Shown here one piece after another: positions 1-36,973 of a DNA stretch of 36,973 nt. Each line of letters opens with the position of its first letter. Position 1 is the first letter of the stretch. A model generated the notes under the pieces. It was not told the origin of the DNA. It ran no database searches and saw only the letters and a list, made by a program, of their open reading frames with translations. The stretch comes from Sulfuricurvum sp. (GTDB taxonomy: Bacteria > Campylobacterota > Campylobacteria > Campylobacterales > Sulfurimonadaceae): contig QKCD01000063.1 of the NCBI GenBank assembly GCA_003245815.1, positions 1-36,973 on the forward strand. Direction: 5' to 3'. Made by a program: the position numbers and the translations under genes.

Positions 1-153
1 GGCGTCTTCACGTTCGTCGCCTCCTTCATCGTCTGGTACGTCATCAAGCTGGTGATCGGCCTGCGTGTCAGCGAAGAGGAAGAGTATGACGGCGAAGACC
101 TCCACGAAACGGGTCTCGAAGCCTACCCCGAATTTGCGAAAAACCTCAAGTAA
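1..153 (+). CDS. Ammonium transporter Amt, 3' end only
   Basis: This is the last 50 codons of a gene that begins before the window. The visible residues contain the final membrane helix (FIVWYVIKLVIGL) followed by a cytoplasmic tail rich in Glu and Asp that ends in GLEAYPEFAKNLK. The tail closely resembles the end of the complete Amt gene downstream (GLESYPEFKRAI), and this is the basis for the call. In the Amt family the cytoplasmic C-terminus contacts the PII protein and controls ammonium conduction, and a PII gene follows directly. The two Amt proteins are therefore probably paralogues controlled by the same PII. Only the tail is seen, so substrate details cannot be judged. Confidence 0.85.
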   Translation, partial: GVFTFVASFIVWYVIKLVIGLRVSEEEEYDGEDLHETGLEAYPEFAKNLK

Positions 154-155
154 CG

Positions 156-171
156 GCGGCCTTTTGGCCGC
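156..171 (+). terminator. Short GC-rich hairpin after first amt
   Basis: GCGGCC and GGCCGC form a perfect 6-bp stem around a TTTT loop three bases after the amt stop codon. No run of T follows, so it may be an inefficient terminator or only a transcript-end stabiliser. Confidence 0.4.
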
Positions 172-220
172 TCCCGGTTGGCTAATATTTAGTCACCGGC
201 TCAGTTGCAAAAATGCTTAA

Positions 221-628
<408 letters not shown>

Positions 629-673
629 GCCACCCTTTTCGATCCAAAAACAAAGCTTTTAGCACTCCGATGG

Positions 674-702
674 GGTGGCTGGTTAAAATTTAAACAGCCA
701 CC
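674..702 (+). promoter_or_regulatory. Long hairpin in the glnB-amt spacer
   Basis: GGTGGCTG at 674-681 pairs perfectly with CAGCCACC at 695-702, and five more A/T pairs extend the stem inward after one mismatch. The repeat GCCACCC at 629-635, immediately after the glnB stop, can pair with GGGTGGC at 673-679 instead, so two mutually exclusive structures are possible. No T-run follows. A candidate -10 box (TACAAT, 728-733) lies between this hairpin and the second amt. Confidence 0.5.
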
Positions 703-765
703 TCGCTACTTTCCCCTTCCGATAAGTTACAATGGCGCTCTTACGCATATTTTGGGAGTGCATGA

Positions 766-1941
766 ATGATTCCATCTGATTTTGCCTATATTATCGATAC
801 GTTCTTTGCCCTATTCGCAATGACGTTGATTATTTTTATGGTGCCCGGCTTCGCGATGCTCGAAGCGGGCCTTGTCCGAACGAAAAACGTGACGACCGTC
901 CTAACGGTCAACACGATGATCTACGCCGTCGCATCGATGGCCTTTCTGCTCGTCGGATACACCTGGGCCTTCGGTTCCTGGGAGAACGACTCGATGAGCA
1001 TCTGGGCGGCTTTTCTGTTCCAGATGGCCTTTGTCGGGAAGACCGTCAACATTATGAGCGGCGGGGTCAGTGAACGTGCCCGGATCGTTCCGCTGGCACT
1101 GTTCACAGTCATCATGGGTGCGGTGATCTATCCGACGGTGGTGAATGTCTCCTGGGGGGCAGACTTCCTGGAGGGGACGCTTCTAGACCTGAACATGTAC
1201 GACCTTGCCGGTTCGACGGTGATTCACTCCACCGGCGGATGGGCGCTGCTCGCGGCCATCATGATCATGGGACCGCGCCGCGGCCGCTACCAGGATGACA
1301 AGATCCGCGTTATCCCCGCGTCGAACATCCCGCTCGTCGTTCTCGGCGCGATGCTGCTCTGGATCGGCTGGTTCGGTTTCAACGGCGGTTCTGTCGGTTC
1401 CATCGCTTCCAAGGAGAATGCGGATGCCGTCGCGCTGACGATCATGAACACCAACACGGCAGGTCTGGCCGGTGCGATCGCCGCGGGAGTGGTGATGCTG
1501 ATCCAGTACCGCCGTTTCGATATCACCATGATTCTCAACGGTGCCCTGGGGGGCCTGGTGGCGATCACGGCGGGACCGGACCTTTACACGATTTACCAGC
1601 CGATCATCATCGGCATTGTCGGCGGTGTCCTCGTCGTTTTCGCGGTCACGATGTTCGACAAGCTGCGTCTGGACGATCCGGTCGGTGCGCTCTCCGTGCA
1701 CCTGGTCAACGGAATCTGGGGAACCCTTGCTGTCGGTATCTTTGCTCCTGACGTCTCTTTCCTGGATCAGCTCAAAGGGGTGGCCGTTGTGGGGACATTC
1801 GCCTTTATTGCCTCCTACGCGGTGCTTTACCTAATCAACCGTTTGATCAGCTTCCGGGCCGAGGAGGATCTCCAGCTTGAAGGGCTCGACGTTTCCGAAT
1901 GCGGTTTGGAGTCCTACCCCGAATTCAAGCGCGCTATCTAA
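766..1941 (+). CDS. amtB: Ammonium transporter Amt
   Basis: Complete inner-membrane ammonium channel of 391 residues with about eleven hydrophobic helices. Family signatures are visible: GFAMLEAGLVRTKNV near residue 30, the first pore histidine in STVIHSTGGWALL, the signature around GWFGFNGGS, and the second pore histidine in LSVHLVNGIWGTLAVG near residue 310. No signal peptide is seen before the first helix. The acidic tail EEDLQLEGL and the ending ESYPEFKRAI match the tail of the first amt in this window. It lies 137 bases after glnB, so the two may be co-transcribed with control at the intervening hairpin, or it may use its own promoter at 728-733. Confidence 0.95.
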   Translation: MIPSDFAYIIDTFFALFAMTLIIFMVPGFAMLEAGLVRTKNVTTVLTVNTMIYAVASMAFLLVGYTWAFGSWENDSMSIWAAFLFQMAFVGKTVNIMSGGVSERARIVPLALFTVIMGAVIYPTVVNVSWGADFLEGTLLDLNMYDLAGSTVIHSTGGWALLAAIMIMGPRRGRYQDDKIRVIPASNIPLVVLGAMLLWIGWFGFNGGSVGSIASKENADAVALTIMNTNTAGLAGAIAAGVVMLIQYRRFDITMILNGALGGLVAITAGPDLYTIYQPIIIGIVGGVLVVFAVTMFDKLRLDDPVGALSVHLVNGIWGTLAVGIFAPDVSFLDQLKGVAVVGTFAFIASYAVLYLINRLISFRAEEDLQLEGLDVSECGLESYPEFKRAI

Positions 1942-2056
1942 AGTATACAGCGGGAGGGGCTTCCCTCCTGAAACAATCCGACTATTCCGAAAGCATAATA
2001 GGAACCTAACGGCGGATCTGCCATAGTGGGATATGATCCTGTTTTAAGGAGCCCCC

Positions 2057-2215
2057 ATGTGTATGCCCCATGCACCGAGCCGTCCCCTGCCTTCGCGGGA
2101 AAAACGGCAGAATCGCGAACGACCGCATATCCCCTTCGACCCCAAACGAATGAAGCCCGACCCCGACTTTATCGACGAACGGGTTAAACCCGACGCCGGT
2201 CGGCAGAAAGACTGA
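2057..2215 (+). CDS. Possible small hydrophilic protein, 52 residues
   Basis: An open frame of 52 codons with a strong ribosome binding site (AAGGAG at 2046-2051, five bases before the ATG) and a candidate -10 box (TATGAT, 2032-2037). The product is very polar, rich in Arg, Lys, Pro and Asp, begins MCMPHAPSRPLPSREKRQ and has no membrane segment or signal peptide. I recognise no family. It occupies the otherwise gene-free stretch between amt and tonB. Support rests on the ribosome site and promoter spacing only, so it could be spurious. Confidence 0.45.
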   Translation: MCMPHAPSRPLPSREKRQNRERPHIPFDPKRMKPDPDFIDERVKPDAGRQKD

Positions 2216-2302
2216 CCGCTGCAATAGACCCGAAGGGAGAATATTTCCGCTTATCGGGTGATTTAACACATTTGAAACACTTTTGCCGTAACATGGCGGG
2301 TT

Positions 2303-3013
2303 ATGATTAGAAACGGCAGGGCTTTGGTTTTCTCATTCGTGATTCATGCGGCGATCGCCGCGGCGGCCATTTTGGCGCTCGAATCATTCCAGAACGATAA
2401 ACCGGGTGAGAAAGCACGTATGTGTATCGCCCTCTCGCAATTCGCCCAACCCGTTGCCAAAGCCCCGAAACCCGCACCGACCCCGCCCGAAAAACAGCCC
2501 GAACTTCCCAAGCTCAAACCGAAGCCAAAACCGGTCGTCAAGCCCAAACCCGTCGAAAAGCCGATCATCAAAGAGAAGGCTCCCGTTACGGTCCCGGAAG
2601 AGGTCGCCGTCGCAGAGCCGGAGATCGAACCGGTTGAAACGGTGGCGGAAGAGCGAATGCCCGAGCCTGAAATGATCGAGACGGCGGCAGCGGAAGAGGT
2701 GGCGCCGCAGCCCGTCCCGGCGCTGAGCGCCGGCGATCAGTATCTGCAGGAACACCTTGCCCTGATCACGAAACTGTTGCAGGAGCACCTCTATTACCCG
2801 AAGATGGCCCGCAAGCGCGGTATCACGGGGGAGGTGATGGTCGCATTCGAACTGCTGCGAAACGGCGAAGCCACGCGGATCAATGTCATTTCGGGCGAAC
2901 GCATGACCCTGAACGACGCGGCGATCAAAACGATCGAACGCCTATCCGGACGCTTCCCGAAACCCAGCGAACCGATTACCCTGCACGTACCGATCCGCTA
3001 CGAATTGCAATAG
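2303..3013 (+). CDS. tonB: Energy transducer TonB
   Basis: TonB of 236 residues, which links the inner-membrane proton motive force harvested by ExbBD to outer-membrane receptors. Order of parts: a short cytoplasmic start, one membrane anchor at about residues 7-26, a long Pro-rich stretch with Lys-Pro repeats (residues 55-95) then Glu-Pro repeats (95-140), and a C-terminal TonB domain. That domain shows YYPKMARKRGITGEVMVAFEL and ends HVPIRYELQ, the typical periplasmic fold. It stands alone; the exbB and exbD genes lie 7 kb downstream at 9916-10755. No strong ribosome site is visible before the ATG. Confidence 0.9.
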   Translation: MIRNGRALVFSFVIHAAIAAAAILALESFQNDKPGEKARMCIALSQFAQPVAKAPKPAPTPPEKQPELPKLKPKPKPVVKPKPVEKPIIKEKAPVTVPEEVAVAEPEIEPVETVAEERMPEPEMIETAAAEEVAPQPVPALSAGDQYLQEHLALITKLLQEHLYYPKMARKRGITGEVMVAFELLRNGEATRINVISGERMTLNDAAIKTIERLSGRFPKPSEPITLHVPIRYELQ

Positions 3014-3046
3014 CAACCGTTAACCCCCTGCTAAGTCCCGGCCCAG

Positions 3047-3052
3047 TACAAT
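3047..3052 (+). promoter_or_regulatory. Candidate -10 box for galU
   Basis: TACAAT lies 35 bases before the galU start and after the tonB stop. No clear -35 box is seen. Confidence 0.4.
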
Positions 3053-3086
3053 ACGCTTCGAAAATCTGCGACACAAAGGGGTCTGA

Positions 3087-3911
3087 TTGATCAAGAAATG
3101 TCTTTTCCCGGCGGCGGGGTACGGTACCCGTTTCCTTCCTGCCACAAAGGCGATGCCCAAGGAGATGCTGCCGGTACTGACGAAACCACTGATCCAGTAC
3201 GGGGTCGAAGAGGCCGTCGATGCAGGCATCCATACGATGGCGATCGTCACGGGCCGCGGCAAGCGGGCCATCGAGGATCATTTCGATATCTCCTACGAAC
3301 TCGAGCACCAGATCAAGGGAACCTCCAAGGAGCACTACCTGACGGAGATCCGCGGCCTGATCGAGCAGTGTACCTTTTCCTATACCCGGCAGGTTGAGAT
3401 GAAAGGGCTGGGCCATGCGATCCTGACCGGTGAAACACTGATCGGCAATGAACCCTTCGCCGTGCTGCTTGCAGACGACCTCTGCGACGGCAGCGGCGGG
3501 GCAGGGGTCTTGTCGCAGATGGTACGCCTCTACGAGACCTACCGCTGTTCCATCGTGGCCATTGAGGAGGTCCCCCGCGAAGAGGTCTCCAAATACGGCG
3601 TCATCGCTGCCGAAGAGATCGAGAAGGGTATTTACCGCGTCAACGATATGGTGGAGAAACCGGCGCTGGAGGAGGCTCCCTCAAACCTGGCGATTATCGG
3701 ACGCTACATCCTTACTCCGGATATCTTCGAGATCCTGCGCACGACGAAACCGGGAAAGAACGGGGAGATCCAGATTACCGACGCCCTGCTGGAGCAGGCC
3801 CGGGCCGGGAAGGTGATCGCCTACCGTTTTCAGGGGCGTCGTTTCGACTGCGGCAGTGTCGACGGGTTCGTGGAAGCGACGAACTATTTCTACCGGCAGG
3901 GGCGCTCCTAA
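3087..3911 (+). CDS. galU: UTP-glucose-1-phosphate uridylyltransferase
   Basis: Makes UDP-glucose from UTP and glucose-1-phosphate in the cytoplasm. The 274-residue length is normal for bacterial GalU. The N-terminus KKCLFPAAGYGTRFLPATK carries the nucleotide-binding signature, followed by PKEMLPVLTKPLIQYGVEEA. Later landmarks are VLLADDLCD (metal-binding Asp) and VEKPALEEAPSNLAIIGRYIL. The start codon is TTG, chosen because it places the family-typical N-terminus at residue 2 and has AAAGGGG a few bases upstream. The UDP-glucose dehydrogenase gene follows after 84 bases, so the two enzymes act in series towards UDP-glucuronate for surface polysaccharide. Confidence 0.95.
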   Translation: MIKKCLFPAAGYGTRFLPATKAMPKEMLPVLTKPLIQYGVEEAVDAGIHTMAIVTGRGKRAIEDHFDISYELEHQIKGTSKEHYLTEIRGLIEQCTFSYTRQVEMKGLGHAILTGETLIGNEPFAVLLADDLCDGSGGAGVLSQMVRLYETYRCSIVAIEEVPREEVSKYGVIAAEEIEKGIYRVNDMVEKPALEEAPSNLAIIGRYILTPDIFEILRTTKPGKNGEIQITDALLEQARAGKVIAYRFQGRRFDCGSVDGFVEATNYFYRQGRS

Positions 3912-3934
3912 TCACCCTGCAAAGGGAAAGCGCG

Positions 3935-3940
3935 TATAAT
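3935..3940 (+). promoter_or_regulatory. Candidate -10 box for ugd
   Basis: A consensus TATAAT lies 56 bases before the ugd start. The ugd gene may therefore be transcribed on its own as well as from galU. Confidence 0.5.
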
Positions 3941-3995
3941 AACGCAACGTTTTGGGCCTGAAACGGCACAACATATTTATAGTTAAAGTGAAAGC

Positions 3996-5318
3996 ATGAA
4001 AATATCGGTAATCGGAACGGGATATGTGGGACTGGTATCGGGGACCTGTTTTGCCCAGATGGGCAACACGGTCACCTGTGTGGACATCGACGCGGCGAAG
4101 ATCGCCAAACTCGAGCAGGGGATCATCCCCATCTACGAACCGGGGCTGGAGGAGATGGTCCTGCAGAACCATAAGAAGGGGACCCTCCGCTTTACGACCG
4201 ATATCGCCCAGGCGATCGCCCAGAGTAAAATCGCCTTTATCGCCGTAGGTACCCCCATGGGTGAGGATGGCAGCGCCGACCTGCAGTATGTCCTTGCTGT
4301 CGCAAAAAGCATCGGCCAGCATATGCAGGAGTACCTCGTTGTCGTCGATAAGTCGACCGTTCCCGTCGGTACCGCCGACAAGGTGAAGGCGGCGATCCAG
4401 GCGGAGCTGGACCAGCGCGGCGTTACAATCGCCTTTGACGTCGTTTCCAACCCGGAGTTCCTCAAAGAAGGGGCGGCGATCAAGGACTTCATGTTCCCCG
4501 ACCGCGTCGTCGTCGGGGCCGAGAACGAGAAGGCGATGGGGGTCATGCACGACCTCTACGCCCCCTTTATGAAGAACCACGACCGCTTTATCGGGATGGA
4601 CGTCAAGAGCGCCGAGATGACGAAGTACGCCGCCAACGCGATGCTGGCGACGAAGATCTCTTTCATGAACGAGATGGCCAATATCTGCGAACGGGTCGGG
4701 GCCGACGTCAACAAGGTCCGCAACGGCATCGGCAGCGACAGCCGCATCGGCTACAGCTTCATTTATCCCGGCTGCGGTTATGGTGGCAGCTGCTTCCCCA
4801 AGGATGTCCAGGCCCTGGCGAAGACGGCGAAGGATTACGGCTACACCCCCCGTATCCTTGACGCCGTCGAGGCGGTCAATTACGACCAGAAACGGGTTAT
4901 CTCCGACAAGGTGATCACACGCTTCGGCGAAAACCTCGACGGCAAAACCTTCGCCGTCTGGGGCCTTGCCTTCAAACCGGAGACCGACGATATGCGCGAA
5001 GCCTCCGCGATCACGATCATCAACGAACTCACCTCCCGGGGCGCCCAGGTCATCGCCTATGACCCCAAGGCACGCCACGAGGCGGAGAGCTACTACCTCA
5101 AGGGGAACGAGAGTGTCACCTACGTCGACTCCAAGTATGACGCGCTCAAGGGCGCCGACGCCCTGATTCTCGTCACCGAGTGGCAGGAGTTCCGCAGCCC
5201 CGACTTCGACGAGATGAAGAAGCTGCTCAACGAGGCGGTTTTCTTTGACGGCCGCAACCAGTTCGACAAGGGCCGCATGGCGGAGCTTGGCTTCGAATAC
5301 TTCCAGATCGGGGTATAA
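3996..5318 (+). CDS. ugd: UDP-glucose 6-dehydrogenase
   Basis: Oxidises UDP-glucose to UDP-glucuronate with two NAD. The 440-residue protein has the N-terminal Rossmann motif [14 protein letters not shown] (residues 3-16), the EPGLEEMV signature near residue 48, the central helix region around [17 protein letters not shown], and the catalytic cysteine C266 in [13 protein letters not shown]. The C-terminal domain around [11 protein letters not shown] and YDPKA is also typical. It follows galU, the source of its substrate. Product use cannot be inferred from the window because no glycosyltransferase genes are nearby. Confidence 0.95.
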
Positions 5319-5473
5319 GCCCCGTTCCCCCTCTTTCCCCCTCATTGTTCCAAAAATCACACCGAAGCATCACACCGCTCCATATTCATGATCCGTGCAC
5401 CCGGGTTTCCCTATATCTGTTATACCCAGCAGGTTCATCTGAATTTCGGAACTATTAATAACATTAAGAAACA

Positions 5474-5479
5474 TATAAT
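5474..5479 (+). promoter_or_regulatory. Candidate -10 box for comEA-like gene
   Basis: TATAAT sits inside an unusually A+T-rich patch (about 5440-5505) in the 244-base spacer after ugd. The rest of that spacer shows nothing else convincing; the open frame crossing it lacks a ribosome site and a recognisable product. Confidence 0.4.
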
Positions 5480-5562
5480 AATTAAAGTTGTAATATTTTG
5501 GGTAACGGGTGCTCTGAAGAAAGCCGATTGTGGAGTGGCCCGGATGTATCCTGGAGGCGTGT

Positions 5563-5802
5563 ATGAAATTGATGGCCTGTTTGATACTGCTGTTCTTCGG
5601 TCTTGAGCTGATGGCGGCGGTAAATCTGAATACCGCGTCGGTGGAAGAGTTGACTCAACTCAAAGGTATCGGCAAAGTGACGGCGGCAAAGATCGTCGAA
5701 TACCGTGAAAAGTACGGTTTCAAAGATATCCGGGAACTGATCAACATCAAGGGTGTCGGCGAAAAAAAATTTGAACAGATCAAAGATGATCTGACCCTCT
5801 GA
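5563..5802 (+). CDS. ComEA-like secreted helix-hairpin-helix DNA-binding protein
   Basis: A 79-residue protein with a cleavable signal peptide (residues 1-19, ending LELMAA) followed by NLNTASVEELTQLKGIGKVT, the classic start of the ComEA double helix-hairpin-helix domain. The two hairpins are LKGIGKVTAAKIV and IKGVGEKKFEQIK. Proteins of this type bind double-stranded DNA in the periplasm during natural transformation. The start at 5563 is chosen because GGAGG lies six bases upstream and the signal peptide begins there; an upstream in-frame ATG at 5530 would spoil it. The protein is shorter than Bacillus ComEA because it lacks the membrane-linked spacer, as is usual for Gram-negative forms. 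It is not clustered with other competence genes, though PilMNO-like genes occur at 29395-31464. Confidence 0.88.
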   Translation: MKLMACLILLFFGLELMAAVNLNTASVEELTQLKGIGKVTAAKIVEYREKYGFKDIRELINIKGVGEKKFEQIKDDLTL

Positions 5803-5818
5803 CCGGCTCCTGCCGGTC
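5801..5818 (+). terminator. Hairpin at the end of the comEA-like gene
   Basis: GACCGGC and GCCGGTC form a perfect 7-bp stem around TCCT, beginning at the stop codon. The sequence after it is C-rich rather than T-rich, so termination is plausible but not certain. Confidence 0.5.
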
Positions 5819-5927
5819 ATCCCCCAACTTCTCTCCCCATATCCCGGCTCGTTCGGCCGCCTTTTACGACCTGAAAACGTCTGTGCTCCGACCAAGGCCA
5901 TTAACGCTTTTTTAACGCTGCTACGGG

Positions 5928-5933
5928 TATAAT
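5928..5933 (+). promoter_or_regulatory. Candidate -10 box for phosphohexomutase gene
   Basis: TATAAT with G at the preceding positions lies 34 bases before the GTG start at 5967. Confidence 0.5.
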
Positions 5934-5966
5934 CTTTGCCTACCACCATGTAAGGACACTGTAAAC

Positions 5967-7343
5967 GTGAGTATTTTCAGAGAGTATGATATCCGTGGCA
6001 TTTTCGAGAGCGAGCTGAACGAAGCGAGTGTCGTGCGGATCGGCTATGCCTTGGCACAGCGCATCCGACCGCACGGAGAGTATGCGGCGGTCGGCTACGA
6101 CGCCCGTTCCCACTCGCCGCTGCTCTTCGAATACCTCGTGGCGGGGCTTAACGCCGGGGGGGTCACGGTACTGGGGATGGGGCTGGTGCCGACGCCGGTC
6201 AACTATTTCGCTAATTACCAGAGTTTCGACGGAATCGTTCCCGCCGCGTCGGTGATGATCACCGGTTCGCACAATCCGAGCGAATACAACGGCTTCAAGA
6301 TCACGGTCGACAAGGCCCCCTTTTTCGGCGAGGAGATCTACGCCCTCGGGCGGGAGGTCGCGACCATGCCGATGCCGCCGAAGGCGGAACGCCGGGTGAT
6401 CGACATTGCCGCGAAGGAGCGCTATATCGCCTATATGATCGACGCTTTCGCCCACCTTCGGGGGATGCCGCAGCGTATCGTCTACGACTGCGGGAACGGG
6501 GTCGCAGGGGTTGTCACCGAAGCGATCTTCTCGGGGCTGGCACTCAACGCGAAGGGAATCTACGTCGAACCCGACGGTACCTTCCCGAATCACCACCCCG
6601 ACCCCTCCGTCGAGAAGAACCTCGCCGACATCAAGGCGCTGCTCGAAGCGGAGGGGGACATCGCCTTCGCCTATGATGGCGACGCGGACCGTATCGCCGT
6701 CCTGACCCACCGCCACAATATCAAGGGCGACCAGATGGCGCTGCTCTACAGCATGAAGATGGAACACCCGACGGTGATCGGGGAGGTGAAGTGTTCGCAG
6801 GTGATGTACGACGAACTCGCGCGCCGCGGGGCGACGGCGGTGATGTACAAGACCGGACACTCCAACCTGAAAGTGAAGATGAAGGAGCTCGACGCGGACC
6901 TCGCCTGCGAAGTGAGCGGCCACGTCTTCTTCAAGGACCGCTACTTCGGTTACGACGACGCGATCTACGGCACGCTGCGGATGCTGGAGCTGGTACACGA
7001 GGGGATCGACCTCGACGCGGAGCTGGAGAAACTGCCGCAGGTCTTCGCCACCGAGGAGATCAAGGTGGAGACGACGGAACAGCAGAAATTCGCGATCATC
7101 GCCGAACTGAAACTGCTGCTTCAGAACCCGCCGCTGGGATTCCCCCCAGTCCGTGACATCATTGACGTCGACGGCGTGCGGATCGTCTTCGACAAAGGGT
7201 GGGGACTGGTACGCGCCAGCAATACGACACCGGTACTGGTGACCCGATTCGAATCGACCGATGCCGAAGTGGCGAAACACTATGAACACGAGATCAATGC
7301 CCTGATCGCCGCGGCCAAAGCCCGAGTCGAACAAACCCAATAA
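5967..7343 (+). CDS. Phosphomannomutase/phosphoglucomutase
   Basis: Interconverts hexose-1- and hexose-6-phosphates, supplying mannose-1-phosphate or glucose-1-phosphate for sugar nucleotides. The 458-residue protein shows the four-domain alpha-D-phosphohexomutase signatures: the N-terminal FREYDIRGIF, the phosphoserine loop MITGSHNPSEYNGFK with S101, the metal loop AYDGDADRIAVL near residue 240, the sugar loop CEVSGHVFFKD, and the phosphate-binding loop RASNTTPVLVTRFE near the C-terminus. The start is GTG with AAGGAC about eleven bases upstream. Sequence similarity is strongest to the dual-specificity PMM/PGM group (AlgC/ManB type), but the true substrate preference cannot be read. The pyrC gene follows after nine bases, so the two are probably one transcript. 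Confidence 0.92.
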   Translation: MSIFREYDIRGIFESELNEASVVRIGYALAQRIRPHGEYAAVGYDARSHSPLLFEYLVAGLNAGGVTVLGMGLVPTPVNYFANYQSFDGIVPAASVMITGSHNPSEYNGFKITVDKAPFFGEEIYALGREVATMPMPPKAERRVIDIAAKERYIAYMIDAFAHLRGMPQRIVYDCGNGVAGVVTEAIFSGLALNAKGIYVEPDGTFPNHHPDPSVEKNLADIKALLEAEGDIAFAYDGDADRIAVLTHRHNIKGDQMALLYSMKMEHPTVIGEVKCSQVMYDELARRGATAVMYKTGHSNLKVKMKELDADLACEVSGHVFFKDRYFGYDDAIYGTLRMLELVHEGIDLDAELEKLPQVFATEEIKVETTEQQKFAIIAELKLLLQNPPLGFPPVRDIIDVDGVRIVFDKGWGLVRASNTTPVLVTRFESTDAEVAKHYEHEINALIAAAKARVEQTQ

Positions 7344-7352
7344 AGGAACCTT

Positions 7353-8411
7353 ATGAAGACCCATACCCTGCTGATGCCGCTGGACATGCACCTGCACCTG
7401 CGCGACGGCGCGATGCTTGAAACCGTCGGCCCTCTGACCTCCTACACCTTTTCGGGGGCGGTGGTTATGCCCAACCTCGTACCGCCGGTCACCGAAAAAG
7501 AAGAGCTTCTGGCCTACCGGCAGCGGGTCTTGACGGCCTGTGGCCAGAGCCGTTACGACGTTGAATTCGACGACCTGATGGAAGAGGAGGGGCTCGGCGG
7601 GGATTTTGAACCCTTTATGACCCTTTTCTACCAGAACTACGACCGGGAGTTCCTCGATGATATCAAAGAGGAGATCATCGGGATCAAGCTCTACCCCGCC
7701 GGCATCACGACCAACTCTGAAGGGGGGGTCAAATCCTTTGACCTCGACGCGATGCGCCCGACACTGCAGGCGATGAGCGATCTGGAGATTCCCCTGCTGG
7801 TCCACGGTGAGACGAACGGCTTCGTCATGGACCGCGAGGCGGAGTTCATGAACGTCTACGAGCTGCTGGCGAAAAACTTCCCCAAGCTCAAGATCATCAT
7901 GGAACATATCACCACCAAGGCGGCGGTGGAGATGCTGGAGCGCTATGAGAACCTTTATGCGACGATCACGATCCACCACCTGCTGATCACCCTCGATGAC
8001 GTCGCGGGCGGGATGCTGCAGCCGCACCTCTTCTGCAAGCCGATCGCCAAGCGCCCCGAAGACCGCGAGGCGCTGCTCAAAGTCGCCCTCGACGCCCATC
8101 CGAAGGTGATGTTCGGCTCCGACAGCGCTCCGCACCCGCAGCACGCGAAAGAGTCGTGCGGCTGTGCGGCGGGAGTCTTCACGGCACCGATCGCCCTGCA
8201 GCTGCTCTGCGAACTCTTCGACCGCCACGGCAAACTGGAGAACCTGCAGGCCTTCGTCAGCGACAACGCTCAGAGCATCTACGCCATCTGCCCGGAGTTC
8301 AAAGAGGTGACACTCGTGAATACCCCCTTCAAGGTACCCGAAAAGTACGGCAACGTCGTTCCGATGTACGCCGGCAAGACGATCGGCTGGTCGATCGAGG
8401 GTGTGGAGTAA
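7353..8411 (+). CDS. pyrC: Dihydroorotase
   Basis: Catalyses cyclisation of carbamoyl-aspartate to dihydroorotate in pyrimidine synthesis. The protein has 352 residues, the length of the E. coli PyrC type. Metal ligands appear in [11 protein letters not shown] (H13, H15), and the carboxylated lysine is K112 in [17 protein letters not shown]. Further signatures are [18 protein letters not shown], the HH pair in [13 protein letters not shown], and [13 protein letters not shown] with the catalytic Asp. RBS AAGGAA precedes the ATG. The response regulator gene begins six bases after its stop. Confidence 0.95.
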
Positions 8412-8416
8412 CTCGG

Positions 8417-9079
8417 ATGGCCTACTCCGGAAATATCCTGCTGCTCGAGGACGACCTTCTACTGGGGGAGAGCGTGAAGGATTTTCTGGAGGAGGAGGGG
8501 TTCGGCGTCGTCCTCTGCCGTAACGGCCAGGAGGCTCTGAACCGCAGCTATGAACAGCATTTCGACCTCTACCTGCTCGACATCAACGTGCCGCTTGTCA
8601 GCGGGCTTGACCTGCTGCAGGACCTGCGCGATGCCGAGGACCGTACCCCGGCGATCTTTCTGACGTCGCACCAGGAGAAATCGGTGATGCTGGAGGGGTT
8701 CGGCCGCGGGGCGGACGATTTCTTGAAAAAACCGGTGGACATGGACGAGCTGCTGATGCGGGTCCAGGCACTGCTGCGCCGGACGAAGGGCGAAGCCCGC
8801 CTCGAGATCGGCGACCTGCTGCTCGATGAAGGGCACAAGACGATCTCCTATGAGGGCAAGCGCCTGGAGCTGACGGTCAAGGAGTACTCCCTACTGGCCC
8901 TGATGATGCGCCACGCCGGCAAGGTCGTCACGAAAGAGATGATCATGGACGAGCTCTGGAGCGCCTCGGAGAGCATCAGCGACGGGGCGGTCCGGGTCTA
9001 TATCAACCGCCTCAAAAGCGAGATCGGGACGGAGATGATCGAAAACGTCCGGGGCGTGGGGTACCGTCTTGTTCCGTAA
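8417..9079 (+). CDS. OmpR-family response regulator
   Basis: Two-component transcription regulator of 220 residues. The receiver domain (about 1-120) shows the acidic pair E11-D12-D13, the phosphorylation site D55 in LYLLDINVPLVSG, T83 and the conserved K105 in FLKKPVD. The winged-helix DNA-binding domain (about 125-218) contains LTVKEYSLLALMMRHAGKVVT and the ending VRGVGYRLVP. The start at 8417 is chosen because it begins the receiver fold directly, with GGAG (8405-8408) upstream; the frame stays open into pyrC but that portion is not coding in this frame. The kinase gene overlaps its end by eleven bases, so the two are translationally coupled. Confidence 0.93.
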   Translation: MAYSGNILLLEDDLLLGESVKDFLEEEGFGVVLCRNGQEALNRSYEQHFDLYLLDINVPLVSGLDLLQDLRDAEDRTPAIFLTSHQEKSVMLEGFGRGADDFLKKPVDMDELLMRVQALLRRTKGEARLEIGDLLLDEGHKTISYEGKRLELTVKEYSLLALMMRHAGKVVTKEMIMDELWSASESISDGAVRVYINRLKSEIGTEMIENVRGVGYRLVP

Positions 9080-9923
9080 CCTGACCCTCACCATCGTTAT
9101 CTTCTACGTCGTGACCATCATGCCGCTGGCGGGGGTACTGCACTATACGATCGTCGTCGCCGGGGTCGAGAACCAGTGGCTGCTGATCGCCGGGACCCTC
9201 TCGGTGACGCTGATGCTGGGGCTGATGATCGCCAAGATGGCGATCGATCCGCTGCGGGAGCACTTTGCCCACCTGGAGCGCTTCTCGAAAGAGACCCTCC
9301 ACGAGCTCAACCTCCCCGTCAGCACGATCATGGCCAATACGAAGATGCTCAAGCGGACCCATGACGACGAAAAGAGCCTCAAGCGGCTGCAGCGCATCGA
9401 AGAGGCGGCGGCGATGATCCAGGAGCGCTACCACGAGCTCGACTACCTGATCCGGACCCAGATGCAGTCGGAGACGGTGGAGCTGTTCGACCTCTCGGAG
9501 CTGATCCGGGAACGGCTGGAGTTCCTGCGTGCCCTCTACCCGCAGGTGCAGTTCGTGCAGGAACTGGAGCCGACCTCAGTCCTGCTGGACAAGCGGGGAT
9601 TGCGCAAGGTGATCGACAATCTGATCGACAATGCGGTCAAGTATACGCAGAAAGAGGGCTCCGTGGCGGTGCGCCTGCACGGGTACGTGCTGGAGATCGA
9701 GGACCACGGCATCGGCATGGACGAGATGGAGTTGCTGCGCATATTTGACCACTATTATCAAAGCGACGCTACGATGCCTGGATACGGCATTGGGCTGGGC
9801 CTGGTCAAGAACTATTGCGACCGCTACAAGGTGAAGCTGCACGTGCAGTCACAGAAAGAGGTCGGAACGACGATGATTTTGGATTTCACAGACACCTGTC
9901 ACAAAGGAGAAGTAAATGGCTGA
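9069..9923 (+). CDS. Membrane sensor histidine kinase with minimal sensor
   Basis: A compact histidine kinase of 284 residues. Two membrane helices (about 5-27 and 37-57) are separated by only about ten residues, so there is almost no periplasmic domain; signals are probably sensed in the membrane or through a partner. The phospho-acceptor region is FSKETLHELNLPVSTI with H78. The ATP-binding domain has the N-box LIDNAVKYT (N188), the G1 box EDHGIGMDEM and the G2 box PGYGIGLGLVKNYC. The start is TTG, overlapping the end of the response regulator gene; no better start fits the first helix. Its stop overlaps the exbB start by eight bases, which strongly suggests a shared transcript. Confidence 0.9.
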   Translation: MFRNLTLTIVIFYVVTIMPLAGVLHYTIVVAGVENQWLLIAGTLSVTLMLGLMIAKMAIDPLREHFAHLERFSKETLHELNLPVSTIMANTKMLKRTHDDEKSLKRLQRIEEAAAMIQERYHELDYLIRTQMQSETVELFDLSELIRERLEFLRALYPQVQFVQELEPTSVLLDKRGLRKVIDNLIDNAVKYTQKEGSVAVRLHGYVLEIEDHGIGMDEMELLRIFDHYYQSDATMPGYGIGLGLVKNYCDRYKVKLHVQSQKEVGTTMILDFTDTCHKGEVNG

Positions 9924-10368
9924 TACCACCCTATGGCTGCAGTATGCTGAGGATGCGATCGATTACGGGGTTATGGGTACCCTGGTGCTGATGAGCGTCG
10001 TGTCGCTCTGGTTTTTCATCGAGCGCCTGATGTTTTTCAGAGCGGTGCGCTACGAAACGTACGGCACCCGCGAAGAGCTCGAACTCGACCTGAGCGACCA
10101 TGTCGGCGCGATCGCCGCGATCGGTTCCAACGCCCCCTACGTCGGGCTGCTGGGCACCGTTCTGGGCATCATGGTCACCTTCTATACCCTGGGCGATACC
10201 GGGGCGGTCGATACGAAGCAGATCATGACGGGCCTGGCGCTGGCCCTCAAGGCGACGGCCATGGGCCTCGTCGTGGCGATCCCCGCCATCGTCTTTTATA
10301 CGGTGCTGCTGCGCAAGATGGAGCGGATCGTAACGCTGTGGGATGTCCGCAACAAAGCCAAGGGATAA
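9916..10368 (+). CDS. exbB: ExbB/TolQ-type proton channel subunit
   Basis: Inner-membrane subunit of the TonB motor, 150 residues, the short ExbB form common in Campylobacterota. Three membrane segments are visible at about residues 18-36, 72-95 and 105-130. The family core is SNAPYVGLLGTVLGIMVTFYTLG followed by LALALKATAMGLVVAIPAIVFY, which carries the conserved pore-lining Thr residues. A strong ribosome site (AAAGGAGA, 9903-9910) precedes the ATG. ExbD follows after three bases. Its coupling to a two-component system upstream is unusual and is discussed in the findings. TolQ is an alternative name, but no tolA, tolB or pal is present. Confidence 0.92.
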   Translation: MADTTLWLQYAEDAIDYGVMGTLVLMSVVSLWFFIERLMFFRAVRYETYGTREELELDLSDHVGAIAAIGSNAPYVGLLGTVLGIMVTFYTLGDTGAVDTKQIMTGLALALKATAMGLVVAIPAIVFYTVLLRKMERIVTLWDVRNKAKG

Positions 10369-10371
10369 GTC

Positions 10372-10755
10372 GTGAAAAAGCTCAAACGGTTTGACCAGAT
10401 CAACGTCATTCCCTTTATCGACATCATGCTGGTGCTGCTGGTGATGGTGCTGACGACGGCGACCTTCATCAAGCAGGGGATCATCCCCGTCAACCTCCCC
10501 AGCGCCCAGCAGAAAGAGCAGCAGAAGGAGCTTGAGGAGCGGACGATCCATATTACGAAGGAGGGGACGCTCTTCCTTGACAAGGCGCAGGTGAGTCTGG
10601 CGGAGCTGAAGTTGAAGCTCGGTGGCCTCTCCCCCGACCAGACGGTCGTATTGCGCAGCGACAAGGAGGCGACGTTCCAGCAGTTCGTTTCGGTGATGGA
10701 CATTCTCAAGGAACTCAACCACGAACAGCTCTATATCGTCACGAAAGAGGACTGA
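10372..10755 (+). CDS. exbD: ExbD/TolR-type proton channel subunit
   Basis: Single-pass inner-membrane partner of ExbB, 127 residues. The N-terminal cytoplasmic stretch FDQINVIPFIDIMLVLLVMVL includes the membrane helix with the essential Asp (FIDIMLV), followed by a periplasmic domain with VVLRSDKEATFQQFVSVMDIL. The start is GTG; the preceding AAGGGATAA of the exbB end serves as ribosome site. The next gene starts one base after its stop, so all five genes from 8417 to 12739 appear to be one operon. Confidence 0.92.
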   Translation: MKKLKRFDQINVIPFIDIMLVLLVMVLTTATFIKQGIIPVNLPSAQQKEQQKELEERTIHITKEGTLFLDKAQVSLAELKLKLGGLSPDQTVVLRSDKEATFQQFVSVMDILKELNHEQLYIVTKED

Positions 10756-10756
10756 C

Positions 10757-12739
10757 GTGTTCGAAGCCCTCTTTGCACCCGCGGTCTGGCTGATGGCGCG
10801 TTTCACCTATCCCCGCAAAGTGGGGCTGCTCTTCGCGGCGGCCCTCTCGCTGGTGATCGCCCTGGTCTACCTGCTCGATCCTGCCACCGTCGCTCCGGCG
10901 AAGCGCGACGCGTTTTTCATCGGCTGGTGGGTACTGGTGGCGATCTGGGGCTATCTCTTTATCGGGGCCTACCTCGGGACGCTCCGGGCTTTGAACTACA
11001 TCTCCCGGCTGACCACTGCGGTCAGCGAGGAGAAGCTTGTCGCGGCGCAACCCCTGGAGCGCGCCGACGAATTCGGAAAAATCTCTCGCTCGATCCACCA
11101 TTTGATCCACGCCATGCAGCGCTACCACAAGATGCTGCGTGTCTACAAAAACGCCGTCGACAGCGCGACCTACGTCAACCGGACCGATGCCGCCGGGAAG
11201 ATCATCTACGTCAACGCGGCTTTCGAGAAGCTTTCGGGCTACACCCTCGACGAGCTGAAGGGGCGGACCCACCGGCTCTTCCGCGCGCCCAATACGACGT
11301 CGCTGCAGATGCGGATGCTTTGGGATACGCTCCAGGCGAAGCAGGTCTATCGCGGGATTTTCGAGAACATCGCCAAAGACGGCAGTACCTTCTTTGTCAA
11401 GAGTACGATCCTGCCCGTCCTCGACGAGCAGGGGAACGTGGAGGAGTACCTGGCGATCATGTCCGATATTACGGCCCTGAAACGCCATGAAAAGCAGCTG
11501 GAAGTCCAGCTCTACACCGACGACCTCACCGGCCTTCCCAACCGCAATTCACTTCACAAGGCGGCGGCGGAGGCGGCGGACCCGAAACTGATTCTGGTCA
11601 ATATCGACGGCTTCAGCACTCTCAACGCGATCTACGGGGAGCGCGTCGGCGACGAGATCATCATCCAGGTCGGCCGAAAACTGAGGTCGATGGTGGCCGA
11701 GAGCCCGCTGCAGCTCTTCAAGCTGGCGGCGGATGAATATGCCATTTTGGCGGATGCGTCGGTGGAGGATACGATCTTCCACGAGGATGTCATCATGCTT
11801 TCGCACTACCTGAACCCTCTGAACCTCCACTGCATGGGGCATGAGATCCGGCTGCGGGTCAGTATCGGTGCGGTCATCGCCTCGCGTAACGATACGAAGC
11901 GTCCCCTGATGTCGATGGTCACTATCGCGATGAAAGAGGCCAAACGTCTCCCCTGCCGCTCCTACTGCTTCTACAGCGAGGTCGCCAGCAAATCCTTCCA
12001 ACTCGAGCAGAATCTGGCGGCGGTGGAGCGTCTCGACTATGCCATCAAGAATCGCACGATTATCTGTTACTACCAGCCGATCTATAACGTCCAGAAAGGG
12101 AGTATTGACAAGTATGAAAGCCTGATGCGGCTCGTCGACCAGAGCGGCACCGTCCATCTGCCCAGCGATTTCATCGAGGTTGCCAAGGGGGCGCAGCTCT
12201 ACGCCCAGCTGACCCGGCAGGTGGTGCTCAATACCTTGGAGATGGCATCGCGCCACCCCGAGCTCTTTTTCGCGATCAATATCGACCTCGAGGATATCCA
12301 GGATATGGGGACGACTTCCTTTATCCTCGACCAGCTGCGCCAGAGCACCTGCGCGGAACGGATCACCTTCGAACTGGTCGAGGGGCGGGAGCTCGAGCAT
12401 AATGAACTGCTCGAAGGGTTCCTGCTGCGCCTCAAGGCGCTGGGCTGCAAAATCGCCATCGACGATTTCGGCAGCGGCTACTCCAACTACAGTTACCTGC
12501 TGCGCCTGGGGGTCGATATCGTCAAGATCGACGGTTCGCTGATCCGTGATGCGGACAAGGATGAGAACAAGCGGCGCATCGTCGCCTCCATCATAGGGAT
12601 CTGCCACGAACTGGGGATGCGCACGGTGACGGAGTTTGTCCACAGCCAGGAAATCTTTGACATGATGGTTGCCCTCGGTACCGACTACGTCCAGGGTTCC
12701 TATATCGCTAATGCGGCGGAGGGGCTGCAGAACACCTAG
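10757..12739 (+). CDS. Membrane PAS-GGDEF-EAL protein, likely c-di-GMP phosphodiesterase
   Basis: 660 residues. Order: two membrane helices (about 21-40 and 52-75), a HAMP-like linker (76-125), a PAS domain (128-240), a GGDEF domain (250-405) and an EAL domain (420-655). The cyclase signature is degenerate: the GGDEF loop reads AADEY (324-328), so synthesis of c-di-GMP is unlikely. The EAL domain keeps its metal and catalytic residues: E454 in ESL, N508, E539, D569-D570 in DDFGSGYS, K590, E626 and Q646. Phosphodiesterase activity, perhaps controlled by GTP on the dead GGDEF domain or by the PAS ligand, is therefore inferred. The start is GTG one base after exbD. It is the last gene of the operon and ends three bases from a convergent small gene. 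Confidence 0.9.
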   Translation: MFEALFAPAVWLMARFTYPRKVGLLFAAALSLVIALVYLLDPATVAPAKRDAFFIGWWVLVAIWGYLFIGAYLGTLRALNYISRLTTAVSEEKLVAAQPLERADEFGKISRSIHHLIHAMQRYHKMLRVYKNAVDSATYVNRTDAAGKIIYVNAAFEKLSGYTLDELKGRTHRLFRAPNTTSLQMRMLWDTLQAKQVYRGIFENIAKDGSTFFVKSTILPVLDEQGNVEEYLAIMSDITALKRHEKQLEVQLYTDDLTGLPNRNSLHKAAAEAADPKLILVNIDGFSTLNAIYGERVGDEIIIQVGRKLRSMVAESPLQLFKLAADEYAILADASVEDTIFHEDVIMLSHYLNPLNLHCMGHEIRLRVSIGAVIASRNDTKRPLMSMVTIAMKEAKRLPCRSYCFYSEVASKSFQLEQNLAAVERLDYAIKNRTIICYYQPIYNVQKGSIDKYESLMRLVDQSGTVHLPSDFIEVAKGAQLYAQLTRQVVLNTLEMASRHPELFFAINIDLEDIQDMGTTSFILDQLRQSTCAERITFELVEGRELEHNELLEGFLLRLKALGCKIAIDDFGSGYSNYSYLLRLGVDIVKIDGSLIRDADKDENKRRIVASIIGICHELGMRTVTEFVHSQEIFDMMVALGTDYVQGSYIANAAEGLQNT

Positions 12740-12742
12740 TGC

Positions 12743-12973
12743 CTACCGGGCGGGCATCAGCCGGAAAGGGGATGGCTCTTCTGCGGGCTGTCGGGCTTCA
12801 GATGGCCGCGGCGCGATGCTGACGTTGTCGTCGGCCTCAAACGATTTGCGTGGGTGCTGTGACGGCGTATGCAGGAAGTTCGTCAAAAGATAGAAGAGCA
12901 GCATCAGCAGGACCACTCCCCCGTAGAAGAGGAAAAAATTTCGGATCTGCCGTTTGTCAAAAGGGTGTTGCAT
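12743..12973 (-). CDS. Small single-pass membrane protein
   Basis: 76 residues. A basic N-terminus (FDKRQIR) precedes one strong membrane helix at about residues 12-34, and a Pro/Ser/Glu-rich tail of about 40 residues should lie in the periplasm. The ATG at 12973 is preferred because the -10 box lies only 29 bases upstream, which would leave earlier in-frame starts untranscribed. I recognise no family. Arrangement is monocistronic and convergent with the GGDEF-EAL gene. The 202 bases between its promoter side and the groEL stop contain nothing I can identify. Confidence 0.6.
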   Translation of the reverse strand: MQHPFDKRQIRNFFLFYGGVVLLMLLFYLLTNFLHTPSQHPRKSFEADDNVSIAPRPSEARQPAEEPSPFRLMPAR

Positions 12974-13001
12974 TCTTGGAACTTTGCGTTGAAGTTCCGG
13001 C

Positions 13002-13007
13002 ATTATA
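13002..13007 (-). promoter_or_regulatory. -10 box for small membrane protein gene
   Basis: TATAAT on the minus strand, about 29 bases before the ATG at 12973. It overlaps a potential upstream ATG and so argues for the shorter protein. Confidence 0.45.
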
Positions 13008-13211
13008 ACCAATGACCTTCACCCCCAATGTCGTCTTGCACTATTCCCCTCTGAAAAATTGGGTTACCTTGAATATCCCGTACCGGCGTCGCAGGTCTAT
13101 CGGGAAATGCTTTTGTAACGTTGCAAGAGGGTAGATCAAGAAGATGGGCTGGAGGGAAGTGGCAGGGCCGTATTGACCCCACCCTGTAGAGAAGGCGCTG
13201 GTAGCCGGGTA

Positions 13212-14843
13212 TTACATCATTCCCGGCATGCCGCCCATGTCGCCGGCACCCGGTACCGGCGGAAGCGGTTTCGGGATGTCGCAGATGGCGGCTTCCGTCG
13301 TCAGCAGGAGGCTGGAGACGGAGACGGCGTTGGTCAGGGCGACGCGCTCGACCTTCAGCGGGTCGATGATACCTGCTTCGAACATGTCGACGTATTCGCC
13401 GGTCGCGGCGTTGAAACCGATGTTCGGACTCTCCGCGTTCTCGACGTTGTTGACGACGACGCCCGCGTCGTAGCCGGCATTTTCCGCGATCTGCTTGATC
13501 GGGGCCTTGATGGCGCGCAGGATGATCTCGCAGCCGATCTTCTGGTCATGCGGGAGATGGCTGAGGTCGATGCCCTTGGCCGCGCGTACCAGTGCGGCGC
13601 CGCCGCCGATAACGATCCCCTCCTCAACGGCCGCTTTCGTGGCGGAGAGGGCGTCGTCGACGCGGTCTTTCTTCTCTTTCATCTCGGTTTCGGTGGCGGC
13701 ACCGACCTTGATGACGGCGACGCCGCCGGAGAGTTTCGCCAGGCGCTCCTGGAGCTTCTCTTTGTCGTACTCGGAGCTGGTTGCGTCGATCTGGGTCTTA
13801 ATCTCACGGACGCGCGCTTCGACCATGGCACTGTCGCCTCTGCCGTTGACAATCGTCGTATTGTCCTTGTCGATGACGACACGGGCCGCCTGGCCGAGAT
13901 CGGCGATGGTCGTAGACTCGAGGGTACGACCCACCTCTTCGGAAATGACCTGACCGGCCGTGAGGATGGCGATATCCTGCAGCATCGCCTTGCGGCGATC
14001 ACCGAAGCCCGGTGCCTTGACAGCGGAGATGTTCAGGATACCGCGCAGCTTGTTGACGACCAGGGTTGCCAGCGCTTCGCCCTCGACATCTTCGGCGATG
14101 ATCAGCAGCGGGCGGTTGGTCTTCTGGACCTGCTCGAGGACCGGAAGGAGGTCTTTGAGGTTGGAGATCTTCTGATCGAAGAGCAGAATGAACGGGTTGT
14201 CGATCTCGGCGATCATCTTCTCCGTATTAGTGATGAAGTAGGGAGAGAGGTAGCCGCGGTCGAACTGCATCCCCTCGACGACGTCAAGCTCGTCGTTGAT
14301 CCCCTTCGCCTCTTCGACGGTGATGACGCCGTCACGGCCGACTTTCTCCATCGCCTCGGCGATCATTTCGCCGATCTGTGCATCGGAGTTGGCGGAAATG
14401 GTCGCAACCTGCGCAATCTCTTTTTTGTCGCCGATGATCTTGGAGGAGGCTTTCAGGTTCGCGAGGATCGCTTCCATTGCCTTCTCCATACCGCGTTTGA
14501 TCTCGACCGGGTTGGCTCCGGAGGTGACGTTGCGCAGCCCCTCTTTGAAGATCGCGTTGGCCAGTACCGTTGCTGTTGTGGTACCGTCACCCGCCTCGTC
14601 GGCGGTATTGGAAGCGACCTCTTTGACCAGCTGCGCTCCCATGTTTTCCAGGGCGTTTTCCAGCTCGATTTCGCGGGCTACGGAGACACCGTCTTTGGTG
14701 ATGGTCGGAGCACCGTAGCTTTTCTGGATCAGAACATTGCGGCCGCGGGGCCCCATTGTCACCTTGACGGCGTCAGTCAGTTTCTGGACACCCAGTGCCA
14801 GTTCGTTGCGTGCTGCGTCTGAAAAGTGAATCTCTTTTGCCAT
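13212..14843 (-). CDS. groEL: Chaperonin GroEL
   Basis: 60-kDa chaperonin subunit, 543 residues, which folds client proteins with GroES and ATP in the cytoplasm. Signatures are abundant: [17 protein letters not shown] near residue 30, the ATP-binding [10 protein letters not shown] near residue 87, [16 protein letters not shown], and the final Gly-Met tail [16 protein letters not shown] precedes the ATG. It lies 14 bases after groES and shares its promoter. A very long open frame on the opposite strand is a shadow of this gene. Confidence 0.98.
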
Positions 14844-14857
14844 ATGTTGCTCCTGAA

Positions 14858-15118
14858 TTATTTAATGATGCCGAGAAGATCGTCGGTGTCAATGACAAGG
14901 TATTTGGCACCTTCGAGCGTCAGTTCACTTCCCGCGTATTTACCAAATACCACCGTATCGCCGGTGGCGACGTTTTCGACTTCGCTGCTGACGGCGACTA
15001 CTTTGCCCTGGGACGGCTTTTCTTTGGCGTTATCGGGGATGATGATGCCCGATGCCGTGGTAGTCGCTTCTTCGAGGCGCTCGACGAGAACGCGCTTTCC
15101 GAGAGGTTGAAAGTTCAT
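14858..15118 (-). CDS. groES: Co-chaperonin GroES
   Basis: 10-kDa co-chaperonin, 86 residues, slightly shorter than the usual 94-97 but typical for this phylum. It starts [20 protein letters not shown], carries the [17 protein letters not shown] mobile-loop region and ends [20 protein letters not shown] lies before the ATG. It is the first gene of the groESL operon; see the promoter and operator-like repeats upstream. Confidence 0.97.
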
Positions 15119-15142
15119 AGTGATATCCTTTAAACAGTGATC

Positions 15143-15156
15143 TTAATCGCGATTAA
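15143..15156 (-). promoter_or_regulatory. 14-bp palindrome in the groESL leader
   Basis: TTAATCGCGATTAA is a perfect palindrome. It begins just downstream of the expected transcription start and ends 25 bases before the groES ATG. It could be a repressor site or form a short hairpin in the mRNA. Confidence 0.5.
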
Positions 15157-15164
15157 TCGACAAA

Positions 15165-15193
15165 ATAGTACAGAAGTTTTGCTAAATTGTCAA
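15165..15193 (-). promoter_or_regulatory. groESL promoter
   Basis: On the minus strand TTGACA (15188-15193), a 17-base spacer, then TACTAT (15165-15170). This near-consensus sigma-70 type promoter is the best in the window and fits a highly expressed chaperone operon. Confidence 0.7.
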
Positions 15194-15220
15194 TAACTTT
15201 AGTGTGTTTGGCTAAAGTTA
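15194..15220 (-). promoter_or_regulatory. CIRCE-geometry inverted repeat upstream of groESL
   Basis: The arms TAACTTTAG (15194-15202) and CTAAAGTTA (15212-15220) are perfect inverted copies with a nine-base spacer. It directly abuts the -35 box. HrcA operators (CIRCE) have the same 9-9-9 architecture but the arm TTAGCACTC, which is not present here. A second, partly overlapping inverted pair, GGCTAA and TTAGCC, lies at 15210-15228. Confidence 0.6.
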
Positions 15221-15339
15221 AATTAGCCTAATATTCGTAGTGTAATTGTCTGAAACAGTATCATAAGCACGAAAAGCAGTGACGGTCAGTAAGTAAAGTG
15301 CTACAGAGGGATAACGGATGCTGGTGGGAGACGGGGCGG

Positions 15340-16584
15340 CTAGAGGATTGCCTCGTAGCTGTTGATCTTCTCGATGCTTTTCATTGTCAGGGAGATGACG
15401 TCGTCGGCGTCGATGCCGTAGGTTTCCAGGAACGCTTCGAGGCGTTTCATGTCGAACTGTTCGACGGCGCGGGCTGCCTGGAGCAGATCGCCGAGGAGGC
15501 CCTTTTGCTCGAGAAGGGCCTCGGTGATAACGGGATCGAGGTTGAGCTCTTCGAGTACGGTATTCATCGGGGTACCGAGGAGGATGTCGATAAAGGAGAG
15601 GAGCCCGACGAAGTGCACCTCCTGCTTGTCGATCAGCCCCTTGTGCCGAATAAGCCGGAAGAGCCCCAGCATCATTTCGATGCGGTTGAGCAGGAGTGCC
15701 TGGAGGGGCATCTGCTGGGCCGGAGTCGTCATGTTTTTAGCGTTGATGGCCAGCAGCAGCCACTGCATCAGCGGCATGCGCCCCAGCAGGGTCAAAATCT
15801 GCTGGATCGATTTGATCGGGGTGCGGAAATGGAACGCTGCCGAATTGATGTAGCGCAGCAGTTGGGCGGAGAGGGCGGGGGTCTCCTCGAACGCCTCGGC
15901 GATTTCCCGCAGGGGCGCGTCGGCGATCACAAGGCGCCAAAGCTTCATGACGGTGGCCCGTTCAACGTCATGGACCTTGCCGGAGAGCAGTTTCGGTCGG
16001 GAAAAGTAGTAGCCCTGGAAGTAACTGAAGCCGGCGTCCAGGCAGGTATGGTATATTTTGTGGGTTTCGACCTTGGTCGCGATGCAGGCGATTCCCAGTG
16101 CGTTGAGGTGCTGGATCAGGCTGAGGGTATTGAGCGACTCGACATCGGCCTTGCGGGTATCGACCTTGCAGTAGCTGAGATAGGGAAAAAGCGGCTTGAG
16201 AGCCGCCATGACATGACTCTCCAGTGCGGTGTCGTTGATGGCGAAGCGATATCCTTTGGCATGGAAATGGGCGATACGTTCGAGGAGCGCCCCGTTGAGG
16301 GTGATCGTATCGAAGAGGGCCAGGACGAAATGCTCCTTCGGGATTGTATAGATCATATCCTGCATCAGGAAGGGGGTATCGACTTTGATGAAGGCGGGAA
16401 AAGCGCCGACGATCTGTTTGAGGCCGAACTGGTTGAGGGTGTGAACCAGCACGCTCGCCGTCGCCGCACGGTTGTCGGGGCGGGGCGATTCCTTGTCGAA
16501 ATCACGGTAGAGTAGTTCATAGGCAAAGAGTTCGTTCGTCCTGTTCAGTATTGGCTGGCGTCCAACGAAGATCTCTGTATCCAT
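15340..16584 (-). CDS. EAL-HDOD signalling protein with degenerate EAL domain
   Basis: 414 residues. The N-terminal EAL-like domain (about 1-200) begins FVGRQPILNRTNELFAYELLYR and contains the FQGYYFSRP ending typical of EAL. However, the catalytic pair is lost: the DDFG position reads NDTA (117-120) and the Asn of the metal site is Asp69. It is thus unlikely to hydrolyse c-di-GMP. The C-terminal HDOD domain (about 205-400) includes LSAQLLRYINSAAFHFRTPIKSIQQILTLLG. Proteins of this architecture (YuxH/CdgJ type) act as signalling scaffolds, often on motility. It is transcribed alone, with a -10 box at 16613-16618. Confidence 0.88.
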   Translation of the reverse strand: MDTEIFVGRQPILNRTNELFAYELLYRDFDKESPRPDNRAATASVLVHTLNQFGLKQIVGAFPAFIKVDTPFLMQDMIYTIPKEHFVLALFDTITLNGALLERIAHFHAKGYRFAINDTALESHVMAALKPLFPYLSYCKVDTRKADVESLNTLSLIQHLNALGIACIATKVETHKIYHTCLDAGFSYFQGYYFSRPKLLSGKVHDVERATVMKLWRLVIADAPLREIAEAFEETPALSAQLLRYINSAAFHFRTPIKSIQQILTLLGRMPLMQWLLLAINAKNMTTPAQQMPLQALLLNRIEMMLGLFRLIRHKGLIDKQEVHFVGLLSFIDILLGTPMNTVLEELNLDPVITEALLEQKGLLGDLLQAARAVEQFDMKRLEAFLETYGIDADDVISLTMKSIEKINSYEAIL

Positions 16585-16612
16585 GTTCGGGTGTGCTGCT
16601 CCTGTTTTCCAT

Positions 16613-16618
16613 ATTATA
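16613..16618 (-). promoter_or_regulatory. -10 box for EAL-HDOD gene
   Basis: TATAAT on the minus strand 29 bases before the ATG. AGGAG (16599-16603) lies between them but is somewhat far from the start. Confidence 0.45.
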
Positions 16619-16756
16619 GTGATATCTCGAACGATTTGGAACGCGTCGGAGGAAAAAAGCCGAAAAATGAAAAATTTTCAAAAAATCGAAAAATTTCTTC
16701 TACGATTCAATGAACTTTAAAATTAGATAGGTAAAATTTCGGTCTCTTAACAGAAT

Positions 16757-16833
16757 GTCAGGGTAGCTCAGCTGGTTAGAGCACTGGTCTCATAAGCCGG
16801 GGGTCGGGGGTTCAAGTCCCCCCTTTGACACCA
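16757..16833 (+). tRNA. tRNA-Met (CAT), elongator type
   Basis: A complete cloverleaf of 77 bases with encoded CCA. The acceptor arm GTCAGGG pairs with CTTTGAC (two G-T pairs), the D arm begins with the usual GTAGCTCAG, the anticodon loop is CTCATAA, and the T arm is GGGGGTTCAAGTCCCCC. A paired G1-C72 end excludes the initiator. A tRNA-Ile with lysidine-modified CAT cannot be fully ruled out. A candidate -10 box, TAAAAT, lies at 16732-16737. Confidence 0.9.
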
Positions 16834-16844
16834 TTTATCAATGT

Positions 16845-16919
16845 TCCGGATTAGCTCAGCGGTAGAGTAGGCGACTGTTAATCGCTTGGTCACTGGTTCG
16901 AATCCAGTATCCGGAGCCA
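16845..16919 (+). tRNA. tRNA-Asn (GTT)
   Basis: A complete cloverleaf of 75 bases with encoded CCA. The acceptor TCCGGAT pairs perfectly with ATCCGGA, the anticodon loop is CTGTTAA, and the T arm is CTGGTTCGAATCCAG. It starts eleven bases after tRNA-Met and is surely co-transcribed. The 166 bases between it and rsfS are A+T-rich and show no further gene. Confidence 0.96.
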
Positions 16920-17085
16920 TCTTCCATTTTCTTCATTCAAAAAAATACATTATTAAAAATATGCTGTAAATCGTTCGCCGTCATTAAAATATCATACAGA
17001 ATTTTCTACATTTTTTTCGGGATTATGCGCGGCGGGGAAATAACCGGCATTGCTCGGGCGTGCCGGGCCGCCGGAGGGGCGGCTT

Positions 17086-17415
17086 TTAGGCCCCTTCGTG
17101 TTTCTGCATCAGCTCGCTGAGGAAACTCTCCATATCGTACTTGTTGCGGTATTCGGGCGTCATGATGTGGATGAGGATATCACCGAGGTCGACGACGATC
17201 CACTCGCTGCTGATATCGACGTTGAGAAATTTTTCGGCGGGTTTGAGTCCCTTTTTCAGGTGATCGAGCAGCGCTTCGGTGTGACGCTCGCCGAGGGAGG
17301 AGGCGATGATGACGTAGTCGACGAAATAATCGCGTCCGCGTAAATCGAAGACCTCGATCGCTTCGGCTTTGTTTTTGTCGAGGACTTCACTGATTTGTTC
17401 AATTCGTTTTTGCAT
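17086..17415 (-). CDS. rsfS: Ribosomal silencing factor RsfS
   Basis: 109-residue member of the RsfS/Iojap family, which binds ribosomal protein L14 and blocks joining of the subunits under starvation. Signatures are IEVFDLRGRDYFVDYVIIASSLGERH and the core SSEWIVVDLGDILIHIMTPEYRNKYDME. It lies 27 bases after nadD on the same strand, an arrangement found in many bacteria including C. jejuni. Confidence 0.93.
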   Translation of the reverse strand: MQKRIEQISEVLDKNKAEAIEVFDLRGRDYFVDYVIIASSLGERHTEALLDHLKKGLKPAEKFLNVDISSEWIVVDLGDILIHIMTPEYRNKYDMESFLSELMQKHEGA

Positions 17416-17442
17416 TCTTTTCCTTGATGGTTCTGAAATCGG

Positions 17443-17970
17443 CTATCGGTAATGGGCCGCGATCGCTTCGGCAACGGCAGCCGGCACGATATGGTGTTCA
17501 ACCCGCTGCCGCAACTGTGTGGAACTGACGGGCATATCGGTATCGAGCGTCAAGAAACGGTCGGGGATATCCATGCCGCCACGGCGGGCAACGACCCAGG
17601 TCACGAGCGTGTCAAGCGCTTCGTAGGCGGACCACTGTTCCAGCGATGCCAGGTTGTCCGCCCCGATGATCAGGTAGATCTTCTCTGCCTGCTCCCGAAA
17701 GTGGCGGACGGTCTCGATGGTCGGCACCGGCCTGCCCATGGCGATCTCGAAATCGCTGACCTCCACCCGCGGTTCGTTCCGGAAGATCTCCCTCAGCCAT
17801 TGCAGTCGCAGTGAAGCGGGGGCATGGGAACGGGACTTGAACGGGTTGAGGTAGGCGGGTACGATGACCAGCTTCTCGATATCGAGCTGCCGCAGCGCCG
17901 CATCGACGACAGCGAGATGCCCGACATGCGGGGGATCAAAGCTGCCACCGAAGAGCGCGATCTTTTTCAT
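17443..17970 (-). CDS. nadD: Nicotinate-nucleotide adenylyltransferase
   Basis: Converts nicotinate mononucleotide to deamido-NAD. The 175-residue protein starts MKKIALFGGSFDPPHVGHLA, the nucleotidyltransferase signature with its HxGH-type motif, and ends with VSSTQLRQRVE (the ISSTxxR motif). LIIGADNLASLEQW is also typical. It is divergent from gap; the two promoters lie back to back at 17988-18011. Confidence 0.95.
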   Translation of the reverse strand: MKKIALFGGSFDPPHVGHLAVVDAALRQLDIEKLVIVPAYLNPFKSRSHAPASLRLQWLREIFRNEPRVEVSDFEIAMGRPVPTIETVRHFREQAEKIYLIIGADNLASLEQWSAYEALDTLVTWVVARRGGMDIPDRFLTLDTDMPVSSTQLRQRVEHHIVPAAVAEAIAAHYR

Positions 17971-17987
17971 GGGGCCATTTTAGTGAA

Positions 17988-18011
17988 ATTATAGTTAACT
18001 TTTGGTAAAAT
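17988..18011. promoter_or_regulatory. Divergent nadD / gap promoter region
   Basis: TATAAT on the minus strand (17988-17993) serves nadD, and TAAAAT on the plus strand (18006-18011) serves gap. The two -10 boxes are only twelve bases apart, so polymerase binding to the two promoters may interfere. Confidence 0.45.
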
Positions 18012-18031
18012 CTCACTTCTTTTGCAGAGGC

Positions 18032-18089
18032 GGTATCCGTGCCCGTGTCATGGGTTCCGGGACCGTCTTCTAGACCCGTTTAGGATACC
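18032..18089 (+). promoter_or_regulatory. gap mRNA leader that can mask the ribosome site
   Basis: GGTATCC (18032-18038) and GGATACC (18083-18089) are perfect complements. The second copy contains the only ribosome-site-like sequence (AGGAT) before the gap ATG at 18091. Pairing would close off translation initiation. An inner stem of GGGTT (18052-18056) with GACCC (18073-18077) could stack inside it. Confidence 0.4.
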
Positions 18090-18090
18090 C

Positions 18091-19104
18091 ATGGCCATTA
18101 AAGTCGCAATCAACGGTTTCGGTCGGATCGGACGTTCCGTCGCCCGCGTCATCGCGGAGCGCGAAGGGGTGGAGCTCGTCGCGATCAACGACCTCGCCGG
18201 TATCGATATGATGCTCTACCTTCTGCAGAACGACTCGGTTCACGGTCCGCTCGGGGTGGAGGCGGAAATCCTCGACGACAGCCGTATGCGGATCGGTGAT
18301 GCCGTCGTACGCGTCACCTCCCATGCCGATCCGAAAAATGTCGATTTCGCAGCTGCAGGGGCGGAGATCGTCCTGGAGTGCACGGGCCACTTCCTGACGC
18401 GCCACGAGGCGCAGGTCCACCTCGACAACGGTGTCGAAAAAGTGCTTTTTAGCGCACCGGCACAGGACGAGGGGACGCCCCACTTCGTCATGGGCGTCAA
18501 TGCGCACCTTTACGCAGGGGAGCGGATCCTCTCGAATGCCAGCTGTACGACCAACTGCCTGGCACCGATCGCGAAGACGATCGACGATGCCTTCGGGATC
18601 GAAACGGGGTTGATGACGACGATCCACTCCTATACGAACGACCAGAACATCCTCGACGTGAACCACCCCAAGGATATCCGCCGTTCCCGTGCCGCGGCGG
18701 TGAACATGATCCCGACGACGACGGGGGCGGCGAAGGCGATCGACCGGGTCCTGCCGCAGCTTCACGGCAAGCTGCATGGCCGCAGTGTACGCGTCCCGGT
18801 TCCCGACGTATCGATGCTCGACCTGAACGTCGTGCTGCGGCGCGAGACGACGCCCGAGGAGCTCAGCGCGCTCTTCAAGACGCAGGCGGAGGGTGCCCTC
18901 AGGGGGATCATGCACGTCGACACCCGTCACCGGGTATCTCAGGATTTCGTCGGTTCCCCCTACAGCACGATCGTCGCGGACGATCTGCTGCAGGTGATCG
19001 GCGGCAGGATGGTCAAAATTATGGCCTGGTATGATAACGAATGGGGATATTCCAACCGCCTCATCGACATGGTAATCCACATCAGCAACAAAGGAGTAGC
19101 GTAG
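18091..19104 (+). CDS. gap: Glyceraldehyde-3-phosphate dehydrogenase
   Basis: Glycolytic/gluconeogenic enzyme of 337 residues. The Rossmann start IKVAINGFGRIGRSVARV is followed by D34 in AINDLAG, which favours NAD over NADP. The catalytic pair is C152 in SNASCTTNCLAP and H179 in MTTIHSYTND; the C-terminus has AWYDNEWGYSNRL. The start at 18091 is chosen because it gives the exact family N-terminus; an upstream extension lies in the structured leader. It is the first gene of gap-pgk-tpiA-fabI. Confidence 0.96.
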   Translation: MAIKVAINGFGRIGRSVARVIAEREGVELVAINDLAGIDMMLYLLQNDSVHGPLGVEAEILDDSRMRIGDAVVRVTSHADPKNVDFAAAGAEIVLECTGHFLTRHEAQVHLDNGVEKVLFSAPAQDEGTPHFVMGVNAHLYAGERILSNASCTTNCLAPIAKTIDDAFGIETGLMTTIHSYTNDQNILDVNHPKDIRRSRAAAVNMIPTTTGAAKAIDRVLPQLHGKLHGRSVRVPVPDVSMLDLNVVLRRETTPEELSALFKTQAEGALRGIMHVDTRHRVSQDFVGSPYSTIVADDLLQVIGGRMVKIMAWYDNEWGYSNRLIDMVIHISNKGVA

Positions 19105-20307
19105 ATGCAGCTTTACAGTATTAAGGACCTGGATCTGGCAGGGAAAAAAGTCTTTATCCGTTGTGATTTCAACGTGCCGATCGACGAGTACGGAAATATT
19201 ACGGATGACCGTCGCATCCGCGCCGCACTGGGGACGATCAACTACTGTCTGGATCAGGACTGTGCCATTATCCTGGCATCGCACCTGGGACGTCCCAAGG
19301 GGGAGTACAACGAGAAATACTCCCTGCTTCCCGTACAGCGCCGTCTGCACCAGTTGCTCAAACGGGAGATCAAACTGACCAAAGATGTTGCCGGAGAGCA
19401 TGCGAAAAAGTGCGTGACCGAGATGAAATGCTGTGACGTCATCCTGCTGGAGAACCTCCGCTTCGAAGCGGGGGAGACGGCAAACGACGAAACGCTTTCG
19501 AAGGCGCTGGCAGATATGGCGGATTACTACATCAATGACGCTTTCGGGGTCAGCCACCGCGCCCACGCCTCTGTCGAAGGGATTACAAAGTACTTCGATG
19601 AACACCACAAGGCGGCGGGCTTCCTGCTGCAGAAAGAGATCCAGTTCTTCGGCACCCTGCTCGAACGCCCGGTCCGCCCCTTCGCGGCGATCGTCGGCGG
19701 GAGCAAGGTCTCGGGCAAACTCGAAGCGCTGATGAACCTGCTGCCGAAGGTGGACAAGATCCTCATCGGCGGGGGGATGGCCTTTACCTTTTTGAAACAG
19801 ATGGGGTACGAGGTCGGCAAATCCCTCGTCGAGGATGACCTCCTCGACGAGGCTCAGCGGGTTATGGACGAGGCGAAACGTCTCGGCGTCAAGTTTTACC
19901 TGCCGGTCGATGTCGTGGCGGCCCAGGAGTTCGCGGCCGACTCCGTTAGCAAGGTGACCTCGGTGCAGGAGATCCCGGAGGGGTGGATGGGTCTTGATAT
20001 CGGGCCGGCGACGGTACGCCTCTACCGTTCGGTCCTTGCCGATACGCAGACGATCCTCTGGAACGGCCCGATGGGCGTCTACGAGATGGACCGTTTCGCC
20101 AGCGGATCGCGGAAGATCGCCCACTTCGTGGCAGACTCCTATGCAACGACGGTCGTCGGCGGCGGCGATACGGCTGACCTCGTCCAGCGTGTCGGCCTGG
20201 GTGAAGAGATGACCTTCATCTCCACCGGCGGCGGCGCCTCGCTGGAACTGGTGGAGGGCAAGATCCTTCCGGGCGTCCAGCCTCTCGTCTGCGGAGAAGA
20301 GGCGTGA
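19105..20307 (+). CDS. pgk: Phosphoglycerate kinase
   Basis: Transfers phosphate between 1,3-bisphosphoglycerate and ADP. The protein has 400 residues. Signatures are [13 protein letters not shown] near residue 15, the substrate loop [26 protein letters not shown]-like sequence near residue 115, [12 protein letters not shown] in the hinge region, and the nucleotide-binding [10 protein letters not shown] and [14 protein letters not shown] near the end. The ATG follows the gap stop codon without a gap, so translation is coupled. Confidence 0.97.
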
Positions 20308-21017
20308 TCATCGCCGCAAACTTCAAGACCAACCTGACCCGCCAGAAAACGGCGGAGTATATGGCGGTTCTTGAAGCCTTCCTCGAGAAGGAGGGGGTGA
20401 CGCAGGAGGTGATGGTCTTCCCGCCCGCGACGGCTCTGGACCGTTTCGACGGACGGACGCAAGTCGGCACCCAGAACGCCTACCCGACCCGCAACGGCGC
20501 TTTTACCGGGGAGCTTGGCCTGGAGCAGCTTGAGGAGTTCGGGACCGATACGATCCTGATCGGCCACTCGGAGCGTCGCCACGTGATGGGGGAAAGCCAG
20601 GAGGAGATCGCCCGCAAATTCTCCTTCTATAAAGAGAAGGGCTTTACGATCGTTTACTGTATCGGCGAGCCCCTGGAGGTGCGCGAAGCGGGAAACGATG
20701 CCCTGATGGATTACCTCGAGGCGCAGCTGGAGGGGATCGATCTGCATTACAAGAAGCTGGTGATCGCCTATGAACCGGTCTGGGCCATCGGTACGGGACT
20801 GACGCCGAGTCTTGGGGATATCGAACTGATCCACGCCGCGCTGAAACAGCGGGTGGCGAAACCGCTGCTTTACGGCGGCAGCGTCAAGGTGGACAACGCG
20901 CGGGAGATCCTCGCGCTGCAACACGTCGACGGGATCCTTGTCGGCAGCGGGGCCCTTGCGGTTGAAGATTTCTGCCGCATGATCCGCGACGCGGAAACAT
21001 TACATAAAGGAGAATAG
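20304..21017 (+). CDS. tpiA: Triose-phosphate isomerase
   Basis: Interconverts dihydroxyacetone phosphate and glyceraldehyde-3-phosphate. The 237-residue protein is shorter than the usual 250, as in other Campylobacterota. Catalytic residues are seen in IAANFKTN (Asn and Lys), ILIGHSERR (His) and [11 protein letters not shown] (Glu), with the phosphate loop LLYGGSVK and GILVGSGAL. The GTG start overlaps the pgk stop by four bases. Confidence 0.95.
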
Positions 21018-21022
21018 AGTAG

Positions 21023-21841
<819 letters not shown>

Positions 21842-21865
21842 GCAACCTCCTCTTCCAGGCAAAAC

Positions 21866-21896
21866 GGGGACGCAGTGCCGTCCCCCGGCTATTTTT
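21866..21896 (+). terminator. Rho-independent terminator after fabI
   Basis: GGGGACG (21866-21872) pairs with CGTCCCC (21879-21885) around a six-base loop; TTTTT follows at 21892-21896. This ends the gap operon. Confidence 0.75.
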
Positions 21897-22031
21897 CACC
21901 CTTCAAACCACAAAAACGCGTAAAACTGAAACAGGTTTTAGCTATTTGATTAAAATATAAACAGACAGGTAAGGTTTTCTCCAGAAAATTGCAGGTATAG
22001 TTCTTCGTAACTGTTAATTCAAGGAGATTAT

Positions 22032-23273
22032 ATGAAGTTTGTCAAAATGAGCCTCGCGGCAGCCATGCTGATGGGTGCGACTGCTTACGCAGAAGTTACA
22101 ACGAGCGCTAATGCACAGCTGTTCTACGGCACTGTAGATGCGGGTAATGCCGATCTGTTCGATAAAAGCGGTGCGTTCGGCAATGCCTCTGCCAGCATCG
22201 ATGTCGAGTACAAAACAGAGAGCGGCGTCAAAGCAAAAGTCGGTGTAACGTACCTTTCAACGCTTGGCCTCGAGCACACGGTTGTCGAAGGCATCTGGGC
22301 GGGTAACCAACTGAAAGACCAGATCTGGATTGACGAAGCGAGCCTGACATTTATGGCAACGGAAAAAACTGCCGTTATCGCAGGCCGTCAGTACATCGAC
22401 ACGCCGCTTGCTTTCTCTGAGACATGGAACATTGTTGCCAACAGCATGGACGCGGTTGTCGTAGCGAATACGGACCTTCCGAGTACGACACTCGTCGCTG
22501 CATTTGTCGGTCGCGGCAATGGTATGAGCGCTTACCAGGTTGTTGACAACAGCTCTGACCTGAACCTGGGCGGCAACTACAACAAATTCGGAACAGCGAT
22601 CATCAATGCTGCCGGTCTCCCGCTTTCTGCTAAAAGCGCAGGTGCTGTAGGTGCCGTCACAACAGCAATCCCGATGACAACGCTTCAGGCGTGGTACTAC
22701 AATGTCGTCGAGCTGGCAACGGCATACTGGATCCAGGCAGATGTTGATGTCGCGGATATGGGTCTGACGTTCGGTGCACAGTACGCTGCAATCAACCCGG
22801 AAAGACAGGTTGACGCTGTCGTCGGTACGAAACTTGACGATACAACAGCATACGCCCTCAAGCTTGGATACGCGATGCCGGATCTCGGCCTGAGCCTCTC
22901 TGCAGCCTACTCCGATGTTGATGAAGGCAACAGCCCGATTCAAATGGCTAACACAGCGACAGGTGCGATGGGCGGTGCCCAGTCCAAACTCTATACAGAA
23001 GCGTGGTGGAACTTCGGTTACGTCGGTGCTTCCGGTACAACGGCTTACACCCTGGTTGCTGAATACGCAGCGGGTATTGCGGATTTCGGTGCCTACTTCA
23101 CATCGACTTCCAACGACGATGCCAATGTTGACATGACTGAATTCACGCTGACGGCAGCGAAATCCTTCGGCGCCCTCGATGCAAGCCTTGCTTACGTCTA
23201 CACGGAAGCTGATGACTTCAACGCCGGTGACGGTTTCAACAACATTCAGCTCTACCTGACCTACAACTTCTAA
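22032..23273 (+). CDS. Major outer-membrane porin
   Basis: 413-residue outer-membrane barrel protein. A signal peptide (residues 1-20, cleaved after TAYA) precedes a mature part made of alternating polar and hydrophobic residues, with many Tyr, Thr and Gly, ending in Phe (IQLYLTYNF) as barrel proteins do. AAGGAG precedes the ATG, and TATAGT at 21996-22001 is a candidate -10 box. Codon choice differs from its neighbours: more codons ending in T or A such as GCA, ACA and GCT, consistent with very high expression rather than transfer. Family resemblance is to the OprD/MOMP-like porins of this phylum, but specific substrate cannot be named. Confidence 0.82.
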   Translation: MKFVKMSLAAAMLMGATAYAEVTTSANAQLFYGTVDAGNADLFDKSGAFGNASASIDVEYKTESGVKAKVGVTYLSTLGLEHTVVEGIWAGNQLKDQIWIDEASLTFMATEKTAVIAGRQYIDTPLAFSETWNIVANSMDAVVVANTDLPSTTLVAAFVGRGNGMSAYQVVDNSSDLNLGGNYNKFGTAIINAAGLPLSAKSAGAVGAVTTAIPMTTLQAWYYNVVELATAYWIQADVDVADMGLTFGAQYAAINPERQVDAVVGTKLDDTTAYALKLGYAMPDLGLSLSAAYSDVDEGNSPIQMANTATGAMGGAQSKLYTEAWWNFGYVGASGTTAYTLVAEYAAGIADFGAYFTSTSNDDANVDMTEFTLTAAKSFGALDASLAYVYTEADDFNAGDGFNNIQLYLTYNF

Positions 23274-23296
23274 GCAGTTCCCGGTTCATTTCTCCG

Positions 23297-23312
23297 TCCG
23301 CCTTCGGGCGGA
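23297..23312 (+). terminator. Hairpin with TTCG loop after porin
   Basis: TCCGCC pairs with GGCGGA around a TTCG tetraloop, a very stable fold, 23 bases after the porin stop. Only scattered T follow (TGCTTCCTG). Confidence 0.6.
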
Positions 23313-23343
23313 TGCTTCCTGATTACAGACTTCCGAACCTGAT

Positions 23344-23349
23344 ATAATA
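23344..23349 (+). promoter_or_regulatory. -10 box for ABC permease gene
   Basis: TATAAT lies 28 bases before the ATG at 23377. Confidence 0.5.
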
Positions 23350-23376
23350 CGTTACATTCTATCGGGGTAACAATCT

Positions 23377-24336
23377 ATGCACCGTTTCGGTTCCAAACTT
23401 TTCTACCTGCTTTTCATGCTCTTCCTGATCTCAGTGATCTCGTTTCTGGCGATTCACGCCGCGCCCAACAGTTTTTTCGCCGCGGGGGAACTGAACCCGA
23501 ACATGACGGAAGATGCCGTCGCCCGTCTCAAGGCCGTATACGGTCTGGACAAGCCGCTGCTGCAGCAGTATGCGGAGTGGGTCGTCAACATGGCGACGCT
23601 CAACTTCGGCATCTCCTTCGTGACGGGGCAGGGGGTCATCGACGAGATCGCGAAGCGGCTGCCGATCACGCTGACGATGAATATCGTCGCGATGCTGGCC
23701 GTTTTTGTGCTTTCGATCTGGCTCGGGATCAAGGCGGCGCTGAACTTCGAGGGGCGGAGCGATCATGCGATCCGGCAGCTCTCCCTCGTCTCGTTCGCGA
23801 TGCCCTCCTTCTACCTGGCGCTCCTGCTCATTCTGCTCTTCAGTGTTGAACTCGACCTCCTGCCCATCGCCGGGCTGCATTCGATCGAGGTGAAGGAGGG
23901 GATCGACTACTACCTGGACATGGCATGGCACCTCGTACTGCCCGTCGGGGTGATGATCTTCGTCGGTCTGGGGAGCATGATCGTCTACATCCGCTCGCTG
24001 ACCCTGGAGATCCTCAAGAGCGACTACTACTTCTTTGCCCGCTCTCGCGGTCTTTCGCCGCAGATCCTGCTGAAGCGCTACATCATCCCCAACCTCCTCC
24101 CTCCCGTCGTGACGCTGCTGGGGCTCTCCCTGCCGGGGCTTATCGGCGGCAGCGTCATCCTGGAGTCGATCTTCGGCATCGAGGGGATGGGGCAGCTCTT
24201 CTATCTGAGCGCGCTCAGTCGTGACTATCCCGTGATCATGGGGATTCTGATGGTTACGGCGTTTTTGACCCTCCTGGGCAATATGCTCGCCGATATGCTG
24301 CTGCTGAAACTTAACCCCTACGCAAAACGGCAGTAG
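23377..24336 (+). CDS. ABC transporter permease, DppB type
   Basis: Inner-membrane permease of 319 residues with about six membrane helices. Family marks include the N-terminal helix FYLLFMLFLISVISFL, LKAVYGLDKPLLQQYAEWV, FGISFVTGQGVIDEIAKRLPITLTM, and the cytoplasmic coupling loop ARSRGLSPQILLKRYIIPNLLPP. The ending has SVILESIFGIEGMGQLFY. It belongs to the dipeptide/oligopeptide/nickel permease family. Unusually, no second permease, ATPase or binding protein is near, and it ends next to convergent nusA. Its partners are presumably encoded elsewhere; substrate is unknown. Confidence 0.88.
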   Translation: MHRFGSKLFYLLFMLFLISVISFLAIHAAPNSFFAAGELNPNMTEDAVARLKAVYGLDKPLLQQYAEWVVNMATLNFGISFVTGQGVIDEIAKRLPITLTMNIVAMLAVFVLSIWLGIKAALNFEGRSDHAIRQLSLVSFAMPSFYLALLLILLFSVELDLLPIAGLHSIEVKEGIDYYLDMAWHLVLPVGVMIFVGLGSMIVYIRSLTLEILKSDYYFFARSRGLSPQILLKRYIIPNLLPPVVTLLGLSLPGLIGGSVILESIFGIEGMGQLFYLSALSRDYPVIMGILMVTAFLTLLGNMLADMLLLKLNPYAKRQ

Positions 24337-24575
24337 CCTGCTTTTGGCGTAGTGAATTCAGATTCACTCAAAGCTGCTGTATCAATGCATGTTAATTGTT
24401 TGGGAAGGGGAGTGTGAAGTGAGGAAAAAGTGTTCGGGAGAAGCTGCCCAAAAACCGTAAGGCGATGCGGGTCTTCCGTCGAGGCCGTGTGCTCTGTGCC
24501 ATTTCGAAGCACAGAATAAAACTCAGCGTCAGCGCAGCCATCGGGGCGTTGCCCCAATAGCGTATAAATCTTTAC
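24337..24575. other. Gene-free convergent spacer with several hairpins
   Basis: 239 bases between the 3' ends of the permease and nusA. Perfect stems: AGTGAAT/ATTCACT (24351-24368, loop TCAG), TCTGTGC/GCACAGA (24493-24515), and GGGGC/GCCCC (24543-24555). None is followed by a good T-run. The one open frame here, on the minus strand, has no ribosome site or recognisable product. The hairpins may be processing or termination signals for the two converging transcripts. Confidence 0.5.
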
Positions 24576-25733
24576 CTATTTAAACAGCGCTTCGAGGGAG
24601 GAGATATCCTCTTTCTGCTCTTCGGCCGGTGTTTCACCCTCGATGACGGCTTTGGCGCCGTCCTGCTCGACGAGTTCGATGGTGTAGCCCGTCAGCATGG
24701 AGGCGAGGCGGATGTTGATGCCGCTCTTGCCGATCGCTTTGGACTTCTGGTCGCTGGGCAGGGTGACGACCGCCTTGTCCTGCTCCTGCTCATTCTCGGT
24801 GGCTTCGATGACGACGGAGCTGATGATCGCCGGGCTCATGGCACGGGCGACGAAGAGCTCCGGTACCGTCGTATACTCGATACAGTCGATGCTCTCACCG
24901 AGCAGTTCGTCGCTGACGGCGTTGATCCGAACCCCTTTGACACCGACGGTGGCACCGACCGGGTCGACTTGGGGATGAGTGGAGAAGAGGGCGATTTTCG
25001 CCCGTTCGCCCGGGATGCGGGCACTCTTCTCAATGACGACCATGCCGTCCTTGATCTCCGGAACCTCCAGGGCAAGCAGCTCCTCGAGGAACTTCGGAGA
25101 GGTGCGGGAGAGTTCGATCTGGATCCCGTTGACGCGGTCGATATTGACCCGGCGCACGACGGCACGTACGACGTCGCCGACTCTGAAAGACTCCCCTTTG
25201 ATGCGGCTTTTCATCGGCAGTACGGCACGTACCTCGTCCATCTCGATGTAGGTGTTCTGTTTGCCGTCGACACGGGTGACGCGGCCGGAAGCGATGGTGC
25301 CGATCTTCTCTTTGTATTTGTTGTAGAGCTCATTTTCGACCAGGCGCTGGATATGGAACTCGATCTCGCGGTGCAGGGTCATCGCCGCGGTGCGGCCGAA
25401 CCCTTCGATGTCGTGTTCGATCTGGAATTCGTCGCCAACCTCGACGTCCGGATCGACCTCTTCCTTGGCGCGACTGAGGGAGATGTAACCCTGATTGACG
25501 TCGCCCTCTTCGGTGTAGAGGTGGTCATCGTCATCATCATCGACGACGGTGATGGTCTGGTAGACGCGGATCGTTTTCGTCACATCGTCGATTTCGGCGT
25601 CGAAAGCGAAATCTTCGTTGATCAGCCGCTTCGCTGTCTGGATAAATGCCGTTTTCAGCGCCTCTTTGACACTGTCGGGCGAAAGGCCCTTTTCATGGGC
25701 GATAGAGTCTATGATATCTAAAATTTTTTCCAT
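24576..25733 (-). CDS. nusA: Transcription termination/antitermination factor NusA
   Basis: RNA-polymerase-associated elongation factor of 385 residues. Order: N-terminal polymerase-binding domain starting MEKILDIIDSIAHEKGLSP, an S1 domain near residues 135-200 (GTIASGRVTRVDGKQNTYIEM), then two KH domains containing FSTHPQVDPVGATVGVKGVRI and SDQKSKAIGKSGINIRLAS. It lacks the C-terminal acidic repeats of E. coli NusA (495 residues) and ends with a short acidic tail. A small inverted repeat, AAGAG/CTCTT at 25734-25746, covers its ribosome site. It is transcribed alone from a -10 box at 25809-25814. Confidence 0.95.
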   Translation of the reverse strand: MEKILDIIDSIAHEKGLSPDSVKEALKTAFIQTAKRLINEDFAFDAEIDDVTKTIRVYQTITVVDDDDDDHLYTEEGDVNQGYISLSRAKEEVDPDVEVGDEFQIEHDIEGFGRTAAMTLHREIEFHIQRLVENELYNKYKEKIGTIASGRVTRVDGKQNTYIEMDEVRAVLPMKSRIKGESFRVGDVVRAVVRRVNIDRVNGIQIELSRTSPKFLEELLALEVPEIKDGMVVIEKSARIPGERAKIALFSTHPQVDPVGATVGVKGVRINAVSDELLGESIDCIEYTTVPELFVARAMSPAIISSVVIEATENEQEQDKAVVTLPSDQKSKAIGKSGINIRLASMLTGYTIELVEQDGAKAVIEGETPAEEQKEDISSLEALFK

Positions 25734-25808
25734 AAGAGTCCCTCTTAGGTGGTTAGCGTTTCATAAAAAAATGTAAAGGTTCGTGGAGTCTTTTTTATGA
25801 AGGGTGTT

Positions 25809-25814
25809 ATTATA
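25809..25814 (-). promoter_or_regulatory. -10 box for nusA
   Basis: TATAAT on the minus strand, about 75 bases before the nusA ATG, giving a leader of roughly 70 bases. Confidence 0.45.
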
Positions 25815-25866
25815 TCGAAGAATCGCTTAATGATACCTCTTAATAGGTTCTTTATTGAACGGAAGC

Positions 25867-25872
25867 TATAAT
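25867..25872 (+). promoter_or_regulatory. -10 box for the HP0268-miaB operon
   Basis: TATAAT lies 32 bases before the ATG at 25905. It probably drives the eight tightly spaced genes through 31464. Confidence 0.5.
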
Positions 25873-25904
25873 GTCCTAATTTTATACACTACCAAAGGAC
25901 GTTT

Positions 25905-26147
25905 ATGGAGCTGAAAATCGCACGCAACGAACAGGATCAAAAACCGAAGAAAGTCGACCTTAAGAAGATCGAAGACACCGTCGCCAAAGGCGGTTCTGCG
26001 ATTTTCTATTTCGACCGTGAGAACTCCCACAAGGACCTGCTCGCCCTGCAGGACCACTTCGAGGGTGAGGGCAAGAGCTTCTACATGCGCGAAGTGCGTT
26101 ACGGCCTTGCGGACAACGAGTACATGTACGAAGTGCATATTCTCTGA
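25905..26147 (+). CDS. HP0268-family protein
   Basis: 80 residues, the same length as H. pylori HP0268, with the shared start MELKIAR and the ending [17 protein letters not shown]. The H. pylori protein has been described as an SMR-like fold with nicking nuclease activity; whether that holds here is not shown by sequence. The neighbourhood (this gene, miaB, DUF374 acyltransferase) matches the H. pylori order HP0268-HP0269-HP0270 as I know it. AAAGGAC precedes the ATG. The next gene begins eleven bases after its stop. Confidence 0.8.
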
Positions 26148-26158
26148 AGTCCGGAAGT

Positions 26159-27460
26159 ATGAGCAAAAAACTCTTTATCGAGACCCTCGGCTGCGCGATG
26201 AACGTCCGCGACAGCGAGCACATGATCGCCGAGCTGCATGAGAAGGAAGGGTACGAACTGACGCAGAACTCTGCCGAGGCGGACCTCATTCTCATCAACA
26301 CCTGCTCGGTGCGCGAGAAGCCGGTGCACAAGCTCTTCTCCGAACTCGGTGTCTTCAACAAGCAGAAGAAGGAGGGGGCGAAAATCGGCGTCTGCGGCTG
26401 TACCGCCTCGCATCTGGGCAAGGAGATCATCAAAAAGGCTCCCTACGTCAACTTCGTGCTGGGGGCGCGCAACGTCTCCCGGATCACCGACGTGCTGCAC
26501 CGGGACAAGGCCGTCGAGACGGCGATTGACTACGATGAGTCGCAGTTCGCCTTCAAGGATTTCCGATCCTCCCCCTACAAGGCCTATATCAACATCTCCA
26601 TCGGCTGCGACAAGCAGTGCACCTTCTGCATCGTTCCCCAGACCCGCGGCGAGGAGATCTCCATCCCCACGGAGCTGATCGTTGCCGAGGTGCGGCGGGC
26701 CGTGGCGGGCGGGGCGAAGGAGGTCTTCCTCCTCGGCCAGAACGTCAACAACTACGGCCGCCGCTTCTCCGGGGAGCACGAGAAGATCAACTTCACCGAA
26801 CTGCTGCGCCGCGTCAGCGCCGTGGAGGGGCTTGAGCGGATCCGCTTCACCTCACCGCACCCGCTTCACATGGACGACGAGTTTATCGAGGAGTTCGCCC
26901 GCAACCCGAAGATCTGCAAGTCGATGCATATGCCACTGCAGTCGGGATCGACGTCGCTGCTCAAGGCGATGAAGCGGGGCTACTCCAAAGAGTGGTTCCT
27001 CAACCGCGCCGCAAAGCTGCGGGAGATGGTGCCCGACGTCAGTATCAGCACCGATATCATCGTCGCCTTCCCCGGGGAGAGCGACGCGGATTTCGAGGAT
27101 ACGATGGAAGTCCTTAACGCCGTGAAGTTCGAGCAGGTCTTCAGTTTCAAGTACTCGCCGCGTCCCCATACGGAGGCGGCGGAGTACACGAACGTCATCG
27201 ACCCCGAACTCGCTTCCGAGCGGCTGACGCGGCTGCAGGCGCGCCACGACGAGATCCTGGACGAGATCAGCGAAAAGCACCTCGGACGGGTCTACCGCGT
27301 CTACTTCGAGGAGCTCCGCCCCGAAGGGATGGTTGCCGGGCGCAGCGACAACAATATCCTGATTAAAGCGGAGGGGAGCGAGGAGCTGCTCGGCACCTTC
27401 GCCGACGTGAAGATCACCAAGGTCAGCCGCCTCGTCCAGACGGGGGAGATTGTTGGCTAA
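26159..27460 (+). CDS. miaB: tRNA-2-methylthio-N6-dimethylallyladenosine synthase
   Basis: Radical-SAM methylthiotransferase that modifies A37 of tRNAs reading UNN codons. 433 residues. The N-terminal domain has the three cluster cysteines in TLGCAMN (C12), INTCSVRE and GVCGCTAS; the radical-SAM motif is CDKQCTFC, and the C-terminal TRAM domain runs from about residue 370. Local marks such as MHMPLQSGS and DIIVAFPGE are family-specific. It differs from RimO, also in this window at 32426-33748, in NTCSVRE versus NTCGFID. Its end overlaps the next gene. Confidence 0.96.
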
Positions 27461-28079
27461 AGATCTGCTGCGCAGGGTGGCGCTTGCCGTCGTCCCCTTT
27501 ATCGGCTCCCTGCTCGTACGCTTCATCTACCTCACCAGCCGCAAAACTTTCCACCTTCCCGAAAGCATTCCCGATGAGCCCTTTATCGTCGCGATGTGGC
27601 ACGGCGACCTGCTGATGCAGCCCTACCTCTACCGCCAGTTCCGCGACAGGCCGCGTATCAAGGTGATCATCAGCGAACATTTCGACGGCCAGCTGATCGC
27701 CGAGACGGTCAGCCACCTCGGTCTCGACGCGATCCGGGGCTCCAGTCGCAAGGGCGGGGCGAAGGTCCTGATCCAGGCGATCTCGATGCTGAAAAAGGGA
27801 TTCGACGTCGCCGTCACCCCCGACGGTCCCAAGGGACCGCGCCACTCCGTCGCCGACGGCGTCGTGGTGATGGCGCAGAAGACGGGGGCGAAGGTCGTTC
27901 CTTTCCAGTGCCGTCCCTCGAAGTACTGGCAGGTCAACAGCTGGGACCGCTTTACGATTCCCAAACCCTTCGGTCACCTGGAGTATTTCGCCGGCGAGCC
28001 CCTCGACCTGGCGGGGATGGACTTGGAGGAAGCCAAGAGTTTGGTTAAAATGAAGCTGTTGGAACACGGGCTGGAGTAA
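27450..28079 (+). CDS. DUF374-type lysophospholipid acyltransferase-like protein
   Basis: 209 residues. The N-terminal hydrophobic segment (about 10-28) suggests membrane association. Core motifs are [15 protein letters not shown], where an H-x-(4) pattern usual for acyltransferases is altered, [15 protein letters not shown] and [31 protein letters not shown]. The family is linked to lipid or lipid A acylation, but the exact substrate is not established. The start is TTG at 27450 or the next codon, TTG at 27453; GGGGGAG lies just upstream. It overlaps miaB by eleven bases. Confidence 0.85.
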
Positions 28080-28105
28080 TCGCAGCCCGGAAAGGGAGTC
28101 TTGAC

Positions 28106-28585
28106 GTGAATAGCGGAAAATTTTGGCTGGTACTCTCCCTCCTCTTCGTTGTCGTCATGGCCCTCTATTTTGCCTTCAACCCCTCCTACGAACGGTCGCT
28201 CCAGGCGAAGTTCTACTACACCCTCGGCGATTACAAGCAGGCCCATTCCCTCGCCAAAGAGGCTTTCGCCCTCGACTCCTACAACCGTATGGCCGCGACG
28301 GTGATGACCCAGTCGCAGACCGCCCTGAAGTTTGTTGACTATATCGCCCAGGCGAAAGCATACTCGGCGGATATCGCGGCGATCGCCGCGGCGGAGCGCA
28401 TCGGGGAGGCGGAGAAGGCGCGCATCAAGCTGATGTGCGAGGTGATGATGGAGTCCTTCGTCAAGATCTCGCCGATCGCCCGTGACGGCCGGAGCGTCGT
28501 GATCGACCGGGCGCTGATCGACGAGGCGAAGGGCTACTACGAACAGTTCGTTGCACTGCATGAAAAAGTCACTAAAACGCTATAA
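28106..28585 (+). CDS. Single-pass membrane protein with TPR-like segment
   Basis: 159 residues. A membrane helix at about 6-24 is followed by FNPSYERSLQAKFYYTLGDYKQAHSLAKEAFALDS, which reads like one TPR unit (34-66), then a helical Ala/Glu-rich region. The GTG start is supported by AAAGGGAG about eight bases upstream. I recognise no named family. It sits 26 bases after the acyltransferase and overlaps the recombinase gene by 26 bases, so it is part of the same operon. A periplasmic or cytoplasmic scaffold role is possible, not shown. Confidence 0.75.
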   Translation: MNSGKFWLVLSLLFVVVMALYFAFNPSYERSLQAKFYYTLGDYKQAHSLAKEAFALDSYNRMAATVMTQSQTALKFVDYIAQAKAYSADIAAIAAAERIGEAEKARIKLMCEVMMESFVKISPIARDGRSVVIDRALIDEAKGYYEQFVALHEKVTKTL

Positions 28586-29408
28586 GCGGGCCTTCATCGA
28601 CTACCTCGGCGATATCCGGGGCTACTCCGAGCTGACACTTCGGACCTACGAAGATGCCCTTGACGAGGCGCTGACCCATGCGGAGATCGAGGAGCAGGGG
28701 GAGGGGGACGTCCGCATCAACCTGATGCCGCTGCGGCTGCGCATCGCCTCGAAACGTCCCAAGACCATCGCCAAGAAACTCAGCGCGGTACGCTCCTTCG
28801 TCGCCTATCTGAAGGAGGCGGGAGAGTCGGTCGAACTGCTGGCGGACGACAGTGTGAAAGTGCCCAAGAGCCTCCCCAAGCCGATTCCCCACCAGCATAT
28901 CGTCGAGGCGCTCGAACATGCGTCGCTCCGGGAACAGACGATCATCGTGATGCTCTACACCCTGGGGCTTCGGATCTCCGAACTCGCCGGTTTGAGGCTT
29001 GACGATATCCACGAGGAGTGGGTACGGGTCCGGGGCAAGGGGAACAAAGAGCGCGAACTACCGCTCATCGATACGACGCAGACACTACTGCAGCACTACC
29101 TGCAGGAGGCTCAGCCGCGCCGTTTCCTTTTCGAAAAGGATGGAGGTAGATTAAGCGAAAATAGTCTAAGATATACCATCAAGAGGGTGTTCGGACAGGT
29201 CGGGATGCATGTCACGCCGCACCAGCTGCGCCACTCCTATGCAACGGCGCTTCTCAACAACAATGCACGCATTGCCGATGTGAGTGACCTGTTGGGTCAC
29301 ACGTCGATGGCAACGACTCAGATCTACACCAAATTGGGAAGTGCGCTGAAGCTGGAAAATTATCTCAAATCGCATCCGCTATGCAAGGGAGACAATGGGA
29401 TTCGCTAA
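28560..29408 (+). CDS. Tyrosine recombinase, XerC/D/H-like
   Basis: 282 residues. An N-terminal SAM-like core-binding domain (about 1-100) contains FIDYLGDIRGYSELTLRTYE. The catalytic domain carries the full set: R138 in TLGLRISELAGL, K163, H221 and R224 in HQLRHSYAT, H247 in LGHTSMATT, and the nucleophile Y256 in QIYTKLG. It should be active. Its size fits XerC/XerD rather than the longer XerH of Helicobacter, so it may be the chromosome dimer resolvase or a second Xer enzyme. The start at 28560 lies within the end of the preceding gene and lacks a clear ribosome site, which implies coupling. It is embedded in an operon, not next to an integrated element. Confidence 0.88.
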   Translation: MKKSLKRYKRAFIDYLGDIRGYSELTLRTYEDALDEALTHAEIEEQGEGDVRINLMPLRLRIASKRPKTIAKKLSAVRSFVAYLKEAGESVELLADDSVKVPKSLPKPIPHQHIVEALEHASLREQTIIVMLYTLGLRISELAGLRLDDIHEEWVRVRGKGNKERELPLIDTTQTLLQHYLQEAQPRRFLFEKDGGRLSENSLRYTIKRVFGQVGMHVTPHQLRHSYATALLNNNARIADVSDLLGHTSMATTQIYTKLGSALKLENYLKSHPLCKGDNGIR

Positions 29409-30432
29409 GCTGGTCGAACGCCTCTATCTGAAAGTGTTTGTCGGAATTACCGCCTCCCACTCCGGCATTCGCGTCGTGGTCGAGATGCTCAAAAACGGCG
29501 AAGCGGCCGAGCGGTTCTCCCAGAGCTTCGAGGGGGATGCGGACGCGGAACTGAATGCCTTCCTTGAGCCCTATCTGGCGGAATCGCCGCTGCATTACGT
29601 TGCCCTGCTCAACACCATGGACGAGCAGGGAGCACTGCCGGTCGGTTCGGAAAAAGAGGCGGAACGTTTTGCCGACCTCTCGACGGCGTTGACCCTCTCC
29701 CCCGGCGGGGAGTGGCTGCTTTATGCATCGAAACCGGGCATCGATGCCCTTCAGAAGCGTTTCGGTGGAATCGGCGTCGATTTCATTTTTTCCCCTTTCA
29801 GCGTCCTCGAACAGTTCTTCGCCGACAAGATCAGCACGACGACGGCGCTTTTTGTCCTTCTTGAGGACGATGCTGTTTCCGCGGCAGTATTCTCGGAGGG
29901 GAGGCTGCTGTTCGCGCGGCATCTCGGGATCGCCCACGAGGACCTGCACCTTGCGGGTGCGGAAGAGAACGACGGCGTGAGCCTCAGTTTTGAAATCGAT
30001 ATCGACGGCATCGAAGAGGGGCTTGAGCTCGAGGACATCAATGCGATCGATGACTTGGAGGGGTTGGATGACCTTGACGAGATCGAGGACCTCGATATGA
30101 TGGACGACCTGGAGAGCTTCACGGAAGAGGAGGAGACCGTCGTCCCCGCGCGGAACGAAGAGATCTCCCGGGACGAGAGCTCCCTCGAGGGGTTTGACAA
30201 GGACTACAAGCGTTTCCAGCTGATCCAGATGACTCTGGAACACTATTACGGCGATTCGAAGTACGACAGCCAGTTCGTCGAGTCGGTCTATATCGCCGAC
30301 GGCTGTGGCCTTGGAGACGATCTGAAACACTACCTCGAAGAGGAGCTCTTCATGAAGGTATTCGTCCGCAGGATCGACATTCCCGCCGAGATTGCCGATC
30401 TGGCGAAACGGGAGCTGCGCGATGCGTCGTAG
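29395..30432 (+). CDS. PilM-like protein with acidic triad-repeat insert
   Basis: 345 residues. The N-terminal LYLKVFVGITASHSGIRVVVEM and the later TTTALFVLLEDDAVSAAVFSEGRLLFARHLGI resemble the two phosphate-loop regions of PilM/GspL actin-like proteins, but the key Asp and Gly residues are missing, so ATP binding is doubtful. Residues 200-265 are extremely acidic; from 203 to 242 nearly every third residue is Ile, Leu, Met or Phe, separated by Asp, Glu or polar pairs. The C-terminal part (270-345) is predicted globular. AAGGGAG precedes the ATG, which overlaps the recombinase end by 14 bases. PilN- and PilO-like genes follow with overlaps, the main support for the call. Family membership is inferred from context and weak motifs. 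Confidence 0.6.
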   Translation: MGFAKLVERLYLKVFVGITASHSGIRVVVEMLKNGEAAERFSQSFEGDADAELNAFLEPYLAESPLHYVALLNTMDEQGALPVGSEKEAERFADLSTALTLSPGGEWLLYASKPGIDALQKRFGGIGVDFIFSPFSVLEQFFADKISTTTALFVLLEDDAVSAAVFSEGRLLFARHLGIAHEDLHLAGAEENDGVSLSFEIDIDGIEEGLELEDINAIDDLEGLDDLDEIEDLDMMDDLESFTEEEETVVPARNEEISRDESSLEGFDKDYKRFQLIQMTLEHYYGDSKYDSQFVESVYIADGCGLGDDLKHYLEEELFMKVFVRRIDIPAEIADLAKRELRDAS

Positions 30433-30940
30433 TTTTATCCGCCCGCGTCCGAAGCAGCTGGTCAGTCACGAACTGAGGCTCGTGCTCTTCTTCTTCGGCG
30501 TGACGCTGGCGATGCTCTGCTCCACCTATCTCTTCCTGGCTTACAAGCAGTACGATTTCGTCAACGAGATGACGGAGATGGACGGCGGGGCTGCCGACCT
30601 GAACCGCTCGATCGCGACGATGAATACCCAGATCGCCTTTATCGAGAAGGAGGCAGCGAGAGCGGAGCAGGTGGCGACGGCCAATACGGTCATGAAGGAG
30701 AGCATCAAGAATCTTTTTGATCTCGTACCGGACCGGATCGTCCTCTCCGAGGCGGACCTGAAGGAACGCAGCCTCGTGCTCTACGGGATCACACCGAACA
30801 AAGAGGTGTACGAGTTTATGCTGCAGGCCCCCCTGCGCTCGATCTTCCACCGGACCTACAGCAGTTTCTACCCGATGGAGAACGGTTGGTACCGTTTCGT
30901 CTCGACGAATTTTCTCGAGGATGAGGAGGTGCTGCAGTGA
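30422..30940 (+). CDS. PilN-like single-pass membrane protein
   Basis: 172 residues. A basic cytoplasmic N-terminus (MRRSFIRPRPKQLVSHE), one membrane helix at about 19-41, a coiled-coil-like stretch (about 45-98) and a small C-terminal periplasmic domain. This order is that of PilN/GspL-C proteins of type IV pilus and type II secretion alignment complexes. The start overlaps the preceding gene by eleven bases and the end overlaps the next by four. The usual short PilM-binding motif of PilN is not recognised. The call rests on architecture and gene order. Confidence 0.6.
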   Translation: MRRSFIRPRPKQLVSHELRLVLFFFGVTLAMLCSTYLFLAYKQYDFVNEMTEMDGGAADLNRSIATMNTQIAFIEKEAARAEQVATANTVMKESIKNLFDLVPDRIVLSEADLKERSLVLYGITPNKEVYEFMLQAPLRSIFHRTYSSFYPMENGWYRFVSTNFLEDEEVLQ

Positions 30941-31464
30941 AACCCCGTATCAGCCGTCAGACCCTCTACCTGCTGGCGCTTTCGGGCGTCCTGCTGATCC
31001 TGTCGCTGCTCTTTGCCTTCTTGCTTCTGATTCCCGCCGGGAAGGAGTACCGCATCAAGCGCATGGAACGTAACAAGCATGCCCAGGTACTGGCGGAGTA
31101 CCAGCAGTGGCATGACGAAACCTTCCGTCTGCTCAAAGAGCTGCAGTCGAAGAACAAGCACACGATCACGGCTTTCGACAACCGGTTCGATCCCGACCGT
31201 TTCGCCAAGACGCACCGCCACTTCTTCCAGTCGCTGCAGCTCTCCGAGGTGGCGCCGGTCAGCGATGCAGCCCCCTTCTCGGTCTACGAAGTCAACACGA
31301 CGTCACGTATCGGCTCGCCGGAGAATTTCTACGGCTTTCTCGAAGCGGTCAACAAGAGCGACTGGATCATTGGGGTCGACTTCCCGGTCCACTTCAAGCG
31401 GGAACAGGACCTGATCCTCTCATCCTTCACGATGCGGGTCTACAGCACCGCCCTCAAGGAGTAG
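30937..31464 (+). CDS. PilO-like single-pass membrane protein
   Basis: 175 residues. A membrane helix at about 9-33 is followed by a coiled-coil (about 38-85) and a folded periplasmic domain ending FTMRVYSTALKE. This is the PilO/GspM layout. The GTG start overlaps the TGA of the preceding gene. It is the last gene of the operon and its last 45 bases overlap the 3' end of tilS on the other strand. No PilP, secretin, ATPase or pilin gene is present in the window. Confidence 0.6.
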   Translation: MKPRISRQTLYLLALSGVLLILSLLFAFLLLIPAGKEYRIKRMERNKHAQVLAEYQQWHDETFRLLKELQSKNKHTITAFDNRFDPDRFAKTHRHFFQSLQLSEVAPVSDAAPFSVYEVNTTSRIGSPENFYGFLEAVNKSDWIIGVDFPVHFKREQDLILSSFTMRVYSTALKE

Positions 31465-32439
31465 CGCGATCGCTGCATAGGCTTCCGGAGTCTGCGCCAG
31501 GTAGGGGCGCAGCTTCGGCGGGATGTCAAGACGCCGGCATGCCTCTTTAAAGGGCTTCTCCATCGCCGTCGTCCTATAGGGGGCGATAAAGGTGTAGGCG
31601 GGAGTGACCGCCACGACGTAGCGCCTTCCCACGACGACGACATCCTCCTCTTTCAACCGCTCCCGATCCCCCCGGCGCATCAGGAACCCGGCCGTTTTCA
31701 GGGTGCGGTCGACGGCGTGCAGGAGGGCGCGGCGGCCGGAGGGGTTTTTGAACCAGAAAAGCTGCGCACTCCGCCCGGCATCCACCTCCTCCTCCAGCTG
31801 CCGCGCATCTTCATCCAGGTAGGCGAAACTCTTTTTGATGCCCCGGGCGTACTGTTCGAGCAGCGGCGCGGCGAAACGGTGGCGGAAGGCGTTGCGCTTG
31901 AACCGCTCGTCGCTGTTGCTCGCGTCGTTGAACCAGAACGCCCGCCGCCGCCGCAGGTACGCAAGCAGTTCCGAGCGGGTGGCACCCAGCAGCGGGCGCA
32001 ACAAAGTGTACCCCTCCCGCGTTTCGACGGGGCGCATGCCCGTCATCTCGATCAGGCCGGCCCCTTTGCTCAGCTGCATCAGCAGCCACTCCAGCCGGTC
32101 GTCGAGCTGGTGGGCGGTCACGAGGTTGGTATACCCGTGCGCGGCGATCAGCCCTTCGAAAAAGGCGTAGCGGTAGCGGCGCGCCTCGTGTTCGAAATTG
32201 GAGCTTTCCAGGCGGGCATCGCCGATATGGCAGCCCTTGCCGTGCTTTTCGGCCAGCTCACGGGCGTAGGCCGCTTCCGTATCGCTCTGGGGACGGGTGT
32301 GGTAGTTGACGAGGGCGATATCGAAATCGACCCCCGCTTCAAGAAGCAGGAAGAAGAGGGCGGTGGAGTCGCCGCCCCCGGAGAATGCGAGGAGGCTCTT
32401 CGCCCCCCCGAGCGCTTCAAGGGTTTCAGCGCTCAGCAT
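31420..32439 (-). CDS. tilS: tRNA(Ile)-lysidine synthase
   Basis: Converts C34 of the tRNA-Ile with anticodon CAU to lysidine. The 339-residue protein has the PP-loop LLAFSGGGDSTALFFLL (S20 to S25 region), VNYHTRPQSD, and the tRNA-binding core TNLVTAHQLDDRLEWLLMQLSKGAGL. It is shorter than E. coli TilS (432), in keeping with the reduced C-terminus in Campylobacterota. Its start overlaps the end of rimO by 14 bases, so it is translated from the rimO transcript. Its end overlaps the PilO-like gene in the opposite direction. Confidence 0.92.
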   Translation of the reverse strand: MLSAETLEALGGAKSLLAFSGGGDSTALFFLLLEAGVDFDIALVNYHTRPQSDTEAAYARELAEKHGKGCHIGDARLESSNFEHEARRYRYAFFEGLIAAHGYTNLVTAHQLDDRLEWLLMQLSKGAGLIEMTGMRPVETREGYTLLRPLLGATRSELLAYLRRRRAFWFNDASNSDERFKRNAFRHRFAAPLLEQYARGIKKSFAYLDEDARQLEEEVDAGRSAQLFWFKNPSGRRALLHAVDRTLKTAGFLMRRGDRERLKEEDVVVVGRRYVVAVTPAYTFIAPYRTTAMEKPFKEACRRLDIPPKLRPYLAQTPEAYAAIALLLEGGAVDPHREG

Positions 32440-33748
32440 GTCCGGTAACGGTGGCCAGGAGCTTGAAGCCGGCGATCTCTGTCACCTTTGCCCGGTAGAT
32501 GACGCCGAACGCCAGCTCGCCGTCGATCTCGGAGTCGTTGACGTAGAGCTCCCCGTCGATCTCCGGCGCCCAGCCCAGGGCTTTTGCACTGAGGAGGTAT
32601 TCGTGCTCCTCGCTTTCGCCGTCGATAACGATCTCGATCTCTTTCCCGATGAGGGCACGCAGGCTCTGCTCTTCACAGTAGGCGGCGATCTCTCCAAGCT
32701 TCAGGGCACGCTCCTCGATCGTCTCGGCGTCGATCTTCTCTGCCATCGTAAAGGCGCTCGTCCCCTCCTCGTCGGAGTAGCCGAAGACGTTGATGCGGTC
32801 GAAGCCGAAGCTTTCGGCGAAGTCGCACATCTCGGCGAACATCTCCGGGGTCTCGCCGGGGTGGCCGACAATGAAGCTGGTGCGCAAAAAGGCATTCGGG
32901 AGGCTGCGCATCGCTTCGAGCAGCGCCACGGTCTTCTCTTTTCCGAACCCGCGCTTCATGATCTTCAGCATTTCGTCGTTGATATGCTGGATCGGCATAT
33001 CGAAGTAGTTGTGGAAGATCTTCGACATCCCGATGTTCTTGATAAGGCTGAGGCTCGTCGTCGAGGGGTAGAGGTAGAGGATGCGGGCGCTTTTCACCCC
33101 CTCGATCAGCTCGATCCGCTTGATGAGGTGGATGAGCCCGTCCTTGACGTTCTGGTCGCGCAGATAGGAGCTGGAGTCCTGGGAGACGAAACTGAAGTCG
33201 TAGTACCCCTGCGTGACGAGCTGCTCCACCTCTTTGGCGACGGAGTCGAGGCTGCGGGATTTGAGCCGCCCCTTGAAAGAGGGGATGGCGCAGAAGCTGC
33301 AGCTCTGGTTGCACCCTTCGGAGAGCTTGATATAGGCGTGGTAGGTGGAGCCGGTAACGACGCGCTCCGCCCCGTCGATAAGGTAGACGTCGTCGCTGAA
33401 GCGGCTCTGTTTCGCCGCGAGCAGTTCGTCGATCTTGTCGTAGTCGCCGACGCCGGTGAAGATGTCAACTTCGGTCAGCTCCTGGCTCAGCTCCTCCTTG
33501 TAGCGTTCGCTGAGGCAGCCGGCCATGACGAGGACGGACTCCTCCTTACGCGCTTCGTGGAGGTTCAGCACGGTCTGGAGGGACTCCTCTTTCGCCGCGT
33601 CGATAAAGCCGCAGGTATTGACGATGATAACGTCCGCCTCTTCGGGACTCTGGGTCATTTCGTAGAACTTCAGCCGCCCCATCATCACTTCGGTGTCAAC
33701 AAGGTTTTTGGTGCATCCCAGGGATACGATATGTAGTTTTTTGCTCAT
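32426..33748 (-). CDS. rimO: Ribosomal protein S12 methylthiotransferase
   Basis: Radical-SAM enzyme that methylthiolates Asp of ribosomal protein S12. 440 residues. The N-terminus MSKKLHIVSLGCTKNLVDTE is diagnostic for RimO, with further cluster cysteines in VNTCGFIDAAKEES and MAGCLSERY. The radical-SAM motif is CNQSCSFC, and IPSFKGRLKSR follows as in RimO. A TRAM domain ends the protein. I chose the ATG at 33748 over an in-frame GTG three codons earlier because it matches the family start. A -10 box lies at 33776-33781. Confidence 0.96.
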   Translation of the reverse strand: MSKKLHIVSLGCTKNLVDTEVMMGRLKFYEMTQSPEEADVIIVNTCGFIDAAKEESLQTVLNLHEARKEESVLVMAGCLSERYKEELSQELTEVDIFTGVGDYDKIDELLAAKQSRFSDDVYLIDGAERVVTGSTYHAYIKLSEGCNQSCSFCAIPSFKGRLKSRSLDSVAKEVEQLVTQGYYDFSFVSQDSSSYLRDQNVKDGLIHLIKRIELIEGVKSARILYLYPSTTSLSLIKNIGMSKIFHNYFDMPIQHINDEMLKIMKRGFGKEKTVALLEAMRSLPNAFLRTSFIVGHPGETPEMFAEMCDFAESFGFDRINVFGYSDEEGTSAFTMAEKIDAETIEERALKLGEIAAYCEEQSLRALIGKEIEIVIDGESEEHEYLLSAKALGWAPEIDGELYVNDSEIDGELAFGVIYRAKVTEIAGFKLLATVTGHAER

Positions 33749-33775
33749 CGGGTCCACTCTGTTTTATATGACGCA

Positions 33776-33781
33776 ATTATA
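33776..33781 (-). promoter_or_regulatory. -10 box for rimO-tilS
   Basis: TATAAT on the minus strand, 28 bases before the rimO ATG. Confidence 0.5.
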
Positions 33782-33822
33782 CCCAATGGCAGCGGTAAGC
33801 GGGAATATGGGCGGATTCAAAC

Positions 33823-33839
33823 CTACCATCTGGTAGAAT
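33823..33839 (+). promoter_or_regulatory. -10 box with overlapping inverted repeat, flavoprotein gene
   Basis: TAGAAT (33834-33839) is a candidate -10 box for the flavoprotein. CTACCA and TGGTAG (33823-33836) form a 14-base inverted repeat that overlaps it and could be a repressor site. The leader to the ATG is about 70 bases. Confidence 0.35.
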
Positions 33840-33914
33840 CTGACAATTATTACTGCCCGGAAGGGGCCAGCTTTAGTAGCGTAGCCGCATGAGTTCGGCA
33901 TATGGGACGTGTCA

Positions 33915-35072
33915 ATGGATAATCGTTATGATGTCGTGATTCTCGGCGCGGGGGCCTCGGGGCTGATGTGTGCGGGATGGCTCTGTAGCAACAGTGATCT
34001 GAAGGTCGCCGTGATTGAGGGCAATACCAGGCCCGCCGCCAAGCTGAAGATCTCCGGCGGCGGCAAATGCAACATCACCAATGTTGACGTCCAGTCGAAG
34101 CATTTCCTCGGGGACCCCGATCTTGTCGAGGCGGTGCTGGGAGCCTTTTCGAAAGAGGATCTGCTGGCATTCCTGCAGGAGCGGGGACTGACCCCGGTCA
34201 TCCGCAAAGGGCGTTATTACTTCTGCGAAAAAAGCTCCGACGAGATCATTTCGCTGCTGCTGCGCGAATGCAACGGGGCGGACTTTTTTTATAACCGGAG
34301 CATTGAATCGCTGATCTGCGACGGCTCTTTCCGTATCGAGACGGACAAGGGCCGCTTCGAGGCTTCAAAGGTCGTCGTCGCGACGGGCGGCGTCAGTTTC
34401 AAAACGGTCGGGGCGACCGACGTCGGTCTCCGAATCGCCCGTGTGTTCGGCCACGAGGTTACCCCCTTTGCCCCGGCCCTGGCGGGATTGACCCTGCAGA
34501 AGGAGCAGTTCTGGATGAAGGAGCTGACGGGGATCAGCCTGCCGGTGCGGATTCGGGTCGACGGGCGGGTCATTGAGGAGGACCTTCTCTTCGCCCACCG
34601 CGGCATCAGCGGCCCGGCGGTGCTGAGCACGTCGCTCTACTGGCACCGGGGAGAGATCGCGATCGACTTTCTGCCGTCGATGAACCTCCCCCGGACGTGC
34701 CGGGGGGAGAAGAAGCAGGTGAGCACGGTGATGAATCTACCCAAACGGCTTGCCAAGGCACTGCTCGATGCAATCGGCGTCGAGGATCGGGCGTGCAACC
34801 GGCTCGGCGAAACGGAGTTTGAACGGCTGCAGCAGCTCCACGCCTACCGCTTCGCCCCGGCGGGGAGCTTCGGGTTCACCAAGGCGGAGGTGAGCCGCGG
34901 TGGGGTTGCGACGGAGACGCTGAACCACTACACGATGGAGAGCCTGCTACAGGAGGGGCTCTACTTTATCGGGGAGGTGGTCGACGTTACGGGAGAGCTC
35001 GGCGGCTACAACTTCCAGTGGGCTTTCAGCAGCGCCGTCGTCGCCGCCAGGGAGCTCTGCGTTCCCCGATAG
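33915..35072 (+). CDS. NAD(P)/FAD-dependent oxidoreductase, HI0933/BaiN family
   Basis: 385 residues. The FAD-binding start is DVVILGAGASGLMCAGWL (GxGxxG at 11-16), followed by the family hallmark AAKLKISGGGKCNITN and the region KGRYYFCEKSSDEI. The C-terminal signature is TKAEVSRGGVATETLNHYTMES then GLYFIGEVVDVTGELGGYNFQWAFSSA, where the flavin is closed in. Members of the family include bile-acid reductases in gut bacteria, but most have unknown substrates. ATG at 33915 is preferred over GTG at 33909 because GGGA is at a proper distance. It is transcribed alone. Confidence 0.88.
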   Translation: MDNRYDVVILGAGASGLMCAGWLCSNSDLKVAVIEGNTRPAAKLKISGGGKCNITNVDVQSKHFLGDPDLVEAVLGAFSKEDLLAFLQERGLTPVIRKGRYYFCEKSSDEIISLLLRECNGADFFYNRSIESLICDGSFRIETDKGRFEASKVVVATGGVSFKTVGATDVGLRIARVFGHEVTPFAPALAGLTLQKEQFWMKELTGISLPVRIRVDGRVIEEDLLFAHRGISGPAVLSTSLYWHRGEIAIDFLPSMNLPRTCRGEKKQVSTVMNLPKRLAKALLDAIGVEDRACNRLGETEFERLQQLHAYRFAPAGSFGFTKAEVSRGGVATETLNHYTMESLLQEGLYFIGEVVDVTGELGGYNFQWAFSSAVVAARELCVPR

Positions 35073-35085
35073 CGCACCGTTTGAG

Positions 35086-35114
35086 TTGAACTATGGTTTT
35101 GAATATGCTATGAT
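35086..35114 (+). promoter_or_regulatory. Promoter of small outer-membrane protein gene
   Basis: TTGAAC (35086-35091), 17 bases, TATGAT (35109-35114). It lies 29 bases before the ATG at 35143 and rules out an upstream in-frame start at 35086. Confidence 0.6.
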
Positions 35115-35142
35115 GTTCAAACACTATATACGGGAGATCATT

Positions 35143-35628
35143 ATGAAAAAAAGCGTTTTGACAGGAATTCTGCTCTCATCGACACTGCTGATGGGCTCTG
35201 AGTACGGTATGTTCGCGGGGATCGAAGGCAGCAGCGATCGCATCAATCCCGACAGCGGCGCGAAATCCGGCTTTGAGTACGGTATCGGCATCCGCGGCGG
35301 TTTTGTAGCGGACAACCACCGTGTTTACGGGGTCTACAACTACAATGATGATCTGGATATGCATACGCTCGTCGTGGCAGGCGATGCGATGACGGAACCC
35401 TATGTTCTGACTGACTGGCTCGCCGGCAGCTTTTTCATCGGTGCCCATGCGGGAATCCATGATGTCGGAACCTTGCCGACACGTCCCGCCTACGGGGTGC
35501 AGGGGGGCATGATGCTCCACTTCACGCCGCTGGTAAATCTTGAGATCGGTGCTCGCTACACGGCCAGCAGCAGTTCTGCCATCGAAAATATTGAAGGCGG
35601 CTACGTCGGTCTCAACGTCAACTTTTAA
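35143..35628 (+). CDS. Small outer-membrane beta-barrel protein
   Basis: 161 residues. A signal peptide (about 1-18, ending LLMGS) precedes a mature region of alternating strands with Gly-rich turns (GMFAGIEG, GIGIRGGFVADNHRVYGVYNYN) and a terminal Phe (GGYVGLNVNF). This fits an eight-strand barrel of the OmpA/OmpW size class. Function is unknown. GGGAGA is seen before the ATG. The Nudix gene follows eleven bases later, so they may be co-transcribed. Confidence 0.75.
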   Translation: MKKSVLTGILLSSTLLMGSEYGMFAGIEGSSDRINPDSGAKSGFEYGIGIRGGFVADNHRVYGVYNYNDDLDMHTLVVAGDAMTEPYVLTDWLAGSFFIGAHAGIHDVGTLPTRPAYGVQGGMMLHFTPLVNLEIGARYTASSSSAIENIEGGYVGLNVNF

Positions 35629-35639
35629 TTCCGCTTCAG

Positions 35640-36053
35640 ATGATCAGGACTCCCTACCTGACCGTGGACGGCATCATCGAACTCTGTGATGATGCCGAGC
35701 AGGTACAGGGCATCGTACTGATCGAACGCAAAAATCCCCCCTATGGCTGGGCGCTGCCCGGCGGTTTTGTCGATATCGGAGAGACGGTCGAGGCGGCACT
35801 GGTCCGCGAGATGCGCGAAGAGACATCGCTTGACGTCAGGATCATTGCACTGCTCGGTATCTATTCGGACCCGTTGCGGGACCCCCGTTTTCATACGGTC
35901 AGCATCGTTTACTGCTGCCGCGCTGCCGGAGTGCCGAAGGCCGAAGACGACGCCAAGAGCGTCCGCGTGGTCCCCTATGATGCGTTGGCCCGAATGGTTC
36001 TGGCTTTTGACCACAGGAAGATTCTGGACGATTATCTCGCTATCCTACGTTAG
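35640..36053 (+). CDS. Nudix hydrolase
   Basis: 137 residues. The Nudix box is G42-x5-E48-x7-R56-E57-x2-E60-E61, within ALPGGFVDIGETVEAALVREMREETSLD; the usual final Gly is Ser. Such enzymes cleave nucleoside diphosphates linked to another group, with Mg. WALPGGFVDIGE places it with the ADP-ribose or 8-oxo-dGTP type, but substrate is not decided. It ends with a four-base overlap with the convergent receiver-like gene. Confidence 0.9.
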   Translation: MIRTPYLTVDGIIELCDDAEQVQGIVLIERKNPPYGWALPGGFVDIGETVEAALVREMREETSLDVRIIALLGIYSDPLRDPRFHTVSIVYCCRAAGVPKAEDDAKSVRVVPYDALARMVLAFDHRKILDDYLAILR

Positions 36054-36454
36054 ACGCTCAGCAGGTTGGTTTCGTGGTCGTAATGATCGCAGTCGTAGAA
36101 GGTGAAGTCTTCGATCATCCGCATGATATTGGGAAACGGCGTCGGGTTGTTGAGGCGCCGGACGTTGTAGTTCTGCACGCAATCCTCGCAGCGCTGGACA
36201 ACACATCGTACGGCACTGCTGACCGTCAGGATCTTCTGTTCGGCATCCTCCCCGGTGATGTAATCGAAACAGCGCTGCCCGTTTTCGACCGTATGATGGT
36301 CAAGAATGACGAGATCATAGAGCCCTTTTTTGAATTTCATATGCACGTCGGCGATACTCGTGGCCAGTTCCGTACCGTATCCGAGCCGCTCCTCAATCAG
36401 TGTCCTGCGTGCCAGGGTCTGGATCGTATCCCGGTCGATAAAGAGTATGTTCAT
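36050..36454 (-). CDS. Receiver-like protein with cysteine cluster
   Basis: 134 residues. The start MNILFIDRDTI and LYDLVILDHHTVENG (D52) follow a response-regulator receiver, with T77 in ILTVSSA at the switch position. The usual Lys-Pro motif is absent. In its place is a C84-x4-C89-x2-C92 cluster; C62 and C122 and two His near residue 125 could complete a metal or redox site. No output domain is present. The gene is transcribed alone and convergent with the Nudix gene. I do not recognise a named family. Confidence 0.7.
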   Translation of the reverse strand: MNILFIDRDTIQTLARRTLIEERLGYGTELATSIADVHMKFKKGLYDLVILDHHTVENGQRCFDYITGEDAEQKILTVSSAVRCVVQRCEDCVQNYNVRRLNNPTPFPNIMRMIEDFTFYDCDHYDHETNLLSV

Positions 36455-36838
36455 TCACTCCTCCTGCTACATCTGCTTCTCATCTTGAATAAATGATTAT
36501 ACTGAAAAAAATTAAGAAAACTTGTGAATTTCTATGGAAAACTATGGTGTCACTCACGGTAGATTCTCTCTTGAAACACTTGCTCTAGGGAGTAGGGGTA
36601 GATACGGTGTGGACTTAAGAGAGGGAAGATCAGTGTTGGTGATTGATCGAAGTATCTGTCTTACGTCAATCGGGCGGAGTCCCCGGAAGAGGGGAGGGGA
36701 TGTAGCGGAGAGGCTTCACATATATCAGCGTTGCTAAGATGCAGAAGTTTAAGCAGCACGCATGCCCAGAAATGTTGTGAACTCTGTCAGTTTGTCGGGG
36801 GTAGAATGGAGGGAATGACATCCTTCAAAGGAGTTCCG
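36455..36838. other. Gene-free region before yceI-like gene
   Basis: About 380 bases with lower G+C than the surroundings. One open frame (36534-36737) has no ribosome site and no recognisable product. Potential stems include CTCTCTT (36566-36572) with AAGAGAG (36617-36623). TAGAAT at 36802-36807 is a candidate -10 box for the next gene. It may hold a non-coding RNA or a decayed gene; I cannot decide. Confidence 0.4.
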
Positions 36839-36973
36839 ATGCAACGTGTTATAGCACTGATTGTGACGTGCGGCCTTCTTTCGCTCTTCGCGGGGAGCTA
36901 TACGCCGGACCTCGCCCATTCGCAGGTCGGTTTTTCCGTCAAGCATATGATGGTCAGCAAGGTACCGGGTAAG
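36839..36973 (+). CDS. YceI-family periplasmic protein, 5' end
   Basis: First 45 codons of a gene that runs out of the window. A signal peptide (about 1-18, GLLSLFAGS) is followed by YTPDLAHSQVGFSVKHMMVSKVPG, the classic start of the YceI lipid-binding lipocalin-like fold. AAAGGAG (36827-36833) lies five bases before the ATG. YceI proteins bind isoprenoid or other polar lipids in the periplasm. Confidence 0.88.
   Translation, partial: MQRVIALIVTCGLLSLFAGSYTPDLAHSQVGFSVKHMMVSKVPGK

Follow-up and report, generated by a model that had tools for sequence, protein, structure and literature searches.

A predicted HAIR-type operator of HspR adjoins the groESL promoter of Sulfuricurvum and its relatives

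Results

Overall organization of the groESL promoter region

The window is a 36,973-nucleotide stretch of a Sulfuricurvum draft genome (contig QKCD01000063.1) and carries groES and groEL on its minus strand, directly downstream of a perfect inverted repeat (Table 1). The repeat, TAACTTTAG-TGTGTTTGG-CTAAAGTTA, consists of two perfect 9-base arms separated by nine bases. It sits within the 221-bp gap between groES and a gene for an EAL and HDOD domain protein, and its 27-mer is present as a single copy in the 2.15-Mb draft genome. The hexamers TTGACA and TACTAT, separated by a 17-bp spacer, form a sigma-70-like promoter, from which transcription of groESL is predicted to start near 15158. An earlier, sequence-only reading had described both the perfect 9-9-9 repeat and its junction with the -35 hexamer, and both descriptions hold. 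Its statement that this is the only near-consensus promoter in the window holds loosely: within 15050-15360, the stretch checked, a second, weaker promoter-like match is found at 15289-15260.

Two further features surround the repeat. A second inverted repeat, GGCTAA-N7-TTAGCC (15210-15228), overlaps the upstream arm of the operator proposed below, is the same in two other genomes (G010, locus L024; G035, locus L025), and may be a flanking site of lower affinity. The EAL/HDOD gene is the upstream neighbour of groESL and shares its strand, with genes for tRNA-Met and tRNA-Asn beyond it.

Table 1 Features of the groESL region of the window.
Feature	Position	Strand	Basis or remark
Perfect inverted repeat TAACTTTAG-N9-CTAAAGTTA	15194..15220	.	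Sequence and shuffles
Proposed HspR operator, HAIR frame CTTTAGC-CAAACAC-ACTAAAG	15197..15217	-	3/14 mismatches to CTTGAGT-N7-ACTCAAG
PgroESL -35 hexamer TTGACA	15188..15193	-	Adjoins repeat directly (15193 is the next base)
PgroESL -10 hexamer TACTAT	15165..15170	-	17-bp spacer from -35; sigma-70-like promoter
groES, co-chaperonin, 86 aa	14858..15118	-	
groEL, chaperonin, 543 aa	13212..14843	-	
EAL/HDOD domain protein gene	15340..16584	-	
tRNA-Met and tRNA-Asn	16757..16919		

The window contains four perfect 9-9-9 repeats, compared with a mean of 0.1 in 60 dinucleotide shuffles, and such a repeat arises in 0.08% of shuffles of the groES-EAL/HDOD gap. The remaining three are GC-rich or coding-like in sequence. 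With four such repeats in one window, the layout alone is suggestive but proves little; conservation in relatives settles the status of the repeat. The three further repeats and the AT-richness of the gap speak for a chance palindrome, an RNA hairpin or a terminator, but we give such an origin next to no likelihood. The repeat lies upstream of the predicted start and so outside the groESL leader, the repeat region contains no terminator-like site and no Rfam match, and the fixed distance to the -35 hexamer, conserved in relatives as described below, refutes this explanation.

The arms are unlike those of CIRCE, as the sequence-only reading had noted: within 250 bp upstream of groES, the best match to TTAGCACTC-N9-GAGTGCTAA differs from it at 9 of 18 positions. 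The same reading had seen no site of the HAIR type, which was mistaken. The repeat itself is the best HAIR match of the window, with 3 mismatches in 14 positions (the runner-up has 4). The Streptomyces HAIR is CTTGAGT-N7-ACTCAAG, and the repeat shares its spacing, its dyad and 11 of its 14 arm bases. In this frame, the proposed operator is centred at 15207, about -49 relative to the predicted start.

The element conserved in relatives is HAIR-framed

The closest GroES relatives of the window are Sulfuricurvum and other Sulfurimonadaceae or Campylobacterales metagenome-assembled genomes; in the genome counts, the family is Sulfurimonadaceae, as inferred from these GroES relatives. The unit conserved on the dyad of the repeat is a 21-bp element in the HAIR frame, CTT(T/G)AG(T/C)-N7-(A/G)CT(A/C)AA(G). 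It corresponds to HAIR with a frequent G-to-T or C-to-A swap in each arm. In place of the central G in the left arm of the Streptomyces HAIR and the C in its right arm, the family mostly has T and A, respectively, and the family consensus departs from HAIR consistently only at these positions. Individual groESL sites in the family are mostly 3-5 mismatches from canonical HAIR.

Column statistics show that seven bases on each side of an N5 core are strongly conserved and that the flanking bases have little symmetry. Therefore, the conserved unit is 7-7-7 in HAIR terms. The outer TAA/TTA by which the window copy extends this unit is not conserved across the family. Judging from these alignments, the 9-9-9 frame of the window copy, which had been read as the layout of an HrcA operator, is coincidental and misleading. 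The likeness to CIRCE consists in this frame, found in the window copy alone, and in the position at groESL; the arm sequence and the conserved frame differ.

Of 50 family genomes, 41 have the 19-mer TTKAGYC-N5-GRCTMAA before groES, with up to 2 mismatches allowed, compared with about 1.2% of shuffles, a count that is partly circular since the motif was read off groES upstream regions. It ends 4-6 bp before TTGAC in 39 of the 41. Thus the comparison of groESL upstream regions suggested by the sequence-only reading does recover the element in relatives. Of the 61 family genomes, 11 were left out of the count because groES gave no hit or was a fragment, or because its upstream region was unfetched or shorter than 100 bp, and 3 of the 60 groES starts assumed in the upstream comparison are not ATG. 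At the named loci (a set of 80, one dropped as too short), the motif is found within 2 mismatches in 69 of 79. Nine of the 50 family genomes have no element before groES, that is, at least 3 mismatches (G007, G009, G013, G018, G033, G034, G060, G070 and G081); their groESL may be under other control.

The element is shared with other chaperone promoters

An exact scan of 60 genomes with TTKAGTC-N5-GACTMAA yields 20 sites in 16 genomes, and none with the reversed pattern. Every one of the 20 precedes a chaperone gene (groES, 5; grpE, 7; htpG, 6; dnaJ, 1; hsp20, 1), with none elsewhere. The scan was unselected and is less circular than the motif count at groES. Pfam confirms HSP90 at the three htpG loci tested and DnaJ at the dnaJ locus; the hsp20 locus and the remaining htpG loci are presumably what we call them, having been named from sequence recognised by eye.

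In the genome of the window itself, two sites match TTKAGYC-N5-GRCTMAA with no more than one mismatch, one at groESL and one at C37:1216-1234, upstream of grpE-dnaK, so that a copy does exist at another heat-shock promoter, where the earlier reading had proposed to look. The reversed control also gives 2 matches, and it is therefore the location of these sites, not their number, that counts as evidence. Two HAIR-like sites occupy the own grpE promoter; the downstream one, at a distance of 49 bp, covers the -35, and pairs 49-50 bp apart recur in 47 of 51 family loci. Upstream of grpE, 29 of 51 family loci have the motif within 2 mismatches, and 45 of 51 have a site within 3 mismatches of canonical HAIR (0.9% of shuffles in each case). 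Upstream of cbpA-hspR in relatives, sites within 3 mismatches of canonical HAIR overlap the -35 at 22 of 22 loci (shuffles, 2%), with 3 of 25 loci left out because they end short of the promoter. These sites are near-canonical and CTTGATTGACnnnGACTCAAC-like. The element is hence shared with HspR-type targets, namely the own grpE-dnaK and, in relatives, grpE and cbpA-hspR.

These promoters bear on whether the repeat is instead the operator of a different chaperone regulator with a HAIR-like half-site. The G of HAIR is replaced by T in typical groESL arms, the own assembly is without hspR, and binding of HspR to the repeat is a prediction. On the other hand, the grpE sites combine both arm types in one palindrome (e.g. 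TTTAGTC-N5-GACTCAA), the cbpA-hspR operon itself bears near-canonical HAIR, and neither of the two MerR proteins of the draft (P0001 and P0002) scores above the HspR cut-off. We consider a different regulator unlikely.

HspR is widespread and HrcA is absent from the family

Of 100 genomes, 93 encode an HspR that scores above the curated NCBIfam cut-off (56 of 61 in the family, the own genome counted; 37 of 39 in other families), and the motif HPQTLRQYE is present in 25 of 25 HspR sequences inspected. The own assembly, a metagenome-assembled genome that is 81% complete and 6% contaminated, has no HspR above the cut-off. Since 56 of 61 family genomes have one, we infer that hspR lies in sequence missing from the assembly.

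P0001, the best HspR hit of the assembly, was considered as the missing HspR and rejected. Its best NCBIfam model is HspR, yet it scores 47.8 bits against a cut-off of 105; it belongs to another MerR group, and its relatives in G023, G064, G081 and G058 (54-73% identical) coexist with HspR. P0001 is a MerR-type regulator of 117 aa (L042, 1456-1809), encoded just downstream of a winged-helix response-regulator-like frame and with counterparts of 47-73% identity in five further Campylobacterales genomes.

For HrcA, the Pfam model PF01628 gives no match above cut-off in 100 genomes and is unusable as a presence test because it misses the short HrcA of Campylobacterota. In its place we used alignment A1, whose 8 members all match NCBIfam PRK03911. 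With this Campylobacterota-type model, none of the 61 family genomes, the own included, yields HrcA, while 26 of the 39 from other families of the order do. At the family grpE loci inspected, the preceding sequence has no frame resembling hrcA. CIRCE-like sites (at most 5 mismatches, within 110 bp of groES) are present in 24 of 26 genomes with HrcA compared with 3 of 63 without (Fisher p 3e-16, uncorrected for relatedness). In relatives with HrcA, these sites occupy positions of about -39 to -101, nearer to groES than the HAIR-like element, which forms a site of its own further upstream. An unexplained exception is G043 (L342), where neither HspR nor HrcA is detected, the HAIR-like site is missing, and a CIRCE-like site with 2 mismatches precedes groES.

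The sequence-only reading had offered a diverged HrcA or another heat-shock regulator. HrcA governs groESL in many bacteria, and the window copy has the 9-9-9 layout, but a diverged HrcA acting on a variant form of CIRCE is highly improbable: the regulator is absent from the family, CIRCE-like sites track HrcA and are distinct from the HAIR-like element, and the outer arm bases are not conserved. Another heat-shock regulator is well supported.

Distance between operator and -35 hexamer in the order

Across Campylobacterales (L304-L363 and L044-L073), the distances from the HAIR-like site to TTGAC cluster near 5, 16, 27 and 38 bp, with roughly a helical turn between neighbouring clusters. With one value for each of 17 families, the clusters (4-6, 14-17, 23-28 and 36-39 bp) differ from a uniform null (p 5e-5). 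Among the 8 families outside the 26-28 class, phasing is not significant (p 0.21). Because the 26-28 class may simply be ancestral, we do not claim helical phasing. Nor is the loss of HrcA linked to operator position: three families without HrcA (f6, f7 and f14) keep gaps of 23-28 bp, and two with HrcA (f9 and f17) have 5-6 bp.

Discussion

The groESL repeat is very probably a HAIR-like operator of HspR, a heat-shock repressor of the MerR family, a prediction made from sequence comparison. HspR is widespread and HrcA absent in the family, and H. pylori and C. jejuni provide a precedent; HspR is therefore the best candidate. A dimer of HspR would bind the 21-bp core CTTTAGC-N7-ACTAAAG (groES strand), centred some 49 bp before the predicted start. 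Positioned against the -35 hexamer of a housekeeping promoter, bound HspR would hinder RNA polymerase at groESL, and heat or unfolded protein would lower HspR activity and relieve the hindrance. HspR activity is modulated via CbpA in Helicobacter pylori and via DnaK in Streptomyces. With HrcA and CIRCE missing from the family, groESL, grpE-dnaK and the cbpA-hspR operon of HspR itself would have no dedicated repressor but HspR, and in some members the same would hold for htpG, dnaJ and hsp20.

In H. pylori and C. jejuni, HspR acts together with HrcA at groESL and dnaK. In reports on these species, HspR binds HAIR-like sites upstream of the groE core promoter and HrcA binds on the core (PMC6102357, PMC7464140, PMC6032397). 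The 7-7-7 repeats of the family at groESL, dnaK and cbpA-hspR resemble the HAIR operators of both species (Pgro, Phrc and Pcbp), the groESL site is likewise upstream of the core promoter, and, as in C. jejuni, dnaK has extra sites of lower similarity; the groESL site of the window, centred near -49 and adjoining the -35, differs from that of H. pylori (-72). Unlike both species, the family has neither HrcA nor CIRCE, its arms are mostly TTTAG instead of TTGAG, and some members also have sites at htpG, dnaJ and hsp20. Unlike for the Streptomyces HAIR, groESL is a main target. A HAIR variant placed against the -35 is in itself an ordinary element; somewhat unusual is its setting, in a family that seems to have lost HrcA.

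We found no published description of HrcA-less, HspR-only control of chaperone genes in the family in the open-access literature, subscription journals being mostly outside the search. The balance tips modestly towards the broader proposal that the whole family has dropped HrcA and CIRCE and keeps groESL, grpE-dnaK and cbpA-hspR (in some members also htpG, dnaJ and hsp20) under HspR alone, with TTKAGTC-N5-GACTMAA as its shifted form of the HAIR consensus and with the groESL operator fixed at the -35, roughly two helical turns nearer than in most members of the order. If they are indeed HrcA-less, these free-living relatives would be a natural single-repressor version of the H. pylori and C. 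jejuni circuit, and the family consensus permits chaperone operators to be found in many uncultured Campylobacterota.
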